Positions 1 through 64,000 of a stretch of 64,000 nucleotides of DNA are shown piece after piece. Under the pieces are notes generated by a model that searched no databases, was not told the DNA's origin, and saw only the letters and a list, made by a program, of their open reading frames with translations. The position numbers and the translations under genes were made by a program. The DNA comes from Halobellus rarus. Its GTDB lineage: Archaea > Halobacteriota > Halobacteria > Halobacteriales > Haloferacaceae. The stretch spans positions 62,001 to 126,000 of the forward strand of contig NZ_JANHDI010000002.1 of the NCBI RefSeq assembly GCF_024494595.1, in the 5' to 3' direction. The number at the start of each line of letters is the position of its first letter. The first letter of the stretch is position 1.

Positions 1-1025
1 AACTTGAAGCCGGGGTTGCGCTCGTCGCGGTCGTCGAGTTCGACGCGGACGCCCGCGTCTTCGAGGTCCTCGGTGATGCCCTCGGCGTATTCTAAGACCT
101 CCTCCTTCGTGTCGGCCTGCCAGATCGGTACCACGACGATCTGTTCGGGGGCGATCGCCGGCGGCAACACGAGGCCCTGATCGTCCGAGTGCGTCATAAT
201 GAGCGCGCCGATCGCGCGCCAGGAGAGCCCCCAGGAGGTGGTGTGCGCGATCTGGGACTCCTCGTCCTCGTCGGTGTAGGTGATGTCGAACGCCTCCGCG
301 AACGAGGTCCCGAGGTAGTGGGAGGTCGCCCCCTGGACGGACTTGCCGTCCGGCATCAGCGCCTCGACGGTCGTCGTCGTGTCCGCGCCGGGGAACTTGT
401 CGTGTTCGGGCTTCGCGCCTCGCAGGACGGGCATCGCGAGCAGGTCCTCGTAGGTCGCCTCGTACTGGTCGAGGCGACGCATCGTCTCCGCCCACGCGTC
501 CTCGCGGGTCGCGTGGGCGGTGTGACCCTCCTGCCAGAGGAACTCCTTCGTCCGGAAGAACGGCTTCGTCTCGGTCGCCTCCCAACGCACGACCGAGGCC
601 CACTGGTTCACTCGCAGCGGGAGGTCGCGGTGGCTGCGGACCCACTGGGAGATGTACGGCGTGATGATCGACTCCGACGTCGGCCGGACGGCGAGTCGCT
701 CCTCTAACTCCTGGTTACCCGCGGTCTCGACCCACGCGACCTCGGGGTCGAACCCCTCGACGATGTCCTTCTCGCGTTCGAGGTAGCTTTCCGGGATGAA
801 AAGGGGAAAGTAGGCGTTCTGGACGCCCGTGTCCTTGAACAAGGAATCCAAATGGCCCTGGATGCGCTCCCACAGTTCGTACGCCCGGGGTCGCGTGACG
901 ATGAACCCGCTCATCCCCTCGGGCGCGTAGTTCGCGAGGTTGGCCTTCTGGACCACCTCGGCGTACCACTCGCCGGTGTTGTACTCCTTCGACTCGGTGA
1001 TGCCGAGTTCCTGCTCGTCGCTCAT
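1..1025 (-). CDS. proS: Prolyl-tRNA synthetase (partial, N-terminal part)
   Basis: Charges tRNA-Pro with proline in the cytoplasm. The reading frame starts at the ATG at 1023-1025 and runs off the window start, so about 341 N-terminal residues are visible and the C-terminal part is missing. Visible class II features include FPLFIPESYL near the start, the RPTSESII proline-binding loop, the block FFRTKEFLWQEGHTAH and the motif-3-side region GLVLPPAIAPEQIVVVPIW followed by the start of the anticodon-binding domain. The sequence is of the archaeal/eukaryotic ProRS type, lacking the bacterial insertion domain in the part visible. Identification is firm; only the end is unknown. Confidence 0.96.
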   Translation of the reverse strand, partial: MSDEQELGITESKEYNTGEWYAEVVQKANLANYAPEGMSGFIVTRPRAYELWERIQGHLDSLFKDTGVQNAYFPLFIPESYLEREKDIVEGFDPEVAWVETAGNQELEERLAVRPTSESIITPYISQWVRSHRDLPLRVNQWASVVRWEATETKPFFRTKEFLWQEGHTAHATREDAWAETMRRLDQYEATYEDLLAMPVLRGAKPEHDKFPGADTTTTVEALMPDGKSVQGATSHYLGTSFAEAFDITYTDEDEESQIAHTTSWGLSWRAIGALIMTHSDDQGLVLPPAIAPEQIVVVPIWQADTKEEVLEYAEGITEDLEDAGVRVELDDRDERNPGFK

Positions 1026-1100
1026 TACGTGTTTCGAGCCCCAGGGCGGTCTTAAATCTCCTGAAGCGACCCGGTACTCGGTTGGCTCACCGGGAACCGC

Positions 1101-1592
1101 TCAGCGGGTCCGGTCGGGATCGACCGCGAACGGGCTTTCGGTCTCCTGCCACTTCCATCCGGGGAGCCGCGTCTGAAACCCCGCCGCCAGCGCCGCGTCG
1201 AGGTCGTCGATGCCGGCACCGCCCTCGCTGTGCGTCGTCACGTCCGCGAAGTGGAACGTCGCCTGCGCGAGCAGCGACAGCGGCGTCCCGCCGGCGATGG
1301 TGGCCGCGAGTTCCCGGCCGAGCACCTCGTCGACGACGAATCCGGGGTAGTCGCCGGTGACGTCCAAGCCCCGGAGCAGCGCGACGTACGCGGCCGCGTT
1401 GACGGCGACGTCGCCGTCTGAAAAGACCGTCGCGACCTCCTCGCGGTAGGCCCCCGTCGACACGGGGCCGACCTCCGTCTCGAACAGCTCGCCCAGTCGC
1501 GTCCGCGTCTCGTTGATGATCGGAACGACCTCGTCTGCCCGGTCTTGGACCCACGCTGCCTCGCTCGCGACGCGTTCGGGAGTGACCTCCAT
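1101..1592 (-). CDS. Conserved haloarchaeal hypothetical protein
   Basis: A protein of 163 residues starting at MEVTPERV; a GTG four codons upstream (1602-1604, MSVRMEV) is the alternative start. A TATA-like box at 1633-1641 on this strand predicts transcription from about 1608, which would fit a leaderless GTG start equally well. It is acidic, rich in Ala, Val and Asp, has no signal peptide or membrane segment, and I recognise no catalytic motif. It sits directly upstream of proS on the same strand (75 bases apart), so the two may be cotranscribed. Codon use matches the surrounding chromosome, which supports a real gene. Function unknown. Confidence 0.75.
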   Translation of the reverse strand: MEVTPERVASEAAWVQDRADEVVPIINETRTRLGELFETEVGPVSTGAYREEVATVFSDGDVAVNAAAYVALLRGLDVTGDYPGFVVDEVLGRELAATIAGGTPLSLLAQATFHFADVTTHSEGGAGIDDLDAALAAGFQTRLPGWKWQETESPFAVDPDRTR

Positions 1593-1632
1593 ACGGACGC
1601 TCACGCGCCGTCGGGGTTTCGGCTTTGCGAAG

Positions 1633-1641
1633 GCTTTTATA
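1633..1641 (-). promoter_or_regulatory. TATA-like element upstream of the 1101-1592 gene
   Basis: On the minus strand the sequence reads GTATAAAAG, a good archaeal TATA box. About 26 bases downstream puts the transcript start near 1608, immediately before the candidate start codons at 1604 and 1592. Seen in sequence; activity is inferred. Confidence 0.45.
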
Positions 1642-1854
1642 CGCAGGCGGAACTACTTCGCTCCAAGCGGGTTCTCCCTGCCTCTCAGCGGCCAGGACCG
1701 CAGACATAGTCGTTCACTACGCACTACGTTCGCCCTATGCTCTCTCACCGTCCCCTCGCGTCGACGGAATGGTCGTCCTGTCGGGTCCGCTGGGAGGACT
1801 GGGTACCCCGACCAATCAGCTGTCGTCGTCGATCACGACGGGACGCTCTCAGTT

Positions 1855-3771
1855 ATGAGTTCAGTAGACACGCAACTTGAGGAGTTGAAAGCAGAGATCA
1901 AATCGGAGTTGCCGGCCGACATCTCGGTGTCGGACGTCACCTACGAGGGCCCGGAACTGGTCATCTACACGCGCGATCCGAAGCGGTTCGCCCGGAACGG
2001 GGACCTGATTCGCGACCTCGCGGGCACGCTCCGCAAACGAATCACCGTCCGTCCGGACCCCGTGGCGCTGTCGCCGCCCGAGCGGGCCAGAGAACGGATC
2101 CGCGAAGTGATCCCCGAAGAGGCGGGCGTCACCGATCTCGACTTCCACGAGGATACCGGGGAGGTCGTCATTCAGGCCGACAAGCCGGGGGTGGTGATCG
2201 GACGCAACGGCGCGACCCTCCGAGAGATCACCCGGGAGGTCGGCTGGACGCCCGAGGTGGTTCGAACCCCGCCGATCGAATCCTCGACGGTGTCGAACGT
2301 CCGTGACTTCCTCAAGCAGGAGCGCGAGGACCGCCGACAGATCCTCGAACGCGTCGGTCGACAGATCCACCGAGAGGAACTCGCCAACGAACAGTGGGTT
2401 CGGATCACGATGCTCGGCTCCTGCCGGGAGGTCGGACGCTCGTCGTTCATCCTCTCGACGGCCGAGACGCGGATCCTGGTCGACTGCGGCGAGAAGCCGG
2501 GGACCGGCGAGTCGCCGTATATGGACATCCCGGAGGCACTCGGTGCCGGTGCGAACTCGCTCGATGCGGTCGTGCTCACCCACGCGCACCTGGATCACTC
2601 CGCGCTGATTCCCCTGCTCTACAAGCACGGATACGACGGTCCGGTCTACACGACGGAACCGACGCGGGACCTGATGGGGCTGCTCCAACTCGATTACCTC
2701 GACGTGGAGCGCAAGGAAGGACGGTCGCCCCCGTACGACCCGGAGATGGTCCGCGAGGCGATCAAACACGCCATCCCGATCGAGTACGGCGACGTCACCG
2801 ACATCGCGCCCGACGTCAAGTTGACCCTCCACAACGCCGGACACGCCCTGGGATCGGCTATCGCGCACTTCCACATCGGCGACGGTCTCTACAACGTGGC
2901 CTTCTCCGGCGACATCCACTACGGGGAGACGCGACTGTTCGACGGCGCGGTCAACGACTTCCCGCGCGTCGAGACGCTCGTGCTGGAGTCGACCTACGGC
3001 GGCCGAAACGACTACCAGACCGACCAGGAGGACTCGGAGCGAAAGCTGGTCGAGGCGATCAACGAGACGCACGACCGCGGCGGAACGGTCGTCGTCCCGA
3101 CCTCCGCGGTCGGCCGCTCACAGGAACTGATGCTCGTTCTCGAAGAGGCGATGCGCGAGGGGGAGATCCCGGAGATGCCTGTTCACCTCGACGGGATGAT
3201 CTGGGAGGCGACGGCGGTCCACACGACGTACCCCGAGTACCTCCGCTCGGACCTCCGCGACCGCATCTTCGGCGAGGAGGAGAACCCGTTCCTCGCGGAC
3301 GCGTTCTCGCAGGTCGACGGGGGCGACGACGTTCGCCGGGAGATCGCCGAGGGTGACCCCGCCATCGTCCTCTCGCCCTCCGAGATGGTCACGAGCGGAC
3401 CGATCACGTCTTGGCTCCGCCACGCCGGCCCCGACCCCGACTCGCGGCTCGTCTTCGTCGACTACCAGGCGCAGGGCACGCTCGGCCGCCGCATCCAGAA
3501 CGGTCTGAGGGAGGTCCCAATCGACGACGGCGTCGGGCGCTCGGAGACGGTGCAACTGGCGATGGACGTGGACACGCTCGACGGGTTCTCCGGGCACGCC
3601 GACCGACAGGGCCTCGAGAACTTCGTGAAGACGATGAACCCCCGTCCCGAGAAGATCCTGTGTGTCGACGGCGACGAACGAGCCGTCCAGGACCTCTCGT
3701 CCGGACTGTACCACGAGTACCACCTCCGGACGTTCACCCCGAAGAACCTCGAGACGTTCCGGTTCCGCTGA
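1855..3771 (+). CDS. fttA: Archaeal termination factor FttA / aCPSF1 (KH-metallo-beta-lactamase RNase)
   Basis: A 638-residue beta-CASP ribonuclease, the archaeal homologue of CPSF73, known as the factor that ends transcription by cleaving nascent RNA. Residues 1 to about 145 form the two KH domains, with the GRNG loop at 116-119. The metallo-beta-lactamase domain begins near 185, with the zinc-binding HAHLDH at 243-248; later metal ligands are seen in NAGHALGS, FSGDIHYG and the C-terminal SGHADRQ motif of the beta-CASP region. The frame is open well upstream, but the ATG at 1855 (MSSVDTQLEE) is the family start; the upstream extension is non-coding in character. A T-rich run lies about 15 bases past the stop. 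Confidence 0.97.
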   Translation: MSSVDTQLEELKAEIKSELPADISVSDVTYEGPELVIYTRDPKRFARNGDLIRDLAGTLRKRITVRPDPVALSPPERARERIREVIPEEAGVTDLDFHEDTGEVVIQADKPGVVIGRNGATLREITREVGWTPEVVRTPPIESSTVSNVRDFLKQEREDRRQILERVGRQIHREELANEQWVRITMLGSCREVGRSSFILSTAETRILVDCGEKPGTGESPYMDIPEALGAGANSLDAVVLTHAHLDHSALIPLLYKHGYDGPVYTTEPTRDLMGLLQLDYLDVERKEGRSPPYDPEMVREAIKHAIPIEYGDVTDIAPDVKLTLHNAGHALGSAIAHFHIGDGLYNVAFSGDIHYGETRLFDGAVNDFPRVETLVLESTYGGRNDYQTDQEDSERKLVEAINETHDRGGTVVVPTSAVGRSQELMLVLEEAMREGEIPEMPVHLDGMIWEATAVHTTYPEYLRSDLRDRIFGEEENPFLADAFSQVDGGDDVRREIAEGDPAIVLSPSEMVTSGPITSWLRHAGPDPDSRLVFVDYQAQGTLGRRIQNGLREVPIDDGVGRSETVQLAMDVDTLDGFSGHADRQGLENFVKTMNPRPEKILCVDGDERAVQDLSSGLYHEYHLRTFTPKNLETFRFR

Positions 3772-3868
3772 TCCGGCCGCTCGCGTCGTTTTTGTGCGCC
3801 ATTGAGACACCGACGGACATTCTCACCCCCGACGAAGCTTCTTACCCGAGTGCGACGACAGTAGCCGT

Positions 3869-4267
3869 ATGCGCCTCGCGCTGATCGCCCACGACGAGAA
3901 GAAGCCCGACATCATCGAGTTCACGAGGAGCAGACTCGACGACCTCGAACGGTTCGACCTGATGGCGACGGGGACGACCGGAAAGCGACTGCGGGAGTCG
4001 ACCGGCCTCGACATCGAACGGAAGCAGTCCGGCCCGCTCGGCGGCGACATGCAGATCGGCGCGGAGATCGCCGACGGGAACTGCGACGGCGTCATCTTCC
4101 TTCGGGATCCGCTGACTGCGCAGCCACACGAACCGGACATCAGCGCCCTGCTTCGCCTCTGCGACGTCCACTCGATCCCGCTGGCGACGAACCTCGCCAG
4201 CGCCGACGCCGTCCTCGACGAACTCGTGCGCGTCCTCGACGGCGAAGATCGGCCGGAGTCTCACTAG
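3869..4267 (+). CDS. mgsA: Methylglyoxal synthase
   Basis: Converts dihydroxyacetone phosphate to methylglyoxal and phosphate, a bypass of lower glycolysis. At 132 residues it is the usual family length for a single MGS-like domain. Visible signature elements are [12 protein letters not shown] at the N terminus, the phosphate-binding GTTGKRL, the [12 protein letters not shown] segment carrying the catalytic aspartate, and [14 protein letters not shown]. The ATG at 3869 is the only sensible start, about 100 bases after fttA on the same strand. The role is well supported by family resemblance; carbon source or control cannot be read from the sequence. Confidence 0.95.
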
Positions 4268-4388
4268 ACACTCATCGACGACGGCCGATCGGAGTCCCGT
4301 GAGATCCCGAACGGGGACGGACAGCGAGAGTCTCAGCGTTGAGAATTTCGCCGCGGGACTTAATCCGGTGACGTCGAAACGGTCGGTT

Positions 4389-4880
4389 ATGGGACGCCGC
4401 AGCGGTACGCCAGTCTTCGTCCGGCTCCTCGTCGTCGCCCTCGTCTGTTCGGTCGTCGTCGCCGTCGCCGCTGTTCCGCCGGCGGCGGCGCAGTCGGGCG
4501 ACACCGACGGTAGCGGATCCGCCGCGGAAACCGACGAGCGGCGCTGCTTTCCCGCCGACGGACACGACCTCACGGTCGGCGACGGCAACCCGCACATCAA
4601 CGTGACCGTGCACACCTCGCTGTTCACGGACCCGTCGCCGCCGAGCGCGCTCGGTCTGGAAGCCCGCGGCGTCGCGCTCGACAGCGACGTGATCGGACTC
4701 CGGACCGGCGTCCTCTTCGAGGGGGTTCCCGAGGAGGCGTCGACGGAAGCCGTCTGGAACTCCTTCGTGATCCTCTTCGACTACCGGTTCTCGCTGCCGA
4801 TGTTCTCCGACTCCGTCGACGACTCGACGTACGAACCGACCGGCGGCCCCGTCTCCGGGGTCGAGACCCGAGGCTGCTGA
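4389..4880 (+). CDS. Secreted or surface hypothetical protein with signal peptide
   Basis: A 163-residue protein starting at MGRRSGTPVF; an open frame extends 30 codons further upstream (to 4299) but lacks protein character before this ATG. Residues 9-35 form a basic-then-hydrophobic export signal ending in PPAAAQSG, typical of Sec cleavage. The mature part has two cysteines (in RRCFP and the C-terminal RGC), which could pair outside the cell, and no second clear membrane span. No known domain recognised. It runs convergently toward the ABC exporter operon. Function unknown. Confidence 0.72.
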   Translation: MGRRSGTPVFVRLLVVALVCSVVVAVAAVPPAAAQSGDTDGSGSAAETDERRCFPADGHDLTVGDGNPHINVTVHTSLFTDPSPPSALGLEARGVALDSDVIGLRTGVLFEGVPEEASTEAVWNSFVILFDYRFSLPMFSDSVDDSTYEPTGGPVSGVETRGC

Positions 4881-4968
4881 TTCCGACCGACTTCGCTGAT
4901 TCCGACCGGATCCGGCTGAAGACGTCGCGATACGAGACTCCCGACTCGGTCGCGACCCACGACCGATC

Positions 4969-6111
4969 TCACCCCCTGAGCGCCTCGACCGGCGGGTCGT
5001 TCGCCGCCTTCCAGGCGGGGTAGATGCCGCTCAACACGCTCGCCGTCACGGCGAACCCGAACCCGAGCAGGAGGTACCGCACGCTCGGCCACCCGAAGAC
5101 GAGCAGCGGGTCCCCGGACAGCGCCTGGAATATGACCAGGCCGACACCGAGCGAGGCGACCGCGCCGACGACGCCGCCGACCACGCCGAGGAACGCGGCT
5201 TCGGCGAGTATCATCCGCAGCACCTCGCCGCGTCTGATCCCCACCGCGCGGAGCACGCCGATCTCGCCGCGCCGCTCGATCGTGCTCATCAGCATCACGT
5301 TGAGGATCGCGACGCTGGCGACGACGAGAGAGATGGAACCGATTCCCAGGAGCGCGAGGTTGAGGGTGTTCAGGAACGAGTCGATGCTCTCCTGGGTGCT
5401 CGCGAAACTGGTGACGCTCAGCACATCGTCGTTGCCTTCGTTGAACCGCGTTTCGAGCCGATCGGCGATCGCCTGGGCCTCGTCGCCGTCGGCGGCGACG
5501 ACCGTGACCGTGTCGTAGTGCTCCTGCTCTGCGAGCGCGGACAGCGGGACCACGAGTTCGCTCCCGCCGCCGAATCCGGTGGAGGACTCGACCAGCCCCC
5601 GGACGCGGTAGAGCCGCCCGTCGTACTCGACGGGATCGCCGAGTTCGATCCCGAGGCGTTCGGCCGTACCGCCGGTGAGAAGCGCCCCCGACTCCAACCG
5701 ATCGGGGCTGTCCCCGGCAGAGACCGTGTACAGCGCGCTCGCCTGTCTCACCGCGGTCACACGCACGAACGCCTCGGTGCCGTCACGCGCCGAGAGCGTC
5801 GTCGCGTTCGACTTCTGCGGGACGACGGCGGCGTCGCCCGCGAGGCTCCGGATCTCCTCGACCTGATCGTCGGTCACGCCGTCGGCCGTGCTGTCGGGAC
5901 CCGCGGAGATCGACACCTCGTTCGTGAGGCTGCCGAGGTCGGTCGTCGCCTGCTGCTGGAGGGCGACGCCCGCGATCCCGAGCGAGGAGATGGCGACCAC
6001 GCCGATGATGATCCCGAGCGCCGCGAGCGCCGTCCGGACGCGGTTGCGGCCGAGGTTCCGCCAGGCCATCTGGACGCTGGGGAACCGCCACAGCAGGTCG
6101 GTGACGCTCAC
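4969..6111 (-). CDS. ABC transporter permease, MacB/FtsX type
   Basis: A 380-residue permease of the MacB/LolC/FtsX class. One membrane helix lies near residues 25-47 (ALAALGIIIGVVAISSLGIA), followed by a large extracytoplasmic MacB-PCD-like domain of about 190 residues and three helices in the last third (around 255-280, 305-330 and 345-365). This four-span arrangement is typical of mechanotransmission ABC systems rather than importers. Its ATG overlaps the stop of the ATPase gene by four bases, so the two are translationally coupled. It is the last gene of a three-gene operon with the ATPase and a CARDB-type surface protein. Substrate unknown. Confidence 0.9.
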   Translation of the reverse strand: MSVTDLLWRFPSVQMAWRNLGRNRVRTALAALGIIIGVVAISSLGIAGVALQQQATTDLGSLTNEVSISAGPDSTADGVTDDQVEEIRSLAGDAAVVPQKSNATTLSARDGTEAFVRVTAVRQASALYTVSAGDSPDRLESGALLTGGTAERLGIELGDPVEYDGRLYRVRGLVESSTGFGGGSELVVPLSALAEQEHYDTVTVVAADGDEAQAIADRLETRFNEGNDDVLSVTSFASTQESIDSFLNTLNLALLGIGSISLVVASVAILNVMLMSTIERRGEIGVLRAVGIRRGEVLRMILAEAAFLGVVGGVVGAVASLGVGLVIFQALSGDPLLVFGWPSVRYLLLGFGFAVTASVLSGIYPAWKAANDPPVEALRG

Positions 6112-6782
6112 TCCTGGATCACCCCGTCGACGAGGTGGACGACCCGGTCGGTGTACTCGAGTAGCTGTTCGTCGTGGGTCACCGCGACGATGGCGATTCC
6201 CTCCTCCTCTTTGAGCCGCGTCAGTTCGTCGAGGATCGTCCGCCCGGTGTCCTGATCCAGGTTCCCGGTCGGTTCGTCCGCGAGCAGGATCTTCGGCTCG
6301 TTGATCAGCGCCCGCGCGATGGCGACGCGCTGCTGCTGCCCGCCGGAGAGCTGATTCGGCGTGTGATCCAGCCTGTCACCGAGGCCCACCCGTTGCAGCA
6401 GATCCACCGCGCGGTCGCGACGGTCCCGCGAGGTGTCCCACATCGACGGGAGTTCCACGTTCTCGGTCGCGGTCAGCATCGGCAGCAGGTGAAACGCCTG
6501 GAAGACGAAGCCGATCCCGGAGCGACGCTCCTCGGTGAGTTCGTCCTCGGTGAAGTCCGTCACGTCGCGGCCGTCGACCCTGACGGTCCCCTCGGTCGGG
6601 GTATCGAGCAGTCCGACCAGGTTGAGCATCGTGCTCTTGCCCGACCCGGAGGGGCCGATCACCGTGACCATCTCGCCGCGCTCGGCGGCGAAGTCGACCC
6701 CCTTCAGCGCCTCGATGGTCTCCTCGCCGCTCTGGTACCGCTTCACCGCGTCTTCGAGTTCGACGACCGTCATCTTCGCCAT
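6108..6782 (-). CDS. ABC transporter ATP-binding protein, MacB/LolD type
   Basis: A 224-residue ATPase partner of the FtsX-like permease. It has Walker [10 protein letters not shown], the ABC signature LSGGQQQR, Walker [13 protein letters not shown], and a switch histidine in VTHDEQ. These are hallmarks of the LolD/MacB ATPase group. Start [10 protein letters not shown] overlaps the end of the upstream CARDB-protein gene by 13 bases, and its own stop overlaps the permease start. The arrangement predicts a fixed-ratio complex at the membrane. Substrate unknown. Confidence 0.95.
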
Positions 6783-7957
6783 CGGTAGACGCCGACGCCG
6801 ACCAGGAGGACGACGACCACACCGGCGCCGATGAGCGTCAGCGGGAGGCCGCCGGAGCCGCCGGCGTCGCTTCCGGGTTGCCGCCCTCCGCTCCCTGCCG
6901 CCGAATCGGCGCCGCCCGACAGCGAATCCTCGTCGAGCGAGATCCGCTGTGTCGTCGTTACGCGCTCGTTGTCGACGATGTACGTGATCTCGACGGGCAC
7001 CGCCGACGCGTTCTGATCGGCCGCCGCCGTCAGCTCGAACGTCGCGAACTCGCTGGCGTCGATCGCCCCGATGAAGTACTCCCCAGAGGGCGACACCGGG
7101 CGCACGCCGTCGGCCTCGCCGACGCTCACGAGGACCGATCGGGCGTCGGTGCCGCCGAGGTTCGCGGCGTCGCCGGATATCGTCACTCCGGAACCGCTTC
7201 GCACGGCCTCGATGGCGGTGAGCCGGATCTCGCCCGGAATCTCGGTCTGATCGTCCAGATCGACCGATATCTCCGTCTCGTGGCTCTCGCCGGCCGCGTC
7301 GTAGGTGGCGACGAACCGGACGGTCTCCGAGGCGTAGTCGCCGGTGTCGAAGGTGGTCGTTCGGTTCGACTCGGGCGCGACGTCGAACAGGAAGTTCCGC
7401 GCGACGACCTCACCATCGACGCGGGCGGCGATGTCGACGTCGGAGAGGTCGGCGTTACCGAAGTTCGTTAGCGATACCGACGTCGTTTCCCCGTCCGCGT
7501 CCGTCCGCGAGGACAGTTCCGCTCGCACGGTGGGTTCAGTCACGTCGACGTAGAGCGGGTACGTGTAGCGATGGAATTCGTCGTCCCTGTCCTGGACGAC
7601 GACGTAGACACTGAGCCGCTTCTCGCCCGCTGTCTCGAACGTGGTCGAGACGGGGACCGACAGCGACCCGCCGGGGGATATCGCCCCGACGTCTTCGACG
7701 CGGGCGTACTCGTCGGTGGTTCCGGTCCTTCGGACGTAGACGTCGCGGACCTCGACGGTCGTGTCGCTGTTCTCCAGGTTCGAGATCGTCGCGTCGATGG
7801 TGACTCGTTCACCGGTGTTGGGATCCTCGGGGGAGATAGACACCGAGGAGAGCTGTACGGCCGGATTCGCCGCCGTCGCGGTCATCCCGACGGCTCCGAC
7901 ACCGCTCAGGAGGACGAGGAGGGCGACGAGCAGTCGGGTCGAGAGGGACCAGTTCAC
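6770..7957 (-). CDS. CARDB-type extracellular protein with C-terminal membrane anchor, ABC-linked
   Basis: A 395-residue protein with an N-terminal signal (about residues 1-29), several beta-rich extracellular segments resembling CARDB/COG1361 repeats (for example STVSIS-like strands with ERVTIDATISN and GNADLSDVDIAARV), a Ser/Gly-rich linker near 345-368, and one C-terminal helix (LPLTLIGAGVVVVLLVG) before a short basic tail. It begins the operon with the ATPase and FtsX-like permease. By position it stands where bacterial systems place the MacA adaptor, so it may be the extracellular partner; that is inference. Domain assignment rests on composition and pattern. Confidence 0.82.
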   Translation of the reverse strand: MNWSLSTRLLVALLVLLSGVGAVGMTATAANPAVQLSSVSISPEDPNTGERVTIDATISNLENSDTTVEVRDVYVRRTGTTDEYARVEDVGAISPGGSLSVPVSTTFETAGEKRLSVYVVVQDRDDEFHRYTYPLYVDVTEPTVRAELSSRTDADGETTSVSLTNFGNADLSDVDIAARVDGEVVARNFLFDVAPESNRTTTFDTGDYASETVRFVATYDAAGESHETEISVDLDDQTEIPGEIRLTAIEAVRSGSGVTISGDAANLGGTDARSVLVSVGEADGVRPVSPSGEYFIGAIDASEFATFELTAAADQNASAVPVEITYIVDNERVTTTQRISLDEDSLSGGADSAAGSGGRQPGSDAGGSGGLPLTLIGAGVVVVLLVGVGVYRWRR

Positions 7958-8084
7958 AGACCGACATACACGTCGGTGACACTAAACGATAGCGTCGGGC
8001 GCGGATCCCGGACGATTCCTCGAAGCTGTGGCCGGTTCGACGACGCGAGCGGTTTTATTAGCATTCACCGCGGGTGATCGAGGT

Positions 8085-8582
8085 ATGGTCGTATCGCGGT
8101 ACACGCACGTCAGTATCGTCGCGGCGGATCTCGAGGAGTCGGTCGGTTTCTACGAGTCCGTCTTCGGGATGGAGCGGATACCGACTCCGGCGTTCGACGA
8201 ACGGATTCAGTGGCTGGAGTGTGGTGACAAACAGTTACACATCGTCGAACGCGACGACGAGCCGCCCGCGTTCAACCACCACGCGCTCCACGTCGACGAC
8301 TTCGAGGCGGTCTACGGGGCGATCCGCGAGCACGACAGCGCCGAATTCGAGGTCCTCCCCCAGATCGAGACCGCCTTCGTCGACGGCGAGCCGCCGGTCT
8401 ACGTGCTCCCCTCTGGAGAGGTCCAGTGCTACGTCCGGGACCCCGCGGGGAACCTCGTGGAGGTGAACGCGCCCGACGCCGACGCGCTCGACGAGTCGGC
8501 CGTCCGGAACTTGATCGAGCGGGCCGACGTCGAGTGGCCCAGCGGGGACGACGAGCCGGCACCGATCTATCTGGACGAATGA
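8085..8582 (+). CDS. VOC family protein (glyoxalase/dioxygenase fold)
   Basis: A 165-residue vicinal-oxygen-chelate protein. The N-terminal half reads RYTHVSIVAADLEESVGFYESVFGM in pattern, with a metal-ligand histidine in YTHVSI, and the second module has NHHALHVDDF and ends with CYVRDPAGNLVEVNAPD, which carries the usual C-terminal glutamate. The ATG at 8085 gives the standard VOC start; the open frame upstream is not conserved-looking. Likely metal-dependent enzyme acting on a small molecule, substrate not deducible. A lactoylglutathione lyase label would be too specific because haloarchaea use other thiols. Confidence 0.88.
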   Translation: MVVSRYTHVSIVAADLEESVGFYESVFGMERIPTPAFDERIQWLECGDKQLHIVERDDEPPAFNHHALHVDDFEAVYGAIREHDSAEFEVLPQIETAFVDGEPPVYVLPSGEVQCYVRDPAGNLVEVNAPDADALDESAVRNLIERADVEWPSGDDEPAPIYLDE

Positions 8583-8624
8583 TCGTGGCGCACTCGGAAA
8601 CGACGTCTCACGCGATCACCGCCG

Positions 8625-9107
8625 TCACTGACTGTCGCTGATTGCTTGTGCGAAGCTCCGGTCTTCGAGCTGAATGTTGAACACCGGGTCCTGCTGGAAA
8701 CCGCCCTCGCGCATCGCCCCGATGAGATCGCGCGAGAGCTGGAAGCTCTGCACCTCTCGACCGCTGAAGTAGATGAAGATCGGATGGTCGCTCGGGGCCT
8801 GGAACGCCCCGACCTCCCGGAGTGCGTCGACCAGTCGTTCCGCCGCCGCCGTGGTGAGGACGATCTCTACGACGTACATATCCCGACGCTCGCGTGGGTT
8901 CCCGGTGCTGGCGATGCCGTCGTTCTCGACCGCCGTTCGGAGCGTCCCGCCCTCGTCGGCGTAGCGGATTTCGAGACCGCCGTCGTCGGTCTCCGCGCCG
9001 TTGCCACCGGCTTCCGTTCCTCCCTGTCCGGATCCCGTCTCCGTGAGACGGAGACAGCCGGAGGTGGCGCCCGTGACCAACAGAACCAGCCAACGGCGAC
9101 GTTGCAT
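8625..9107 (-). CDS. Putative lipoprotein with SecD-P1-like domain
   Basis: A 160-residue exported protein. It opens with basic residues and a short hydrophobic stretch ending in a lipobox-like ATSGC (cysteine 18), followed by a Gly/Glu-rich linker. The C-terminal 90 residues (from about YVVEIVLTTAAAERL through FIYFSGREVQSF) resemble in pattern the head part of the SecD P1 periplasmic domain: a strand-helix start, a strand with a GREV-type turn and a final amphipathic stretch. That resemblance is my reading, not a confirmed match. It lies convergent to the VOC gene. Function unknown. Confidence 0.68.
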   Translation of the reverse strand: MQRRRWLVLLVTGATSGCLRLTETGSGQGGTEAGGNGAETDDGGLEIRYADEGGTLRTAVENDGIASTGNPRERRDMYVVEIVLTTAAAERLVDALREVGAFQAPSDHPIFIYFSGREVQSFQLSRDLIGAMREGGFQQDPVFNIQLEDRSFAQAISDSQ

Positions 9108-9197
9108 AGCTGATATCCGATCGGTGAACTGTAGTAAATCTGTCGGCCTCGGGGAACCGACTCCCGGGAGATCGGTTCGGTCTCGCGCCGGCGCGGT

Positions 9198-10073
9198 TCA
9201 CTCGCCGGCGAGTTCCGCCGCCTCCGCTGGATCGACGACGGATTCACCGACCTCGTCGACGCCGACACGGTCACAGAGATCGTACAGCGGGCACGCCTCC
9301 GGGCCGTCGAGACACGCCGGCCTGCGGGCCGTGCAGTACTCGCGGCCGAACTGGATCATCGCCGTGTGGCCGAAGCCGCACTTCTCGCCCGGCACGTCGG
9401 CTTCGAGGTGTTCGCGGACCGTCTCGTGGTCTGCGTCCGCGGGCGCGAGTCCCATCCGGCGGGCGATTCGGTGGACGTGCGTGTCCACCGGAAAGACGCC
9501 GTCGCGGCCGCCGGCAAAGAGCAGGACGCAGTCGGCGGTCTTCGGGCCGACGCCGTGGACGTCCAAGAGCGTCTCACGGACCTCGCTCGGATCCTCAGTG
9601 CGGACGAACTCGTCGAAGCCCTCCCGGCCGCCGTACTCCTCGCAGATTCGCTCGGCAGCGCCGATGATCATCTCCGATTTCTGGTTGTACAGCCCGGCCG
9701 AGGAGATGGTCTCGGCGAGTTCGGACTGCTCTGCGCTCGCGAGGGCGGCCGCGAGGTCGCGGCCGTCGGTACCGTCACCGTCGTCCTCAGCACCCGCGTC
9801 GTCCGCAGCGTCGGCGTCGTTCCTCTCGGCTCCGTACCGTTCCATCAGCGCGTCGTGGGCCGGTTGGCTGGCGACGTCTGAGGTGTTCTGCGAGAGGATC
9901 GTCCGCACCAGCGACTCGAAGGCGTCCTTGCCACCGTAGGTCTTCTGCCAGTACAGCCCTCCGAGTTCGTCGACGACCGCCTCGGCACGCGTTCCCGCGT
10001 CGCCGGCCTCGAAGGCCGCGGCGACGCTGCCGTCGTCGCCGCCGCTGATGTTCTCCGTCGGTTCCTCGGGCAT
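9198..10073 (-). CDS. nth: Endonuclease III, HhH-GPD DNA glycosylase
   Basis: Base-excision repair glycosylase/AP lyase for oxidised pyrimidines. The helix-hairpin-helix LDVHGVGPKTADC carries the catalytic lysine, and PVDTHVHRIARR carries the catalytic aspartate. Four C-terminal cysteines (in YCTARRPACL and ACPLYDLC) would hold a 4Fe-4S cluster, though the middle spacing is six residues rather than the usual two. An acidic insertion (about residues 100-125, rich in Asp and Ala) is a haloarchaeal elaboration. I start at MPEEPTENIS (291 residues); a longer frame to 10187 is low-complexity and unlikely. Confidence 0.93.
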   Translation of the reverse strand: MPEEPTENISGGDDGSVAAAFEAGDAGTRAEAVVDELGGLYWQKTYGGKDAFESLVRTILSQNTSDVASQPAHDALMERYGAERNDADAADDAGAEDDGDGTDGRDLAAALASAEQSELAETISSAGLYNQKSEMIIGAAERICEEYGGREGFDEFVRTEDPSEVRETLLDVHGVGPKTADCVLLFAGGRDGVFPVDTHVHRIARRMGLAPADADHETVREHLEADVPGEKCGFGHTAMIQFGREYCTARRPACLDGPEACPLYDLCDRVGVDEVGESVVDPAEAAELAGE

Positions 10074-10202
10074 ACTTCCTCGTTCGCCGGTGCGCGAAAA
10101 AAGCCGTCGGCCCGGGCGTCTTCCGCCCCCCGGTTCGTCGACGTCGCCCACTCCGTCAGCTTCGACCGCTTCGTCGACGTCGCTCACTCCGTCGTCGCCC
10201 CC

Positions 10203-10652
10203 TCACTCCACTGGATCGGTCTCGACGACCAACTCGAAACGCACCGACGCGCCATCGGCCAGCGCGTCGACTAAGTCCCGATCCAGGTCCGCCGCGGCCG
10301 CGTCGGCCGCGACGAGCACCGTCCGGTCGTCCACGTACTCGCTGGTCCGCCCCACGTGGCTCCGCTCGTTCTCGAAGGTGAGATCCGGATGTCCCCTGCC
10401 GGTGACGGCCTGCTCGTGCGTTTCGCCGTCGTCGCTCGTCGCCGTGATCGTCGCCGTGATCGTCGCGTCGGGATCGCGGCAGGCCGCCACGAACGACGCG
10501 TCGAAGTCGGCGGGCGTTCGGTCCGCTTCGACGGCGAGGATGCAGTCGCCGGCGGGGGTGAGCCAGTCGTCGGTCGTTACCTCGAACGTGCTCGCGTGTT
10601 CGGCCGACACGTTCTCGTGGCCGCGCGCGTGGACGACCTCTCGCTCTCGCAT
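10203..10652 (-). CDS. DUF371 family protein
   Basis: A 149-residue archaeal protein of the DUF371 family, recognised by the N-terminal HARGHENVSAEH motif, the middle LTPAGDCILAV, and GRGHPDLTFENERSHVGRTS in pattern, which recur across archaea. No membrane span or signal. Archaeal distribution suggests a basic cellular role, but none is established to my knowledge. It lies upstream of nth on the same strand with a 129-base gap, so cotranscription is possible but not forced. Start ATG at 10650-10652 is followed directly by the conserved region. Confidence 0.86.
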   Translation of the reverse strand: MREREVVHARGHENVSAEHASTFEVTTDDWLTPAGDCILAVEADRTPADFDASFVAACRDPDATITATITATSDDGETHEQAVTGRGHPDLTFENERSHVGRTSEYVDDRTVLVAADAAAADLDRDLVDALADGASVRFELVVETDPVE

Positions 10653-10987
10653 ACCCGTAGTCTCCGGTGCGGCGGTAAGTGTCGCTCGGTCTCCGTCCCT
10701 CGACCGATGCCGTGTATGTGACGTACTATCATCTTCATTTATATACCCTCCCGTACCACTGTGAACTACTCACACGCGAAGTAGGCGGTGTGTGCGAGTG
10801 ATTTACAGCCGCTCGGCTCTCCGGCAGATTTATATATGGTAGCGCGCAATGTGTAAGTACCAGAACGCCTCCGGCGTTCCGGCGGCACAGCACGCAGAAT
10901 GATCGGGAATTCTTATCCACGGTTGACAGCGATCGACGAGCGGCCGCCACGGTCCGGAGCGGTGATGGTATCGAGGATTGATTACGT
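10653..10987. promoter_or_regulatory. 335-bp intergenic region with two TATA boxes and a perfect hairpin
   Basis: This gap between two divergent genes holds two AT-rich TATA-like blocks, around 10739-10746 (TTATATA, readable on both strands) and 10828-10837 (ATTTATATAT). The second would start plus-strand RNA near 10860, leaving a leader of about 130 bases before the coiled-coil gene at 10988. That leader begins with a perfect 7-bp hairpin, GAACGCC and GGCGTTC, at 10863-10879. Long leaders are uncommon in haloarchaea, so a small RNA or regulated leader is possible. Confidence 0.45.
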
Positions 10988-11911
10988 ATGGTGACGCAGC
11001 AAGACGTTCTTACCGAATACGACGTACAGGAACTCAAAGATTCAGACAACATCGAGCTTACCGACGACAAGCTCGAAAACGGCTCGAAGGGCCAACTCAT
11101 CAAAGTTGCCGGTCAGCTTCGAGACCGACGAAACGATCTGAACCAGATGGCTTCGGAGCGCGCATCCAAGCGCGACGATCTGAACGCCAAGACGCGAGAG
11201 AAGGTCGACGAGGCCCAGGAGCACCGCGAGAAGCGCGACGAGCTCAACGAGCAGGTTCAGGAACACAAAGAGAGCCGCAACGAGCTCAACGCGAAGGCCA
11301 ACGAGCTCTTCGACGAGGTCGAGGAGATGAAAGAGGACCTCGAGCTCGACGACGGCAAGAACATCGAGGAGCTCGAAGAGGAGATCGAGCAGCTCGAGTT
11401 CCGCCAGCAGACCGAGGTTCTCTCGACGGAGGACGAGCGCGAACTCATCGAGAAGATCGAGGACAAGCGCGAGGAGCTCAGCCAGAAGAAGGACAAAGTC
11501 GAGGACAGCGGTGAACTCGAAGCGCTCATCGAGGAGGCCGAAGAGGTCCGATCGGAGGCCTCCCAGCACCACCAGAAGGTGACGGAGCTCGCCGACGAGG
11601 CCCAGGAGCACCACAACCAGATGATCGAGGCCTATCGCGAGGCCGACGACATCCGCGACGAGGCCGACGCGATGCACGAGCTGTTCGTCGAGGCCCAGGA
11701 GGCCGCCGACCAGCATCACGAGGACTTCGTCCGCGTCCAGAAGCGGCTCCGCGAGCTCGACAAGCAGGAAGAGCAGGAGCGCGAGGACGAGCGCGAAGAG
11801 GAGCGCGAGGCCGCCAAGGAGGAGGCCGAGGAGATCTACCAGAAGTTCAAGGAAGGCGAGACCCTCGACACCGAGGACCTGATGAAGCTCCAGAAGACGG
11901 GGCTTCTCTAA
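10988..11911 (+). CDS. Archaeal coiled-coil protein, COG1340-like
   Basis: A 307-residue, almost entirely helical and very charged protein, with Glu, Lys, Arg and Gln heptads from about residue 45 to 300 (ASKRDDLNAKTREKVDEA and similar blocks). No membrane span, ATPase motif or zinc-binding site is visible, so it is not an SMC or Rad50 fragment. Proteins of this kind occur as single conserved genes in euryarchaea and are grouped as COG1340. The C-terminal tail TEDLMKLQKTGLL is a recurrent ending. It probably forms long dimers or acts as a scaffold; its target is unknown. It is preceded by an unusually long leader. Confidence 0.88.
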   Translation: MVTQQDVLTEYDVQELKDSDNIELTDDKLENGSKGQLIKVAGQLRDRRNDLNQMASERASKRDDLNAKTREKVDEAQEHREKRDELNEQVQEHKESRNELNAKANELFDEVEEMKEDLELDDGKNIEELEEEIEQLEFRQQTEVLSTEDERELIEKIEDKREELSQKKDKVEDSGELEALIEEAEEVRSEASQHHQKVTELADEAQEHHNQMIEAYREADDIRDEADAMHELFVEAQEAADQHHEDFVRVQKRLRELDKQEEQEREDEREEEREAAKEEAEEIYQKFKEGETLDTEDLMKLQKTGLL

Positions 11912-12051
11912 ATCGGCGTCGACGCCGGCGACCGCGATCGGTTGCTGTCTTTTCGTATTTTTCAACTGTCCAGCGGCGGCGCTCGCCCCACTATCGCGCT
12001 CTCAGAGGGTCGACCGGGACTTCTTTAACCGAGTCAACCCTTCTCAGGACC

Positions 12052-13158
12052 GTGACTACGCTCGTTCTCTGTGTCGATCGATCCAACGACGTCGGTCGGA
12101 CGGCGGGGCTGGAGATGCCGATCGTCGGCTGGGAAGCCGTCCAGTCGCTCGTCACCGACGTCGGGTTGGCCGATCCGGAGGATTCGAGTGTCAACTGTCT
12201 GCTGGAGTCGCTTCGGGTGGCCCGCGACTTACGGGACGAGCGCGAGGAGACCGTCCTGGCCGTGGTCTCCGGCGGCGGTGACTCGCTCGTGGCGGCGGAT
12301 CGCTCGCTGTCGGCACAGGTCGACGCGCTCGTGGACACGTACGACCCCGACTCGGCGGTCGTCGTCCTCGACTCGGCGAACGACGAGCGGGTGGTCCCAG
12401 TCATCGAGAGCCGCGTCCGGATCGATTCGGTCGACCGGGTCGTCGTCCGGCAGGCCCACGACATCGAGTCGACGTACTACCTGCTCAAGCAGTTCCTCGG
12501 AGACGAGGAGTTGCGGACGACGATACTCGTGCCCCTGGGCGCGACGCTGTTACTCCTCCCGATTCTCCTCACGCAGTTCTCACCGGCGGTGGCGCTGGCG
12601 GGGCTGGCTGCGCTCCTGGGTGCCGTCCTGCTGTACAAGGGGCTCGCGATCGACGAGTACCTCTCCGAAATCCCCGAACGAACGCGGGCGGCGCTGTACT
12701 CCGGGCGGGTCTCGGTCGTCACGTACGCGGTCAGCCTCGGTCTCGGGTTGGTCGGCATCTTCCTCGGGGCGCTCTCGGTCTCGCCGCAGATGGGTCCGGA
12801 ATCCGTCGTCGTCCGGACGATGCAGTTCACCTACAGCGCCGTCCCGTGGCTCGCGCTCGCCGCGCTCACCGCGAGCGCGGGGCGGCTGCTCGACGAACTC
12901 ATCGGCACCGACGGGATCAGTACGCCGTATCTGAACCTCCCCTTCGGCGTCGTCGCGCTCGGACTGGTCGTCCGCGGGTTCGCCGGGTGGTTCCTCCAGC
13001 GGGAGGCCGTCCTCGCCGACCCGCAACTGTGGGGCTACGTGCTGACGCCACAGCAGCGGCTCGCTGGCTTCATCGTCGCCGGCATCGTCGTCAGCGTCGT
13101 CGGCGTCCGCGTCGCCGCGAGCGTCGGCGGGGAGTCGCTCGACGACGTGGCGCAGTGA
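12052..13158 (+). CDS. DUF373 family membrane protein
   Basis: A 368-residue archaeal protein starting at a GTG (12052). The N-terminal third is a soluble Rossmann-like domain beginning TLVLCVDRSNDVGR with AVVSGGGDS, and the C-terminal two thirds contain about six membrane helices (starting at TILVPLGATLLLLPILL, residue about 160). The DUF373 family is archaea-specific; the N-terminal part is thought to bind a nucleotide-like ligand by fold, but no activity is known to me. It stands alone, about 140 bases after the coiled-coil gene. Start is supported by the conserved VLCVDRSND immediately after it. Confidence 0.88.
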   Translation: MTTLVLCVDRSNDVGRTAGLEMPIVGWEAVQSLVTDVGLADPEDSSVNCLLESLRVARDLRDEREETVLAVVSGGGDSLVAADRSLSAQVDALVDTYDPDSAVVVLDSANDERVVPVIESRVRIDSVDRVVVRQAHDIESTYYLLKQFLGDEELRTTILVPLGATLLLLPILLTQFSPAVALAGLAALLGAVLLYKGLAIDEYLSEIPERTRAALYSGRVSVVTYAVSLGLGLVGIFLGALSVSPQMGPESVVVRTMQFTYSAVPWLALAALTASAGRLLDELIGTDGISTPYLNLPFGVVALGLVVRGFAGWFLQREAVLADPQLWGYVLTPQQRLAGFIVAGIVVSVVGVRVAASVGGESLDDVAQ

Positions 13159-13179
13159 TACGGACGAGACGGGAGCCGT

Positions 13180-13374
13180 TCAGGGACTTCGAGCGCGGTA
13201 TTCGCCGTGTTTGACCCCGATCGCGAGACAGATGACACCGAAGACGAGCATCGCCGGCGTCACCATCATCAGGACTGTGCTCGTCGCCATCACGCCGGCG
13301 GCGATCAGGACGCCCGTTCCGAGTACCACCAGTGCGAGGAGCGCACCGGCTGCCGTCGGGAGATTGAACTCCAT
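13180..13374 (-). CDS. Small two-helix membrane protein
   Basis: A 64-residue protein starting at MEFNLPTAAG. It has two hydrophobic helices, about residues 8-30 (GALLALVVLGTGVLIAAGV) and 33-54 (TVLMMVTPAMLVFGVICLAIG), and a short basic tail HGEYRARSP. A longer frame upstream is not protein-like. It lies convergent with the DUF373 gene, 21 bases apart. Small proteins of this form are common in haloarchaeal genomes, with unknown function. Confidence 0.7.
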   Translation of the reverse strand: MEFNLPTAAGALLALVVLGTGVLIAAGVMATSTVLMMVTPAMLVFGVICLAIGVKHGEYRARSP

Positions 13375-13489
13375 ACACCCCGGCCTTCGGACCGCGGAGA
13401 CAAATCGGTTCCCCCCGATCATCTCCCATCGGTCCCCCCGAATGTCCCCCGTCGAAAGCGCTCGCTTCGATCTCGATTCGACCGGGACG

Positions 13490-14320
13490 TTACCAGGGCG
13501 CGAACCCGGGATCGACCTGCCGATCGGTCCGATCGACGGCGTCGATCGTCGCGACGTCATCGTCGTCGAGATCGACGCCGAGCGAGTTCCAGTTGTCGAG
13601 GATGTGGGCCTCGCTCGTCGACTTCGGAATCGCGGTGACGCCCTTCTCTCGGAGCCACGCCAGCGACACCTGCGCCTCGCTGACGCCGTGTTTCTCCGCG
13701 ATCTCGGTCAGTTCGGGGACGTCGAAGACCTTCCCGCGCGCCAGCGGCGAGTAGGCGACGAGCTCCACGTCTCGGTCGGCGCAGTGTTCGCGGAGTTCCT
13801 CCTGCTGGAGCAGCGGATGCATCTCGACCTGGTTCGCGAAGATCGGCGCGTCCGCGTGTTCGATCGCCTCGTCGACCTGCGCGGGCAGGAAATTGCTGAT
13901 CCCGACCCGCGATACCTTCCCCTCGTCGACGAGTTCGTCGAACGCGCGGAACGTCTCCTCGGGATCGTACGTCCGCGAGGGCCAGTGGACGTACAGGAGG
14001 TCGACGTAGTCGACGCCCAGCGTTTCGAGACTCGCCTCGGTCGTCGCGAGCACGTCGTCGTACGCGAGGTTGTCGATCCACACTTTCGTCGCGAGGAAGA
14101 CGTCCTCGCGGTCGACGTCGGCCTCGGAAATCCCGCGGCCGACGTGCGCCTCGTTACCGTACGCCTGTGCGGTGTCGACGTGACGGTAGCCCGCCTCGAG
14201 CGCCGTCGAGACGGCGTTCGCACACGCGTCGGGATCGTCGTTCTGCCACGTCCCGAGACCGAGCATCGGCATCCCGTCGGCGCGCGGGCCACCCTCTTCG
14301 GCTGTCGATCGGTGAGTCAT
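13490..14320 (-). CDS. Aldo/keto reductase
   Basis: A 276-residue NADPH-dependent oxidoreductase with a TIM-barrel fold. The catalytic tetrad is visible: Asp and Tyr in DTAQAYGNEAHVG, Lys in FLATKVW, and His in LLYVHWPS. The C-terminal coenzyme-binding segment AIPKSTSEAHILDN matches the family. It resembles the 2,5-diketo-gluconate reductase-like subgroup of small AKRs. The physiological substrate cannot be inferred from neighbours; it is monocistronic and faces the intergenic region before the transducer gene. Confidence 0.93.
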   Translation of the reverse strand: MTHRSTAEEGGPRADGMPMLGLGTWQNDDPDACANAVSTALEAGYRHVDTAQAYGNEAHVGRGISEADVDREDVFLATKVWIDNLAYDDVLATTEASLETLGVDYVDLLYVHWPSRTYDPEETFRAFDELVDEGKVSRVGISNFLPAQVDEAIEHADAPIFANQVEMHPLLQQEELREHCADRDVELVAYSPLARGKVFDVPELTEIAEKHGVSEAQVSLAWLREKGVTAIPKSTSEAHILDNWNSLGVDLDDDDVATIDAVDRTDRQVDPGFAPW

Positions 14321-14706
14321 ATCGTGTTACAGTTGCCGTTTCGCGTCAAAAGCCGTTGCGGGCGACGGGAGCGTTGCCGGAAAGCGTGCGTCGATCTCTC
14401 AAGAACCCGGCACTGAGCGGCCGAAAGGCACAGTACTTCGGATTCGAACCGACGGACGCGTGCCGGTCGGCCATCGAGTCATCACAGGGATCGACTGCCG
14501 CGTTTCGAAGGCCGCCGGGGAGGCGAGGTATCGTAGCATTCGTAAGCCGCCGTCTTCGCGGGTGATCTCCGTCGCCGTCAACCTAAAGCGAAGATCGTCT
14601 CGACAGTGTCGGCCTGCGGGACCGCCCGATACGCCCCTCCCGAATTTTCAATTATGATAACTATTCAGTAGAATATTATATTCTCTGAGTATTACTACCC
14701 CTATAG
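14321..14706. promoter_or_regulatory. Intergenic region with AT-rich transducer promoter
   Basis: No gene seen in this 386-bp gap. The last 60 bases before the transducer start are sharply AT-rich. They contain the perfect inverted repeat GAATATTATATTC at 14671-14683, which overlaps the position expected for a TATA box, about 30 bases before the ATG at 14707. This fits a leaderless transcript and a possible operator on top of the TATA box. Confidence 0.5.
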
Positions 14707-16806
14707 ATGTTTGACAGGATAGCGATCGATCGGCTCAACCTCGGACCGAAACTCATTCTCGCGTTCGTGTTCGTGGCAGTATTGGTCGCTGTAACGGGGT
14801 TCATCGGCTATGAGGCAGTGGGTACCGTCGACGAGGAAGCTCACCTGATAGCGGAGGACGGAGAAAAGATGGACGCGTCGGCGGAGATGATCGTCGCGAT
14901 CGAGCAACAACGGGGATCGATACAGGCCGCTCAACTCGGAGGTTCCGGCGCACGGGACGACTTCGACCAGGCGGCACAGCACTTCGAGGAGGAGGCCGCT
15001 CGACTGAGTGAAACCCACCTGAGTGCGGAGCAAGAAGAGCGGTTTTCGGAGTTACGATCGCAGCACGAAGCGTACAACAGTCTCGGGGCGGAGTTCTTCG
15101 AGGCACAGGCGGCCGGAAACGCGGACCTCGCGGAGCAAAAAGCCGCGGAGATGGACGCGCTGCGAATCGAGATGGAGGAGAACGCCCACGCTATAGAGGA
15201 GTCGGCTCAAGCGGATATGGAAAACCAGGTGGCGATCGCCGATAGCACCACCCAGACGAGCCAGTTTCAGATCCTCGGTGTGACGGTCGGCGCGTTCGTC
15301 GTCGCTATCGGTCTCGGCCTCTTCGTGTCGAGACGCATCACGCTGCCCGTGACCCAGCTGTCCGAGGCCGCCATCGCTGCCAGCGAAGGCGACCTCGACA
15401 ATCCGCTCGACGATCACGTGGAAAGCGACGAAATCGGGCAGATGGTCGACGCGTTCAAAGAGTTGCAGCGGAACCTACGGGGAGTCTTCGGTGAACTCGA
15501 GACCGTCAGCCGCAACCTCGAATCGGGAGAACTCGGTCAGCGTATCGAGACCGACTACCCGGGCACCTACGGACAGGTTATGCGCGGTATCGATAGCGGG
15601 ACCGACGAACTCACCGGGAGCTTCGCCGAGATACGGCGGGTCAGCGACGACATCAGCCAAGGCAGGCTCGACCAGAGCATCGAGACGGACCGACCGGGGG
15701 AGTACGGTTCCGTCCTCACGAACCTCGAAGGCGGCGTCGAGCAACTGAACACGCGTATTGGGAGCATCCAAGAGATCGCAGATCAGGTGGCTGGATCCAG
15801 CGAAGAGGTCTCCAGCAGCGCCGAGGAGATCAAACAGGCCAGCGAAGAGGTCGCCGGCTCCGTCGAAGAGATCTCTCAGGGGGCTGAGAGCCAAAGCGAG
15901 AGCCTCCAGGAGGTCGCAGGCGAGATGAACGATATGTCCGCGACTGTCGAGGAGATCGCCTCCTCGACGGAGGAAGTGGCCTCGACGGCTTCGACGGCCG
16001 TCGAACGGAGCGACGCCGGCCAGGAATACGCCGCCGAAGCGACCAAGCAGATCCAGTCGATCGAGGAGAGCGCGAACACGGCGGCGACTCGTGTGGACGA
16101 GCTCGACAGCGAGATGGAGGAGATCGGCGAAATCACCGAGATGATCACGGAGATCGCCGAGCGAACGAACCTCCTCGCGCTCAACGCCTCGATCGAGGCT
16201 GCTCGCGCCGGCGAAGCCGGCGAAGGATTCGCCGTGGTCGCCGAGGAGATTAAAGGGCTCGCACAGGAAGCCGCCGAAGCGACGAACGACATCGAAACCA
16301 GTATCAACGAAGTCCAGACGATGACGACGGAGACTTCCGACGAGATGGAAACGATGAGCGAGCGCGTCGAACGCGGCACGGAGACCATCGAGGAGACGAT
16401 CGAAATGTTCGACGAGATCGCAGCCGCCGTCGAGCAGGCGGAGGGCGGGATTCGAGAGATCAGCACCGCCACCGACGATCAGGCGGCGTCCTCCGAGGAG
16501 GTCGTGGCGATGGCAGACGAGGTATCGAGCGTGAGTCAGCAGACGGCGGCCGAGGCGAGCAACGTCTCGGCAGCCACCGAGGAGCAGGCCGCGTCGCTGT
16601 CGGAGGCCACCGAAAACATCCAGCACCTCACACAGCTCGCCGAATCCCTGCACGAACAGGTATCGGCGTTCGAGGTCGACGAAACGGCTACGGACGCGGT
16701 GCCGTCCGCCGACGATTCGACCGCGGATGCCCCGTCACCATCGGAGGCGGCTGAGCCTGCGGCGGCACAGCCTGACGGGGGGAACGCCTTCGAGTTCCGG
16801 AGCTGA
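14707..16806 (+). CDS. Methyl-accepting chemotaxis transducer (Htr)
   Basis: A 699-residue transducer that passes external signals to CheA/CheW. Membrane helix 1 is about 14-36 and helix 2 about 187-207, bracketing an extracellular helical domain of about 150 residues rich in Glu, Ala and Gln (four-helix-bundle type). HAMP domains follow from about 208, with a second HAMP-like unit near 260-350. The signalling tip [20 protein letters not shown] starts near residue 482 and is very well conserved. Glu/Gln pairs flanking it (for example [11 protein letters not shown]) are likely methylation sites. A Pro/Ala/Asp-rich tail ends with FEFRS. The ligand is unknown. Monocistronic. Confidence 0.95.
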
Positions 16807-16945
16807 CGGCGGTCCGTCTCCGTTTGCGCAGGCGTTTTCGAGACCGGGTATCCGCATTCCGTTCGCCAGCGGGGCTCGTCACCCCTCGGCACGCATATCC
16901 GGGTGGAGGCTGACTCGAGGGGTATTTGAATCGCGGACTACGGCC

Positions 16946-18181
16946 TCACTCGGTGAACCGGTGTTTCACGAACCGGGCGAGTAACGGCACGTCCTCGATG
17001 TGGACGAGCTTCGAGAGGCTGCGGATGCTGCCGTCGTTGGCGTCGGTGAGCGTTTCCGCGCCCATCGCGTTCAGGTCGGCCATCAGGCGGTCGTAGCGGT
17101 CGTTCGGCGCGAGGTACAGCAACTGGGTCATCGTCAACCGCGTGCGCATATCCGGCGCGACGCGGGCCCGCCAGAGGTCGTCGTAGATGGTCATCGCCTC
17201 CGCCGACGTGTCCGTCTGCGACCCCATCAGGCAGCGGTCTGCCGTGATGGCGGCCGCGCGCGCGGATTCCATACACTTGTGGATGCCTTCGCCCCACAAC
17301 GGATCGATGGTCGGCACGGTGTCACCGATAGCCATGAAGTTGTCCGCGCTGAAGCCGTCCGGCATCTGGATGTGTGCGCTACCACGGTGCTGCTGCTTGT
17401 CCGCGATACGCTGGGCGTCCGTGAACCGGGGGTCGGTCTCCAGCCAGTGGTTGAGGTGGTCGTCGATGCTCTTCGACGTGTCGCCGTACTGCTGGTAGCT
17501 CCCGTTCTGGATGTAACACAGGCCGACCTTCGCGGTGTCGCCGCCCGTGTGGAAGATCCACGAGTAACCGCCGGGCGCGTACTCGTGGTCGAGGCGCAGC
17601 ATCATCGCGTCGGTGAGGTCCGCGAACTCGGGGTGGTCGACGTCGACGCCCTCCATCTCCCACTCGATTCCGACCGCCTGGTGCTTCCGTTCGAGGCCGC
17701 AAACGCCGAGCTTCTTCGCGAGCGGTGCCGCCGGCCCCGTGGCGTCCACGACGATGTCGCCGTACACCTCCTCGTCGCCGGCGTACTGGACGCCGACGAT
17801 CTCTCCGTCCTCCGTGATAGGGTTATTCACGCGCGCGTCGAAGCGGTACTCCGCGCCGTGCTCGCGCCCCTCCGCGACCAGCCACCGCTTGAAGTCCGCG
17901 AACTCGAGGACCGCGCCGGGCTGGTTCTGGACGAAGTGCTCGTTGGGGGACTCTAAGACGACCTCGTCGGTGTAGTTCATCACGACGTCGTCGGGAATCC
18001 CGAACGCGCCCGTCATCGACGCGAACGTCCCCGCCGTGGACTTGTTCGACTGCCGCGGGAACTGGTCTTCGGGTTCGGCTTCCAGCACGAGCACGTCGTA
18101 CTCGCGCTGCGCGAGGTCACGCGCACACTGTGCTCCGGCCGGGCCTGCGCCGGCGATGACGACGTCGTAGTGTTCAGACAT
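16946..18181 (-). CDS. Geranylgeranyl reductase-family flavoprotein
   Basis: A 411-residue FAD-dependent oxidoreductase. The N-terminal VVIAGAGPAGAQCARDLA is the dinucleotide-binding GxGxxG, and GDTVPTIDPLWGEGIHKCM is the second FAD-contacting motif of the GGR/digeranylgeranylglycerophospholipid reductase family. Members saturate isoprenoid chains of archaeal lipids or respiratory quinones. Haloarchaea have several paralogues, and this one could act on lipid, menaquinone or another isoprenoid; the sequence does not settle it. It lies downstream of korAB on the same strand, separated by the repeat-bearing 18.18-18.62 kb gap. Confidence 0.88.
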   Translation of the reverse strand: MSEHYDVVIAGAGPAGAQCARDLAQREYDVLVLEAEPEDQFPRQSNKSTAGTFASMTGAFGIPDDVVMNYTDEVVLESPNEHFVQNQPGAVLEFADFKRWLVAEGREHGAEYRFDARVNNPITEDGEIVGVQYAGDEEVYGDIVVDATGPAAPLAKKLGVCGLERKHQAVGIEWEMEGVDVDHPEFADLTDAMMLRLDHEYAPGGYSWIFHTGGDTAKVGLCYIQNGSYQQYGDTSKSIDDHLNHWLETDPRFTDAQRIADKQQHRGSAHIQMPDGFSADNFMAIGDTVPTIDPLWGEGIHKCMESARAAAITADRCLMGSQTDTSAEAMTIYDDLWRARVAPDMRTRLTMTQLLYLAPNDRYDRLMADLNAMGAETLTDANDGSIRSLSKLVHIEDVPLLARFVKHRFTE

Positions 18182-18462
18182 AGCGTGTTCTCATAGTATG
18201 CGTCGGCTGCGCGCACCGGCGTACCGGTGCGGTGGTCGCGCGGACACCGCACTGGGAGTGTAGTCCGGCCCGCCGGGGTCTTCGACTGGCGGTCGCGGCG
18301 TCAGCGGTCATTGTCACTCGTGGTAAATCGGGTCGCAGATAAAAAACACGCGGGAACGTTCCTGACGCCCGCGAGAGGGCGGAATCACAGGGGAGAAGAA
18401 CAGTCGGGCTGGACGGTGACGAAACGGTCCACAACCAAGGAGAAGCATCGGCGCGCGGTGCG

Positions 18463-18612
18463 CGCCGTTCCCCCGTGAGGGAGCGGAGTTCCCGTGAGTC
18501 GAAGGCGAACGGGAGCACGGAGTTCTCCCGGAGCGAACGGAAGTTTTTGGTAGAGCTTTTTGCGAGGTGGGTTCCGCAGCGAGCGAAGCGAGCGCGGGAC
18601 CCGCCGACGTAC
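18463..18612 (-). repeat. 3' gene-end structured repeat, copy 1 (behind korB)
   Basis: On the minus strand this block starts eight bases after the korB stop. It contains a GGCGGGTCCCGCGC / GCGGAACCCACC partly paired stem, CGCTCGCTTCGCTCGC, and a module that reads CGGAGTTCCCGTGAG on the plus strand and also occurs inside copy 2. Several T-runs follow on the minus strand. The same family, in the same position relative to its gene, recurs at 28.94 and 31.24 kb. It may act as a transcript 3' end. Confidence 0.6.
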
Positions 18613-18619
18613 AAAGGGC

Positions 18620-19483
18620 CTAGTAGAACTCGCGGACGAGGTCCATCGCGCCCTCGGGCGCGCCCTCGTCGATCTCAGAGGTGTTCGTGTCGAGACCGTG
18701 CTTCTCACCGTACGGGATCGACTTCTCGCTCTGCCAGATGACGCCCTGGTACTCCTTGCTAGCGTCGAGGATCTTGTTCTTGGCGGCGTCGTAGTCCGTC
18801 GGGTCGTGGCCCTCCTCGGCGACGTCGACCAGGTTGTCGCGGAAGTAGTCGTAGGTGTCGACGTCGTTGAACGTGACGCAGGGACTGAACACGTTCACGA
18901 ATCCGAACCCGTCGTGCTCGATGGCCTCTCGGACGATCTCGGCGTGACGCTGGGCGTCCGTCGAGAACGACTGCGCGATGAACGTCGCGCCCGACGCGAG
19001 CGCGAGCGCGAGCGGGTTGACCGGCGGCTGCTGCGGCCCCTCGGGCGTCGTCGACGTCTCGAAGTCCGATCGCGAAGTCGGCGACGCCTGCCCCTTCGTG
19101 AGGCCGTAAATGCGGTTATCCATCACGATGTAGGTCATATCGACGTTTCGCCGGACGGCGTGGACGAAGTGGCCCGCACCGATCGAGTAGCCGTCGCCGT
19201 CGCCGCCGGCGACCATCACTTCCAGGTCGGGGTTCGCGAGTTTGACGCCCGTGCCGACCGGGAGCGCGCGGCCGTGGACGCCGTGGAGCGCGTAGGAGCG
19301 CATGTACGTCCCGATCTTGCCGGAACAGCCGATCCCCGCCACGATGAACGTGTTGTCGGGGTCGTTTCCGGTCTCGGCCAGCGCCTTCATCATCCCGTTC
19401 ATCGTCCCGAAGTCGCCGCACCCGGGACACCACGTCGGCTGCTTGTCTGATTTGAAGTCAGTGAATCGAACGTCGGAGCTCAT
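18620..19483 (-). CDS. korB: 2-oxoacid:ferredoxin oxidoreductase, beta subunit
   Basis: A 287-residue thiamine-diphosphate-binding subunit. It catalyses oxidative decarboxylation of a 2-oxoacid (2-oxoglutarate or pyruvate class) to an acyl-CoA with ferredoxin as acceptor. Visible features are the cluster-type WCPGCGDFG near the N terminus, the TPP/Mg motif GGDGDGYSIGAGHF, and VMDNRIYGLTKGQASPTS. It overlaps the alpha-subunit stop by four bases (ATGA), so production is coupled. The kor rather than por label rests on sequence flavour and neighbourhood recalled from related haloarchaea; substrate is not provable here. Confidence 0.92.
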   Translation of the reverse strand: MSSDVRFTDFKSDKQPTWCPGCGDFGTMNGMMKALAETGNDPDNTFIVAGIGCSGKIGTYMRSYALHGVHGRALPVGTGVKLANPDLEVMVAGGDGDGYSIGAGHFVHAVRRNVDMTYIVMDNRIYGLTKGQASPTSRSDFETSTTPEGPQQPPVNPLALALASGATFIAQSFSTDAQRHAEIVREAIEHDGFGFVNVFSPCVTFNDVDTYDYFRDNLVDVAEEGHDPTDYDAAKNKILDASKEYQGVIWQSEKSIPYGEKHGLDTNTSEIDEGAPEGAMDLVREFY

Positions 19484-21234
19484 TGGTCTGCCTCCTGGAG
19501 GGCCGCTTTGATCTCTCCTGCGAGTTCGTCGGCCTTGAACCGCACGCCGTCGTACTTGTTCACGCGGTCGACCCGCGAGAGCGTGTCGTGCTCGACGACG
19601 TCCGCGAACTGGCCGGTGGCGTTACACTCGACGACGACCACGTTCTCGGCGGTCTCGACCGCCTCGGTCAGGTCCGGCCGCGGGAACAGATACGGGACCG
19701 AGAGGAAGCGCACGTCGATGCCCTCCTCGTCGAGGAACTGGATCGCCTCGGTCATCGCGCCCTCGTTCGAGCCCCACGAGATGACGAGGTTCTCCGAGTC
19801 CTCGTCGCCGAACTCCCGCGGCGAGAGGTCCTCCTCCGCCCGCGCGGTCTCGACCTTCCGGGCGCGCTTGTCCACCTGCTCGACGCGCATCTCCGTGTCC
19901 TCGGTCCGCCGCCCGAGCTCGTCGTGTTCGAGCCCCGTCGACATGTGGACGCCGCCGTCCGTTCCGGGGAACGCCCGCGGCGAGACGCCGTCCTCGGTGA
20001 GCGCGTGGGGCTTGAACTGCCCCTTCTCGTTCTGCCACTCGCCGATCGATTCCTCGTCGACGACCTTTCCGCGGTCGATCTCGACCTCGTCCATATCGAA
20101 CGCCTCCGGCGGGAACGTCTGCTCGGTGACTGCCATCGCGAGGTCAGCGGCGATGTAGACCGGCGTCTGGTACTTCTCGGCGAGGTTGAACGCTTCGACG
20201 GTCTTCCAGAAGCACTCCGAGATGGAAGTCGGACCGAGCACGAAGCGCGGGATCTCGCCGTGACCGCCGTACAGCATCATATTCAGGTCGCCCTGTTCCT
20301 GTTTGGTCGGCATCCCCGTCGAAGGGCCCGAGCGCATCACGTCGACGACGACCAGCGGCGTCTCGCTCGTGGCGACGAGGCCGAACGTCTCGGCCATCAG
20401 GTCGATCCCCGGCCCCGACGTCGCGGTCATCGACCGCGCGCCCGCCCGGGCCGCCCCGAGTGCGATGTTGATCGCCGACAGTTCGTCCTCGGCCTGGACG
20501 ACGTGGCCGCCGAACTGCTCGATCCGCCCCGTGAGGTACTCCATCACGTCCGTCGCGGGCGTGATCGGATAGCCGGCGTAGAACTTACAGCCGGCGGCGA
20601 TCGCCCCCATTCCGATGGCCTCGTCGCCGTTGAGTAGGACGTAATCCGAGTCGGTCGTCTCGAGTTCGTACTCGAACTCGTGGCCGTACTCCGCGGCGAC
20701 GTAGTCGCGGCCGGCCCGGGCGGCCTCCTTGTTGTTGTCGACGAGCGACTGCCCCTTCGAGCCGAAGCGCTTCTCCAGGGCGCTGTCGAGGTTCTCGATG
20801 GGGAAGTCCGACACTTCACACGCTGCACCGAGAGCGACGACGTTGCGCATAATCGCGCCGCCGGCCTCCTCGGCGAGTCGTTTCAGGGGGACGTCGAGCC
20901 CGATCATTCCCTCGGGAATCTCGACGTTCTCCATCGTGGTCCGCTCGCCGTCGTATATGATGACGGAACCCTCGTGGAGTTCGTCGAGGTTCTCCTCGAT
21001 CGTGCGCGGGGTCAACGCGATGAGCACGTCGAGCCGATCGACGACGCTCTGGACCGGATCGACCGCCGTCCGGACCTTGTACGCCGTGTAGCCGCCGCGG
21101 ATCCGCGAGGCGAAGTCCTTCGACGTGAACACGTGCCGCCCGGCTCGGGAGAGCGCCTGGGCGAAGATTTTCCCCGTCGAGTCGATGCCATCGCCGGCTT
21201 CGCCGCCGATGGCCCAGTTGAAGTCCGCAGGCAT
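19480..21234 (-). CDS. korA: 2-oxoacid:ferredoxin oxidoreductase, alpha subunit (gamma-alpha fusion)
   Basis: A 584-residue subunit in which the gamma domain is fused to the front of the alpha domain. Residues 1-190 are gamma-like (NWAIGGEAGDGIDSTGKIF, SRIRGGYTAYKVR), and the alpha part begins near 200 with LLNGDEAIGMGAIAAGCKF and YPITPATDVMEYL. The MPADFNWAIG start matches the conserved N terminus; the 78-codon upstream extension is promoter DNA. With KorB it forms the two-subunit haloarchaeal enzyme, which replaces the NAD-linked dehydrogenase complexes. Upstream lie three tandem inverted repeats, suggesting regulated transcription. Confidence 0.94.
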   Translation of the reverse strand: MPADFNWAIGGEAGDGIDSTGKIFAQALSRAGRHVFTSKDFASRIRGGYTAYKVRTAVDPVQSVVDRLDVLIALTPRTIEENLDELHEGSVIIYDGERTTMENVEIPEGMIGLDVPLKRLAEEAGGAIMRNVVALGAACEVSDFPIENLDSALEKRFGSKGQSLVDNNKEAARAGRDYVAAEYGHEFEYELETTDSDYVLLNGDEAIGMGAIAAGCKFYAGYPITPATDVMEYLTGRIEQFGGHVVQAEDELSAINIALGAARAGARSMTATSGPGIDLMAETFGLVATSETPLVVVDVMRSGPSTGMPTKQEQGDLNMMLYGGHGEIPRFVLGPTSISECFWKTVEAFNLAEKYQTPVYIAADLAMAVTEQTFPPEAFDMDEVEIDRGKVVDEESIGEWQNEKGQFKPHALTEDGVSPRAFPGTDGGVHMSTGLEHDELGRRTEDTEMRVEQVDKRARKVETARAEEDLSPREFGDEDSENLVISWGSNEGAMTEAIQFLDEEGIDVRFLSVPYLFPRPDLTEAVETAENVVVVECNATGQFADVVEHDTLSRVDRVNKYDGVRFKADELAGEIKAALQEADQ

Positions 21235-21301
21235 GTGGCTAAGAGGTACCTCTGGACCGAAGAAAAGCCTTCTGAAAGCCATTGAAAAAAGGAACGGTTC
21301 G

Positions 21302-21378
21302 GTACGTTCAAAATCTAACGTACGTAAATAAAAATGCGGAAATATCGGTGTAGATAACTGCCGATATGCAAATATTGC
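21302..21378. promoter_or_regulatory. Three tandem inverted repeats in the korA / flavoprotein divergent promoter
   Basis: Three perfect inverted repeats stand in a row: GTACGTT / AACGTAC (21302-21323, 8-bp spacer), ATATCGG / CCGATAT (21342-21367, 12-bp spacer) and GCAA-ATA-TTGC (21368-21378). A TATA-like stretch for korA (TTTTTATTTA on the minus strand, about 21326-21335) lies between the first two, and a plus-strand TTATAAAT at 21380-21387 lies just after the third. Such spacing suggests binding sites for dimeric regulators of one or both divergent genes. Confidence 0.55.
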
Positions 21379-21500
21379 ACTTATAAATGACCGGACAGTC
21401 ACACTGCTGTCCGACGGAACCACCGTCGGCACGAACGCCACAATACCGGCGACGCAGCCGGAAGGCAAAGTCCTTTTCCGCGGGTCACCAACCCCGTCGT

Positions 21501-22145
21501 ATGGACGCGACAGTCGCCGTCAGCGCGGTCCGTGACGTCGGGCCGCGGACGGTCGCACTCGAGTTGGAGTCGCCAGAGGGATTCGACGCCGAACCCGGAC
21601 AGTTCGTGAAGCTCTCCACCACCATCGACGGCGACGGGTACGCGCGCTTCTACACGCTCTCCTCGCCCGGCGTCGACGACACGTTCGAGGTCACTGTCGG
21701 GGTCGACCCCGAGGAGGCCGGACCGTTCAGCCAGTTCCTGATCGACCTTCAGGCGGGTGACGAGCTCGATATTTCGGGTCCGTTCGGCGACAGCTACTAC
21801 GAGGGCGAACCGCGCGTCGTCGTCCTCGCCGGCGGTCCGGGGATCGGCCCCGCAGTCGGCATCGCCGAGGCCGCAGTCGCCGACGGCAACGACGCGGCCA
21901 TCGTCTACCGAACGGACGCAGTCGCCCACGGGGACCGACTGGACGCGCTCCGCGAGTCGGGGGCCTCCGTAGATATTGTCGACGAGGGCGACGGAATCGC
22001 CGACGCCGTCGCGGCCGCCCTCGGCGACGAGGACGGCGAACAGGTGTTCGTCTACGGCTTCGCGGGCTTCGTCAACGACGCGACGAGCGCGCTCGACGAC
22101 GCGGGACTCGGGCCCGAGGACGCGAAGGTCGAGAACTTCGGGTGA
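21501..22145 (+). CDS. FAD/NAD-binding ferredoxin-reductase-like oxidoreductase
   Basis: A 214-residue FNR-superfamily flavoprotein. The FAD domain shows ARFYTLSSPG (Arg-x-Tyr-Thr/Ser FAD motif), and the NAD(P) domain shows VVVLAGGPGIGPAVGIAE. It lacks an iron-sulphur domain, so it would pass electrons to a separate partner. It is divergent from korAB, which reduces ferredoxin, so a role in ferredoxin- or NAD-linked electron transfer is a reasonable inference. I chose the ATG at 21501 because the FNR fold begins there with DATVAVSAVRDVG; upstream codons are unlike protein. Confidence 0.87.
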   Translation: MDATVAVSAVRDVGPRTVALELESPEGFDAEPGQFVKLSTTIDGDGYARFYTLSSPGVDDTFEVTVGVDPEEAGPFSQFLIDLQAGDELDISGPFGDSYYEGEPRVVVLAGGPGIGPAVGIAEAAVADGNDAAIVYRTDAVAHGDRLDALRESGASVDIVDEGDGIADAVAAALGDEDGEQVFVYGFAGFVNDATSALDDAGLGPEDAKVENFG

Positions 22146-22205
22146 TCGGTCGGTCGCGCCCGGGCCGGACCCCGGCGAGTCGCACCGCGATTGATGTCTC
22201 ACCGA

Positions 22206-23162
22206 TCACTCCTCGATCGGTTCGACCGCGGGCCAGACGCGCCAGAGCGCGATCGAGAGGCTTCCGAGCCACCAGGCGAGGAGTCCGAGCGCGTTCAGGG
22301 CGGCGTTGCCGGCGGCGACGTCCGCGCCGCCAACGACCCCGACCGCGCTCGAGAGTACGAGCCCGCGGAACGCGCTGTTCGGACTGAGCGCGAGCAACAC
22401 CGCGAGTCCGTCTTCGGGGATCGTCCCGCTCGCGAGGCCGGCGACGAGCGCGGTGTCGATGCCGAGGACGAGCGCCAGCGCCAGCGCCGCCGCCAGCGCG
22501 AACGCCGTCCGGACCGTCCGCGTGGCCGCCGAGATGCCGACGGTCGCCGCGAGGACGACCAGCGTGAACGCCGCCGAGAGCACCACGAACCGAACGTATC
22601 GAACCCCCGAATCCGCCGCGGCGTTGATCGCCAGGAACGTCGGGATGTCGGCGGTGAGAAACGGGACGAACAGTCCGACGGCGAGGAGCGTCCCGACGAC
22701 GAGCGCGACGAGCGCGAGCGCGCGGCCGAGGTAGACGCCGCCGACGTAGGAGAGTCGCTCCACGTCGAACGTCCGCAGGACGTCCAGTTCGCCGGTCTGC
22801 CTGTCGCCGAGGATCGAGCGGTAGCCGAAGGCGACGGCCAGGAGCGGCACCAGTACCTCGACGAACGTCAACAGGTCGAGCGTCAGCGGGACGAACCCCC
22901 CGCCGCCCCCGGTTCCGGCCCACGCGACGCCGACGACGCTCACCGCGAAGGCCGCCGCGAGCGCCAGAAGCGCCGGCGTTCTGACGATCGTCCGGAGTTC
23001 CCGGGTGGCGATCACGAACAGGTCCTCTGCGACGTCAGCGACCCGCTCGCGACCCGACGATTCGGTTCCGCCGTCGTCGCTGTCGCTTTTTCCCCCACTG
23101 TCGTCGCTGTCGTTCTCCCTCCCAGCGTTATCGCTGCCCCTCTCGTCATCGTTCTCACTCAC
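22206..23162 (-). CDS. nosY: ABC transporter permease, NosY type
   Basis: A 318-residue membrane protein, the permease of the NosDFY complex associated with maturing the copper centres of nitrous oxide reductase. An acidic Ser/Asp/Gly-rich N-terminal tail of about 40 residues precedes roughly six helices, starting with ALLALAAAFAVSVVGVAWAG near residue 65. Conserved-looking segments are LTFVEVLVPLLAVAFGYRSI and DRQTGELDVLRT. Its start overlaps the nosF stop by eight bases. It is the last gene of the nosLDFY operon. The tail composition is typical for halophiles. Confidence 0.88.
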   Translation of the reverse strand: MSENDDERGSDNAGRENDSDDSGGKSDSDDGGTESSGRERVADVAEDLFVIATRELRTIVRTPALLALAAAFAVSVVGVAWAGTGGGGGFVPLTLDLLTFVEVLVPLLAVAFGYRSILGDRQTGELDVLRTFDVERLSYVGGVYLGRALALVALVVGTLLAVGLFVPFLTADIPTFLAINAAADSGVRYVRFVVLSAAFTLVVLAATVGISAATRTVRTAFALAAALALALVLGIDTALVAGLASGTIPEDGLAVLLALSPNSAFRGLVLSSAVGVVGGADVAAGNAALNALGLLAWWLGSLSIALWRVWPAVEPIEE

Positions 23163-24024
23163 CGCCGTTCACCTCCGAGTCGTCGGCATCCGTCTCGACT
23201 CCGTCGTCGGCATCCGTCTCGGCCGTATCATCCGTCTCGGCCGTATCGGCTCCAGCAGTCTTTTTCGATGAGCGTCCGCCGACGCCCGCTCGAACCGTTG
23301 ACTCGCCGACCTGCGCCCGAACGATGCGGAGGAACGCCTCCGAGAGCGAGTCCGTGTCCGTCTCCGTCAACAACTCCGCGGGCGACCCGCTCGCGGCGAA
23401 GTCCCCCGCGTCCAGCACGTAGACCGTGTCCGCGTGTGTCTCGACGGCCGGGAGTTCGTGCGAGGCGACCACGACCGCCGTGCCGTCGGCGGCGAGGTCC
23501 CCCACGACGCCGAACAGTCGCTCGACCATCGCCGGGTCGAGGCCGCTCCCGGGCTCGTCGAGAATCAGAACGGACGGTTCACCGAGGACGGCCTGTCCGA
23601 GACCGAGTAACCGAGTCATCCCGCCCGAGAGCGACCCGACTGATCGATCCGCCACGCCGCCGAGTCCGACGCGGTCGAGCGTCGCGGCGACGTCCTCGTC
23701 GTCGACGCCGTCCAGTAGTTGCGCGTAGAACCCGAGGGTGTCGCGCGCGGAGAACCCGTCGCGAAACGCCGGCCGTTGCGGCAGGTACCCGACGCTCCGA
23801 GCGCCCGCGGCCTCCCGGGGTACCGCCACCGAACCGCCGTCCGGCGCGGCGATGCCGGCGAGGATGTGAAGCAGCGTCGACTTCCCGGAGCCGTTGGGCC
23901 CGACGATCGCGGCGACCTCGCCGCGCGCGACCGACAGCGACACGCCGGAGAGGACGTCGACGTCGCCGAAGGACTGATCGATCGCCTGCGCGCGCAGCGC
24001 CGTCGCGGGCGCGTCCTCGCTCAC
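23155..24024 (-). CDS. nosF: ABC transporter ATP-binding protein, NosF type
   Basis: A 289-residue ATPase with Walker A GPNGSGKST, signature LSGGMTR, Walker B VLILDEPGSGLD and switch His in VVASHELPA. It partners NosY and NosD. The C terminus carries an acidic run of Asp/Glu/Thr (about residues 255-289). Four-base overlap with the nosD stop and eight-base overlap with the nosY start show translational coupling. The Nos assignment depends on the neighbouring NosD and NosL, since ABC ATPases alone are not diagnostic. Confidence 0.9.
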   Translation of the reverse strand: MSEDAPATALRAQAIDQSFGDVDVLSGVSLSVARGEVAAIVGPNGSGKSTLLHILAGIAAPDGGSVAVPREAAGARSVGYLPQRPAFRDGFSARDTLGFYAQLLDGVDDEDVAATLDRVGLGGVADRSVGSLSGGMTRLLGLGQAVLGEPSVLILDEPGSGLDPAMVERLFGVVGDLAADGTAVVVASHELPAVETHADTVYVLDAGDFAASGSPAELLTETDTDSLSEAFLRIVRAQVGESTVRAGVGGRSSKKTAGADTAETDDTAETDADDGVETDADDSEVNGGE

Positions 24025-26150
24025 GGCGCGACACCTCCAGTAGTCACGTTGCCGGTGCGTTCGGCGGTCACGTTCCTAGTGCCTTCGGTGCTCATGTCCG
24101 CGGTGTCTACGCCGGTCACGTGTTCGGTCGGATCGACGCCAGTGTGCGACCGATCGGCTCTCCCCTCCGTCAGCGCCTCGTCGACGAGTTTCGGATGAAA
24201 CGGTTCCGTCCGCGCGTCGGTGTCGACGACGCCCGACTGTCGGAGGCCGGAGACGGCGTCCTGCACGCGGCGCAGGGTCGCCACGGCCGGCGACTGCGCC
24301 AGCGCGGTCGCGCCCGAGACCGTTCCGATGCGCGAGTCGACCGTTCCGGTCGGTCGGTACGGGCGGTCGTAGACGCCGTCGTCGTCGCCGTCGGGGATGG
24401 GTAGCGTCCCCCAGTGATTGCCGACCCCGCCGTGGGACCACGTCCGGAGCGGGCCGATGCGGGATTCGACCGCTCGCTCGTTGCGGAGGAAGTCGTTTCT
24501 GAGGACCCAGTTCGAGGGCAGGATGTCGTTCGCTCGCGCGCCGACCTCGTTTTCGAGCGCGACGTTGTCGACGAAGGCGTTGCGGTCGCCGGCGACCTGA
24601 AGGCCGTACTCGTTGTCGACGATCACGTTCCGCGCGTAGTAGGAGTCGCTGCCGGCGGGGACGACGCCGTAGGTGCTCCCCCTGACGTCGTTGCCGACGA
24701 CGGCGTTGTCCACCGGTCGCGTCATCACGATGACGCCGGCCTGGGCGTCGCGGACGGTGTTGTTCGCCACCAACGACTCGGAGGTGTACATCTCGTGGAC
24801 GCCGTACCGGCCCGGCTCCGCGTCGTTGTCGCGCACGACGCTGCCGTCGGCTCGATGGGTGTAGACGCCGTCGCGACCACCCAGGAACGTCGAATCCTGT
24901 ACGACGCTCGGGGAGCCGATGAGGACCACACCCATGAACCCCCCGCGGGCGGTCTCCGCGCCGCGGGTCGTCAGGTTCCGGATCACGGAATCGGGGCTCT
25001 CCCGAACGATGACGCCGCTCGCGGGCGTGTCGACCTCCACGTCTCGGACCGAGGCACCGGCCGCACCGTCGAGGACGACGCCCGCGTCGCCGTAGCCGTA
25101 GGCCAACTGGACCGTCGTGTCCCAGTCGCCCGAGTCGTTTCGCAGGTCCCGGCCGCGGCTTCCGACGTCGCCGACGCCGTCGACCCGGAGGTCGGAGACG
25201 GCCGCGCCGTCGGCGCGGACGTAGAGCACGCTCCGGTTGCCGTCGCCGCGGAGAATGGTGTCGGCCCCGGCCCCCGCGAGCGTGATCGAGCGGTTCACCA
25301 CTAGCCTGTCGACCTCGTACGTCCCCGGCGGGAGGTAGACGGTCGTGTTCGGCGGTGCGGCGTCGAGCGCCGCCGAGACCGTCGGTTCGCTCGCGACGTC
25401 TGCCGGAACCTCGACTGGGGCCGAACCGTCGGCCGCCGCTCGCTCTGAGACGGACCCGGGATCGACACCGACGACCACGCTCACGGGTCGCTGCCCGCGC
25501 TCCTCGGCGGCCGTCACGGTGTCGTTCGCCCAGGCGTGTCGGTCGTCGACGCTCGCCTCGAACCCGTCCAGTTTCGCGGGGAGCGGATCGCCGACCCGGG
25601 ATCGGAGCGCCTCCCAGTCGACGACCTCGCCCCCGTGGGCTGCGGCGAACCGCTCGGCGTCGGCGCGCTCGGAGAACGCGACTGTCACCGGGCCCGAGGG
25701 AATCGCGGCGTCACTGTCGACGACGTAGAACGCCGTGTCGGCGGGCGTCCAGCCGACCGACCGGCCGCGCTCGGGCACCACGAACCCTTCCTCGGTCAGG
25801 TTCGGTTCGATCGTCGAGAAGTCGGAGACGTAGACGGCGAGCGGGTCCCCGAACTGCCGCTGCGCGCTCGCGTCGCCGAGTTCGCTCACGGCCGTCTCGA
25901 TGCCCACGTAGCCCACCACGTACCGATAGCCCGAGTAGAAGACCTCCACCTGCGGGAGGACGAACCCCTCGTCGTCCGCGCGGCGGGCGTCGACGCCCGT
26001 GCCGCCCATATCCACCGTGTCCGCGAAGTCGACCGGGCGCAGCGACTCGCCGCTGGCGGGCGTCAGGAGAAAGGAGAGGCTCGCGGCGACGAGCGCCAGA
26101 CTCACGAGCACCGTCAGCCACCGAGTCCCGGTCGACGAGAGGAGCGCCAT
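24021..26150 (-). CDS. nosD: NosD-type copper-maturation protein with N-terminal NosL-like domain
   Basis: A 709-residue exported protein. After a signal/anchor helix (about 12-34) comes a region of about 170 residues resembling NosL: VFYSGYRYVVGYVGIETA, PLAVYVSDFSTIEP, then TAFYVVDSDAAIPSGPVTVAFS followed by ADAERFAAAHGGEVVDW. From about residue 225 it is a CASH/right-handed beta-helix (NTTVYLPPGTYEVDRL, then many short N-x-V/I repeats) as in NosD. The NosL-like part lacks the CxxCGM copper site and the MG of true NosL. NosD works extracellularly with NosFY on copper-enzyme maturation. The start overlaps the nosL stop. Confidence 0.87.
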   Translation of the reverse strand: MALLSSTGTRWLTVLVSLALVAASLSFLLTPASGESLRPVDFADTVDMGGTGVDARRADDEGFVLPQVEVFYSGYRYVVGYVGIETAVSELGDASAQRQFGDPLAVYVSDFSTIEPNLTEEGFVVPERGRSVGWTPADTAFYVVDSDAAIPSGPVTVAFSERADAERFAAAHGGEVVDWEALRSRVGDPLPAKLDGFEASVDDRHAWANDTVTAAEERGQRPVSVVVGVDPGSVSERAAADGSAPVEVPADVASEPTVSAALDAAPPNTTVYLPPGTYEVDRLVVNRSITLAGAGADTILRGDGNRSVLYVRADGAAVSDLRVDGVGDVGSRGRDLRNDSGDWDTTVQLAYGYGDAGVVLDGAAGASVRDVEVDTPASGVIVRESPDSVIRNLTTRGAETARGGFMGVVLIGSPSVVQDSTFLGGRDGVYTHRADGSVVRDNDAEPGRYGVHEMYTSESLVANNTVRDAQAGVIVMTRPVDNAVVGNDVRGSTYGVVPAGSDSYYARNVIVDNEYGLQVAGDRNAFVDNVALENEVGARANDILPSNWVLRNDFLRNERAVESRIGPLRTWSHGGVGNHWGTLPIPDGDDDGVYDRPYRPTGTVDSRIGTVSGATALAQSPAVATLRRVQDAVSGLRQSGVVDTDARTEPFHPKLVDEALTEGRADRSHTGVDPTEHVTGVDTADMSTEGTRNVTAERTGNVTTGGVAP

Positions 26151-26776
26151 CAGGTTCCGAGGCCGGCGACCACTTCGGGCGTGACGCCGTCGTGACCGGT
26201 GAGCGAACCGCCGAACTCGGACTGGAACGACTCGGCGTCGGCCTCGTCCCCGAATCCGATCAGGTCCCGACCCATCGTCCCCTTGACCTCGGAGTCGACG
26301 ACGAACGTCACGTCGGTCACGGGCGCGAACGAGGACGCCTCGTAGTGTCTCGTGATCAGCGTGTCGCCGCCGTCTTCGAACGTCTCGTAGTCGACCGCTG
26401 AGTAGTCGGTGACGTAGAAGGCCACGTCCTCCCAGCCCTCGTCGTCCCGTTCGAACTCGTACTGGTAGGCCTCCCAGGTGCTGTCGAAGCGGGCCGGGTT
26501 CTCGTGGCCCTCGGGTTCTTCATCCGCGTAGAAGATCTCCGCGCTCGGGCCGGGATGCTGCCGGATCGTCATCCCGCAGACGTCGCAGGTGGCCGCTTCG
26601 GGGATCGTGATCGCCGCGGGGGCGTCCCCGCCTCCGTCTCCACCCGATCCGGTGCCGCCGAGGCAACCACTCAGCGACCCCACGAGCATCCCGGTACCCG
26701 CGAGTAAAACGGGGCGACGGCCGATCGACGTCGCGTCCGCTTCCCCGTCCGGGACTCCCGGTTGTTCGTTATCCAT
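26150..26776 (-). CDS. nosL: NosL copper-binding lipoprotein
   Basis: A 208-residue lipoprotein with cysteine 38 in a lipobox (VGSLSGC) after a hydrophobic segment, then a Gly/Asp linker. The conserved CDVCGM (64-69), VTDYSAVD and FVVDSEVKGTMG motifs identify NosL, which delivers Cu(I) to nitrous oxide reductase from outside the membrane. It is the first gene of the nosLDFY operon, with its stop overlapping the nosD start by a base. The start at 26776 (MDNEQPGVPD) lies 173 bases from the divergent acs. No nosZ is present in the window. Confidence 0.93.
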   Translation of the reverse strand: MDNEQPGVPDGEADATSIGRRPVLLAGTGMLVGSLSGCLGGTGSGGDGGGDAPAAITIPEAATCDVCGMTIRQHPGPSAEIFYADEEPEGHENPARFDSTWEAYQYEFERDDEGWEDVAFYVTDYSAVDYETFEDGGDTLITRHYEASSFAPVTDVTFVVDSEVKGTMGRDLIGFGDEADAESFQSEFGGSLTGHDGVTPEVVAGLGT

Positions 26777-26914
26777 ACATTACAGTACGGGACTGGCGGC
26801 AAAAACGCACCGGGGCCGTTCTCGGGAACTGAGACCGAACGCAACGCGAACATCACCGGGTGAGGTCATCGCAGTCACCCGGTTAATCGGGTCGAAAACG
26901 AGGGAGTCGCACAG

Positions 26915-26922
26915 ATTTATCA
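26915..26922 (+). promoter_or_regulatory. TATA-like element of acs
   Basis: ATTTATCA lies 28-35 bases before the acs ATG at 26950. A start point near 26943 would give an almost leaderless transcript, the usual arrangement in haloarchaea. Inferred from position. Confidence 0.45.
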
Positions 26923-26949
26923 TCCGGTGTTCGAATAATAAGAACGAAT

Positions 26950-28932
26950 ATGCCTGACGGAGATGGAGACGGAGAACTCGAGGCACGACTGGTAGAACAG
27001 GAGACCTTCGAGCCCCCAGAGGAATTCGTCGAACAGGCGAACGTCTCCGACGAGTCGATCTACGAGGAGTTCGAGGCGGACTGGCCGCGCTCGTGGACCC
27101 GCGCGGCCGACCTGCTCGACTGGGAGACCGAGTACAGCCAGGTGCTCGACGAGTCGAACGGACCGTTCTACGAGTGGTTCGCCGACGGAACGCTGAACGC
27201 CTCGTACAACTGCGTGGACCGACACGTCGAGAACGGCGACAAGAACCGCGTCGCGATCAAGTGGGAGGGCGAGCACGGCGAGACGCGGACCTACACGTAT
27301 CAGGATCTGTATCGCGAGGTCAACGAGTTCGCGGCGACCCTGCGTGATCTCGGCGTCGAGGAAGACGACGTCGTGACGCTCTATATGCCGATGGTCCCGG
27401 AACTGCCGATCGCGATGCTCGCCTGCGCCCGCATCGGTGCCCCGCACTCCGTCGTGTTCGCGGGGTTCTCAGCCGACGCGCTCGCGACGCGGATGAACTC
27501 CGCGGACTCCCGGTACCTGGTCACCTGCGACGGCTACTACCGCCGCGGCGATCCCCTCGACCACCTCGCGAAGGCGAACGAGGGGCTCGAGGGCGTCGAC
27601 CACGGCGTCGACGCGACGGTCGTCGTCGACCGCCTCGGTGACGACGGCTTCGGCCACGATCTGAAGGGTAACCAGCACGACTGGGACGATCTGCTGGACG
27701 ATCACCAGGGCGACCGCATCGATCCGGTCGAGCGGGACGCCGAGGATATGCTGTTCCTGATGTACACGTCGGGGACGACCGGCGAGCCGAAGGGCGTCAA
27801 GCACACGACCGGCGGCTACCTCGCGTACACGACGTGGACGTCTCACGCCGTCCTCGATCTGAAGCCCGAGGACACCTACTGGTGCTCGGCGGACATCGGC
27901 TGGATCACCGGCCACTCCTACATCGTCTACGGGCCGCTGTCGCTCGGGACGACGACGGTGATGTACGAGGGCACGCCCGACTATCCCGAGCGAGACCGCC
28001 TCTGGGAGATCGTCGAGAAGTACGCCGTCGACGTGTTCTACACGGCACCGACCGCTATTCGCGCCTTTATGAAGTGGGGGTCGGCGTACCCCAAGCGCCA
28101 CGACCTCTCCAGTCTCCGACTGCTGGGAACGGTGGGCGAGCCGATCAATCCCCGCGCGTGGAAGTGGTACTACAAACACATCGGCGACGAGGCGTGCCCG
28201 ATCGTCGACACGTGGTGGCAGACCGAAACGGGAGGAATGATGGTGACGACGCTGCCCGGCGTCGGCACGATGAAACCCGGCTCTGCGGGACCGCCGCTGC
28301 CGGGGATCGACGCCAAGGTCGTCGACACCGCCGGCGAGGAGGTCGAGGCCGGCCGCGCGGGCTATCTCACCGTCGAGAAGCCCTGGCCGGGGATGTTGCG
28401 GACGCTGTATCAGAACGACGAGCGGTTCGTCCAAGAGTACTGGCAGGAGTACTCCGATCCCGACGCCGACGAGTGGGTGTACTTCCCCGAGGACGGCGCG
28501 AAGATCGACGACGACGGCTACATCACCATTCTGGGCCGCGTCGACGACGTGCTCAACGTCTCCGGACACCGCCTGGGGACGATGGAGATCGAATCGGCCA
28601 TCGTCGGCGTCGAGGGCGTCGCCGAAGCGGCCGTCGTCGGCGGCGAGCACGAGGTGAAGGGCGAGGCGGTCTACGCGTACGTCATTCTGGAAGACGGCTA
28701 CGAGGGAACCGAGGAGATGCGCGAGGCGATCATCGAAGGCGTCGAGGACGGCATCGGACCGATCGCCCGCCCCGAACAGGTGATCTTCACGCCCGAACTC
28801 CCGAAGACCCGGTCTGGAAAGATCATGCGTCGGCTGCTCGAAGAGATCGCCAACGGCGAGGAACTCGGCGACACGACGACGCTGCGGAACCCCGACATCG
28901 TGACGGAGATCCAGGGGAAAGTGCAGCGCTAA
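26950..28932 (+). CDS. acs: Acetyl-CoA synthetase
   Basis: A 660-residue AMP-forming acyl-CoA ligase. It makes acetyl-CoA from acetate, ATP and CoA through acetyl-AMP. The N-terminal ACAS block includes WPRSWTRAADLLDWE; the P-loop YTSGTTGEPKGVKH lies near 274, WWQTETGG is the AMP motif near 424, GRVDDVLNVSGHRLGT marks the hinge, and the C-terminal SGKIMRRLL holds the catalytic lysine. Length and motif order match full AcsA. It starts leaderless from the 26.9-kb promoter and is divergent from nosLDFY. The stop is followed within five bases by the structured 3' repeat. Confidence 0.96.
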   Translation: MPDGDGDGELEARLVEQETFEPPEEFVEQANVSDESIYEEFEADWPRSWTRAADLLDWETEYSQVLDESNGPFYEWFADGTLNASYNCVDRHVENGDKNRVAIKWEGEHGETRTYTYQDLYREVNEFAATLRDLGVEEDDVVTLYMPMVPELPIAMLACARIGAPHSVVFAGFSADALATRMNSADSRYLVTCDGYYRRGDPLDHLAKANEGLEGVDHGVDATVVVDRLGDDGFGHDLKGNQHDWDDLLDDHQGDRIDPVERDAEDMLFLMYTSGTTGEPKGVKHTTGGYLAYTTWTSHAVLDLKPEDTYWCSADIGWITGHSYIVYGPLSLGTTTVMYEGTPDYPERDRLWEIVEKYAVDVFYTAPTAIRAFMKWGSAYPKRHDLSSLRLLGTVGEPINPRAWKWYYKHIGDEACPIVDTWWQTETGGMMVTTLPGVGTMKPGSAGPPLPGIDAKVVDTAGEEVEAGRAGYLTVEKPWPGMLRTLYQNDERFVQEYWQEYSDPDADEWVYFPEDGAKIDDDGYITILGRVDDVLNVSGHRLGTMEIESAIVGVEGVAEAAVVGGEHEVKGEAVYAYVILEDGYEGTEEMREAIIEGVEDGIGPIARPEQVIFTPELPKTRSGKIMRRLLEEIANGEELGDTTTLRNPDIVTEIQGKVQR

Positions 28933-28936
28933 ACAT

Positions 28937-29108
28937 CCACCTTTTTGTCGCGGTGGGTTTCCTCGCTCGCTCCGGGAGAACAAAGTTCTCCCGTGCTCCC
29001 GTTCGCCTTCGGCTCACGGGAACTCCGCTCGCTGCGGGAACCCACCGCGCAAAAACCTGGAGGGAAAAATGCCGCTCGCTCGGCCTTCGGCCTCGCTCGC
29101 GGTGGAAT
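28937..29108 (+). repeat. 3' gene-end structured repeat, copy 2 (behind acs)
   Basis: Begins five bases after the acs stop. An outer stem pairs CGCGGTGGGTT (28949-28959) with AACCCACCGCG (29039-29049). Inside it a second perfect stem pairs GGGAGAA (28974-28980) with TTCTCCC (28986-28992), and a CCCGT/ACGGG stem follows. After the outer stem comes a T-poor tail and a GGCC-TTC-GGCC hairpin. A 44-base stretch at 29031-29074 is identical in copy 3 (31151-31194, opposite strand). Confidence 0.72.
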
Positions 29109-29292
29109 ATGCTAGAAGCTGAGTGTGTGGCGATCGTTCGGGGTCATTGATTTCACGTCCGTCGTCGATGAATTAGCCGTCCGATAGACAATGCGGATTG
29201 ATCGGGTTCGGTGGTGCAAATTCCGCGATAGTTCTGTAATCGCCACACTTTCGTTCAGTGCTGTTATGATCCAACTCTGTGGTAACTTGCGT

Positions 29293-29721
29293 ATGGATCG
29301 GCGGGAATTCTGTATTGCAGCAGGTGGGACCCTCGTCGGAACATCAGGATGCCTAGAGGCCGGTTTCGAACAAGGGCTTCGTCTGGGTGGTGTCGTATTG
29401 GCCAACCAGCGAGCAAGCGAGATTGTAGTTCACCTTCGGATACAACAGGGGGACACAACTGTCGTCGATAGTGAGTATTCACTAGAACCATCCGACAGCT
29501 CTGGATCTGGTATCACTATAGACGACGCGTGGAGCGACCGTGTGGATCAATACACGATCACAGTAGATCTTGACGATGGAATGACAGATTCTTTTATTTT
29601 CACAGGCGATCACAGTCACGGAGACTGCACGGTGGCATACATCGGGATACGGCCCTCGACTTTCCACTTCTCCACTCACGAAGCTTCCGACGGGGCATTC
29701 TGTTCTACAACCAGTGATTGA
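29293..29721 (+). CDS. Putative Tat lipoprotein, orphan
   Basis: A 142-residue protein starting at MDRREFCIAA. The RRxFC near the N terminus followed by a short hydrophobic stretch and a lipobox (GTSGC) suggests Tat export and lipid anchoring, the usual route in haloarchaea. The mature part is beta-rich and acidic, with later cysteines in GDCTVAY and AFCSTT. No family recognised. It lies in the AT-richer islet at 29.1-31.1 kb, and its codon use is less GC-biased than its flanks, which suggests recent acquisition. A longer frame from 29191 adds non-signal-like sequence. Confidence 0.68.
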   Translation: MDRREFCIAAGGTLVGTSGCLEAGFEQGLRLGGVVLANQRASEIVVHLRIQQGDTTVVDSEYSLEPSDSSGSGITIDDAWSDRVDQYTITVDLDDGMTDSFIFTGDHSHGDCTVAYIGIRPSTFHFSTHEASDGAFCSTTSD

Positions 29722-29826
29722 TAGATACTCTATATTCAGCAGCTCGCTCCTGACAGATCCTGAGTAGATGACGAACCGATGTGATTCAGCGTTCGTCTGA
29801 TAATGAGTAATAGCGAACCGAAGATA

Positions 29827-30945
29827 TCACGTCTCCGTATTGCTGGACTCCTCAAAAATATCCTCGCTAAACAGCTGTTTGCTGGCTTTAGACGGCGATA
29901 TTTCTTGTCGATCCGCCCTGACAAAGCACGCGAGTTCACGCCATTGGGAGACCAAACCAATGGTACTGGCCCCATCTCCCTTGACTGATTCCCCAAGCAC
30001 CCAGTCCAAGTAGTGATCATATGCAGTTGTACTGATAGCCCGCATCCCTCTTAGCAGTGCGATGGCTCGAAGAACTTTCGACCCATTAGATAGGTATTGA
30101 TTCCAGTCGGACATCACCACGAGTCGCTCTTGACCCTCACTCGCTGAAACATCGTGGTATAAAACCGCGTCTAATGCCGCGTCTCGGAAACTAACACCGA
30201 AGAGGATCGTTACGGAAAGGACGATACCTGCCCACTCGGGAGGAGTAAGCCACAGAGGAGGTGACAGGTTCTCCGGTAAGAACGGGAACAAGCTAATTAT
30301 AGCTAGAAGTAGAGCGATGTTTGCTTCTCCATCGGATAGAAGCTGACCCGCATTATTATGAGCTGCCCGGACTTCGTTGGCAAGTCTTTCAGGCGATTTG
30401 TTCACATCAACTGTACCTTTCCGCACGTATGAGGCACCTCGTTGCACGAAATCTTCCCTAACTTCTCTCGTGAAATCCGCACCTGGAAACCACGAAAATA
30501 CCTTTTTGAATAACTGTCGTGGCGAAGGAAGCGTACCGACTGCTTCAATTCTGCTGACAAATGTAGACACACTGGACAATAGTCCAGAGAGCAATAATAT
30601 CCCAAAATCTGTGATACCCTTTGTTTGTGATTTCTGGCCCTCAGAGAGTCCAAGGACCAGTAAGAATGACAGAAGGACAGCTACGAAGACTAAAATGGTG
30701 ATCGCCAGTCTCAACCCTACCAGAGAAGAAAGTCCGATCAAGACTATACCTACGAACAAAGCGGTTCCCGCTTCAATAAATAGTAGAAGCGCACCATACC
30801 CGACAAGTAGAATGAGTGCTGATTGGGGACCGAGGAAATAGGCAAAGATAGCTACAAAGCTAGCGGAAACTATGGCAAATTTCCAATTCACGATTAATAG
30901 AAATAATAGAACTATCGTGGCCGATGAAAGTAGAAGTGTATTCAT
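29827..30945 (-). CDS. Multi-pass membrane protein, orphan
   Basis: A 372-residue protein with five or six hydrophobic helices in residues 1-145 (LLLSSATIVLLFLLIVNW, FVAIFAYFLGPQSALILLVGY and others), a soluble stretch from about 155-215, two more hydrophobic segments near 210-260, and a soluble C-terminal region that ends in Ser/Glu. No motif recognised. Bases and codons are clearly AT-richer than the chromosome. It shares the islet with the lipoprotein gene, convergently. Possibly a phage- or plasmid-derived gene or a membrane effector; nothing in the sequence decides. Confidence 0.7.
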   Translation of the reverse strand: MNTLLLSSATIVLLFLLIVNWKFAIVSASFVAIFAYFLGPQSALILLVGYGALLLFIEAGTALFVGIVLIGLSSLVGLRLAITILVFVAVLLSFLLVLGLSEGQKSQTKGITDFGILLLSGLLSSVSTFVSRIEAVGTLPSPRQLFKKVFSWFPGADFTREVREDFVQRGASYVRKGTVDVNKSPERLANEVRAAHNNAGQLLSDGEANIALLLAIISLFPFLPENLSPPLWLTPPEWAGIVLSVTILFGVSFRDAALDAVLYHDVSASEGQERLVVMSDWNQYLSNGSKVLRAIALLRGMRAISTTAYDHYLDWVLGESVKGDGASTIGLVSQWRELACFVRADRQEISPSKASKQLFSEDIFEESSNTET

Positions 30946-31083
30946 ATAGCCACATAATTTAACAGTTACAAGTAGTTTTCGTGGAGAATAGAGTAGCTGA
31001 GAAAGATGGTGTCATAGAACAGTTGTCATCCCATTTTTAGTTCACAAAATCCCCCGTGTAGCCGATTGATCACCTGTCTTGAG

Positions 31084-31238
31084 TATCCGCGAGCGAACGC
31101 AGTGAGCGAGCGGTTCACCGCCGACGAGCGGCCGCAGGCCGCGATGTCGGCGGCATTTTTCCCTCCAGGTTTTTGCGCGGTGGGTTCCCGCAGCGAGCGC
31201 AGCGAGCGAGGAAACCCACCGCGACAAAAAGGTGGGTC
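31084..31238 (-). repeat. 3' gene-end structured repeat, copy 3 (behind the GNAT gene)
   Basis: On the minus strand it begins one or two bases after the GNAT stop. The same outer stem as copy 2 is present (31213-31223 with 31176-31186), but the internal GGGAGAA/TTCTCCC insert of copy 2 is missing, leaving a compact loop of CGCTCGCTGCGCTCGCTG type. A 44-base block (31151-31194) is identical to copy 2. Downstream on that strand come further GC-rich inverted sequences to about 31084. Orientation is opposite to copy 2, so the two bracket the islet. Confidence 0.72.
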
Positions 31239-31997
31239 TTAGAGATAGGCGGCGTCCCAGCGGACGGGCTTGCGCCGGTTGCCACAAGCGTTGCACTCCA
31301 GTCGTTCCATCGTGTCGATCGCGACGTCGAAGCTCTCGTCGGCACCGCACATCCATCCGTAGCGTTTCGTCTGTTCCTCGTCGAGGTAGACCGCGAAGAA
31401 CGGCGAGTCGGAGCCCCGCATCGACTCGTCGTAGGCGACGTAGACCGTCGTCTCGTCGTCAGTCTGCCGGCGGGCGAGCCCGGAGTCGGTCTCCTCCTCA
31501 CCGTCGAGGAACGTGGTGAACACCCGTTCGGAGAACGCCTGTCCGCGGATTTCGACGGTCCGTTCACCGACCTCGCTGAAGCCCTGCTCGTCGTAGAAGG
31601 CGACTCCCTCTTCGTTCTCGGTGAGGACGCGCCCCTCCAGTCGGTCGACGCCCGCCGCGACGAGTTCCTGTCTGAGCCGCGCGAGGAGCTGCGATCCGAT
31701 ACCGCCGCCGCGGTGTTCGGGTACGACGTGGAGCCAATCGAGGTAGCCGACCGTCTCCCGCCCGTCCGATATCTCGCTCTGGGCGAACCCCACGACGGAC
31801 CCGTCCTCGACCGCGAGCACGAAGACCTCCTGCTCGTCCCCGAGCGCCTTCGTCAGCCAGTCAGTGCTGTACCACTTTTCTACGGCCGCGGCGATCGTCT
31901 CCTCATCGATGGCGTGACCGTACGAGGCGCGTAGTGACTCGGTCGCGACCCGTCGGATCTCGTCGACGTCTTCGGTCGTTGCGTCACGGACGTCCAT
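31239..31997 (-). CDS. GNAT acetyltransferase with C-terminal zinc-ribbon-like domain
   Basis: A 252-residue protein with two parts. Residues 1-150 are a GNAT fold: the acetyl-CoA loop VPEHRGGGIGSQLL, the preceding YLDWLHV strand and the FYDEQGFSEVGERTVEI end. The C-terminal 80 residues (YVAYDESMRGSDSPFFAVYLDEE, WMCGADESF, LECNACGNRRKP) form a separate domain with three cysteines that may bind zinc with another ligand; I recall this fusion as DUF5816 in haloarchaea. I start at MDVRDATTED; an open frame adds 14 unsupported residues. Substrate unknown. Upstream is a 146-base gap with the DSPY-repeat gene divergent. Confidence 0.85.
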   Translation of the reverse strand: MDVRDATTEDVDEIRRVATESLRASYGHAIDEETIAAAVEKWYSTDWLTKALGDEQEVFVLAVEDGSVVGFAQSEISDGRETVGYLDWLHVVPEHRGGGIGSQLLARLRQELVAAGVDRLEGRVLTENEEGVAFYDEQGFSEVGERTVEIRGQAFSERVFTTFLDGEEETDSGLARRQTDDETTVYVAYDESMRGSDSPFFAVYLDEEQTKRYGWMCGADESFDVAIDTMERLECNACGNRRKPVRWDAAYL

Positions 31998-32143
31998 ACA
32001 CCCCGTTCGTCGTCCCACTACTTGACGTTCGGGGGCCACATATACAGGTTACCGATAAAGACTGATCACGAGCCGCCGGATTTGTTATCGAACCGTCACG
32101 GTTACGGCCGATCTATAAGTGGGTTCCGAATAATCCATCTCCT

Positions 32144-32548
32144 ATGGGTGCACGCGAGAGCAGCGAGACGGAGACACTGGAGTCCGAGAGGCGGGACGGG
32201 CGGGTCAATTTCACGGTGAACATCGAAGACGGCGAGACTGTGATCGCGATGCGCGGCGACCGCGACACCGCCGTGATAGTTCGCTCGGCGTCCGGCGAAC
32301 GGATCTATCTGCCGCCCGAGGATTTCCGGCGGGAGGCCGAACGGTCGACAGACAGCCCGTATCAGGGAGCACACGACGACAGTCCGTACCGCGGGACGCA
32401 GCGCGACAGTCCGTACCAGGGCATCGAGAGCGACAGCCCGTATCAGGCGGCCAGACAGAGTCTGCCGAGCGAGGGGCTCGTCCCGACGGCCGACGGCTAC
32501 CGGATCCGCCACCCGGAACCGGTGACCGACGTTCGCGTTCTGCGATGA
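32144..32548 (+). CDS. Haloarchaeal protein with four DSPYxG nonapeptide repeats
   Basis: A 134-residue soluble, acidic protein. Residues 20-65 form a small beta-rich part (VNFTVNIEDGETVIAMRGD, ERIYLPPEDF). Residues 70-105 are four tandem 9-residue repeats starting DSPYQGAHD, DSPYRGTQR, DSPYQGIES and DSPYQAARQ, encoded by 27-bp units with silent differences (32351-32458). A conserved ending GYRIRHPEPVTDVRVLR follows. I recall a haloarchaeal DUF (DUF7510-like) with this ending. Tyr/Pro-rich repeats suggest a flexible interaction region. Function unknown. Confidence 0.78.
   Translation: MGARESSETETLESERRDGRVNFTVNIEDGETVIAMRGDRDTAVIVRSASGERIYLPPEDFRREAERSTDSPYQGAHDDSPYRGTQRDSPYQGIESDSPYQAARQSLPSEGLVPTADGYRIRHPEPVTDVRVLR
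32351..32458 (+). repeat. Four tandem 27-bp units in coding sequence
   Basis: Units begin with GACAGYCCGTAYC and keep the DSPY codons while the last five codons of each vary. The number of units may differ between strains. Confidence 0.75.
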
Positions 32549-32623
32549 GGCGGGCGGACTCGACGCGTCCGTACCGACCTGCTCGCAGTCGACCCACTCG
32601 GACCGCACGGCGGTATCGACTGC

Positions 32624-33667
32624 TCACGCGATCCGTTCGTAGAACGCGACCGTCTCGTCGACCACTTCGTCCCACGTGATGGGTTCGTACTCCGGCGGTT
32701 CCTCGAGCGCGAGGCCGCGTTCGATCCCCTCGGCGATCGACGTCGAGTCCGGCGTCACCTCGACGACGCAGTCCTCCGAGAGGACCTCGTTGACGCCGCT
32801 TTTCGTCGCGACGACGCGCGTCCCCGCCGAGAGCGCCTCGGTGATCGTGATCCCGAACGGCTCGGCGAGCGACGGCGAGACGAACAGATCCGCCGACGCG
32901 TAGTAGTCACCGAGCTCCTCCTCGGGGACGTAGCCGACCCACTCGATTCGGTCGTCGACGTCGAGCAGTTCCGCGAACCGCTTCAGTTGGTCGGTGAGGT
33001 GGCCCGACCCGCCCATCACGAGCGTCACGTCGTCGCGCCGGAGCTTCTCCATCGCGTAGACGAGGTGGGCGATCCCCTTCTGATCGGTGTGGCGGCCGAC
33101 GAAGAACAGCATCTCGCCGTCGATCTCGAGCTCTGATTTGTAGTCTCGACCAGTCGTTTCGCACTCGGAGAAGCCGTTGTAAATGACCTCGCAATCGCCG
33201 CCGTACTGTTCCTTGACGTCGGCCGCGGTGAGTTCGCTGACCGCGATGAGGTGGTCGGCGCGTTCGGCGAGCCGCCGTTCGGTCTCGACTTCACGCTTCG
33301 GTGGGTCGAGGTTCCGATCGGTCGACAGCGAGTGGAACGTGGTCACCCACTCGACGTCCGTGCTCGACTTCGCGCGGGACCCGGGTCCGTACCCGAACCA
33401 GTCGTGCGTGTGGATGATATCGGCCTCCTCGGCGCGCTCGGCGAACGTCGAACTCATCCGGCCGACGCGGGTGATGATGTCGCCGTCGCCCGTCGGGACG
33501 CCGACGATTCCATCCCGGTCGTCGGGTGCGTACTCCGACGGGAGCACGAGCTCGACGTCGAGGCCCCGCTCTCGCATCCCGTCGAACAGTTCCCCGACGT
33601 GGGTATCGAGCCCGCCGCTCACGTTCGGCGGGAACCCCCATCCGAGCATCAGGACTTTCGGCGACAT
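32624..33667 (-). CDS. Glycosyltransferase family 4
   Basis: A 347-residue GT-B fold transferase starting at MSPKVLMLGW. The N-terminal PPNVSGGLDTHVGELF is the acceptor-side glycine loop; the C-terminal domain has LFFVGRHTDQKGI and the E-x7-E motif EPFGITITE typical of GT4. It resembles glycogen/starch-type or lipopolysaccharide GT4 enzymes, and HDWFGYGPG plus FHSLSTDR recall glycogen-synthase-like members. Donor and acceptor cannot be assigned. It is divergent from the riboflavin-pathway reductase, 112 bases apart. Confidence 0.9.
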   Translation of the reverse strand: MSPKVLMLGWGFPPNVSGGLDTHVGELFDGMRERGLDVELVLPSEYAPDDRDGIVGVPTGDGDIITRVGRMSSTFAERAEEADIIHTHDWFGYGPGSRAKSSTDVEWVTTFHSLSTDRNLDPPKREVETERRLAERADHLIAVSELTAADVKEQYGGDCEVIYNGFSECETTGRDYKSELEIDGEMLFFVGRHTDQKGIAHLVYAMEKLRRDDVTLVMGGSGHLTDQLKRFAELLDVDDRIEWVGYVPEEELGDYYASADLFVSPSLAEPFGITITEALSAGTRVVATKSGVNEVLSEDCVVEVTPDSTSIAEGIERGLALEEPPEYEPITWDEVVDETVAFYERIA

Positions 33668-33779
33668 CTTATGACGATAGTTCACCCTCTCGCACATAAG
33701 TTCTATCCGTATTTTCGTCACAGTTTCCCCCGACAGCCGCACCGAAATTCGCTTCCCGGACCCACCCGAACACCGAGAT

Positions 33780-34451
33780 ATGCACGTCGTCGTCAACGCC
33801 GCCGCGAGCGCGGACGGGAAGCTGTCGACGCGCCGGCGCGAACAGGTGACAATCAGCGGTCCCGACGACTTCGCTCGGGTTGATCGGCTCCGCGCGGCGA
33901 GCGACGCCGTCCTCGTCGGCGTCGGGACGGTGCTCGCCGACGACCCGCACCTCACGCTCGACGATCCCACCCGCGAGGGCGAGACGCGCGGCGATGCGGG
34001 AAACCCCGCCCGCGTCGTCGTCGATTCCAGCGGCCGCACGCCGCTCGACGCGCGAGTCCTCGACGACGCGGCGACGACCTACGTCGTGGTCGCCGGAGAA
34101 GCGACGGCGGATCGACGGGCGGCACTCGCCGACGCGGGGGCCGAGGTGTTCGTCGCCGGCGACGAGCGGGTTGCGCTTCCCGAAGCGCTTTCGAAGCTCG
34201 GTGAGCGAGGCGTCGGGGAGCTGATGGTCGAGGGCGGCGGGGAGATCATCTACTCGCTGTTCGAGGCGGAGCTCGTCGACGAACTCTCGCTGTACGTGGG
34301 ATCGCTCGTCATCGGCGGCCGGGAGGCACCGACCCCTGCCGACGGACCGGGGTTCGTCGAGTCGTTCCCGCAGTTGTCGCTGCGAGACGTGACACGCGTC
34401 GACGACGGCGTGCTCCTCCAGTACGACGTCGTGGGACGGTCCGAGCGGTAA
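33780..34451 (+). CDS. 2,5-diamino-6-ribosylamino-pyrimidinone 5'-phosphate reductase
   Basis: A 223-residue RibD-C/DHFR-fold reductase. In archaea and fungi it reduces the ribose of the GTP-derived pyrimidine before deamination in riboflavin biosynthesis, in contrast to the bacterial order. Visible features are NAAASADGKLSTR at the N terminus, AVLVGVGTVLADDPHLT and the C-terminal LMVEGGGEIIYSLFE. No deaminase domain is fused, which fits the archaeal enzyme (often called ArfC or RIB7). Length is normal. The ATG at 33780 directly precedes the conserved MHVVVNAAAS. Confidence 0.93.
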   Translation: MHVVVNAAASADGKLSTRRREQVTISGPDDFARVDRLRAASDAVLVGVGTVLADDPHLTLDDPTREGETRGDAGNPARVVVDSSGRTPLDARVLDDAATTYVVVAGEATADRRAALADAGAEVFVAGDERVALPEALSKLGERGVGELMVEGGGEIIYSLFEAELVDELSLYVGSLVIGGREAPTPADGPGFVESFPQLSLRDVTRVDDGVLLQYDVVGRSER

Positions 34452-34627
34452 TAATCACGGGCTAGAAGCTCGATGGGTTCTGTTAATCGTGGTTCGAATA
34501 CGATTTCGCACCCCACGACGCCGGTCGATCTGACGAGTAACCGGTCACAAACGCCGCCAGAGCCGGTCGTGCGACGGCCGTTCCAACCCTCGAAATAGGT
34601 AAGAGGCTCCCGCCAATAGGTGTGTGT

Positions 34628-34966
34628 ATGAGTACACCCGAAGCGACCGGCGCCCCCATCCACGTCGAGAGCGCAGCGCACCTCGAAGAACTCCTCGGCG
34701 AACACGACGTCGTCCTCGTCGACTACTACGCGGACTGGTGCGGTCCGTGTAAGATGCTCGAGCCGACCGTCGAGGAGATCGCGGCGGAAACCGACGCGGC
34801 CGTCCTGAAGGTAGATATCGACGAACACCAGGACATCGCCCGCGACGCCGGCGTCCGCTCGGTCCCGACCTTGGAGTTCTACAAGGGCGGCGAGGCCGCC
34901 GAACGCGTCGTCGGCGTCCAGGACAAGAGCGACCTCCTCGGAATCATCGAACAGCTCTCGAACTGA
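34628..34966 (+). CDS. trxA: Thioredoxin
   Basis: A 112-residue thioredoxin with active site DWCGPCKM, the cis-Pro loop VRSVPTLEFYKGG and the DIDEHQDIARDAGV segment. It reduces disulfides in cytoplasmic proteins. The ATG at 34628 (MSTPEATGAP) is preferred; a frame opens two codons earlier. A promoter-like AT stretch (CGAAATAGG) lies about 30 bases ahead. Haloarchaea carry several paralogues, so the number cannot be assigned. Monocistronic. Confidence 0.94.
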   Translation: MSTPEATGAPIHVESAAHLEELLGEHDVVLVDYYADWCGPCKMLEPTVEEIAAETDAAVLKVDIDEHQDIARDAGVRSVPTLEFYKGGEAAERVVGVQDKSDLLGIIEQLSN

Positions 34967-35024
34967 GTTTTCGACTCGCCCGCGACAGCTGTAAGAGGCG
35001 TTCAGTCGCGACTGAGGTCCCGAA

Positions 35025-35213
35025 CTACGTGTTCCGTTCGTTCGGAAGCTGCGCGACCTCGATGTCGTGTCCGGTCGACGTACGGTGTTCGTCGAGTCGT
35101 TTCTCGGCTTCGGAGGCGCGTTGGGAGACGGACTCCGTCGGGCAGTCGTGACAGACGACGTGATAGAGGTACTCTCCGTCCGCGTCCGAGTCTGCATCGA
35201 AGACCTGCGACAT
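35025..35213 (-). CDS. Small protein with CxxC / H zinc-finger-like pattern
   Basis: A 62-residue protein starting at MSQVFDADSD; an ATG five codons upstream is the alternative. The pattern VVCHDCPTESVS followed about 25 residues later by DEHRTSTGHDIE resembles a C2H2-type zinc knuckle (two cysteines and two histidines). Haloarchaea have many such short proteins, some linked to gene control. Function unknown. It lies convergent to trxA and 200 bases from SBDS. Confidence 0.7.
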   Translation of the reverse strand: MSQVFDADSDADGEYLYHVVCHDCPTESVSQRASEAEKRLDEHRTSTGHDIEVAQLPNERNT

Positions 35214-35410
35214 ACTAAGACGGTCCATCTTCTACCGGTATAGTTAATCGTGAATTAGCACTCCCACGCGGGACGTAAGCACTCGTTAATCCTGTGTTGC
35301 TCCACGTTCTGACCGGGATATTCGACGGTCGTTGCTTCCCGCCGGTCGGCGTGCACGCTGGGGGGCCGCGTCGGGGAGGGCTTTTTACCGCGGAGGAAGA
35401 AAGAGACGGT

Positions 35411-36136
35411 ATGATCTCACTTGACGAAGCCGTGACAGCGCGACTCGAATCCCACGGCGAGCGGTTCGAGGTGCTCGTCGACCCCGACGCCGCTCTCGCA
35501 ATCAAGCGAGACGAGTTCGAGGGGGAGCTCGAAGATGTGATCGCCGCCGAGGACGTCTTCGAGGACGCCTCCCGCGGTGACCGCCCCGCCGAGGAGGACT
35601 TGGAAACGGTATTCGGAACGACCGATCCCCTCGAAATCATCCCCGAGGTCGTCCGCCGGGGAGAGATCCAGATCACGGCCGAACAGCGCCGGGAGATGCA
35701 GGAGCAGAAGCGCAAGAACCTGATCAATCGGATCGCTCGAAACGCGGTGAATCCACAGATGGACAACGCGCCGCACCCCCCGGAGCGGATCGAGCGCGCG
35801 CTCGAAGAGGCGGGTTTCCGCGTCGATCCGATGGAGCCCGTCGAGTCACAGGTCGATGACGCCCTCGACGCGCTGCGTCCGGTCATCCCGATCCGGTTCG
35901 ACGAGGTGACCGTCGCGGTCCAGATCCCCGCGGACCACGCCGGCAAGACGCAGGCGCAGGTCCGCGAGTACGGCGACCTCGAACGCGAGGAGTGGCAACC
36001 CGACGGCTCGTGGGTCGGAGTCGTGACGTTCCCGGCCGGAATGCAGAACGACTTCTACGACATGGTGAACGAATACACCTCCGGCGAGGCCGAGACGCGG
36101 ATCCTCAAGGACAAAGACGAACTCAGTACGCGTTAG
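35411..36136 (+). CDS. SBDS family ribosome maturation protein
   Basis: A 241-residue archaeal orthologue of the Shwachman-Bodian-Diamond protein, which helps release the anti-association factor aIF6 from new large subunits. The N-terminal FYSH domain shows [18 protein letters not shown] and [21 protein letters not shown]; the middle helical domain [14 protein letters not shown]; and the ferredoxin-like C-terminal domain [15 protein letters not shown] with [10 protein letters not shown]. The family start is [13 protein letters not shown]; an upstream extension of 39 codons is not conserved. Convergent with FUN14. Confidence 0.95.
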
Positions 36137-36166
36137 ACGCCGGCCGGACGCGGCAGCGGGACCGAA

Positions 36167-36499
36167 CTATCCCTTCTTGAAACCGACCAGGAAGCCGCCG
36201 GTGAACCCCGCCGAGATCGACAGCGTCGAGAGGATCGTCGAGATCCAGTCCGGCGGTGTCCCGTCAGCAGCCCCCTGCGTGGTCTTGACGAGGCCCGCCG
36301 AGAGTCGCTCCCAGTCCACGGTGAGGATGCCGCGGGATTCGAGGAATTTGAAGAGCGCCAGTTCCAGGCCGACGATGACCGCGATGATTTTGGCGACTTT
36401 CTTCGCCGCGAAGCCGATGATCCCGCCGATCACTGCGCCGCTTCCGAATTCGAGGCCGAGTTGCGTCGGATCCAGCGACAGTTGTAACGGGTCGAACAT
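36167..36499 (-). CDS. FUN14 family small membrane protein
   Basis: A 110-residue protein of the FUN14 family. GSGAVIGGIIGFAAKKVAKIIAVIVGLELA contains the conserved glycine-rich membrane hairpin, and the C-terminal ISAGFTGGFLVGFKKG carries the family FxxGFxxG-type end. Two to three membrane helices. In eukaryotes FUNDC proteins sit in the mitochondrial outer membrane; the archaeal role is unknown. It lies 86 bases downstream of halorhodopsin on the same strand and may be cotranscribed with it, although no functional link is established. Confidence 0.85.
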   Translation of the reverse strand: MFDPLQLSLDPTQLGLEFGSGAVIGGIIGFAAKKVAKIIAVIVGLELALFKFLESRGILTVDWERLSAGLVKTTQGAADGTPPDWISTILSTLSISAGFTGGFLVGFKKG

Positions 36500-36585
36500 A
36501 CCCGAACTCTTCCCCCGTGGTATAAGTCGTTTGTGGAGGCTGAACCACGACCGTCGGTGTGCGTGTCGTTCAGTGCGGAGTCGAC

Positions 36586-37422
36586 TCAGTCGTCAGTGGG
36601 GGATGCTCCGGAAAGCGAACCGCTAGCGCCCACGGAGACGATCGATTCGTTCGCGGCCACCCACCGGAGGAGCAGGAACGAGAAGACGTACTTCGCGAGG
36701 ATATCGAGAGCGGAGTAGCCCCACGAGGTGAGACCGACCGACTGCACGAGCGCCAGCCCTTCGATGCCCAGAGCCCAGATGATCGGATAGCCGAGCCACA
36801 GTACGACCGTCAGGAGTCTGAGAGTCGCGAAGATATCGTCTGTTCCGGCCTCGGCCGCCGCCTTCGGCCACGTCGTCAACAGGGCGTACAGGACGACGGC
36901 GAAGAACGCACAGCTGATTCCGTAGAACAGCCAGCGGAACAGGAGCGAAGAGGTCGTCAGGGCGGCCGCGAGACCCGTCACGCACATCCCGATGTCGGCC
37001 GTGATGACCGTGAACAGACTCCCAGTATCGACGTCGGCGAGCAACCCGAGCGCGAGGAGGATCATCGGCGTCGAGAGCGCCCACGTGAGATACCGTCCCC
37101 ACTGGCTCATCACCTCTTCACCCGCGAGGGCGTGCCCGGCGGGCATCTCGATGAACCCGACCGTGAGTCCGGACAAGAGCCCGAGATAGCTCGAAATCGA
37201 CACGAGCGGGATCATAAGCGTCGCCCCCCAGATCAGACGGGCGCGCTGGGACGTGACGTTCCGACCCATGTACACGAAGAGGACGATCGAGAGGCCGGCC
37301 AGTGCGATGTTCACCCACAGCGACGAACTGAGGAGCGCGTCCCCCTGGATCTGCGAGAACGCATCGCTCTGTGTCGCTTGCAGCAGGATATTGACCACGC
37401 CTACCGCGCCTGATGGTAGCAT
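36586..37422 (-). CDS. hop: Halorhodopsin, light-driven chloride pump
   Basis: A 278-residue seven-helix retinal protein. Helix C reads RYLTWALSTPMILLALGLL, where the bacteriorhodopsin proton acceptor Asp is Thr and the motif continues to Ser, the halorhodopsin signature for chloride. The Schiff-base lysine lies in LDILAKYVFSFLLLRW of helix G, and ALGIEGLALVQSVG is part of helix F to the loop. The ATG at 37422 fits a leaderless promoter; a TTG 7 codons upstream is less likely. It imports chloride in light to balance osmotic or ion stress. The Lrp-type regulator is divergent. Confidence 0.94.
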   Translation of the reverse strand: MLPSGAVGVVNILLQATQSDAFSQIQGDALLSSSLWVNIALAGLSIVLFVYMGRNVTSQRARLIWGATLMIPLVSISSYLGLLSGLTVGFIEMPAGHALAGEEVMSQWGRYLTWALSTPMILLALGLLADVDTGSLFTVITADIGMCVTGLAAALTTSSLLFRWLFYGISCAFFAVVLYALLTTWPKAAAEAGTDDIFATLRLLTVVLWLGYPIIWALGIEGLALVQSVGLTSWGYSALDILAKYVFSFLLLRWVAANESIVSVGASGSLSGASPTDD

Positions 37423-37446
37423 ACAACTATCAATATGTCCCAATAT

Positions 37447-37456
37447 GATAAAAATC
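37447..37456 (-). promoter_or_regulatory. TATA-like element of hop
   Basis: On the minus strand the bases read GATTTTTATC, centred about 29 bases upstream of the hop ATG at 37422. This predicts a transcript beginning at or beside the start codon (leaderless). Seen in sequence; not proven active. Confidence 0.5.
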
Positions 37457-37590
37457 TTTTAGCAGATCCAGATCTCAGTTCCTCCAAAATAATAGATCGT
37501 TTCGCGATCGCGTCTTGCGATTACCGGAATTTCGACTTCCCAAGGCGCAACATACAACCCATATGACGCGAAAGGACACCCAACTAACGT

Positions 37591-38076
37591 ATGGACGAAC
37601 GCGACATCCGCCTGCTGAAGGCCATCTCGGACCTCGGAACCGGTAGCCCCGAACGCCTGCACGAAGAGACCGACATCCCCGTGTCGACGATCCATTACCG
37701 GCTGAACAACCTTCGAGAGGCCGGTATCATCGAGAACGACCTGTACGACATCGACTTAGAGGGGGTCGGACTCGGCGTGACGGTGTTCGTCGAATTGCTC
37801 ACCGATTACCACGGCTCCCACCACGACTTCGAAGAGAAGATCCTCGCCGTCGAGGGCGTCTCACAGGCGTATTTCACGATGGGTGAGACCGACTTCGTCG
37901 TCGTCGCCCACCTCCCGGACCAGGAGATGGTCGAACGGCTCATCACCGACCTCGAGACGATCGAGGAGGTCCGCCGGACGAACTCGACCTTCGTCGTTTC
38001 GACGCTCAGACGCAGCACGCGGCCGTTACAGAACTACGACTTGGAGACGCTCTTAGAAGAATTGAGCGACGAGTGA
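37591..38076 (+). CDS. Lrp/AsnC family transcription regulator
   Basis: A 161-residue regulator with an N-terminal winged helix-turn-helix (DERDIRLLKAISDLGTGSPERL, then IPVSTIHYRLNNLREAGII) and a C-terminal RAM/effector domain (FEEKILAVEGVSQAYFTMGETDF). Members bind DNA as octamers and sense amino acids or other ligands. It faces hop across a 168-bp gap, so it may control hop or itself; this is inference. It also precedes the PAS kinase operon by 219 bases in the same direction. The ATG at 37591 is the natural start. Confidence 0.92.
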   Translation: MDERDIRLLKAISDLGTGSPERLHEETDIPVSTIHYRLNNLREAGIIENDLYDIDLEGVGLGVTVFVELLTDYHGSHHDFEEKILAVEGVSQAYFTMGETDFVVVAHLPDQEMVERLITDLETIEEVRRTNSTFVVSTLRRSTRPLQNYDLETLLEELSDE

Positions 38077-38295
38077 ACCACCACCCCGCCTTCCGTTCGG
38101 GGACGATGGCCTCGCTTATCTCTTAAACGCTCGCGCAGGTTGCGACTGTAGACGTGCGAACTGTGAGTCCAGAGATTGTTACGTGAAACTCCGTTTGACG
38201 CCGCATCAGAAGCGGGAGCCTGTGAGTCACGGTGCAGGATTCCACGGGAGGCGAACATCTATGACACTCTGGGGGCAGAGTCACTCACAGCAATA

Positions 38296-40362
38296 ATGGC
38301 CGACCCTCTCTTCGAACGTGTCTTCGAAGCAACCGCAGCAAGAGTCGCAGTCCACGAACCGAACACTGCCCGTTTTGCTGCGGTCAATCCGGCATACGCT
38401 GACGCACTTGGGGACGATCCGCAGGCGCTCGAGGGACAGTCGCTCCTCGATATCGCCGCACAGGACGGAACGGCACTGACGGGGGCGATCGAACGTGCTC
38501 TCAGCGGTGACTCCGAACAGGTGGAAACGCTCCTGAAAGGTAGTTCTGGGGTCGCACGGGAGATAACGATGGAACTCGATACGATTACCGAAGGTGAGCA
38601 GGTCCGGTTGGTCTCTTCGATCAGTTCGATCGGAGACCCCACGGACGAAGCCGCACCGACCCCCTCCGAGCGACGACTCGAAGTCGCGCTCGCCGGAACG
38701 GATACCGGCGTTTGGGAGTGGGATATGGCAAGCGATACCGTGATCTGGACCGAGAGTATGGAACGGCTGTTCGGACTCGAACCCGGAACGTTCGGGGGGA
38801 CGTTCGAAGACTTCGTCAAATGGGTCCACCCCGAAGACCTCTCGGCGGTCCAGACGGCTATCGAAAACGCAATCGAGAGCGGCGAGATGTTCCAGACGGA
38901 GTATCGGATCGAGCGGACGGACGGCGAAAAGCGGTGGGTTCACGCGCGCGGTGAATTGCAGGAGACGGTCGACGGAGCCGGACGGATTGTCGGCATCGTG
39001 ACCGACATTACCGACCGGAAGCGGACCGAACGGGCGCTTCGCCAGCAGGAGAAACAGTACCGACAGCTCGTCGAACGACTTCCGGACGCACACTACACGA
39101 TCGATAGTGACTGGCGGATCACCTTCTGCAACGAGGCACTGGCGAACCGTCTCGAACGAACAGTCGAGGAGATCCAGGGCACCCACATCAGGGATCTGCT
39201 TCCGGAGGTGGAGGACACCGTCGTCGAACGGACGTTCCAACGGGTGATGGAGACGGGTGTCCCGGAGACCTTCGAGTACCAGCACGAGTCCGGTAGATGG
39301 GTCAGAGTACAGGTATACCCGTACGCTGACGGTGTCGCTGCCGTCTCGACGGACGTCTCCGATCAGCGGGAGGAGTTACTGAGCATCCTCGATGCCACGC
39401 CGATCGTCGTCTACCGGTTCGACAGAGACGGTGTGTTCCAGGACGTCCGCGGGGAGATGCTGTCGAGACTCGGGCTCGAACCCGACGACCTGATCGGCGA
39501 TACGATCTTCGAAGCCTACGCCGGGAACGATCACGTAATCGCGGCTGCCAAACGCGCACTTTCGGGCGAGTCGTTCCGATACACCGCCACGCTCGACGAC
39601 ATCACGTTCGAGACACACTACAAGCCGGTTCGGACGGACGGCGAGGTAACGAGCGTGATCGGCGTTTCGATGGACGTGACGGAGCTCCAACGCCAGCGCG
39701 AGCGGATGGAGTTTTTCAACTCGATTCTGCGGCACGACGTCCTGAACGGGATGACGGTCATCAAGATGCGCGCGGAGCTGCTCGCCGATGAACTCGACGG
39801 CGACCACGCGCAGTACGCACAGACGATCGTCGACTGGTGTAACACGACGACGGAGGTCACGAAGCGAGTCCGGCGGGTCGTCGAGACGCTCGCCACGCCC
39901 GACGAGGAACACCGGTTAGAACCGATCGACGTGTCGGCGATCCTCCGTCGGAAAGTCCACGAACTGGGGAACGCGTACCCCGAGGTGACGTTCGAGACAG
40001 CGGTCCCGGACCAGGTTCGCGTTCGGGCGGACGAGTTGCTGTCGGACGTCCTCGGCAACGTCCTCACGAACAGTCTCGAACACAACGACACCGACGGGCT
40101 TCGGATCGAGACCGCCGTCGAGACCGCGGCGGACACCGTCCAGATACGCATCGCCGACGACGGGGTCGGGATCGAGGACGACCGAAAGAGATCGGTCTTT
40201 CGGCGCGGGGAGACGTCTCACGCGAAGGAGACCGGCTCCGGATTCGGGCTCTTTTTCGTCGACGTGATGATCGAGAAGTACGGCGGCGAGGTTCGGATCG
40301 AAGACAGCGGCGCTGGCGGCGCCTGTTTCGTCGTCGAACTGTCGCTGGCGGGTGAACACTGA
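38296..40362 (+). CDS. PAS-domain sensor histidine kinase
   Basis: A 688-residue cytoplasmic kinase with no membrane helix. It has an N-terminal PAS-like part (residues 5-120), a PAS/PAC near 130-255 (GVWEWDMASDTVIWTESME to the PAC region ITDRKRTERALRQQEKQ), another near 256-360 and a further one near 365-470 (EELLSILDATPIVVYRFD). The H-box is NSILRHDVLNGM (phospho-His about residue 480), then the HATPase: LGNVLTNSLEHN, IADDGVGIE and ETGSGFGLFFVD. I start at MADPLFERVF; the frame extends 40 codons upstream with no PAS sequence. It is followed by the HalX regulator gene. Confidence 0.92.
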   Translation: MADPLFERVFEATAARVAVHEPNTARFAAVNPAYADALGDDPQALEGQSLLDIAAQDGTALTGAIERALSGDSEQVETLLKGSSGVAREITMELDTITEGEQVRLVSSISSIGDPTDEAAPTPSERRLEVALAGTDTGVWEWDMASDTVIWTESMERLFGLEPGTFGGTFEDFVKWVHPEDLSAVQTAIENAIESGEMFQTEYRIERTDGEKRWVHARGELQETVDGAGRIVGIVTDITDRKRTERALRQQEKQYRQLVERLPDAHYTIDSDWRITFCNEALANRLERTVEEIQGTHIRDLLPEVEDTVVERTFQRVMETGVPETFEYQHESGRWVRVQVYPYADGVAAVSTDVSDQREELLSILDATPIVVYRFDRDGVFQDVRGEMLSRLGLEPDDLIGDTIFEAYAGNDHVIAAAKRALSGESFRYTATLDDITFETHYKPVRTDGEVTSVIGVSMDVTELQRQRERMEFFNSILRHDVLNGMTVIKMRAELLADELDGDHAQYAQTIVDWCNTTTEVTKRVRRVVETLATPDEEHRLEPIDVSAILRRKVHELGNAYPEVTFETAVPDQVRVRADELLSDVLGNVLTNSLEHNDTDGLRIETAVETAADTVQIRIADDGVGIEDDRKRSVFRRGETSHAKETGSGFGLFFVDVMIEKYGGEVRIEDSGAGGACFVVELSLAGEH

Positions 40363-40405
40363 TGACGGCAACGCTAATCCGTCGCCCGTGCGAATCGGGG
40401 AGAGA

Positions 40406-41074
40406 ATGACGGATCACGACAAGCCGGTCATCCTCGTCGCTGAGGACGAACGGTCCGTTGCCGAGGGATACGAACTCTGGCTCGGGGGCCAGTACGAGGT
40501 CCGCCTCGCCTACGACGGACGGGAGGCCCTGGAGACGATCGATGACTCGGTCGACGTCGTGTTGCTCGACCGGATGATGCCCAAACTGTCCGGAGAGCAA
40601 GTACTGGGGGTGATTCGGGAGCGGGGAATCGACTGTCCGGTCGTGATGGTGACAGCCGTCGAACCGGACTTCGACGTGATCGAGATGGGGTTCGACGCAT
40701 ACATTACCAAACCGCCGGAGCGTCAGGAGTTACTCGACACCATCGAGCAGTTGCTCGACCGGACGACGGCCAGCGACACCCTGCAGGAGTATCACTCGCT
40801 GATGGCGCGGAAAGGCGCACTTCAGACGCAGAAGACCGAGGAAGAACTGGCGGGGAGCAACGCGTATCAGAATCTGCTCGAACGGATCGAGACGAAACGC
40901 GCCGCCGCCGACGAGAACCTCGGAGATATGGGCTCGGACATCGGGTTTGTGAGTGCGATCCGCGATCTCGAGGACGACGACTTTGGGGATACCGGACTGG
41001 ACGCCGCCGACGACTTCGACGACATCGAACTGGACGACGAGTCGGCGTTCGACGAAGCGGAGGATGACGAATGA
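40406..41074 (+). CDS. HalX-domain response regulator
   Basis: A 222-residue receiver protein. The phospho-acceptor Asp is in LLDRMMPKLSGE, the acidic pocket in VAEDERS, the switch Thr in TAVEP and the conserved Lys in ITKPPE. A HalX domain follows (RTTASDTLQEYHSLMARKGALQTQ in pattern), then a strongly acidic tail (DDFGDTGLDAADDFDDIELDD). No DNA-binding domain is present, so HalX may act through another partner. It lies 44 bases after the kinase and overlaps the RecA-like gene by four bases (ATGA). The ATG at 40406 is preferred over 40352 because the receiver begins right after it. Confidence 0.92.
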   Translation: MTDHDKPVILVAEDERSVAEGYELWLGGQYEVRLAYDGREALETIDDSVDVVLLDRMMPKLSGEQVLGVIRERGIDCPVVMVTAVEPDFDVIEMGFDAYITKPPERQELLDTIEQLLDRTTASDTLQEYHSLMARKGALQTQKTEEELAGSNAYQNLLERIETKRAAADENLGDMGSDIGFVSAIRDLEDDDFGDTGLDAADDFDDIELDDESAFDEAEDDE

Positions 41075-41727
41075 ATGACACGTACGACGTGAGCGGTCCC
41101 CTACCGGGCGGCGTGCTGGACGAACTACCGCCGGGAACGAACGTGGCCGTCATCGGGCCGACGATGAGCGGGAAGCGCGACGTCGCGCTGCAGTTGCTCG
41201 CGACCGGGTACGAAACCGACGAGGGGATTCTCTGTATCACGACGGACAGCGCAGTGACGATCTGTAACGAACTCGAACGGCACGTCGATGCGCTGGACCG
41301 TGGCCGTGTCGGCATCATTGACACGTCCGGCAACGACGGGCAGGAACTGTTGAACGCGATGACGGAGAACGTCTCCTCGCCGAGCGATCTAACGGGTATC
41401 AGCATCGGCGCGGCGAAACTGTCCCAACAGTTCAAAAGCCGAGGGGTTACGGACCTCCGCTACGGGCTGATCTCGATCTCGACGTTGTTGCAGTATATGA
41501 GCAGCAAGAAGGTCTTCAAGTTCCTTCACGTCTACACCAAACGCATCAGTTCGACGGGAGCGCTCGGCATCTACACACTGAACACCGACAGCCACGATCC
41601 ACAGGTCGTCAACACGATGATCGGCCTGTTCGACGGTATCGTGGAGTTGCGGGAGAGCGAGACCGGGGAGTCCGAGTTCCGCGTCCGCGGGTTTGGACGG
41701 AAACCGACCTCGTGGGAGCGTTTCTAA
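41071..41727 (+). CDS. RecA/KaiC-like regulator with altered Walker A
   Basis: A 218-residue protein of the RecA/KaiC-like superfamily associated with haloarchaeal two-component genes. It has the P-loop position GPTMSGKRDVA, in which the usual Ser/Thr after GK is Arg, so magnesium-nucleotide hydrolysis may be lost. Other family parts include LCITTDSAVTICNELE and VGIIDTSGND. It ends with GFGRKPTSWERF. It is the third gene of the HK-HalX-RecA-like operon, overlapping the HalX gene by four bases. Likely a signalling partner rather than a motor. Function inferred from context. Confidence 0.82.
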   Translation: MNDTYDVSGPLPGGVLDELPPGTNVAVIGPTMSGKRDVALQLLATGYETDEGILCITTDSAVTICNELERHVDALDRGRVGIIDTSGNDGQELLNAMTENVSSPSDLTGISIGAAKLSQQFKSRGVTDLRYGLISISTLLQYMSSKKVFKFLHVYTKRISSTGALGIYTLNTDSHDPQVVNTMIGLFDGIVELRESETGESEFRVRGFGRKPTSWERF

Positions 41728-41769
41728 CTCGGCCGCTAACAGCCTGACTCCGTCTCAGTTCTCGAAGAA

Positions 41770-41796
41770 ACGGGCCGGACGTGATTTGAACGCGCG
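41770..41796 (-). repeat. Partial copy of the tRNA-Lys 3' end
   Basis: These 27 bases match the acceptor and T-arm side of tRNA-Lys (41881-41907) with a single C/T difference, and lie exactly 111 bases away in the same orientation. The D-arm and anticodon are absent. Such 3' fragments are typical traces of site-specific integration at a tRNA gene. Confidence 0.75.
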
Positions 41797-41881
41797 GTCG
41801 GACGTGCTCGCTATGCTGTGCGCGACCTCCCTGCGATTCAAATCCAGCCGAGTTCGAGACTCACCGCTCGCGACGAGAAGA

Positions 41882-41955
41882 CGGGCCGGACGCGATTTGA
41901 ACGCGCGACCGTCTGATTAAGAGTCAGACGCTCTGCCGGACTGAGCTACCGGCCC
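41882..41955 (-). tRNA. tRNA-Lys (anticodon CTT)
   Basis: A 74-nt cloverleaf. The acceptor stem starts GGGCCGG and ends CCGGCCC with a G discriminator, the D-arm has TAGCTCAGTCCGGCAGAGC, the anticodon loop is CTCTTAA within a TCTGA/TCAGA stem, and the T-loop is GTTCAAATC. No intron seen. Intact and presumably functional. A partial copy of its 3' end lies 111 bases downstream in genome order. Confidence 0.93.
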
Positions 41956-42133
41956 ACTGCATCCGATCGTTTCGGTGGCGCGATTAAAGATGTTTCCTTT
42001 CGCTGGGGCGGGAGTCACCGACTCCCACGAACGAAGCGACACCGGCCAACGGTGCGAACGCCCACCGCGGACGGGAACGCCCGCCATCCAAACGAGTGCT
42101 GTTAAGTGTCGTCCGATGCGAGGTAGGGCAAGA

Positions 42134-43588
42134 ATGAGCGCTGGGGTCACAATCTCTTCGATGTCCACCTACGCTATCCTCGGGTGCGGGAGCGTCGGCT
42201 ACGCGGTGGCCGAAGACCTCGTCGAGGAGGGGAAAGACGTCCTCATCCTCGACAAAGACGAGAGCCGCGTCGAATCCCTTCGCGATCAGGATCTAAACGC
42301 CCAGCAGACGGACATATCCGACACCGACGTCGCCGACGCCGTCGCGGATCGGGACGTCGTGCTGATCCTCGCTTCGGACGTCGAGGCCAACAAGGCGGCC
42401 GTCTCCGCGATCCGCGGTCGGGGCGGCGATCAATTCATCGTGGTCCGAGCGTCCGACCCCGTCTCGGAGGACGAACTCGCCGAGTTGGGCGCCGACGTCG
42501 TCATCAACCCCTCGGAGGTCATCGCGGACTCCGCGTTGCGCTCGCTGGAGTCCGGCGAACTGGAGTACAAGGCGCGACAGCTCGCGGAGGTGCTCGAAGG
42601 GGCATCCGAGGGACTGGCCGTTCTCACCCACGACAACCCCGACCCGGACTCGATCGCCTCGGCGGTCGCGCTCCAGGCGATCGCCAGGGAACACGGCGTC
42701 GACGCCGTGATCAACTACGACGGCGAGATCGGCCACCAGGAGAACCGCGCGTTCGTCAACCTCCTGGGGATCGAACTCGTTCCGCTTTCCGAGGGGAAAC
42801 CGCTCTCGGAGTACGGCGCGGTCGCGCTGGTGGACCACATGAAATCCGGCGACCCCGACATCGACGTCGAGGTCGACATCTTCATCGACCACTACGAGCC
42901 GGAGGAGGGGATCGAGGCGGCGTTCACCGACGTCCGTCCGAACGTCTCCTCGACGTCGACGATCCTCACGAAGTACCTTCAGGAGTTCGACCTCTCGCCG
43001 AGCGAGGCGGTCGCGACGGCGCTTCTGTACGGGATCCGTTCGGAGACGCTGGACTTCAAGCGTGAGACCACGCCCGCGGACCTCACCGCGGCGGCGTATC
43101 TCTACCCGTTCGCCGACCACGACACCCTCGAACAGGTGGAGTCGCCGTCGATGTCGCCGGAGACGCTCGACGTGCTCGCGGAGGCCATCCAGAACAGGGA
43201 GGTCCAGGGCAGCCATCTCGTCTCGAACGCGGGCTTCATCCGCGACCGCGACGCGCTGGGACAGGCCGCCCAGCACCTCCTCAAACTGGAGGGCATCACG
43301 ACGACGGCCGTCTTCGGAATCGCCGACGACCGGATCTTCCTCTCGGCGCGCTCGAAGGACATCCGGATGAACATCGGGAAGATCCTCCAGGACGCCTTCT
43401 CCGGGATCGGCGAGACCGGTGGCCACTCCACGCAGGGCGACGTCGAGATCCCGCTCGGGATCTTCACCGGGATCGAGACGAGCGACGACAACCGCGATAC
43501 CCTCCTGCAACTCACGGAAGAGGCTGTCCGAAAGAAGCTCTTCCAAGCGATGGGCGTCGACAGCTCCGAGAGCGGCAACGGCAGCTAG
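42134..43588 (+). CDS. TrkA_N-DHH-DHHA1 fusion phosphoesterase
   Basis: A 484-residue fusion. Residues 11-130 form a TrkA_N/RCK-N Rossmann domain with GCGSVG at 17-22. Residues 160-330 are a DHH phosphoesterase: DNPDPDS at 167-173 (motif I), VDH at 233-235, and IDHYEP at 251-256 where the usual DHH reads DHY. The C-terminal third is DHHA1-like (GITTTAVFGIADDRIFLSARSKD). Family members include nanoRNases, pAp and cyclic-di-AMP phosphodiesterases. The RCK-like N terminus suggests nucleotide-linked ion control, but that is inference. Start may be 42134 or 42161 (MSTYAILGCG). Its neighbours at 43.7-47.4 kb are ion-transport genes. Confidence 0.88.
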   Translation: MSAGVTISSMSTYAILGCGSVGYAVAEDLVEEGKDVLILDKDESRVESLRDQDLNAQQTDISDTDVADAVADRDVVLILASDVEANKAAVSAIRGRGGDQFIVVRASDPVSEDELAELGADVVINPSEVIADSALRSLESGELEYKARQLAEVLEGASEGLAVLTHDNPDPDSIASAVALQAIAREHGVDAVINYDGEIGHQENRAFVNLLGIELVPLSEGKPLSEYGAVALVDHMKSGDPDIDVEVDIFIDHYEPEEGIEAAFTDVRPNVSSTSTILTKYLQEFDLSPSEAVATALLYGIRSETLDFKRETTPADLTAAAYLYPFADHDTLEQVESPSMSPETLDVLAEAIQNREVQGSHLVSNAGFIRDRDALGQAAQHLLKLEGITTTAVFGIADDRIFLSARSKDIRMNIGKILQDAFSGIGETGGHSTQGDVEIPLGIFTGIETSDDNRDTLLQLTEEAVRKKLFQAMGVDSSESGNGS

Positions 43589-43722
43589 CGGAGCAGTCGA
43601 TCGCCGGGTGTTCCCGTACTCGGACTCCCTCCCGTCGGTCACCCGACTGGACTCGGGCACTACCGGCGGGCCGCGCACCGAGCAACCCCCGAGGATATGT
43701 GTGCACCGATCGTAACCCGCCT

Positions 43723-44154
43723 ATGCACCCCTCACACGTACTCGTCCCGCTCGACGGCTCGCCGCTCGCGGGCGACGCGCTCGCGCACGCCCTCGACGTG
43801 TTCGACTGTCCGGTGACCGTCCTGAACGTGGTGACGCCAGCCGACGCGGGAATGATCGAAGGCGGAGTCCTCGAACCGGACGAAGATCGACGCGAGAGCG
43901 CTCACGAGCGGGCCGAACGCGTCGTCGACCTGGCGCGCGATGAGGCCCAGGCGGTCGACCGACCCGTCGAGACGGCGGTCGAGACCGGCGATCCCGCCGA
44001 GACCATCCTCGCGTACCTCGACGAACACGACGTCGATCACGTCGTGATGGGCGGACACGGGGGCGAGCGAAGCGGTGTCGTCAGCCGGTTACTCGGGACG
44101 GTGGCGACGAGCGTCGTCAGCGAGGCACCCGTGACGGTGACCGTCGTCCGCTGA
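43723..44154 (+). CDS. Universal stress protein A family
   Basis: A 143-residue single-domain UspA. It shows HVLVPLDGSPLAGDAL at the start, the ATP-binding VMGGHGGERSGVVSRLLGTVA, and the C-terminal APVTVTVVR. The G-x2-G-x9-G(S/T) motif suggests an ATP-binding member. The ATG at 43723 fits the domain start; codons upstream do not look coding. It ends six bases from the convergent PiT permease. Stress response is the family role; the trigger is unknown. Confidence 0.9.
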   Translation: MHPSHVLVPLDGSPLAGDALAHALDVFDCPVTVLNVVTPADAGMIEGGVLEPDEDRRESAHERAERVVDLARDEAQAVDRPVETAVETGDPAETILAYLDEHDVDHVVMGGHGGERSGVVSRLLGTVATSVVSEAPVTVTVVR

Positions 44155-44160
44155 GTGCGG

Positions 44161-45366
44161 TCACCCCCCGAGCACCGCGGCCAGCAACCGGTAGAGGCCG
44201 AACCCGATCGTGATCGAGGCGACGAGCGTGACGAGCCAGAAGGCGATCGTCACGCCGATTTTCCGACGAGAGACGCCGGCGGAGCCGCCGGCCAGACCGC
44301 CGCCGATGACGCCCGAGATGATGATGTTGTTGAACGAGATGGGGATGCCAAGCGCGATGGCCAGTTGGGCAATGATGAACCCGGGGACCAGCGCGGCGAT
44401 CGAGCGTCTGACCCCCAGTTGCGCGTACTCTCGGGAGGTAGCCTGGAGCAGTCTGGGTGCGCCCATCCACGCACCACCGAGGATCCCGACCGCCCCGAGC
44501 GCGAGCAGGACGAATCCCGGGAGACCCAGTTCGGCACCGTAGAGGTTTTCGAGGGGACCGGTGGCCAGCCCGACCTGACTGCCGCCGCTGGAGAAGGCGA
44601 CGACGCTCCCGAGTAGGACCAAGAACGTCCGGATCCCCTTGTCGACCGACTCCTGGGTGCGCCGGCGAATGAACCGGAAACTCACTGTGGCGGCGATGAA
44701 CGTCACCACGATCACCGCGGGGTCGATCCCGGCGACAGGCGGGATCGGGATCTGTCTCGCGATGAATCCGGCGAGAGAGCTCTGTGCGACATCGGGCGGT
44801 GAGGGGACGATCGCCAGCTGGACGTTGGCGATGATCCCGCCGACGACGGCGGCCAACAGCGGGACGCCGACGGTCTCGGGGATGTCGTCGCGCCGGAGGA
44901 TCGTCGCGGTGAGGTACGCGAGGCCGCCCGACACGGGCGGGACGAGCGCCCAGAAGGTGACGATACGGCGGTAGGTGTCGATCGCGGGATCGCCGCCGAG
45001 CGAGAGGCCGACCCCCACCATCGCCCCGGTGGTCGCGAACGCCGCGGGGACGGGATAGCCGCTGTAGACGCCGAAGGCCATAAATCCGGCAGCAGTCAGT
45101 AGGCCAGCCGTGGCCGCCAGCGACGTGATCTGGACGCCCTCGATGAGCCCCGCCCCGACCGTCTCGGAGATGGCTCCGCCCTGGGTCAGCGCGCCGAGCG
45201 CGGCGAGAATGCCGATGAGGAAGGCCGCCCGCATCGTCGAGATCGCGTTCGCACCGATCGCGGGGGCGAACGGCGGCGAGTTGCTGTTAGCGCCGAGCGC
45301 CCACGCCGTGACGAGACTCGTGAGCGTCGCGAGTACGACGAGGGCCCAGAAGAGGAGTCCCGCCAC
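44161..45366 (-). CDS. Inorganic phosphate transporter, PiT family
   Basis: A 401-residue transporter with about ten helices. The duplicated PiT signature is seen as GANSNSPPFAPAIGANAIST near the N terminus and as SFNNIIISGVIGGGLAGG near the C terminus. I chose the GTG at 45364-45366 (MAGLLFWAL in translation) because the first helix begins there; the frame upstream is not conserved. It takes up phosphate with a cation. Divergent from the NhaP antiporter across 177 bp, and convergent with UspA. Confidence 0.9.
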   Translation of the reverse strand: MAGLLFWALVVLATLTSLVTAWALGANSNSPPFAPAIGANAISTMRAAFLIGILAALGALTQGGAISETVGAGLIEGVQITSLAATAGLLTAAGFMAFGVYSGYPVPAAFATTGAMVGVGLSLGGDPAIDTYRRIVTFWALVPPVSGGLAYLTATILRRDDIPETVGVPLLAAVVGGIIANVQLAIVPSPPDVAQSSLAGFIARQIPIPPVAGIDPAVIVVTFIAATVSFRFIRRRTQESVDKGIRTFLVLLGSVVAFSSGGSQVGLATGPLENLYGAELGLPGFVLLALGAVGILGGAWMGAPRLLQATSREYAQLGVRRSIAALVPGFIIAQLAIALGIPISFNNIIISGVIGGGLAGGSAGVSRRKIGVTIAFWLVTLVASITIGFGLYRLLAAVLGG

Positions 45367-45543
45367 TCTCAGATTCCCCCGCAGATCCGCGTGGCAGACA
45401 TATCCAACAGTTGTGTCAGCAACCGAATAAACGTTCGCGTACGCCGAGCGGTCGTCTTCGCGGTTCCGAACGCAGAATGGATATTTCGGGACCGAACGAC
45501 AGAATGAATACGCTGCCCTCGAACGCCACAACTACGTCGAACA

Positions 45544-47400
45544 GTGGCCAGCAGCCTCCTCCCCGTCGTCGCGCTGATCCTCGTCTCCGGAATCGGCGTC
45601 CAGTTACTCGCTCGGCGGATCAAGATCCCGAGCGTCGTCTTCTACCTCGCGCTGGGGCTCCTCCTGGGTCCGGAGGCGCTCGGTCTCGTCACGATCGACA
45701 CCTTCGGTGACGGACTGGAGACAATCGTCGGCCTCAGCGTCGCGATCATCGTCTTCGACGGCGCGTTCGCGCTGCAGTTCGACCGGATTCGAGAGGCGTC
45801 GACGACGTCGTTGCGACTGGTCACGGTCGGCGCACTCGTGACGTTCCTCGGGACGGCCGGGGCGGTCCGCGTGCTCGAGGGCGCCACCTGGGAGATCTCA
45901 CTCGTCGTCGGCGCGCTCCTCGTCGCGACCGGGCCGACGGTCATCACGCCGATTCTGGAGGTCGTCCGCGTCAGAGAACACGTCGCCGCGGCCCTGGAGA
46001 CGGAGGGAATCATCAACGACGTGACCGCGGCGATCGCCGCGGTCGTCATCTTCGAGACGATGCTGCTCGACGACATCGGCATCTCGGGGACCATCGTCGC
46101 GTTTCTGGAACGAGCGGGCGTCGGGGTCGCGGCGGGGCTCCTCGCGACCGGGCTCATCTACTTCCTCCTCACGCACGAACTCACGCCCGAAGGCGGGCCG
46201 CAGACCGCCCGGTTTCTGGTCTTCAGTGCGGCGATCGGCTCGTTCGCGCTCGCGGAGACCGTCGCCGCCGAGGCGGGCATCGCCGCCGCGGCGACCGCCG
46301 GCATCGCGCTCGGGAACCTGGATATACCCCACCGCGAGACCATCGAGGAGTTCGCCCGCGACGCGACGCTGATCGTACTGGCGTTCGTCTTCGTCTCGCT
46401 GGCAGCCCTGATCGACGTCGGCGCGATCCTGCGGCTCGGTATCGGCGGGATTCTCCTGGTCGCCGTGGTGATGCTCGTCCTGCGGCCGCTGGTGGCCGGG
46501 ATCGCGACGTTCGGCGTCAGGCAGTTCAACGCCTCCGAACGCCTGTTTCTGGCCGCGATGGGGCCTCGGGGTATCATCCCCGCAAGCGTGGCGACGCTCT
46601 TCGCGATCGAACTGGCGACGGCGGGCAACCAGGCGGCGAGCCAGGTCCTCCTCGGGACCGTCTTCGTCGTCATCGCGACCACGGACGCGATCGAAGCGGG
46701 ATTGGCACGGCAGATCGGCGACACCCTAGGAGTGACACCAATGCGCACGATAATCGTCGGTGGGGGCCGGGTCGGCCTGGCGCTCGCCACCAGACTGGAA
46801 CGGAGAGGAGAGTTCGTCGTCCTGATCGAGGAGGACGAGAAACAGAAGCAATCGGCGCGAGAGGCCGGAATCACGGTCTACGAGGGCGACGGAACGGAGA
46901 ACGACACGCTCCGTGGAGCGGGCATCGACGACGCGAAGATCGTCGTCGCGGCGACGGAGGACGACAACGTCAACCTCCTGGTCTGCCAGACTGCGCGCAC
47001 GAAGTTCGGCGTCGAGGACGTGTACGCTCGGGTCAACGAACCGCAGAATATGGCCGCCTTCGAGGCGCTCTCGGTCACCGCCATCGACGGCCCGATGTCG
47101 ACCGCCTTCGCGATCGACAACGAGATCGAGCGGCCGGAACTGGCCAACTGGATGTACGACGCCAGCGACGGCCACGACATCCAGGAGATCGAGATGACCG
47201 CCGAGGAGCTGGTCGGAGAGTCGATCAGAGACCTCAACGATCGGATCCCCGGCGGGTGCCTCATCGCCGAGATCGGCCAGAACGAGGACGCCCACGTTCC
47301 CGACCCCGACGAGGTCCTCGAATATGGCGATCACCTCACGTTCCTCGGTGACGCCGCCGCCGTCGAAGAGGCCGTCAAGCGGTTTCATCCTCGCGACTGA
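45544..47400 (+). CDS. Cation:proton antiporter with C-terminal TrkA_N/TrkA_C (NhaP type)
   Basis: A 618-residue CPA-type antiporter starting at a GTG (45544). Residues 1-395 hold about 12 helices, including LLVATGPTVITPIL and EGIINDVTAAIAAVV with the transport aspartate. From about residue 400 a TrkA_N domain appears (MRTIIVGGGRVGLALA), and from about 530 a TrkA_C domain (EMTAEELVGESIRDL). These RCK-like parts gate the antiporter by nucleotide or ligand binding. It would expel sodium or move potassium in exchange for protons. The open frame uses no nearby ATG. Confidence 0.92.
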   Translation: MASSLLPVVALILVSGIGVQLLARRIKIPSVVFYLALGLLLGPEALGLVTIDTFGDGLETIVGLSVAIIVFDGAFALQFDRIREASTTSLRLVTVGALVTFLGTAGAVRVLEGATWEISLVVGALLVATGPTVITPILEVVRVREHVAAALETEGIINDVTAAIAAVVIFETMLLDDIGISGTIVAFLERAGVGVAAGLLATGLIYFLLTHELTPEGGPQTARFLVFSAAIGSFALAETVAAEAGIAAAATAGIALGNLDIPHRETIEEFARDATLIVLAFVFVSLAALIDVGAILRLGIGGILLVAVVMLVLRPLVAGIATFGVRQFNASERLFLAAMGPRGIIPASVATLFAIELATAGNQAASQVLLGTVFVVIATTDAIEAGLARQIGDTLGVTPMRTIIVGGGRVGLALATRLERRGEFVVLIEEDEKQKQSAREAGITVYEGDGTENDTLRGAGIDDAKIVVAATEDDNVNLLVCQTARTKFGVEDVYARVNEPQNMAAFEALSVTAIDGPMSTAFAIDNEIERPELANWMYDASDGHDIQEIEMTAEELVGESIRDLNDRIPGGCLIAEIGQNEDAHVPDPDEVLEYGDHLTFLGDAAAVEEAVKRFHPRD

Positions 47401-47727
47401 CGACGAATCGAAGCCGAACCCGGACCTTCGGGGGTCGCACTCGCCAGCGTTAGTCACGGTCCGACTGCTCTGGCAGCGAAACGACGGCACGAAACGCCGT
47501 TGATTCCCCCGCGGAACCCTGCGTCTGCGGTGGGCTGTCAGAACAGCCCCTGACTGTCGGTTGGTGGATCGAGACGGCCGTTCACAGGTCGTTGTGTGGG
47601 AGTACGACGAGACCGCTGACGTTCTCCCGCCGAAAAGGCAGGACTCCACCTCGGCCTTCGACTCCGTTCGCCCTCGTGGTGCGCGGGACAGGAACGATAT
47701 TCGTCCTCGCTTTCGCTCGGACAGAAT
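47401..47727. other. Gap before the integrated element, with a short tRNA-Leu-end match
   Basis: No gene seen in this 327-bp stretch. At 47680-47693 the 14 bases TGCGCGGGACAGGA equal the first part of the tRNA-Leu 3' end repeat that begins at 47728. This may be a small trace of an earlier insertion; it may also be chance. Confidence 0.4.
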
Positions 47728-47787
47728 ATGCGCGGGACAGGATTCGAACCTGCGGACCCCTATGGGACAGCGTCCTAAGCGCTGCGC
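47728..47787 (-). pseudogene. Displaced tRNA-Leu 3' fragment (left attachment site)
   Basis: Sixty bases identical to 58741-58800, covering from just beyond the 3' end through the T-arm, variable arm and anticodon stem of tRNA-Leu. The D-arm and acceptor 5' half are missing. It is the fragment left when an element integrated into the tRNA gene. Confidence 0.9.
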
Positions 47788-48418
47788 TCCGCCTTCGGCG
47801 GAATATCTCTTGGTATTTAAGCGCGCGCCGGATTTCGCTTCGGTATCGTACATTAAGGAGTGCCTCTTTATAAATACGTCTGCGGGACAGCTACACAGAC
47901 TGCCGCCATTTGACGGGGAGGTACAGACGTAAAACCGTGCTTCTACACAGGCACCTGTCTGGTCGAAAAGCATTCCGAGACGTGCGAGCACACTGGTTGG
48001 AACACCGCCTACGGGTGTCCGGCTTCAGTGTCTCCCCACGCGCTTCGCCGTGGATATGTGACCGCGGCTCGGAACGCTGGTCAGCCTAAAGACGTGACGG
48101 GAGAGCGGGCGAATATGAGCGGCAGGGGGTTGGATAAACACTCTGACAAAGGGTCGGCAGCGGAGAAAGCAGGGCAAACGAGAGGTTATCTGAGAGATAC
48201 TTAGAATCTGTTTTGTATTTTTTATTGTATAATTGGCACCACGAGACTCTTCGACCGTATTGTTTTCACAGATTTTTCTCTGAGGACCATATATTTGAAC
48301 GGGTATAGTTATTGATTTTGTATCGTCCTATTATGTTGAGTGTCAGAGTAAGAACCGGACTAAAGTTCTCGAAGCGCAGTGACCGCAGAGTTGAAACGCA
48401 GGGGGAGAAAATAAGGTT
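47788..48418. other. Gene-poor left end of the element
   Basis: A 630-bp AT-rich stretch. No convincing gene; a 29-codon frame (48116-48205, MSGRGLDKHS) and other small frames lack support. It contains TTTTGTATTTTTTATTG around 48210-48226 and an AT-rich stretch before the zinc-ribbon gene. It may hold promoters or terminators. Confidence 0.35.
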
Positions 48419-48541
48419 ATGATGAAGTGTGAACGGTGTGACTCGGACACACGCGTTGAACGCTACGACGTTGACGGATTCACCGGCTATCTCTGTGATG
48501 AGTGCCGGGACAAATGGGACAAAATCCAAGCCAGTGAATAA
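48419..48541 (+). CDS. Tiny zinc-ribbon protein, 40 residues
   Basis: A 40-residue protein with the pattern CERCDSDTRVERYD then LCDECRDKW, two CxxC pairs spaced by 18 residues that would form a zinc ribbon. Two adjacent ATGs at 48419 and 48422 give the start; the second yields 39 residues. Such short zinc proteins are frequent on haloarchaeal mobile elements and are candidates for DNA- or protein-binding regulators. The evidence is the cysteine pattern and a clean open frame; no family named. Confidence 0.62.
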   Translation: MMKCERCDSDTRVERYDVDGFTGYLCDECRDKWDKIQASE

Positions 48542-48652
48542 CCCCCGGCTCTCAACAGCGTTCTATCACCAGCTATTAACAACTGAAATTCTCTTCTCGG
48601 AATTGTGCCGGTATGGCTATTTGTGACAGGTTGTTCGTCTTCCTTTCCTGAA

Positions 48653-49402
48653 CTACGTCCCGAATACCTCTAACGAATCTTTTTCTAATGGTGCCTTGGA
48701 GAAGAGCGACACGATGTCCCCGGTTTGGATGACGGTTTCACCTTTTGGGGTGAGTACATCGCCGTCTCGTTCGACACCCACGACGAGCATTTCGTCGGCC
48801 AGTAGGCCTTCATCAACTGCCTGCTCGATTGTCCTCTCTGCAATCTCCGCACCCTCCGAGACGGTGAATTCGACGACCTCTGCGTCGCCGGCGAGGCTCA
48901 TAAAGTCCGTCAATGACGGCCCTTTCGGCAAGTCTTCAGGGCCGAACGGACTGTACGGTGTGTGGTAATCTCCTTCGACAACACTCTCGTCATTGATTTC
49001 TAACCCCAGATCAGAGAGTTCACCCGCCACCTGATTGATATCACTAGTGTCCGCTCCAACAACGGTAATCGCCAAGTTCTCAGAGCCGGCCATCAACTCT
49101 CGGACGGAGATTACTCCGGAGATGTCCAATGCTGACTGAGCGAGGCGGGGACGGTCCGGAATAGATGCTGTACACCGAAATTGGTAGGTGACGTATCCGT
49201 TTATCGATTTATAATCAACATCAGCCAGATATCCTTGCAGAATACCACACTCTTCGAGCTGTTTGATCCGATTACGGATCGTCGCTGGCGTCACTTCTAC
49301 ATCCTCGGCGATATCCGATGTTGCCGTGTTTCGTGCATCTACTGCCAAGTAATAGAGAATGCGTTTATCGATCTCATCGATACGATGGGCCATACCGGCC
49401 AT
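48653..49402 (-). CDS. AsnC-type HTH regulator with RCK_C (TrkA-C) domain
   Basis: A 249-residue fusion: residues 1-60 an AsnC-type winged helix (IDEIDKRILYYLAVDARNT, VTPATIRNRIKQLEECGIL), a middle RAM-like part, and a C-terminal RCK_C domain (about 165-245, EFTVSEGAEIAERTIEQA and KGETVIQTGDIVSLF). The RCK_C domain binds nucleotides or cyclic-di-AMP-type ligands in potassium systems, so this likely senses such a signal and controls the adjacent trk genes; that is inference from context. MAHRIDEID at 49393 is an alternative start. It is divergent from the UspA-trk cluster, with a 400-bp gap. Confidence 0.85.
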   Translation of the reverse strand: MAGMAHRIDEIDKRILYYLAVDARNTATSDIAEDVEVTPATIRNRIKQLEECGILQGYLADVDYKSINGYVTYQFRCTASIPDRPRLAQSALDISGVISVRELMAGSENLAITVVGADTSDINQVAGELSDLGLEINDESVVEGDYHTPYSPFGPEDLPKGPSLTDFMSLAGDAEVVEFTVSEGAEIAERTIEQAVDEGLLADEMLVVGVERDGDVLTPKGETVIQTGDIVSLFSKAPLEKDSLEVFGT

Positions 49403-49804
49403 TAGATCAGGATAAATAAAGGGTCTTCTCTATTTGTGATCGTGACGAGTTCCAGTTCCTCGGACGGTTGCCTACATCCCACAACACTCCCTCGAAGATC
49501 CTCTACAACACTCGTCTGAACCGCTTTTGGCGTCAATCGACCCCAGATTCCGCTAATCAGGGGCACGACTAGTGGTTTAGTGAAATTGAGAAGTTGTCTG
49601 AGAGTGGTACACACCTACTTAGATACTTCTACGCCAGACACAGGATTGTTTGGATTGACACGCCGTGGTCGTTAGGGCTAGGAGGGTCCACCTAATACAG
49701 CACTCTTCACAATAAAGTGACTATATTTCGGTTGGGGAAAATTTGAGCAGGATATATTGCTCTATACCGAAATTCTATCCCAATCTTTATATAATAGAGT
49801 AAGT
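49403..49804. other. Divergent intergenic region of the trk cargo
   Basis: About 400 bp between the AsnC-RCK gene and the Usp-Trk genes. No gene; AT-rich near 49720-49800 with a TTTATATAAT promoter-like box at about 49793. Shared regulation of both directions is plausible. Confidence 0.4.
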
Positions 49805-49912
49805 ATGGATCGAGTGGCGAATCCCGTGACAAAAAGCATCGCGTCGGAAAGGCTGGTTCGTCGGCTACCGGAGCCACGTCGACAGACCGGAAACAACAGT
49901 GATCCACAGAGT

Positions 49913-50263
49913 ATGACTCGATCTGATATTGATCCCCCCGAAGGTATCCCTCAGGGGGTTATTACCGCACTCAAAGACAGCAGCGATAATCAACTGAGGG
50001 AGATCATCCACTACGCGCAACAACTCCTCGAAGACCACCCGTCTCTTACGGACGCTATCGAATCACGCCTCGGAGAGGACCTCGTTCGGATAGAGGACTA
50101 CGGTGAGTACACGATTGTCATCGTCGAACGTCCGGACGAAACGGGCGAAGCGCGCGGGCCGTTCGCCTACCGGGTCAAATGGGAATCCACTGTCGACGGG
50201 GAGGAGGGGCAATATCGGTGGCACTACCTCGGGAAAGTTCACGGCGATACGGGAGGTGGCTGA
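49913..50263 (+). CDS. Hypothetical protein in the trk cargo
   Basis: A 116-residue protein starting at MTRSDIDPPEG; an ATG at 49805 would give 152 residues but the added N terminus lacks protein character. It has a helical start (IIHYAQQLLEDHPSLTDA) and a beta-rich C-terminal part ending YRVKWESTVDGEEGQYRWHYLG. No known domain. It is one base apart from the UspA gene on the same strand, so cotranscription is likely. Function unknown. Confidence 0.62.
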   Translation: MTRSDIDPPEGIPQGVITALKDSSDNQLREIIHYAQQLLEDHPSLTDAIESRLGEDLVRIEDYGEYTIVIVERPDETGEARGPFAYRVKWESTVDGEEGQYRWHYLGKVHGDTGGG

Positions 50264-50264
50264 G

Positions 50265-50708
50265 ATGACTGAGTTGTTTTTCGAACGGGCTGTCGTGCCG
50301 GTTGCAAACCGTGAAGATGCCGCCGCGACCGCGACCGCACTCGTCGAGAACATCGACGATTCGGATAGTACCGTGATTGCCGTCCACGTTATCGAAAAGG
50401 CTGATGGAGGAATGGATAAGGCCTCCGTTGAGCAGCGTAAGCTGTTTGCGCAGGACGTATTCGAGGTACTGACTGAGGGCCTCGCTGACACCGATATTAC
50501 CCTCGAAACGGAGATCCGTTACGGCACTGATGTTGCATCGACACTCATCGATGCGGCTCAGGAACTCAACGCCAGCGCTATCGTGTTTACTCCTCGTGGT
50601 GGGAGTCGCTGGCGCAAACTGTTGACCGGAGATGTTTCTCACAACCTCATCGAGAACAGCGATATTCCGATTGTGGTCATCTCCGACGAAGGGGTGAGCG
50701 AAGCGTGA
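50265..50708 (+). CDS. Universal stress protein A family, element-borne
   Basis: A 147-residue UspA-like protein (LFFERAVVPVANREDA, VIAVHVIEKADGG, AIVFTPRGGSRWRKLLTGDVSHNL, DIPIVVISDE). It carries the ATP-binding-type GGSxxxxxLTGDVS loop. It lies inside the tRNA-Leu-integrated element, upstream of trkA. Usp proteins often sit beside K+ transport genes in haloarchaea and may adjust transport to energy or stress; inference. The start codon overlaps no upstream gene. Function unknown in detail. Confidence 0.88.
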   Translation: MTELFFERAVVPVANREDAAATATALVENIDDSDSTVIAVHVIEKADGGMDKASVEQRKLFAQDVFEVLTEGLADTDITLETEIRYGTDVASTLIDAAQELNASAIVFTPRGGSRWRKLLTGDVSHNLIENSDIPIVVISDEGVSEA

Positions 50709-50763
50709 GTGCGATTAGACATCGAATGTCCGGACAGGCAGCGAGCTAATAATTCAATTTCAT

Positions 50764-51450
50764 ATGTACATCATCATCGTTGGAGCAGGCGATATCGGAA
50801 CGCCACTGATCGAGATTTCGACCCGTGCTGGGAACGAAATCGTAGTTATCGAGCGGGACACACAGCGGGCCGACGCAGTCGCCAGCGAATACGACTGTCT
50901 CGTGCTGAATGCGGATGCCACGACCAAGGAAACGCTAGGCGAGGCCGGCGCAGAACGGGCCGACGCGATCATCTCGACGACTGATCAGGACGCCACCAAT
51001 GTGATGGTCTGTCTGCTCGCACAGGAGTTCGAGATTCCGGTGATCACGTCGGTCGTGCACAGCGCAGAGCATATGAATCTCTTCCGGCAGATCGGAGTGA
51101 ATACGATCGAAAATCCGCAGCAGCTCATCGCGGGACATCTCTATCGAGCGGTCGCCAGACCGGCGATCGTCGATTATATGCGAATTGGCGAGGAGGCGGA
51201 AGTCTTCGAAATCACGGTTACGGAAGATGCACCCATCGCTGGCAAGACACTCACGGAAGCGGGCGAGGAGGGCATCCTCTCGGACGACGTCTTGATCGTT
51301 GCTATCGGACGTGACAGCGAAGACAAGCCACTGACACCCCGGGGAAACACCCGAATCAAGGCTGACGACCTACTGACCGTCTATTCGGCGTCCGGAGCGG
51401 ACCCGGAACTCACGGACATCTTTGGCCATTACGAAGACCAGACTGTGTGA
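50764..51450 (+). CDS. trkA: TrkA potassium uptake regulatory subunit
   Basis: A 228-residue RCK protein: TrkA_N Rossmann domain with IIVGAGDIGTPL near the start and NAD/nucleotide site through residue 130, and TrkA_C from about 145 (AEVFEITVTEDAPIAGKTL, KADDLLTVYS). It gates the TrkH channel by nucleotide binding. A single RCK unit rather than the two found in E. coli TrkA. It lies 55 bp after UspA and 24 bp before the truncated TrkH. Element-borne, so it is probably an accessory K+ system. Confidence 0.92.
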   Translation: MYIIIVGAGDIGTPLIEISTRAGNEIVVIERDTQRADAVASEYDCLVLNADATTKETLGEAGAERADAIISTTDQDATNVMVCLLAQEFEIPVITSVVHSAEHMNLFRQIGVNTIENPQQLIAGHLYRAVARPAIVDYMRIGEEAEVFEITVTEDAPIAGKTLTEAGEEGILSDDVLIVAIGRDSEDKPLTPRGNTRIKADDLLTVYSASGADPELTDIFGHYEDQTV

Positions 51451-51474
51451 TCATCAGGAACAAACATAATTAGT

Positions 51475-51813
51475 ATGTCCACTACACTTGTCGGCCGTTC
51501 TGATGCGCTAACCGCCGCAAAAGCAGTTGTCAGGGACATCGGTGCACTAAAAATCCTCATCAGCGGACTGATGTTGGTACCACTGCTTATCTCCTTAATC
51601 TATCAGGAGTGGTACAGCGCGATTGCCTTCCTGAGTGCGGCAGTAGTCACGGCGCTCGTTGGCGGAGCTTCGTACAAGCGGTGTGAAGATGCCCCTGAAC
51701 CAAAACGCCACCACGCGATGATCGTCGCCGCACTCACTCTACTACCGTTGGAAACGAGGCATCGAGACAATAGACGACGAGAATGGGTCTACAAGCTGAA
51801 TGTGTGGATTTGA
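51475..51813 (+). pseudogene. Truncated TrkH (N-terminal part only)
   Basis: A 112-residue product with the start of a TrkH: hydrophobic helices around residues 20-60 (GALKILISGLMLVPLLISLIY and SAIAFLSAAVVTALVGG), then RCEDAPEPKRHHAMIVAALT. The same layout appears at the front of the intact TrkH (MRVNRSAVGHDV to PEKRDAMVTAATAW). The sequence then goes to a basic, non-membrane tail and a stop. It is best read as a remnant of a second trkH that lost its C-terminal part. It lies between trkA and the intact trkH. Confidence 0.7.
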
Positions 51814-51831
51814 GATAGTAAACAACTGGCT

Positions 51832-53388
51832 ATGATGAGGGTAAACAGGAGCGCTGTCGGGCACGACGTTGGTCGGATCGTACAAGCGATAGCGTTGATG
51901 TCTGTGGCATCTATCATCGTGGCAGCCCTCAACGGAGAGTTCTACGCAATACCTGCCTTCGGTGTCACAGCGGTTATCATCGGCGGAGTCGGGACCGGAC
52001 TCGTCCGTCGGTATCAGGACGCCGATCCGCCCGAAAAACGCGATGCGATGGTCACTGCGGCCACCGCGTGGGCTGTCATCGGCGTCCTCGGTGGACTCCC
52101 GTTCTTGTTCATCGCCTGGACAATACAAATTGATCCTTTCCCGGTCTGGACAAATACGCCACCGATGGATTCGACGACAGTTATCTTCCTCCATCCATTG
52201 GACTCGGTCTTCGAGAGTATGAGCGGTTTCACCGGGACGGGGCTGACGATGGCTGCTGTCGAGGAAAAGTTGCCACGGTCGATCCACTGGTGGCGGTCGT
52301 TCATCGAATGGGTCGGCGGCGTCGGGGTGATCGTGTTGACTGTCGCAATTCTCCGGCGCGGCGACGGGAGCAGTGGATCGTACACTCTGTATGAAAGTGA
52401 AGCCCGATCCGAGAAGATTCATCCGAGCATCGTAACGACAGTCCAAGAAATTTGGAAAATCTTCGTTGGCCTGACGATCGGCTCGATTATCCTATTTGTG
52501 CTAGTCGGGATGCCGCTGTGGGATGCGATCAACCACGCGATGACGGGGATAGCGACAGGAGGGTTCTCCGTCCACGGGGCATCGATCGGTCACTACGGCA
52601 GTCCGCTGATCGAATATGCAGTTGTGCCAGTAATGGTCGCCGGCAGTATCGCATTCCCTATTCACTATTTAATATTCAAAGGAGAGGTGCGAAACTTCTA
52701 CGCGGACCTGCAGACGCGATGGGTGTTCCTTTGGTTCACTATCGGGTCACTTGCGCTGACGGCGGTCCTCTATGCGAACGGGCAGTACGCCACACTCGAA
52801 GAGACGTTCCGAGTGGGCTTGTTCCAATTCGTCTCCGCCACGTCGAATACCGGATTCGGGACGGCCACTATTGGTGGGGGAACGGAACAAGTCTGGAGTG
52901 CTGGTGCAACACTGTTGACGTGTCTAGGGATGCTTACCGGCGGCGCGGCTGGCTCGACAACTAGTGGACTCAAACTTATCCGGGTGATTACGCTGATCAA
53001 GGGGACCGAGTGGCAGATCCGAGAGGTCTTCCGGCCGTCAAGCGCCATTCGGTACCTCCGGATCGGCGAGCGTAAACTTAGCGAAGAACAGACGCAACAG
53101 GAGTATACTGAAGCGACGGTCGTGTTCGTCCTCTGGGTCACGTTCCTCGCCATCGGCGTTGCCGTGCTCCTGCGTGTTCTCTCTCCGGCTCACCCGCTGG
53201 AGTATGTGATCTTCGACGTGATGAGTGCTCAGAGTAACGTCGGGTTGGACTCCGGTATTACTGGTCCGACGATGCCCGACACTGCAAAAGCGATGTTGAT
53301 AATCAATATGTGGGTCGGACGTCTAGAAATCATCCCGGTTGCGGTGCTGCTTGGGGCGATCTTTCAGCGGTTTAATCTCTACAGGTGA
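51832..53388 (+). CDS. trkH: TrkH potassium uptake channel protein
   Basis: A 518-residue Trk/Ktr-type channel with about ten helices and four selectivity-filter-like P-loops. One is SMSGFTGTGLTM near residues 120-131, and further ones are MTGIATGGFSVHG, SATSNTGFGTATIG and SAQSNVGLDSGIT. It takes up K+ with TrkA and the membrane potential. The ATG at 51832 gives the full family length and the first helix begins about residue 15. The pair trkA-trkH lies 381 bp apart with the truncated trkH between them. Monovalent-ion uptake is its role; it is cargo of the integrated element. Confidence 0.93.
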   Translation: MMRVNRSAVGHDVGRIVQAIALMSVASIIVAALNGEFYAIPAFGVTAVIIGGVGTGLVRRYQDADPPEKRDAMVTAATAWAVIGVLGGLPFLFIAWTIQIDPFPVWTNTPPMDSTTVIFLHPLDSVFESMSGFTGTGLTMAAVEEKLPRSIHWWRSFIEWVGGVGVIVLTVAILRRGDGSSGSYTLYESEARSEKIHPSIVTTVQEIWKIFVGLTIGSIILFVLVGMPLWDAINHAMTGIATGGFSVHGASIGHYGSPLIEYAVVPVMVAGSIAFPIHYLIFKGEVRNFYADLQTRWVFLWFTIGSLALTAVLYANGQYATLEETFRVGLFQFVSATSNTGFGTATIGGGTEQVWSAGATLLTCLGMLTGGAAGSTTSGLKLIRVITLIKGTEWQIREVFRPSSAIRYLRIGERKLSEEQTQQEYTEATVVFVLWVTFLAIGVAVLLRVLSPAHPLEYVIFDVMSAQSNVGLDSGITGPTMPDTAKAMLIINMWVGRLEIIPVAVLLGAIFQRFNLYR

Positions 53389-53708
53389 AAAAGAAAGGGA
53401 ATCCAATTTGGACATCACGACAACTACAACTAGATACTGTACTGAGTGACTCATAACCCCTTCTCTCTAACGTGAGTGGCTGATTTTATCGCTGGTGAAA
53501 TTGATGACACGACTCACAGCCAATTGAAACACTTAGCATCCATTCGAGCCAATTGTGCTCACGCTAATGAGAAGGAACCTGACCGCTGTGATGTTGAAAG
53601 GCTATTTAGCTAAGCTGAAGGAATAATCACCTCAATATCGGATCTCTTTCAGAATGTCATTTGCTTAGAATAGTATTTATTCGATATTTGTCGATATAAT
53701 TGTACCGC
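53389..53708. other. AT-rich non-coding stretch after trkH
   Basis: 320 bp with no convincing gene. It has AT-rich runs and TATA-like elements (TTTATTCGAT around 53685) and separates the convergent trkH and SWIM genes. Short frames are not protein-like. Confidence 0.35.
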
Positions 53709-54140
53709 TCAGACCCGTACTCCCTTGCGATAGCAGGGCCAGCACGGGAGATCTGATAGAGTAGTACAGTCACACTCGCCGGCCAAGGCTGACTTATCAC
53801 TCTCTACTGATTGAGTCGAGAAGCCCGCCGCAGCATCCAACACCACCGCCCCGCCGACCGCAGCGAGTGCAACCTTGTGCTTGCAGTCGTACTCTTCGTT
53901 GTACATATCTGCCGGGCACTCGCACTCAGCCGGAACGAGGACGCCGTCACGATCTTCAACGCCGACGAGGTAACTGTGGTCGTCTTTCTCAACCCCGTAG
54001 GATGCGTTCGTGACACGGACGAGATGCGGCGCTTCAATCGTAAACTCCCACGACTCCCACGTGACGCGCTTGGACGTCTTCGCGCCGAAGTTCAGGTACT
54101 CAACAGCACTCTTATTTCTTTCCGCTGTTTTAATTTCCAT
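53709..54140 (-). CDS. SWIM zinc-finger protein
   Basis: A 143-residue protein with the SWIM pattern CxC followed by CxH: AECECPADMYNEEYDCKHKVALA. SWIM fingers bind DNA or proteins and occur near mobile elements. The C terminus has more cysteines (GECDCTT, LPCWPCYRKG). I choose MEIKTAERNK at 54140. A GTG at 54233 would add 31 residues, but that region (54141-54233) folds into three strong hairpins and looks like RNA rather than protein. Cargo of the integrated element. Function unknown. Confidence 0.72.
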   Translation of the reverse strand: MEIKTAERNKSAVEYLNFGAKTSKRVTWESWEFTIEAPHLVRVTNASYGVEKDDHSYLVGVEDRDGVLVPAECECPADMYNEEYDCKHKVALAAVGGAVVLDAAAGFSTQSVESDKSALAGECDCTTLSDLPCWPCYRKGVRV

Positions 54141-54141
54141 T

Positions 54142-54201
54142 GGCTTTCTCTTCCCTGAGAAGCCGACTCCGGGTGTTCCTACCACCCGGCGTTTCAACGC
54201 C
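54142..54201 (-). ncRNA. Three consecutive hairpins before the SWIM gene
   Basis: GGCTTTCTC/GAGAAGCC (54142-54164, one bulge), CCGGGTG/CACCCGG (54169-54189) and GGCGTT/AACGCC (54188-54201) lie end to end. The last two share two bases, so they could switch. This could be an mRNA leader, the scar of an IS200/IS605-type insertion, or a small RNA. On the minus strand it precedes the SWIM start by few bases. Confidence 0.45.
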
Positions 54202-54314
54202 CTGAGGGAACCTGCCTTCTCACCATTACCCACGTAAGGATAGGATATAGCTGTATCGGTTCCCCACGTGCGTAGTGGGAAAGAGGTAATGTTTCGTGCG
54301 TCGAATCTGGTGTT

Positions 54315-54557
54315 ATGGGACGAAAACGCGGCGAGGGTGGTCGGTATCAGGAGACTGTGTCCGTCGACGCCGTCCTTGAGCTATTTACCGACACGGAACC
54401 CCGGACAACGAACGAGGTCGCAGAAGCCCTTGATATAGCACAGAAGACAGCGTACAACAAGCTTGAGACGTTGACAGACCGCGGCGATATTCGGAAGAAG
54501 AAGATCGGGGGCTTGGCTGTGGTTTGGTGGCGGCCTGATCCTCCCGAGATGGAGTGA
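54315..54557 (+). CDS. Small winged-helix DNA-binding protein
   Basis: An 80-residue protein with a winged helix-turn-helix: VDAVLELFTDTEPRTTNEVAEALD, then IAQKTAYNKLETLTDRGDI and a wing (KKKIGGLAVVWWRP). This is the typical MarR/ArsR-like small regulator of haloarchaeal mobile elements. It begins after a TTCCCCAC...GTGGGAA hairpin at 54260-54281, a candidate operator. Probably a regulator of the element; its targets are unknown. Confidence 0.8.
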   Translation: MGRKRGEGGRYQETVSVDAVLELFTDTEPRTTNEVAEALDIAQKTAYNKLETLTDRGDIRKKKIGGLAVVWWRPDPPEME

Positions 54558-55297
54558 GAGATAGGTTGTGACACGGTCAGTCCGGGTGTGGTCCGAATGG
54601 AGGTAAGCTGCTCAGAATTTTTTGGAATTTTCGGCAGTTCATATTAAGCTGAACGGGCGTCAGCATTCTAATCTCCCGTGAGAATAATCCCTGGTACAGA
54701 CGAAAAGCGGTGCACGAAACAAACCTCCTCAGTGTCGGTAGATAAGTGGGCAAGCTGAGAAGCCCATCACCTTGTCCCCCTCTGTCAAATTGTAGTAGTC
54801 TGTTGAGTGATTAGCCGTAGAGTGGGCATCTTCTACCGAGTATAGTCTTTCTTCGATCTCCGTAGTAACCCCCTGTCTTGCCTGGCTTCTCGACTAACTA
54901 AGACTGAGTTAGATACTACTGATCTCCCTTCTACTAAGGTAGATTCTCTACTTATCAACATAGAACTGAGTCTCTTATTTCTATAAGATCTACTCTATGC
55001 CTTACTCTATCACGGTACAGGGACCTTCGCACTCACTCAGAGGCCGCCTGAATTCGGATCTGGTAGGAGTCTCAGAACCGGAAGCATAGACGGTTCTGAC
55101 GAATTTACGGATTACTCAACACGGGCCTTGAGACATTCTTACTTACCGTCGGGTTGTACCGAGATCTCCGCCTCCTTGCGGGGCCTTTCTGTTCAACTCG
55201 ACTATCTAACCCCACCATCTTAGAAGGTGATCTAAGATCTTCATTTCGCAAGTTGACTTTTTGTATATTATATTATACGAAACATCAACTCAGATCA
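54558..55297. other. 740-bp AT-rich non-coding region with inverted repeats (candidate origin)
   Basis: No gene seen. It includes perfect inverted repeats CTAACT/AGTTAG (54894-54912) and TCTAC/GTAGA (54930-54943) and many short CTAC/GTAG-like words between 54800 and 55010. It lies directly downstream of the helicase-like gene within the element. In plasmid-like elements such a region often holds the replication origin; this is inference. Confidence 0.4.
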
Positions 55298-57145
55298 TTA
55301 GCACTCACAGAGAACGATAGTATCTTTTCCCCTACGTTCAAGAGAGATGTTCCACCAATAGTCGCAGGAACCTCGACGTTCCTTGCCAATCGTATCATCC
55401 TCATTGAGCGTGTTCAAGTGCTTACGAATCTGATGATAACCTATCGGATTTTTATGTAGCTTTTCCACGATACTCTCAATCTCTTTGGTGGATCGTTCTG
55501 CGTCCTGCCAATCTTCGCCGTGAGTCAATGCGTTGTATACTTGTCTGAAGCCCTGGCTTCCCTCTATTTTCTTTACCGTCAACAGACACGGCTCGGGTTG
55601 TACCCATTCCGGAATAGCAGATGAATGAACGTAGACACGGATTTCACTCTCACGTCCCGGTTTTCGACTGAAGCGCATCGCTGCTTGAAGCAACTCATTC
55701 TCACGAGTACCGTGGAGTACGTCGTTTCCGACCGGGCCGAAGTCCGACTTTTCACCAGGAAGTCTAATTCCGTTGGTATCTCTCGCGAGGTATGGCTTGT
55801 GTCCACCAAGTGCGACCCACTTCTGAATATGTTCGTCACTTAGTTGCGGACAGCCGATGATGAGAACCGGGCTTATCTGATCGAGATCATTCCTACCCTT
55901 CAGGTTGGAGAAATTCTCTGAACCTTGAATTAGGTCCTCAAAGTCTTTGTACTGACGACGCAGGTTTTTAAGTCCCTGTTTAGAGGTCACAACAAACGGT
56001 TTAGAGTCCTCTCGCCGGTAGACCTCTTCAACAACCGCGTGAGCTTCTTGTGTATTGTTGGAACCGGCTCTCGCCGGGACAGACTTACGAGTTGTTTGGA
56101 TGATCCGTATCCCGAGATGTCCGACCCATTCGGCTTTTTCTTCATCGGTCAGGACGGCAAGAGGCTCCAATTCATCACCGAGAAGAACCCGCCACATCGC
56201 AACTGACGGAGTCCCATCAAGAGCGACAACATTGGAGTGTTCAAATGGGAATGGAGGTTGGATGAACACTGTCCCTTTGGGAGATTTTACAACAATCGTT
56301 CCGTCCCCCAACTCAGTTTGATGCCAACCCTCGGGTAACACTGTGGAATCAAGGGCAGCACGGACGAGAATTGCACCATATGCGTGTGGCCCCGGATTCT
56401 GAGCATCGTAATTCCATCCTGCGGATTTGATACTGTTTCCTTCAGGAGAATCAAGCCACGTGCGGACCTGCGGGTTTTCCTCTCTACTCAATCGGAACCT
56501 GAGAATGTCTTCTGTGTTCAGGAAGGGTAGTACAGGGCAATTACTCAGATACCGGTTAATCGTGTCGTTTACGTCGTCTGCTGTGAGTTCAGTTAGAACG
56601 CTGTCACCGGGAGACTCATCAATAACAACCTGACGGGAGTTACTGTACGCCGGTTTGAACATATGCCGGTAGTTCCCGATAAGAACGTCTATCTCCTCAA
56701 AATCCTCCGCCTGTTTGTTGAGTTGAGAGAGATACGGACACTCCCCCTCAGTTTGGCAGGGAAGCTCCTCGCCGAAGATCCTGTGAGCGTGTTCGTGAAG
56801 TGCTCGGCCTGAAAATCCGGCTTCTATTTTCTCGTCAAACCTTCGTTTCCATTCGTCACCGTGTTTTCTGTCCGCTTCGCTTTTTGATGCAGTCGGACAG
56901 TCAAGGAGATGCGAGGGGAGTGTTTGATAACTCACGCCAAACTCACGGCAGTTGTCCTTGAGCTGCTCGTACAGGTCGTGTCGTTCGGTGAAGATAACGA
57001 TCTGCTCGCCGCTGTTTGCAACCCACTTAATAACGCCTGTACTCTTGCCAAGTGCCGGGAGTACGTCGACAAGGACGGGTTTGTCAGACTCAAATGCTTG
57101 CTCAATTACAGCACTGCTTCGGGAGTAGAAATTTCTAAAAGACAT
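55298..57145 (-). CDS. Helicase-like replication protein of the element
   Basis: A 615-residue protein with SF2-helicase-like elements: a P-loop near residues 25-40 (VDVLPALGKSTGVIKW), VIFTERHD, a DExx motif in VVIDESPGD, VVALDGTPS, SKQGLKNLRRQYKDF and QAAMRFSR in the motif VI position. A winged-helix-like C-terminal part (NPIGYHQIRKHLNTLNEDD) follows. It has cysteines in CQTEGECPYL, possibly an iron-sulphur or zinc site. Proteins with this layout replicate haloarchaeal plasmids and viruses. It sits next to the AT-rich region and the integrase, all on the minus strand. Assignment from motifs only. Confidence 0.72.
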   Translation of the reverse strand: MSFRNFYSRSSAVIEQAFESDKPVLVDVLPALGKSTGVIKWVANSGEQIVIFTERHDLYEQLKDNCREFGVSYQTLPSHLLDCPTASKSEADRKHGDEWKRRFDEKIEAGFSGRALHEHAHRIFGEELPCQTEGECPYLSQLNKQAEDFEEIDVLIGNYRHMFKPAYSNSRQVVIDESPGDSVLTELTADDVNDTINRYLSNCPVLPFLNTEDILRFRLSREENPQVRTWLDSPEGNSIKSAGWNYDAQNPGPHAYGAILVRAALDSTVLPEGWHQTELGDGTIVVKSPKGTVFIQPPFPFEHSNVVALDGTPSVAMWRVLLGDELEPLAVLTDEEKAEWVGHLGIRIIQTTRKSVPARAGSNNTQEAHAVVEEVYRREDSKPFVVTSKQGLKNLRRQYKDFEDLIQGSENFSNLKGRNDLDQISPVLIIGCPQLSDEHIQKWVALGGHKPYLARDTNGIRLPGEKSDFGPVGNDVLHGTRENELLQAAMRFSRKPGRESEIRVYVHSSAIPEWVQPEPCLLTVKKIEGSQGFRQVYNALTHGEDWQDAERSTKEIESIVEKLHKNPIGYHQIRKHLNTLNEDDTIGKERRGSCDYWWNISLERRGKDTIVLCEC

Positions 57146-57530
57146 TGTCTACAGGAGATGCCGCCGGCTCAGGATTCAATTAGTCTGCAGAAGCCGCCTG
57201 CTTTTTCTCCTCACTAATTAATGGCAGTGAGAGTATATAAACTAAGTGGTAGTACCAATCTACGCACTATGATTCAACGATCAGCTCAATAGCTTGTGAG
57301 AACCCAAGACCCACTGGTATTCTCCCCGGGCCTTAGCCTCAACAGCCTGCTTTTTGCCTAAATACGTCCATCTGAACGAATTCACGATCTACAACTGCCT
57401 CCTGAATTCACCGGTGTCCCTCAGATTGACTCAGGACGAGTTTTTCAGAGTGACCAAGGGCCATTGAATCGTGGTTGGAAAACGCCGTCAGAATCCCCTC
57501 AGACGTGCGAGGTTTGGACGCTTGTATGTT
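57146..57530. other. Gap between integrase and helicase genes
   Basis: 385 bp, AT-rich near 57220-57270. No gene recognised. It presumably contains the helicase-gene promoter, since that gene starts at 57145 on the minus strand. Confidence 0.35.
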
Positions 57531-58694
57531 TCAACCCATCTTGTCAAGCACGTCTCGGCGGGCTTCTACCGATACCTGATCGTACTTCATTGTCGTCTTC
57601 GGACTCTTGTGTCGTAGTTGATCCTTCGCGGCTTTCAGGTCACGATGATGGGTCATATACGTCCCAACAGAGTGACGAATGGTGTACCACGACATTTGGC
57701 GGTTCTCGTAGTCGATCTCCGCTTGATCACAGAGCCGCCGAAGGAGCCGGGCGAGGCTTTTCGATCCGAACGGGTTCCCGTGGGTCGTCAACCAAAGCGC
57801 GTCAGTTCCCTCGTATCGAGGTATCTGTTCTCGTTCAGTGAGCCACCGCTGTAGTGCCGTCGCCGTCCGGTTCGTGAGCGAGACCGTCCAATTACCCTCG
57901 TTCTTGGACGACTCTTCGTAGGGGATACGAAGTACGCCGTTCTTGTAGTCTACCCATTTTGTCGTCGCGTTGCTCACCTCGTCAGGTCGAAGCCCCGCGT
58001 CGAGGCTCGTCCACACCAGTGACGTTATTTCCCATCCGTCGATCTCGTCCCAATCGTCTTTGGTGACCTCTTCATAGGGCTTGCCGAGGACGGTAGCGAC
58101 GTGGTGTTTCCATCCGCTCCGCTCTTGGGGAGTCAGAGAATCGTACGCAGGGATATTCCCCTCGTTGAGCGCGGCTTGTCGGATCTTTCTGCGCTCTGGT
58201 TCTGAGAGATAGTCGCGCGGCTCAAGGCTCGATCCCCGACTTCGGAAGGTGTACTCGAACTCCCACTCGGGTTCTCCCCGCGTGTAGTGGAGCCACTTCG
58301 AGAGGTGGTTGATCGCTTCTTGCAGCTTGCCCTTTTCGACTTGGCCGGTGTCGGAGAACGCAAGGTGTTCTATGAACGCTTGCGCGTCGGCTTCCTCGGG
58401 TGGATACTTGTAATCACCATTCCGTTCCCACAGCCATTTGTCAAATCGTGCAGTACGGTATGAGTCGCTGTAGACGGTGTATTCGGCGTATCCTTCCGCC
58501 CTATTGGGGTTCTTCCCGACATTCAGCAGCCACGACAGGAATTGGATTCTCTGCTCTTTGTAGTCTACGAGCTGTTTCTCGGACAGCACGCCGTCGTGCG
58601 TTTTTGGGACGACTACGATGCTTCTTCCGGGGTCGAGATCGGGGTCAACCCCTATGTCGCAGTTATTCAGCGTTATCGGTAGGTCGATCTTCAT
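57531..58694 (-). CDS. int: Tyrosine integrase of the tRNA-Leu element
   Basis: A 387-residue phage-type integrase. The N-terminal half is a SAM-like core-binding region; the catalytic half has Arg in LDAGLRPDEV, the IRHS box (TIRHSVGTYM) with the second Arg, RHKSPKTTMKYDQ with the His and catalytic Tyr. The first His of the HxxR box is Tyr (WYTIRH), a variant seen in some archaeal enzymes. The start at 58694 lies 47 bp from the repeat in tRNA-Leu, the classic position. It would join the element to the 60-bp site and perhaps excise it. Confidence 0.9.
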   Translation of the reverse strand: MKIDLPITLNNCDIGVDPDLDPGRSIVVVPKTHDGVLSEKQLVDYKEQRIQFLSWLLNVGKNPNRAEGYAEYTVYSDSYRTARFDKWLWERNGDYKYPPEEADAQAFIEHLAFSDTGQVEKGKLQEAINHLSKWLHYTRGEPEWEFEYTFRSRGSSLEPRDYLSEPERRKIRQAALNEGNIPAYDSLTPQERSGWKHHVATVLGKPYEEVTKDDWDEIDGWEITSLVWTSLDAGLRPDEVSNATTKWVDYKNGVLRIPYEESSKNEGNWTVSLTNRTATALQRWLTEREQIPRYEGTDALWLTTHGNPFGSKSLARLLRRLCDQAEIDYENRQMSWYTIRHSVGTYMTHHRDLKAAKDQLRHKSPKTTMKYDQVSVEARRDVLDKMG

Positions 58695-58741
58695 TTTCTG
58701 GTCCTACCGAAGCAAAACCGACAGACTGCATCGAGGTCAGA

Positions 58742-58824
58742 TGCGCGGGACAGGATTCGAACCTGCGGACCCCTATGGGACAGCGTCCTAAGCGCTGCGC
58801 CTTTGACCGCTTGGCTACCCGCGC
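58742..58824 (-). tRNA. tRNA-Leu (anticodon TAG)
   Basis: An 83-nt class II tRNA with a long variable arm. Acceptor GCGCGGG / CCCGCGC with A discriminator; anticodon loop CTTAGGA in a CAGCG/CGCTG stem; T-loop TTCGAAT. No intron. Its 3' 59 nt plus one extra base make the 60-bp repeat at 58741-58800. The intact gene was restored by the element's copy after integration. Confidence 0.94.
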
Positions 58825-58906
58825 GCAAGCCATCCTACTGCCAACTCCTAAATCAACCTGTCGCTCCGCACGGAGGGTTCTTGTGCACCGCGGTCCACTC
58901 TACAGT

Positions 58907-59215
58907 ATGTACAGCGCCCGGGACCGAGTCGAAAACGAGGAGTGGCTGACCCGAATCGAGCGCGCTGCGGATCGGCTAGGTCTCGGCTCCGAGGCCCGCT
59001 CTTATGCGACCGATATGTTCCTCTCCGAAGTACCCGCCGAGGACCGGTCGAAGCGTGCCGTGGCGGCGGCGAGCCTCTACGCCGGTGCCCTCATCGCGGG
59101 CGAGGAACGGGCGCAATCCCGGGTCGCCGACGCGATGGAAGTGAGTCGGCTCAGCGTCCAGCAACACTGGAAACCGATACTCGAGGCTGCGGGGTTTCGC
59201 CCGCCTTCGTGGTAG
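58907..59215 (+). CDS. Minimal TFB-like cyclin-fold protein
   Basis: A 102-residue protein resembling one cyclin repeat of archaeal transcription factor B: TRIERAADRLGLGSEARSYATDMF, then RSKRAVAAASLYAGALIAG and the HTH-like QSRVADAMEVSRLSVQQHWKPIL. It lacks the N-terminal zinc ribbon and B-finger of full TFB, so it cannot start transcription in the usual way. It may compete or form part of a regulator. The ATG at 58907 lies close to tRNA-Leu. Found alone in haloarchaeal genomes in this reduced form; function unknown. Confidence 0.82.
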   Translation: MYSARDRVENEEWLTRIERAADRLGLGSEARSYATDMFLSEVPAEDRSKRAVAAASLYAGALIAGEERAQSRVADAMEVSRLSVQQHWKPILEAAGFRPPSW

Positions 59216-59290
59216 GTCGGAAGCACAGACAGCCAGATCCGTATCGGTCTGACCGGGATCCGATGGTCGCGGGGGAGACTTCGATGCCCC

Positions 59291-59797
59291 TCAGGACGTA
59301 TCTTCGGCCGGACGCTCGGGACCGCGTCCCTCGCGATCCGGCGTCACGTTCCCGTGCCGATCGATCTCGCCGCGAACGATCCGGGTCGACGATATCCGGT
59401 CTCCGTCCGCCGCAGTGACGTGATCGACGACTTCGATGTCGAGCGGCTCGTGCCCGCGCTCTCGGCGGATTTCGTTGATCCGCTCGCCCCCGTCGCGGGT
59501 CTCCGGTGAGACGATGAGTGCGTCGAACTGCGGTTCGGTGGCGATGCCAGTCGGCTCGTCCAACTGCCGGACGGTGAACTCGCGGTCGTGTTTCGCCGCG
59601 AGCGGTTCGAGTTCGTCGACGAGATCCTGCTTTCGGTCCTCGAAAGACCTGACGTAGCGGTCCACGTGGCGGGTCTTCGGGGCGAGTTCGTCGCTGGTGA
59701 GTCCGACAGTGACGTCCCCCAACTCGAAGGCTCGCTCGAAGAGCGCGAGGTGACCGTCGTGTACCGGGTCGAACGTCCCGCCCAGCGCGACGTGCAT
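59291..59797 (-). CDS. coaD: Phosphopantetheine adenylyltransferase (archaeal type)
   Basis: A 168-residue nucleotidyltransferase acting in coenzyme A biosynthesis. It transfers AMP from ATP to 4'-phosphopantetheine. The ATP-binding GGTFDPVHDGH is at the start, and DRISSTRIVRGEID near the end holds the second ISSTxxR motif. A C-terminal tail rich in Arg/Glu/Pro is poorly conserved. It is monocistronic, with a leader that ends at a short purine-rich stretch. Convergent with the TFB-like gene. Confidence 0.94.
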   Translation of the reverse strand: MHVALGGTFDPVHDGHLALFERAFELGDVTVGLTSDELAPKTRHVDRYVRSFEDRKQDLVDELEPLAAKHDREFTVRQLDEPTGIATEPQFDALIVSPETRDGGERINEIRRERGHEPLDIEVVDHVTAADGDRISSTRIVRGEIDRHGNVTPDREGRGPERPAEDTS

Positions 59798-59927
59798 ACC
59801 CGGCCGAGGACCTCCCGGGACTTAAACGGGACGGGTCCGGGATAGGTCGGAGTGAGTGATTCGAGACAGGCACCGCCGAGAGTAATGATATAGCGATATA
59901 AGATTTATTTGTCCGACCTCGACCGGT

Positions 59928-61016
59928 TCAATATAGGGAGTAGATATGGGATTCGTAGGTCTGACGGACCCTATCGCCCCAATTATGGGTGTAGGTATCG
60001 ATGATGTCGCCCCCGACGTCGCCGCGGAGGTATTTGACGATCCCGCGGTCGCCGGTCCGATCCCTGAGGTGTGTGGTGAAGAAGTGCCGGAAGTAATGCG
60101 GCGTGACGTTCTCTTCTGCGCCACCGCCGGAACGGTACCAGCCGGAATCGGTCGCGTGGCGTTCGACGAGGTGATGGACCATATCCGGGGTGAGCCGACT
60201 GCCCCAACTCCCCGACGTGCTGCAAAAGAGGGGCTCCGCGGGCGAGCGTGTCTCCGGGCGGATCGCGAGCCATCGGCGCAACGCCGTCGCGAGTTCCTCG
60301 TCCACGGGGACGATCGTCGAGCGTTTGCGCTTGTTCGACGCCGTACGCTCCTCGCCCGCGAGTACCTCGCCCGCGGCTGGTTCCGCAGAGACGTACAGCG
60401 ACGGACCCCGGTTTTCGAGTTGCGCCCGAGGGGAAACCTCCGCGCTCGATACAGCAGCGAGAGCTGTATCGCGTGCGTTACTCGTCCCCTCGGAGAGGAC
60501 GATGTCTCGGAGATCGAGGTTACAGAGTTCGCCGACGCGGATACCGGTCTTCAGGAGGGTCACGACGACGGCGTGATCCATCGGATGAGCGATTTCGGCG
60601 AGGAACTCGCGCATCGCCGGAACCGACACGTCCCGACGGGACGGGTTCGTGTCGATCCGTTCGTCCATCTCCTCCATCACGAGTGTCATCGGATTGGAAT
60701 CGAACGCACCGACTTGAGCCAGGTACGCGTAGAACCGATGTAGATACGACGCGTACGTCGCGACGGTGCTGTCTGCTAAGTCTCCGTGTCGAAGCGAGTG
60801 AATCCAGGCCATACAGTCGCGATGGGTGGCGTCGTCCGGTTCGATCCCGATACCGCGGGGATTCCGCGACGAATCCGCGAGGAAATCCTCGAAGCGTCGA
60901 AGCACCCGTTTGTACGCCTCGCGGGTTCGATCGGACTTTCCGTGGTACGTCATATCCTGAAGGAAGTATCCGATGGGATCCTCCAGGTCACTTTCGTCCG
61001 CCGCGCCGACGCTCAT
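59928..61016 (-). CDS. Tyrosine recombinase (XerC/XerD-like)
   Basis: A 362-residue tyrosine recombinase. The N-terminal SAM-like domain (YHGKSDRTREAYKRVLRRFE) is followed by the catalytic part: Arg in TGIRVGELCNL, the HxxR box HYFRHFF, and the Tyr near DTYTHNWGDRV. An extra stretch with low sequence resemblance (about residues 180-230, SAEVSPRAQLENRG) lies between catalytic Arg and Lys. It may serve chromosome resolution or an old integration; no tRNA or repeat flanks it. Its start overlaps the upstream gene by four bases. Confidence 0.88.
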   Translation of the reverse strand: MSVGAADESDLEDPIGYFLQDMTYHGKSDRTREAYKRVLRRFEDFLADSSRNPRGIGIEPDDATHRDCMAWIHSLRHGDLADSTVATYASYLHRFYAYLAQVGAFDSNPMTLVMEEMDERIDTNPSRRDVSVPAMREFLAEIAHPMDHAVVVTLLKTGIRVGELCNLDLRDIVLSEGTSNARDTALAAVSSAEVSPRAQLENRGPSLYVSAEPAAGEVLAGEERTASNKRKRSTIVPVDEELATALRRWLAIRPETRSPAEPLFCSTSGSWGSRLTPDMVHHLVERHATDSGWYRSGGGAEENVTPHYFRHFFTTHLRDRTGDRGIVKYLRGDVGGDIIDTYTHNWGDRVRQTYESHIYSLY

Positions 61017-61453
61017 TGCTCCTCCGTAGTGTCGGGAGTCAGTGCGTACCCGCCGTGTCGCCCGCTATATCGAACCGCGTCCGAGGCCTGAAGTTCTTGT
61101 AGCGTCTCGTCGAGGCGGCTTTCGATATCGTCGGTCAGTGCTGCGAGCAGGTCGTCCCACGACTGGTACTCCGCCTCCTCGAGTACGTCGAGGACGCGGT
61201 TCCGGAACCCCTTTTCCGCTGTCTGACCCCCAGGGTTCGGGCCTCCATCAGCCGGTTCCGTGGTCGTCTCTTCGGTGTCACGTCCCGTAGTGGACGGGAT
61301 CTCGAAGTCCCGCCGACCGGCCTGTACCATCGTCCGGACGAACTCGCTCTGGCTCATTCCCATCGCTTCGGCGTGTTCGATCCAGCGGTCTTTCTGATAC
61401 GCCGGGACGTACGTCATCACCGTCTTCCGTTCGGTGTCTTCGTTGACGGCCAT
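61013..61453 (-). CDS. Small DNA-binding-type protein, recombinase-linked (DUF5805-like)
   Basis: A 146-residue protein. The N terminus (KTVMTYVPAYQKDRWIEHAEAMGMSQSEFVRTMVQAGRR in pattern) resembles a ribbon-helix-helix or CopG-like part, and the C terminus (LDVLEEAEYQSWDDLLAALTDD then VRYSGRHGGYALTP) a winged helix. I recall this pairing with an integrase as DUF5805 in haloarchaea. It overlaps the recombinase by four bases, so the two are coupled. It probably regulates or guides the recombinase. Start MAVNEDTERK; a frame extends 8 codons upstream. Confidence 0.78.
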   Translation of the reverse strand: MAVNEDTERKTVMTYVPAYQKDRWIEHAEAMGMSQSEFVRTMVQAGRRDFEIPSTTGRDTEETTTEPADGGPNPGGQTAEKGFRNRVLDVLEEAEYQSWDDLLAALTDDIESRLDETLQELQASDAVRYSGRHGGYALTPDTTEEQ

Positions 61454-62324
61454 ACCTGTCCGTGTATGTCCATTCACTTCACTTTACTGCAGAAATCAGA
61501 ATAAGGTGGTTTAGGCGTTTATCTGCACTCAAAAATAGCACCGGAGAAATAGTTATTCCTGGAATATGAATGTACTATCTCCAGATCTGGATGTAGGAAT
61601 ACAAATAATAGATTATCAAAAGTGTTATGAATAACGTTTGTAACACACGCAGCATCATCGAATCGCGGACTCTGTTTTGCAGGTGGTTGCCGGTTACCGG
61701 CACCGACTATCGGACTGCTCCTTCGAAAAGAGTGGGGCATCTCGTCGAAGCGATTCAGGTCGAAGGAGACTCTTCGCTTCGAATCGGTAAGCCAGCAGTT
61801 GACCGTTTGGATTTCCGAGGAACGGCTGGTCGGTGAAAACGATATCTCGTCTCTGGTCGGTCCCTGGGGACGGGCCGTGTGCCGATGGTGGATGTCGTCC
61901 TGAAACGTCTCAAATCGACTGTTGCTTCGTCGTGAGCTATCGGGATACGATGTCGGGAATCAGGTTGTCGGCAGGGAGCTGAAATTCGTGCGAAACAGTT
62001 GCGAGCGCACCTCTAGGATTCGTGCGTAACGCTCGGCGATTTCTGTGTCTTCGCGCACCCGCCCGGCAACCGCGTGCGGTGGCTGAGCAATCAGTTGTAG
62101 ACACCGCGTAATCTGTCGACGATGAACGGCGGGAGACGCGTTCTGTTGAAGGCGCGCTGACGAAGCTGAGGTTCTTGTTTTCGATTATGTGTCCGCGGTC
62201 GGAGGGCACGCTATGTTTTCAAGCGTGAGGCGAGTTCGTTCGACAGGGAGTCTCCGAGTACGACACTCTGCCCATCGGTGAGGGAGGAATCAGTGACTGG
62301 CGTAACAGACAGTACCGAACGCCG
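61454..62324. other. 870-bp gene-poor stretch, possibly decayed genes
   Basis: No intact gene. Short frames (61627-61836 plus, 61937-62209 minus) give some protein-like segments, for example VAGRVREDTEIAERYARIL on the minus strand, but stops interrupt them. AT-rich near 61510-61640. Remnants of one or two inactive genes seem the best explanation. Confidence 0.4.
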
Positions 62325-62708
62325 TTACGGGGCCGCCTCGGCATCGATGCTCCGCGAAATCACCGCATCGAATAGCGGGTGGAGTGGCTCTGCTCTCACC
62401 AATTCGTTTTCGCGGTCGTACGCGATGAGCTCCGCATCCGCGAGCAACGGGAGGTCCGAATGTACCAACTTGATTCGTACCTTCTTATGATCGTCTGGGG
62501 ATGGATTCCCGTTCGCGTCTTCCCACTCGGTTAGGATATCTGCGAGATGGTCGACGGTGCACTCCGTTTCTTCGCGAAGTACATATAGAAGCCGCCGTCG
62601 GCGCGTCGACGCGAGTCCCTGGTAGATCTTATCGTTGGACAATTGCTGTGGCTTTTCGAGTCGCGTGCTTCGATCGAAGGGGACCGATTCGTCCCGATTG
62701 TCTCCCAT
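62325..62708 (-). CDS. Winged-helix protein of haloarchaeal DUF7344-like type
   Basis: A 127-residue protein with a helix-turn-helix start (NDKIYQGLASTRRRRLLYVLREE), a middle helix (TVDHLADILTEWEDANG) and a wing (VRIKLVHSDLPLLADAELIAYDREN). I recall this as the DUF7344 fold; it is a likely transcription regulator. It lies between the gene-poor region and the MATE gene. Ligand or targets unknown. Confidence 0.78.
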   Translation of the reverse strand: MGDNRDESVPFDRSTRLEKPQQLSNDKIYQGLASTRRRRLLYVLREETECTVDHLADILTEWEDANGNPSPDDHKKVRIKLVHSDLPLLADAELIAYDRENELVRAEPLHPLFDAVISRSIDAEAAP

Positions 62709-62885
62709 TCCGTCTTGTCAGATGAGTATGAAGAATAATAAGTATTACTTCCATTCGATTGTCACCCGACCCATCTGGAGGTCGTTTACCTCCGAATTGC
62801 TAGAACAGGCCGGCGGCGTAATCGGTTCGTTCAGTAAAACTGGTGGTTCCACACAGACACGTATATCTTATATCGCTATATGGAC

Positions 62886-64000
62886 CTAGTCGTCCCCGGT
62901 TATCGTCTCGGCCCCCGGTCGGCCCGGATCGACGACGCCGTCGGTCCACGTTCCGCGCAAGAAGTACGCCCCGGAGAGCACCACGATCAGTACGTTGGCC
63001 GCGGCGATCCCGTACCAGATCCCCGTCGCACCCAGATCGAACCACGTCAGGAGTGCGTACGCGGGCGGGATACGGAGCAAAATGAGGCCCAGGATTCCGA
63101 AGATCATCGCCAGTCTGGTGCTCCCGCTTCCGCGGTAGGCCCCCTGGATGACGTAGAACACGCCGAGGAAGACGTAGGTCGCACCGACGATTCGGAGGTA
63201 CTCGGCCCCGATCGCGACGACGGACGCTGCATCCGTTCCAGTGATGAAGACACCGACGATAGCGGCCGCATTGAGATAGATGACGGCCGAGACGCCGACG
63301 AGAACGGCTGCAACGATGCCTGCACTCGCCAGGACGGCGCGTTTCGCACGTTCGGGTTGTCTGGCACCGAGATTCTGGCCGACTACCGTCTCGGTCCCGC
63401 GGGCGAGCCCGAGCGCCGGCAGAACGACAAGCGAGGTGACGCGTGTTCCGATTCCGTACGCGGCGACCGACTCCGCGCCCGCGAGTGCGACGAGGGCCGT
63501 AATGACTGTCACCCCCAGTGACTGGGTGCTCATCTCGACGCTGGCCGGCGCCCCGATCCGGAAGATTTTCTCGACAGTCTCTCGCGTCGGCAGGAAGTCT
63601 CGCGGGGCGAGGTGGATGCCGACCCGTCCGGAGAGGAGGAGACCGAACGCGATTATCGCGCCGACGCCCCGAGAAGCGATCGTCGCGATCGCGGCACCCT
63701 GTACTCCGAATCCGCCGAACCCCGTCGACGCGTAGAGCTTCGCTTGGAGCGCCGCGAGGCCCGACACCTCGAACAGGAGGTTGTCCTGAAATCCCAATAT
63801 GAGGAACGGGTCGATGACGACGTTGAGGACGACGCCGAGCAGCATCAGATACAGCGGTGTCCTCGTGTCGCCCCAGCCCTGGAGTAACGACTGAAAGATG
63901 AAGAAGCCGAACACGAAGGGGATGCCCAGAAACATCGTTCGGGTATAGGTCACGGAGAGGTCGAAAACGACAGTTTCGGGAGTCGCACCGATCAATTGGA
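62886..64000 (-). CDS. MATE family efflux transporter (partial)
   Basis: At least 370 residues are visible; the N-terminal part lies beyond the window end. The sequence has about nine hydrophobic helices with MATE-like segments: GFFIFQSLLQGWGDTRTPLYLML, GAPASVEMSTQSLG, AYGIGTRVTSL, GLARGTETVVGQNLGA and FYVIQGAYRGSGSTR. Family members export drugs or metabolites in exchange for Na+ or H+. The C-terminal end GRPGAETITGDD is complete (stop at 62886). The methionine near 63995 is internal, since the visible part starts with helix 4 or 5. Confidence 0.9.
   Translation of the reverse strand, partial: QLIGATPETVVFDLSVTYTRTMFLGIPFVFGFFIFQSLLQGWGDTRTPLYLMLLGVVLNVVIDPFLILGFQDNLLFEVSGLAALQAKLYASTGFGGFGVQGAAIATIASRGVGAIIAFGLLLSGRVGIHLAPRDFLPTRETVEKIFRIGAPASVEMSTQSLGVTVITALVALAGAESVAAYGIGTRVTSLVVLPALGLARGTETVVGQNLGARQPERAKRAVLASAGIVAAVLVGVSAVIYLNAAAIVGVFITGTDAASVVAIGAEYLRIVGATYVFLGVFYVIQGAYRGSGSTRLAMIFGILGLILLRIPPAYALLTWFDLGATGIWYGIAAANVLIVVLSGAYFLRGTWTDGVVDPGRPGAETITGDD

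Follow-up and report, generated by a model that had tools for sequence, protein, structure and literature searches.

According to the relevant passages of PMC8651126, tRNA genes are the integration sites of most haloarchaeal tailed proviruses, and the sections of PMC8371274 drawn on here describe an HSTV2 integrase family restricted to Halobacteria, define the R...YxxR...Y integrase motif and place the family criterion at an identity of at least 30% over 60% of the protein. HSTV-2, HRTV-2/-7/-11 and HCTV-6/-15 are assigned to the genus Mincapvirus (Hafunaviridae) in the taxonomy lines of their records. Just ahead of int, these viruses have a 3' segment like that of tRNA-Leu(GAG), after which comes a spacer with the motif CTTCGGTAGG; in HCTV-6 a type IIG restriction-modification gene adjoins the integrase (L144 4181-7161), and HSTV-2 and HRTV-2/-7 have small ORFs there. 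Potassium import genes have been described on genomic islands of Halorubrum ezzemoulense, where selected passages of PMC11078007 report K+ import cassettes with extra trkA/trkH copies on islands 42 and 43. These Trk islands adjoin a core trkH, are presented as transporter islands of host-like GC and are contrasted with integrase-bearing islands, which hold restriction genes and mostly hypothetical proteins (selected passages of PMC11078007).

The locus reported here lies in a 64,000-nucleotide stretch of the Halobellus rarus genome (the window) and, like the Halorubrum Trk islands, combines a K+ import cassette with a genomic island; unlike them, it sits in a tRNA gene. Our data indicate that it is very probably an integrative plasmid-like element that entered the 3' half of tRNA-Leu(TAG) through site-specific recombination. 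The first-pass annotation had proposed an 11-kb element integrated in this gene with a K+-uptake cargo, and the repeat, the integrase, the empty site in relatives and the gene content all bear this out. Both ends are marked by a perfect 60-bp direct repeat with a spacing of 11013 bp, and the right copy is, as had been claimed, the 3' part of an intact tRNA-Leu(TAG) (Table 1). The 60-mer occurs perfectly at just these two places genome-wide, and the remaining tRNA-Leu genes (GAG, CAG) match it at 88-91%, which rules out a chance repeat or a paralogous tRNA copy and disposes of the objection, raised in advance, that the repeat might extend by chance into other tRNAs. The 35 bp outside the left copy and the 35 bp directly 3' of the tRNA in the genus relative G006 are identical at 33 positions, a match that shows directly, at the level of sequence, that the left copy is the original tRNA 3' end in a displaced position. 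GC inside the element is 0.40-0.58 per gene or gap, compared with 0.648 for the host, the latter taken from the 47.7 kb to the left of the element. The locus thus resembles the pNOB8-like 'classical' tyrosine-integrase elements, with a tRNA 3'-end repeat at both borders, an intact integrase inside that is not split by integration, and an empty site in relatives.

Table 1. Features of the element and of its tRNA-Leu(TAG) site (window positions unless another locus is named)
Feature	Position	Strand	Basis
Partial tRNA-Leu 3'-end copies	window 47680-47694; L038 16891-16913; L042 16889-16911; L047 16890-16911		
Integrase-distal att copy (displaced tRNA 3' end)	47728..47787	.	repeat; outer flank compared with tRNA 3' flank of G006
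40-aa ORF with two CxxC pairs (putative zinc microprotein)	48419..48541	+	sequence
AsnC-type HTH + TrkA_C regulator, divergent from Trk operon	48653..49402	-	
Operon ORF of unknown function, conserved beside usp-trkA in other haloarchaea	49757..50263	+	
UspA-type universal stress protein	50265..50708	+	
TrkA1 (TrkA_N + TrkA_C)	50764..51450	+	
trkH1 5' remnant (about 87 codons) fused to usp2 3' end; deletion scar	51475..51813	+	fusion at about 51734/51735
TrkH2, full-length K+ channel subunit, 518 aa	51832..53388	+	
SWIM-zinc-finger-like protein	53709..54233	-	sub-cutoff Pfam match
Small winged-helix regulator	54315..54557	+	Pfam winged HTH
XPD/DinG-like helicase, 615 aa, C-terminal winged helix; probable replication helicase	55298..57145	-	
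Tyrosine integrase, 387 aa, HSTV-2 type; R...YxxR...Y motif intact	57531..58694	-	alignment
att-integrase spacer with CTTCGGTAGG motif	58695..58740	-	
Integrase-proximal att copy (60-bp repeat; rebuilds tRNA 3' end)	58741..58800	.	repeat comparison
tRNA-Leu(TAG), intact; 3' 59 nt within right repeat copy	58742..58824	-	ARAGORN

The tyrosine integrase had been placed just inside the right end, and it does start 46 bp from the right repeat; it is full length, and the catalytic arginine, YxxR and tyrosine residues are all present when it is aligned to the HSTV-2 integrases. It is 72.8-73.4% identical over its whole length to the integrases of HSTV-2, HRTV-2/-7/-11 and HCTV-6/-15, and this identity of 73% over 100% of the protein places it within the HSTV-2 integrase family. 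The layout is that of Mincapvirus as well, with a tRNA-Leu 3' segment directly upstream of int at the same spacing and the CTTCGGTAGG spacer motif common to the element and the tailed viruses (a Haloferax element has the similar CTTCGGCAGG). Unlike the viruses, whose att resembles tRNA-Leu(GAG), the element has an att of the TAG type and is without recognised virion genes. An integrase 73% identical to those of Mincapvirus, in the same att-spacer-int arrangement, could be expected of a satellite that uses a virus-type integrase and might be packaged by HSTV-2-type tailed viruses; we regard this as very improbable in view of the helicase, which is found on plasmids and in 0 of 50,697 phage records, and of the capsid, terminase and packaging genes, none of which was recognised among the main ORFs with Pfam, PHROGs and NCBIfam. 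A provirus is rejected, since no structural genes were recognised among the main ORFs and the helicase is absent from these phage records.

Relatives of the integrase in named genomes adjoin tRNA-Leu(TAG) in 15 of 18 loci and tRNA-Leu(GAG) in one. In four of the 15, from Haloferax mucosum (L148), Halomicrococcus (L149), Halolamina salifodinae (L152) and the MAG QS_6_64_34 (L160), direct repeats of 54-56 bp bound elements of 6.4-11 kb, so that these share with our element the integrase family, the site and the form of a small tRNA-integrated element; they differ from it in having no Trk cargo and largely different backbones. A scan of IMG/VR with the integrase gave two contigs only, of 68.5 and 71.4 kb.

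The presence/absence comparison at the tRNA-Leu locus that had been suggested as a check was run on 16 genus relatives. The tRNA-Leu(TAG) site is present in 16/16, adjoined in most by a TFB-like gene and coaD, and neither a second 60-bp copy nor Trk genes occur at it in any (0/16 for each); the gene order seen in the window is thus not common to relatives, and an ordinary chromosomal Trk locus is ruled out. In G008 (L048) the order is antiporter, about 140 bp, tRNA, TFB-like gene and coaD, which is an empty site: the antiporter gene of the left flank is 91% identical there, with nothing between it and the tRNA. In G004 the antiporter is 95% identical, and the gap between it and the tRNA contains only an integrase remnant of about 200 bp (L039 2650-2856; 59% identity to integrase residues 4-68) and a near-unchanged copy of the element's integrase-proximal end, which we read as an earlier element of the same family that decayed at this tRNA and was nearly erased. 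A 23-bp tRNA scrap in G006, preceded by a copy of the integrase-proximal spacer, is by the same reading another trace of older integration, and the tRNA-Leu(TAG) locus is a repeated integration target. Partial copies of the tRNA-Leu 3' end, 15-23 bp long and some 30-110 bp past the tRNA 3' end, were also seen in the left flank of the window and in several relatives (Table 1), the one in L038 preceded by the element's integrase-proximal spacer; they suggest scars of earlier integrations.

The decayed remnant in G004 and the short scar with its spacer in G006, together with the broken trkH1 of the element itself, raise the question of whether the window holds a fixed, decaying genomic island that has lost the ability to excise. 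Several features argue against decay: no position differs between the 60-bp att copies, the full-length integrase retains its catalytic residues and the other backbone ORFs are uninterrupted. We consider a fixed island unlikely.

Searches of Pfam, PHROGs, NCBIfam, PADLOC and PDB sequences gave no meaningful match for the protein that had been called helicase-like, yet its predicted fold fits the XPD/DinG helicases. The structure model (pLDDT 83) has as its top Foldseek matches DinG 9kqh (E 2e-13) and XPD 3crv (2.5e-13), with a TM of about 0.45. Across 14 aligned homologues the Walker A motif LPA.GKS, the DExx box DE(F/S)P and motif VI QA..RF.R are invariant or nearly so, and four cysteines (66, 83, 130 and 136), candidate ligands of an Fe-S cluster, are conserved between helicase motifs I and II. 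The Walker A, DExx and VI motifs, with the predicted two-domain XPD/DinG fold, are those of an XPD/DinG-type SF2 helicase, probably a replication helicase. Homologues occur in 86 of 392 genomes of the order; longer ones are found on circular plasmids of 8.9 and 10.8 kb, each of which also encodes a site-specific integrase, and one of these plasmid homologues has a weak DnaG_N-like stretch upstream. The IMG/VR scan with the helicase returned three contigs only, all with distant homologues and one of about 10 kb.

An integrase lies within the fetched 12-20 kb in 12 of the 14 helicase homologue loci, and seven of them have tRNA direct repeats of 18-39 bp that enclose elements of 6-12 kb. This so far unnamed family of XPD/DinG-like helicases seems to mark many tRNA-integrated haloarchaeal elements. 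The backbone of helicase, winged-helix and SWIM-like genes recurs in such elements with differing cargo, often restriction-modification: the gene order is kept in L126 (50/58/54% identity) and L135, and the winged-helix and SWIM-like pair is also in L159. The elements at L126 (G382), L135, L138 and L159 resemble ours in helicase and/or winged-helix and SWIM-like genes, integrase, tRNA direct repeat and size, and differ from it in lying at other tRNAs, often with SNJ2-like integrases, and in carrying restriction-modification or other cargo. Restriction systems of type I (L135), type IIG (L129) and a methyl-directed kind (L138) are among the related cargo, which likewise lies between the backbone and the distal att. 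We tentatively propose, with confidence slightly short of an even chance, that the helicase is the mark of a widespread haloarchaeal group of small integrative plasmids, as yet without a name. Its members would have exchanged integrase modules both with tailed viruses (HSTV-2 type) and with pleolipoviruses (SNJ2 type), would use many tRNAs as targets and would have moved defence and core ion-homeostasis genes between haloarchaeal families. The helicase would then serve as a marker to find and classify elements that existing profile libraries leave unnamed. A helicase-family element at tRNA-Val (L133 12166-13077) also encodes DUF1424 plasmid Rep-like and uracil-DNA-glycosylase-like proteins. 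Of the small zinc and winged-helix proteins annotated in our element, the winged HTH is confirmed, the SWIM match falls slightly below the Pfam cutoff (19.3 compared with 19.6 bits) and the 40-aa CxxC ORF has no Pfam match.

The cargo has the parts of a Trk K+ uptake system, a TrkH with four P-loops and a TrkA with TrkA_N and TrkA_C. Usp, TrkA_N + TrkA_C and TrkH domains were found where UspA, TrkA and an intact TrkH had been annotated; the supposed AsnC-RCK regulator does have an AsnC-type HTH, and of the RCK only the TrkA_C half is present. TrkH2 aligns to the known TrkH structure 3pjz (E 3e-41) with all four P-loop glycines seen by inspection, and both TrkA1 and TrkH2 look intact. Homology of the ORF between regulator and usp begins at about residue 20-50, so its true start is probably downstream of the annotated one. 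The broken TrkH was also borne out: the nucleotide alignment to L118 jumps from about codon 87 of trkH1 to the usp2 3' end, which a deletion of about 3.2 kb that took most of trkH1, trkA2 and usp2 explains, and a frameshift or sequencing error is ruled out.

The operon regulator-orf-usp-trkA1-trkH1-trkA2-usp2-trkH2, or a shortened form of it, is present in 12/12 fetched loci from several haloarchaeal families, and no integrase or helicase lies within about 9 kb of the cassette at any of them. Plasmids NC_014299 and NC_014301 of Halalkalicoccus jeotgali carry the same regulator-orf-usp-trkA1-trkH1...trkH2 operon; unlike ours, these cassettes keep a complete trkH1-trkA2, sit on plasmids and are without this integrase-helicase backbone nearby. 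Since the cassette exists elsewhere without an integrase, the Trk operon is, on this comparison, a captured operon and no integral part of the element family. Regulator homologues of 74-79% identity are on plasmids of Halalkalicoccus jeotgali, Halovenus salina and Halobacterium hubeiense. The regulator tree places the window copy among members from other families and sets the two own-family homologues apart, as a clade on a long branch, and homologues in sampled genus relatives reach only about 50% identity or less, which supports horizontal acquisition of the operon.

How the operon reached its place bears on a two-step history, in which a small element of integrase, helicase, winged-helix and SWIM-like genes was already integrated when homologous or illegitimate recombination brought the Trk cassette into it. 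The 12/12 cassette loci without an integrase, the other cargo borne by the element family and the local rearrangement seen in the trkH1 deletion all fit such a course; however, no direct or inverted repeats of at least 9 bp were found around the cassette, related elements keep their cargo in the same position from backbone to distal att, and the cassette, lying between perfect 60-bp att copies, would still exit with the element. We consider this history possible but somewhat doubtful. A transposon insertion of the cassette, which has no matching ends, is ruled out.

As an integrative plasmid-like element, the locus would be mobilised by its integrase: recombination between the 60-bp copies may release an 11,013-bp circle, with a single intact tRNA left behind. 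Replication of this circle would fall to the XPD/DinG-like helicase and its regulation to the small winged-helix protein. No conjugation or capsid genes were recognised in the element, and transfer would be passive. The passenger is a horizontally gained haloarchaeal Trk operon (TrkA and TrkH, Usp and the AsnC/TrkA_C regulator) that probably gives the host extra K+ uptake, and since one ancestral trkH-trkA pair was later deleted, K+ transport would rest on TrkA1 and TrkH2. Judged by its homologues, the integration machinery is of a known, virus-related kind, and no K+ cargo was seen on any such element among the relatives examined, with the Trk cassette at 0 of 18 integrase-relative loci. This agrees with the earlier remark that no described element with this exact cargo is known: open-access titles, abstracts and selected passages on haloarchaeal tRNA-Leu integrases and on Trk cargo of mobile elements hold no description of the combination. 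Haloarchaea maintain very high internal K+, which makes its uptake a central part of their physiology, and a compact element with a whole regulated Trk operon at a tRNA site offers a concrete vehicle for spreading salt adaptation.

The flanks deserve brief mention. Directly outside the left att, at window 45544-47400, lies a Na+/H+ exchanger-like antiporter fused to TrkA_N and TrkA_C, so that the Trk-bearing element adjoins another RCK-controlled ion transporter; the antiporter is also there in some element-free relatives, and the adjacency may be a coincidence. On the other side, window 58907-59215 encodes a 102-aa protein with a single TFIIB repeat that lies between tRNA-Leu(TAG) and coaD in many haloarchaea and is probably not a complete TFB. 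A second tyrosine recombinase (window 59928-61016) also adjoins coaD in several genus relatives, with 77-90% conservation, and is apparently core, not mobile.

Follow-up and report, generated by a model that had tools for sequence, protein, structure and literature searches.

Among characterized or annotated proteins, Trh2 (VNG1285G) of Halobacterium salinarum and two Lrp proteins with a TrkA_C domain from Haloferax mediterranei have an architecture like that of the regulator considered here (PMC4236453, PMC8229911). Trh2 was described in 2014 as an FFRP with a TrkA_C domain, from which the sensing of K+/NAD+ was suggested (PMC4236453), and deletion of trh2 in H. salinarum had no effect on growth curves, recorded under conditions that apparently were not directed at K+. 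The comparison with these proteins is one of architecture, and the accessible text of the two accounts mentions neither a link to a trk operon, nor an operator array, nor an origin of the domain. BusR from Streptococcus and Lactococcus is likewise a transcription factor that combines a winged helix-turn-helix (wHTH) with an RCK_C domain and controls osmolyte uptake, and its operator comprises two motifs separated by 22 bp, which lie on the same face of the DNA and together cover three turns (PMC8517857). Unlike the regulator, BusR contains a GntR-type wHTH and a coiled coil but no RAM domain, its c-di-AMP pocket has been solved, and its target is a glycine-betaine transporter, whereas the predicted target of the regulator is a trk operon. 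Archaeal Lrp proteins bind sites separated by two or three turns, activators occupying a position that precedes the BRE by a few bp and contacting TBP, and LrpA exerts repression from a position bordering the TATA box on its downstream side (PMC2995911). The operators of Ptr2, LysM, and Ss-LrpB resemble the trk array described below by their regularly spaced semi-palindromes and by activator sites located beside the BRE, and Ah-BarR acts on a divergent neighbor, as predicted for the regulator; these four proteins differ from it in having amino-acid-type effectors and no RCK_C domain (PMC2995911, PMC10201364). Single-RCK TrkA and TM1088-type gating subunits are related to the regulator by their RCK_C domain (3jxo fold match and phylogenetic tree) but contain an RCK_N domain and lack a DNA-binding domain. 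The accessible part of the open PMC literature yielded no trk operator or RCK_C regulator of Trk in archaea and no regulator acting directly on haloarchaeal Trk genes. The kind of protein is already known; what is new is evidence, drawn from sequence comparisons, on its likely target, its likely operator, and the kinship of its predicted sensor.

The window, a stretch of 64,000 nucleotides from the 3.66-Mb genome (G000) of Halobellus rarus, encodes on its minus strand an AsnC/Lrp-type regulator of 249 residues (positions 48653 to 49402). Residues 8 to 55 (49238 to 49381) form an AsnC-type winged HTH (PF13404, 37.1 bits over residues 8 to 50), and residues 164 to 247 (48662 to 48913) form an RCK_C/TrkA_C domain (PF02080, 31.1 bits over residues 176 to 234), both scores exceeding the Pfam cutoff of 27. 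The alignment extended over the full length of the protein for ten relatives of the same genus, with 45 to 70% identity (11-member alignment), indicating that the AsnC-RCK_C fusion is a maintained protein. An assembly artifact was excluded, since relatives were found at 80 loci on other contigs and the ten relatives of the genus were aligned in line. The methionine at position 4 was present in 90% or more of the 68 family members in the alignment, indicating that the likely start is at position 49393 rather than 49402. By eye, a TATA-like sequence, TTTATTTAT (49412 to 49420, minus strand), may provide the promoter of the regulator gene.

A first structural model obtained with 11 sequences was poor (pLDDT of 66.9), and the model based on a 68-row alignment (mean pLDDT of 83.7) was used instead. 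This model predicts a winged helix (residues 10 to 51), a β-α-β-β-α-β domain (residues 71 to 142), a less certain linker, and the RCK_C domain (residues 164 to 247). In a fold search against the PDB, the best matches were Lrp/AsnC structures, over ca. 150 residues, followed by related sirohaem decarboxylases, by BusR (7oz3_D; E value of 8.9e-05), for which the overlay was poor (TM score of 0.23, rmsd of 29.7), and by the TM1088 TrkA ring. The central domain (48977 to 49192) is therefore described as RAM-like from the model and the fold match, as it matched no RAM family in Pfam. No TrkA_N (RCK_N) domain was detected by Pfam in the regulator, which has the AsnC HTH and the RAM-like domain in place of the GntR-type wHTH and coiled coil of BusR. 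The RCK_C domains of the two proteins did not match significantly in sequence (E value of 0.48). By its AsnC HTH and, through fold only, its RAM domain, the regulator belongs to the Lrp/AsnC family (FFRP), and its domain content makes it an FFRP with a C-terminal TrkA_C domain, of the kind of Trh2. Thus, the fusion of an AsnC HTH to an RCK_C domain proposed in the initial annotation holds for both named domains, although this two-domain picture had overlooked the RAM-like middle of the protein.

The operon facing the regulator lies on the plus strand and begins with a conserved gene encoding a 116-residue protein, designated UNK (49913 to 50263), for which no Pfam or NCBIfam family was found. 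It is followed by genes encoding a UspA family protein (50265 to 50708; Pfam Usp, 57.8 bits), a TrkA subunit with single RCK_N and RCK_C domains identified by Pfam (50764 to 51450), and a TrkH of 518 residues (51832 to 53388; Pfam, 238.7 bits). Between trkA and trkH, a truncated remnant of a first TrkH paralogue (51475 to 51813) was recognized by its likeness to the TrkH proteins of relatives (ca. 541 residues), with 67 to 71% identity over 85 to 90 residues. The divergent orientation of the regulator relative to uspA and the trk genes was correctly anticipated, but the gene that directly faces the regulator is the one encoding UNK, not uspA, and the distance to this first divergent gene is ca. 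510 bp rather than the 400 bp initially reported.

Conservation of this gene order was analyzed in relatives retrieved with the regulator alone as the query, the best 80 of 305 being kept; linkage to trk genes is therefore not a product of the search. Judged by title, the records of these relatives were haloarchaeal, apart from at least one metagenome-assembled genome that is labeled Thermoplasmatales (L092). Among the 27 close loci (L051 to L077; 70 to 85% identity to the regulator), 25 encoded TrkA on the other strand, no more than 1.6 kb upstream of the regulator. At the two exceptions, L054 and L070, the records extend 5.0 and 3.1 kb upstream, respectively, and contain no trk gene there. 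A homologue of UNK was found at 20 of the 27 loci with scores of at least 83 bits, and at L071 with 19 bits. A second sample comprised 195 genomes of the order and shares species with the first. The regulator (E ≤ 1e-85) was present in 19 of these genomes and UNK (E ≤ 1e-15) in 22. The 17 genomes that contained both had them as divergent neighbors in every case, judged from the listed places. The regulator occurred without UNK in two genomes (G114 and G200), and UNK without the regulator in five, with strong matches in three (G036, G145, and G170) and weak ones in two (G037 and G099).

The 28 intergenic regions separating the regulator from the operon (150 to 600 bp each) were searched for shared sequences. 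De novo motif discovery returned a palindrome of the type TTTCG-N4-CGAAA with a log-likelihood of 73.5, in comparison to 20.5 to 24.7 in three shuffles, and a TATA-like motif, AATGCCAATATTTA, with a log-likelihood of 110.1, in comparison to 40 to 47. Pairs of AAAT peaked at a spacing of exactly 31 bp (13 pairs versus 0.33 in shuffles), and the peak persisted when a single sequence was retained per genus (8 versus 0.17), these shuffles leaving shared ancestry in the comparison. The opposite strand of the intergenic regions contained two such pairs. The 198 control regions, taken upstream of other genes in the same loci, contained none; these controls are less AT rich (0.37 on average versus 0.50). 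AT richness combined with a TATA box does not account for the array, since 31-bp pairs were also absent from the 28 controls with an AT content above 0.45.

In the window, motif search, scanning, and aligned arrays place operator-like site 1, TTTCGGTTGGGGAAAATTTGAG, at 49726 to 49747 on the plus strand and site 2, ATTGCTCTATACCGAAATTCTA, ca. 31 bp further at 49756 to 49777, where it abuts the BRE/TATA-like element of the trk operon, CCCAATCTTTATATAAT (49779 to 49795, TATA at 49786 to 49795). A weak site 3, GAGTAAGTATGG (49797 to 49808), follows after a further 31-bp step, past the TATA box. In 23 aligned arrays, sites 1, 2, and 3 showed an AAA no more than 2 bp from its expected position in 19, 21, and 13 cases, respectively (background of 0.036), and TTAT occupied the place of the TATA box in all 23; these counts are descriptive because the alignment was optimized on the same sequences.

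The 80 loci and the window were also scanned by a leave-one-out procedure. All of the first 22 places listed fell between the regulator and the trk operon, one of them being the opposite strand of another. They included L058 and L062, which do not belong to the array model and scored 30.0 and 29.9 bits. The array at the trk promoter of the window scored 31.0 bits when left out of training and 46.8 bits when included. Of the 25 close loci linked to trk, 24 had an array scoring above 12 bits, the weakest being that of L074 (15.2 bits), a value also reached by chance places elsewhere. The scan detected no array at L071, where divergent trkA is present, or at L054 and L070, which have no trk gene in the available DNA. 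The initial annotation tied the regulator to control of the trk genes, and this tie is now favored by the conserved divergent order (25 of 27 loci and 17 of 17 genomes) and by the 31-bp array at the predicted trk promoter.

The array might instead be bound by another member of the Lrp family, or be a core-promoter feature of trk, with the AsnC-RCK_C protein acting elsewhere. We consider this unlikely, on evidence that points in both directions. The window's genome contains other Lrp-type stretches, the array matrix includes the TATA box, and arrays are missing not only where the regulator occurs without trk genes (L054 and L070) but also at most distant paralogues. In addition, among the second-sample operons, four UNK-trk operons from the three genomes with strong UNK matches but no close regulator retained part of the array (13.5 to 29.7 bits), indicating that another regulator may use its framework. 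The letters of these arrays were altered, which argues against this alternative; the 18 operons accompanied by the regulator scored 32.6 to 64.9, eight being letter-for-letter training sequences and the other ten scoring 32.6 to 61.2. The operons of the two weak UNK homologues scored −7.7 and −19.1. At L096, a UNK-trk operon of the type lacking the close regulator sits 1.5 kb from a distant paralogue.

The distant paralogues themselves (53 loci, L078 to L130; 44 to 53% identity to the regulator), on which the matrix was not trained, also bear on this question. An upstream array scored above 10 bits in 7 of the 53, in comparison to 1 of 1,060 shuffles, and three array-bearing paralogues (L078, L084, and L089) have no TrkA or TrkH gene within 5 kb, so array-like places accompany a minority of the RCK_C-bearing proteins even away from trk. 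The other 46 loci did not exceed 10 bits upstream, and 31-bp AAAT pairs were not enriched in this set (1 versus 0.23). At 22 of the 53 loci, many with low or negative scores, the best place of the locus fell in the 420 bp preceding the regulator, whereas ca. 1.5 would be expected from length alone, AT richness not being allowed for. Within the genus, L029 reached 32.8 bits and L022, which is the close form, 42.1 bits. None of the 19 relatives lacking the RCK domain reached 10 bits upstream, but neither did eight of nine distant RCK-bearing relatives (best score of 9.5).

It is also conceivable that the regulator is a global feast/famine protein like other haloarchaeal FFRPs, its adjacency to trk being incidental. 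In H. salinarum, 14 to 48 target promoters were predicted per FFRP, 48 of them for Trh2, and ChIP targets were reported. This explanation appears very improbable for the regulator in view of the conservation of its order with trk over many genera and of a genome scan with the array pattern, which returned four matches (one for a backward control pattern). Only the match at the trk promoter scored, the other three loci remaining at or below 8.2, which points to a local regulator within the limits of a strict and narrow pattern.

Divergent trk order is rare among the 53 distant paralogue loci, which weighs against the favored reading: a divergent trk gene was located within 1.6 kb at 7 of them, and TrkA or TrkH (above 100 bits) within 5 kb at 31. 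A TrkA, TrkH, APC(-Usp) permease, RCK channel, or CPA antiporter was encoded within 2.5 kb of 46 paralogues and not of the remaining 7, a count that is descriptive rather than a test. Kinship of the APC-Usp permeases with KimA was considered but received no support from the one tested (L120), whose best solved relatives were amino-acid transporters, with no KimA among the 60 matches listed of 65. No TrkA, TrkH, or Usp gene was found near the 19 RCK-less relatives (L030 to L037 and L040 to L050; flanks of ca. 1.5 kb, one shorter), so these do not represent a prefusion state located beside trk. An antiporter-type match (50 bits) was observed near one of them (L035).

The RCK_C domain of the regulator is closely related to that of its neighbor. 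A profile of the RCK_C domains of the regulators gave 87.5 bits with that of the neighboring TrkA and at most 29.9 bits with the other 24 RCK_C domains of the genome. In a midpoint-rooted FastTree phylogeny of 159 domains, the 68 regulator domains formed one group (local support of 0.914) that joined 49 TrkA domains (0.999), and the regulators together with all 67 TrkA entries excluded the 24 other RCK_C domains of the genome (0.948); in these 67 entries the TrkA of the window is counted twice and the rest had been chosen beforehand by likeness to it. Together, the profile scores and the tree rule out an unrelated origin of the regulator domain. The TrkA domains closest to those of the regulators were encoded beside paralogues (e.g., L086 and L083), indicating that capture, if any, was from this class of TrkA and not necessarily from this gene.

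This kinship is the best available, if indirect, support for the proposal of the initial annotation that the regulator and TrkA respond to the same ligand, and a shared RCK_C ligand is a simple inference from it. The nucleotide site of TrkA is located in RCK_N. Since the regulator lacks RCK_N, a common signal cannot consist of NAD or ATP binding to that domain, and only a ligand of RCK_C could act on both proteins. We regard c-di-AMP as the first candidate ligand of the regulator RCK_C, because several RCK_C domains, including that of BusR, bind it (PMC8517857), because the genome of the window encodes a DAC domain above cutoff (71.6 bits), and because c-di-AMP is essential in Haloferax volcanii under standard growth (PMC6741144). 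Comparison by eye with the c-di-AMP pocket of BusR suggests that only a loop proline is kept, and loop lengths differ. The RCK_C domain could also be a dimerization module devoid of ligand, sensing being left to the RAM-like domain. The RCK_C domain of BusR is dimeric also without ligand (PMC8517857), and a published account, in its accessible part, calls the function of TrkA_C in such proteins unknown. This possibility nonetheless seems doubtful, as residues including L206, E211, T218, G221, T223, and S235 are common to the regulators and TrkA proteins and uncommon in the 24 other RCK_C domains, and as the RAM domain of Trh2 was judged probably nonfunctional by Plaisier et al.

We favor the reading in which the AsnC-RCK_C protein is a one-component regulator that acts locally and is dedicated to the divergent UNK-uspA-trkA-trkH operon for K+ uptake, a reading that the conserved gene order and the array make probable. 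As dimers or larger oligomers, the AsnC/RAM core would bind the array of imperfect palindromes of the TTTCG-N4-CGAAA type, the 31-bp spacing, equivalent to three helical turns, placing the sites on one face of the DNA. The RCK_C domain of the regulator would sense the ligand of the RCK_C domain of TrkA itself and shift DNA binding, so that a single signal would set both the activity of uptake and the synthesis of the transporter. Site 2 is immediately next to the BRE and site 3 is beyond the TATA box, an arrangement compatible with both activation and repression. The geometry favors activation from site 2 under K+ shortage and repression once site 3 is also occupied; our choice of activation by the better-kept sites 1 and 2 is held with slightly more confidence than its opposite. 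More tentatively, transcription factors of this family may have acquired their sensor from the subunit that gates the transporters under their control, a single RCK_C ligand, perhaps c-di-AMP, setting gating and synthesis. The family would then be an independent archaeal counterpart of BusR, spread by duplication to the operons of Trk, APC-Usp permeases, and RCK channels.

Haloarchaea hold very high cellular K+, and the locus offers together a candidate regulator, a likely operator, and a likely sensor. Control of K+-uptake genes, including any role of c-di-AMP in archaea, becomes simple to test, and the kinship of the RCK_C domains would provide a clear example of a regulator equipped with the sensor of the very system that it targets.

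The small first gene of the trk operon (49913..50263, + strand) encodes a 116-aa protein, UNK, for which no Pfam or NCBIfam family was matched. Comparison of the loci and genomes of relatives revealed that UNK and the AsnC/Lrp-type regulator with a C-terminal TrkA_C domain are co-inherited. UNK is possibly an accessory protein.

A truncated TrkH remnant is present at 51475..51813, based on 67-71% identity over 85-90 aa; its full-length counterpart is a TrkH of about 541 aa, located after trkA in several relatives. This TrkH seems to have been lost from the window and a second TrkH retained. An antiporter of the CPA type that carries fused TrkA_N and TrkA_C domains (45544..47400) lies 1.3 kb from the regulator and is a candidate cation efflux partner. 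Elsewhere in the genome, two TrkA_C places, both near contig ends (C21:1946-2128 and C24:1069-1251), have identical scores and frame lengths, and are perhaps a single repeat assembled twice.

The array of operator-like sites was strong (32.8 bits) upstream of a distant paralogue of the regulator from the same genus (L029), a locus outside the training set of the array model. Four UNK-led operons (L145, L147, L151, and L164), found in genomes without a close regulator, retained the 31-bp framework but with altered letters, which may reflect a shifted binding specificity.
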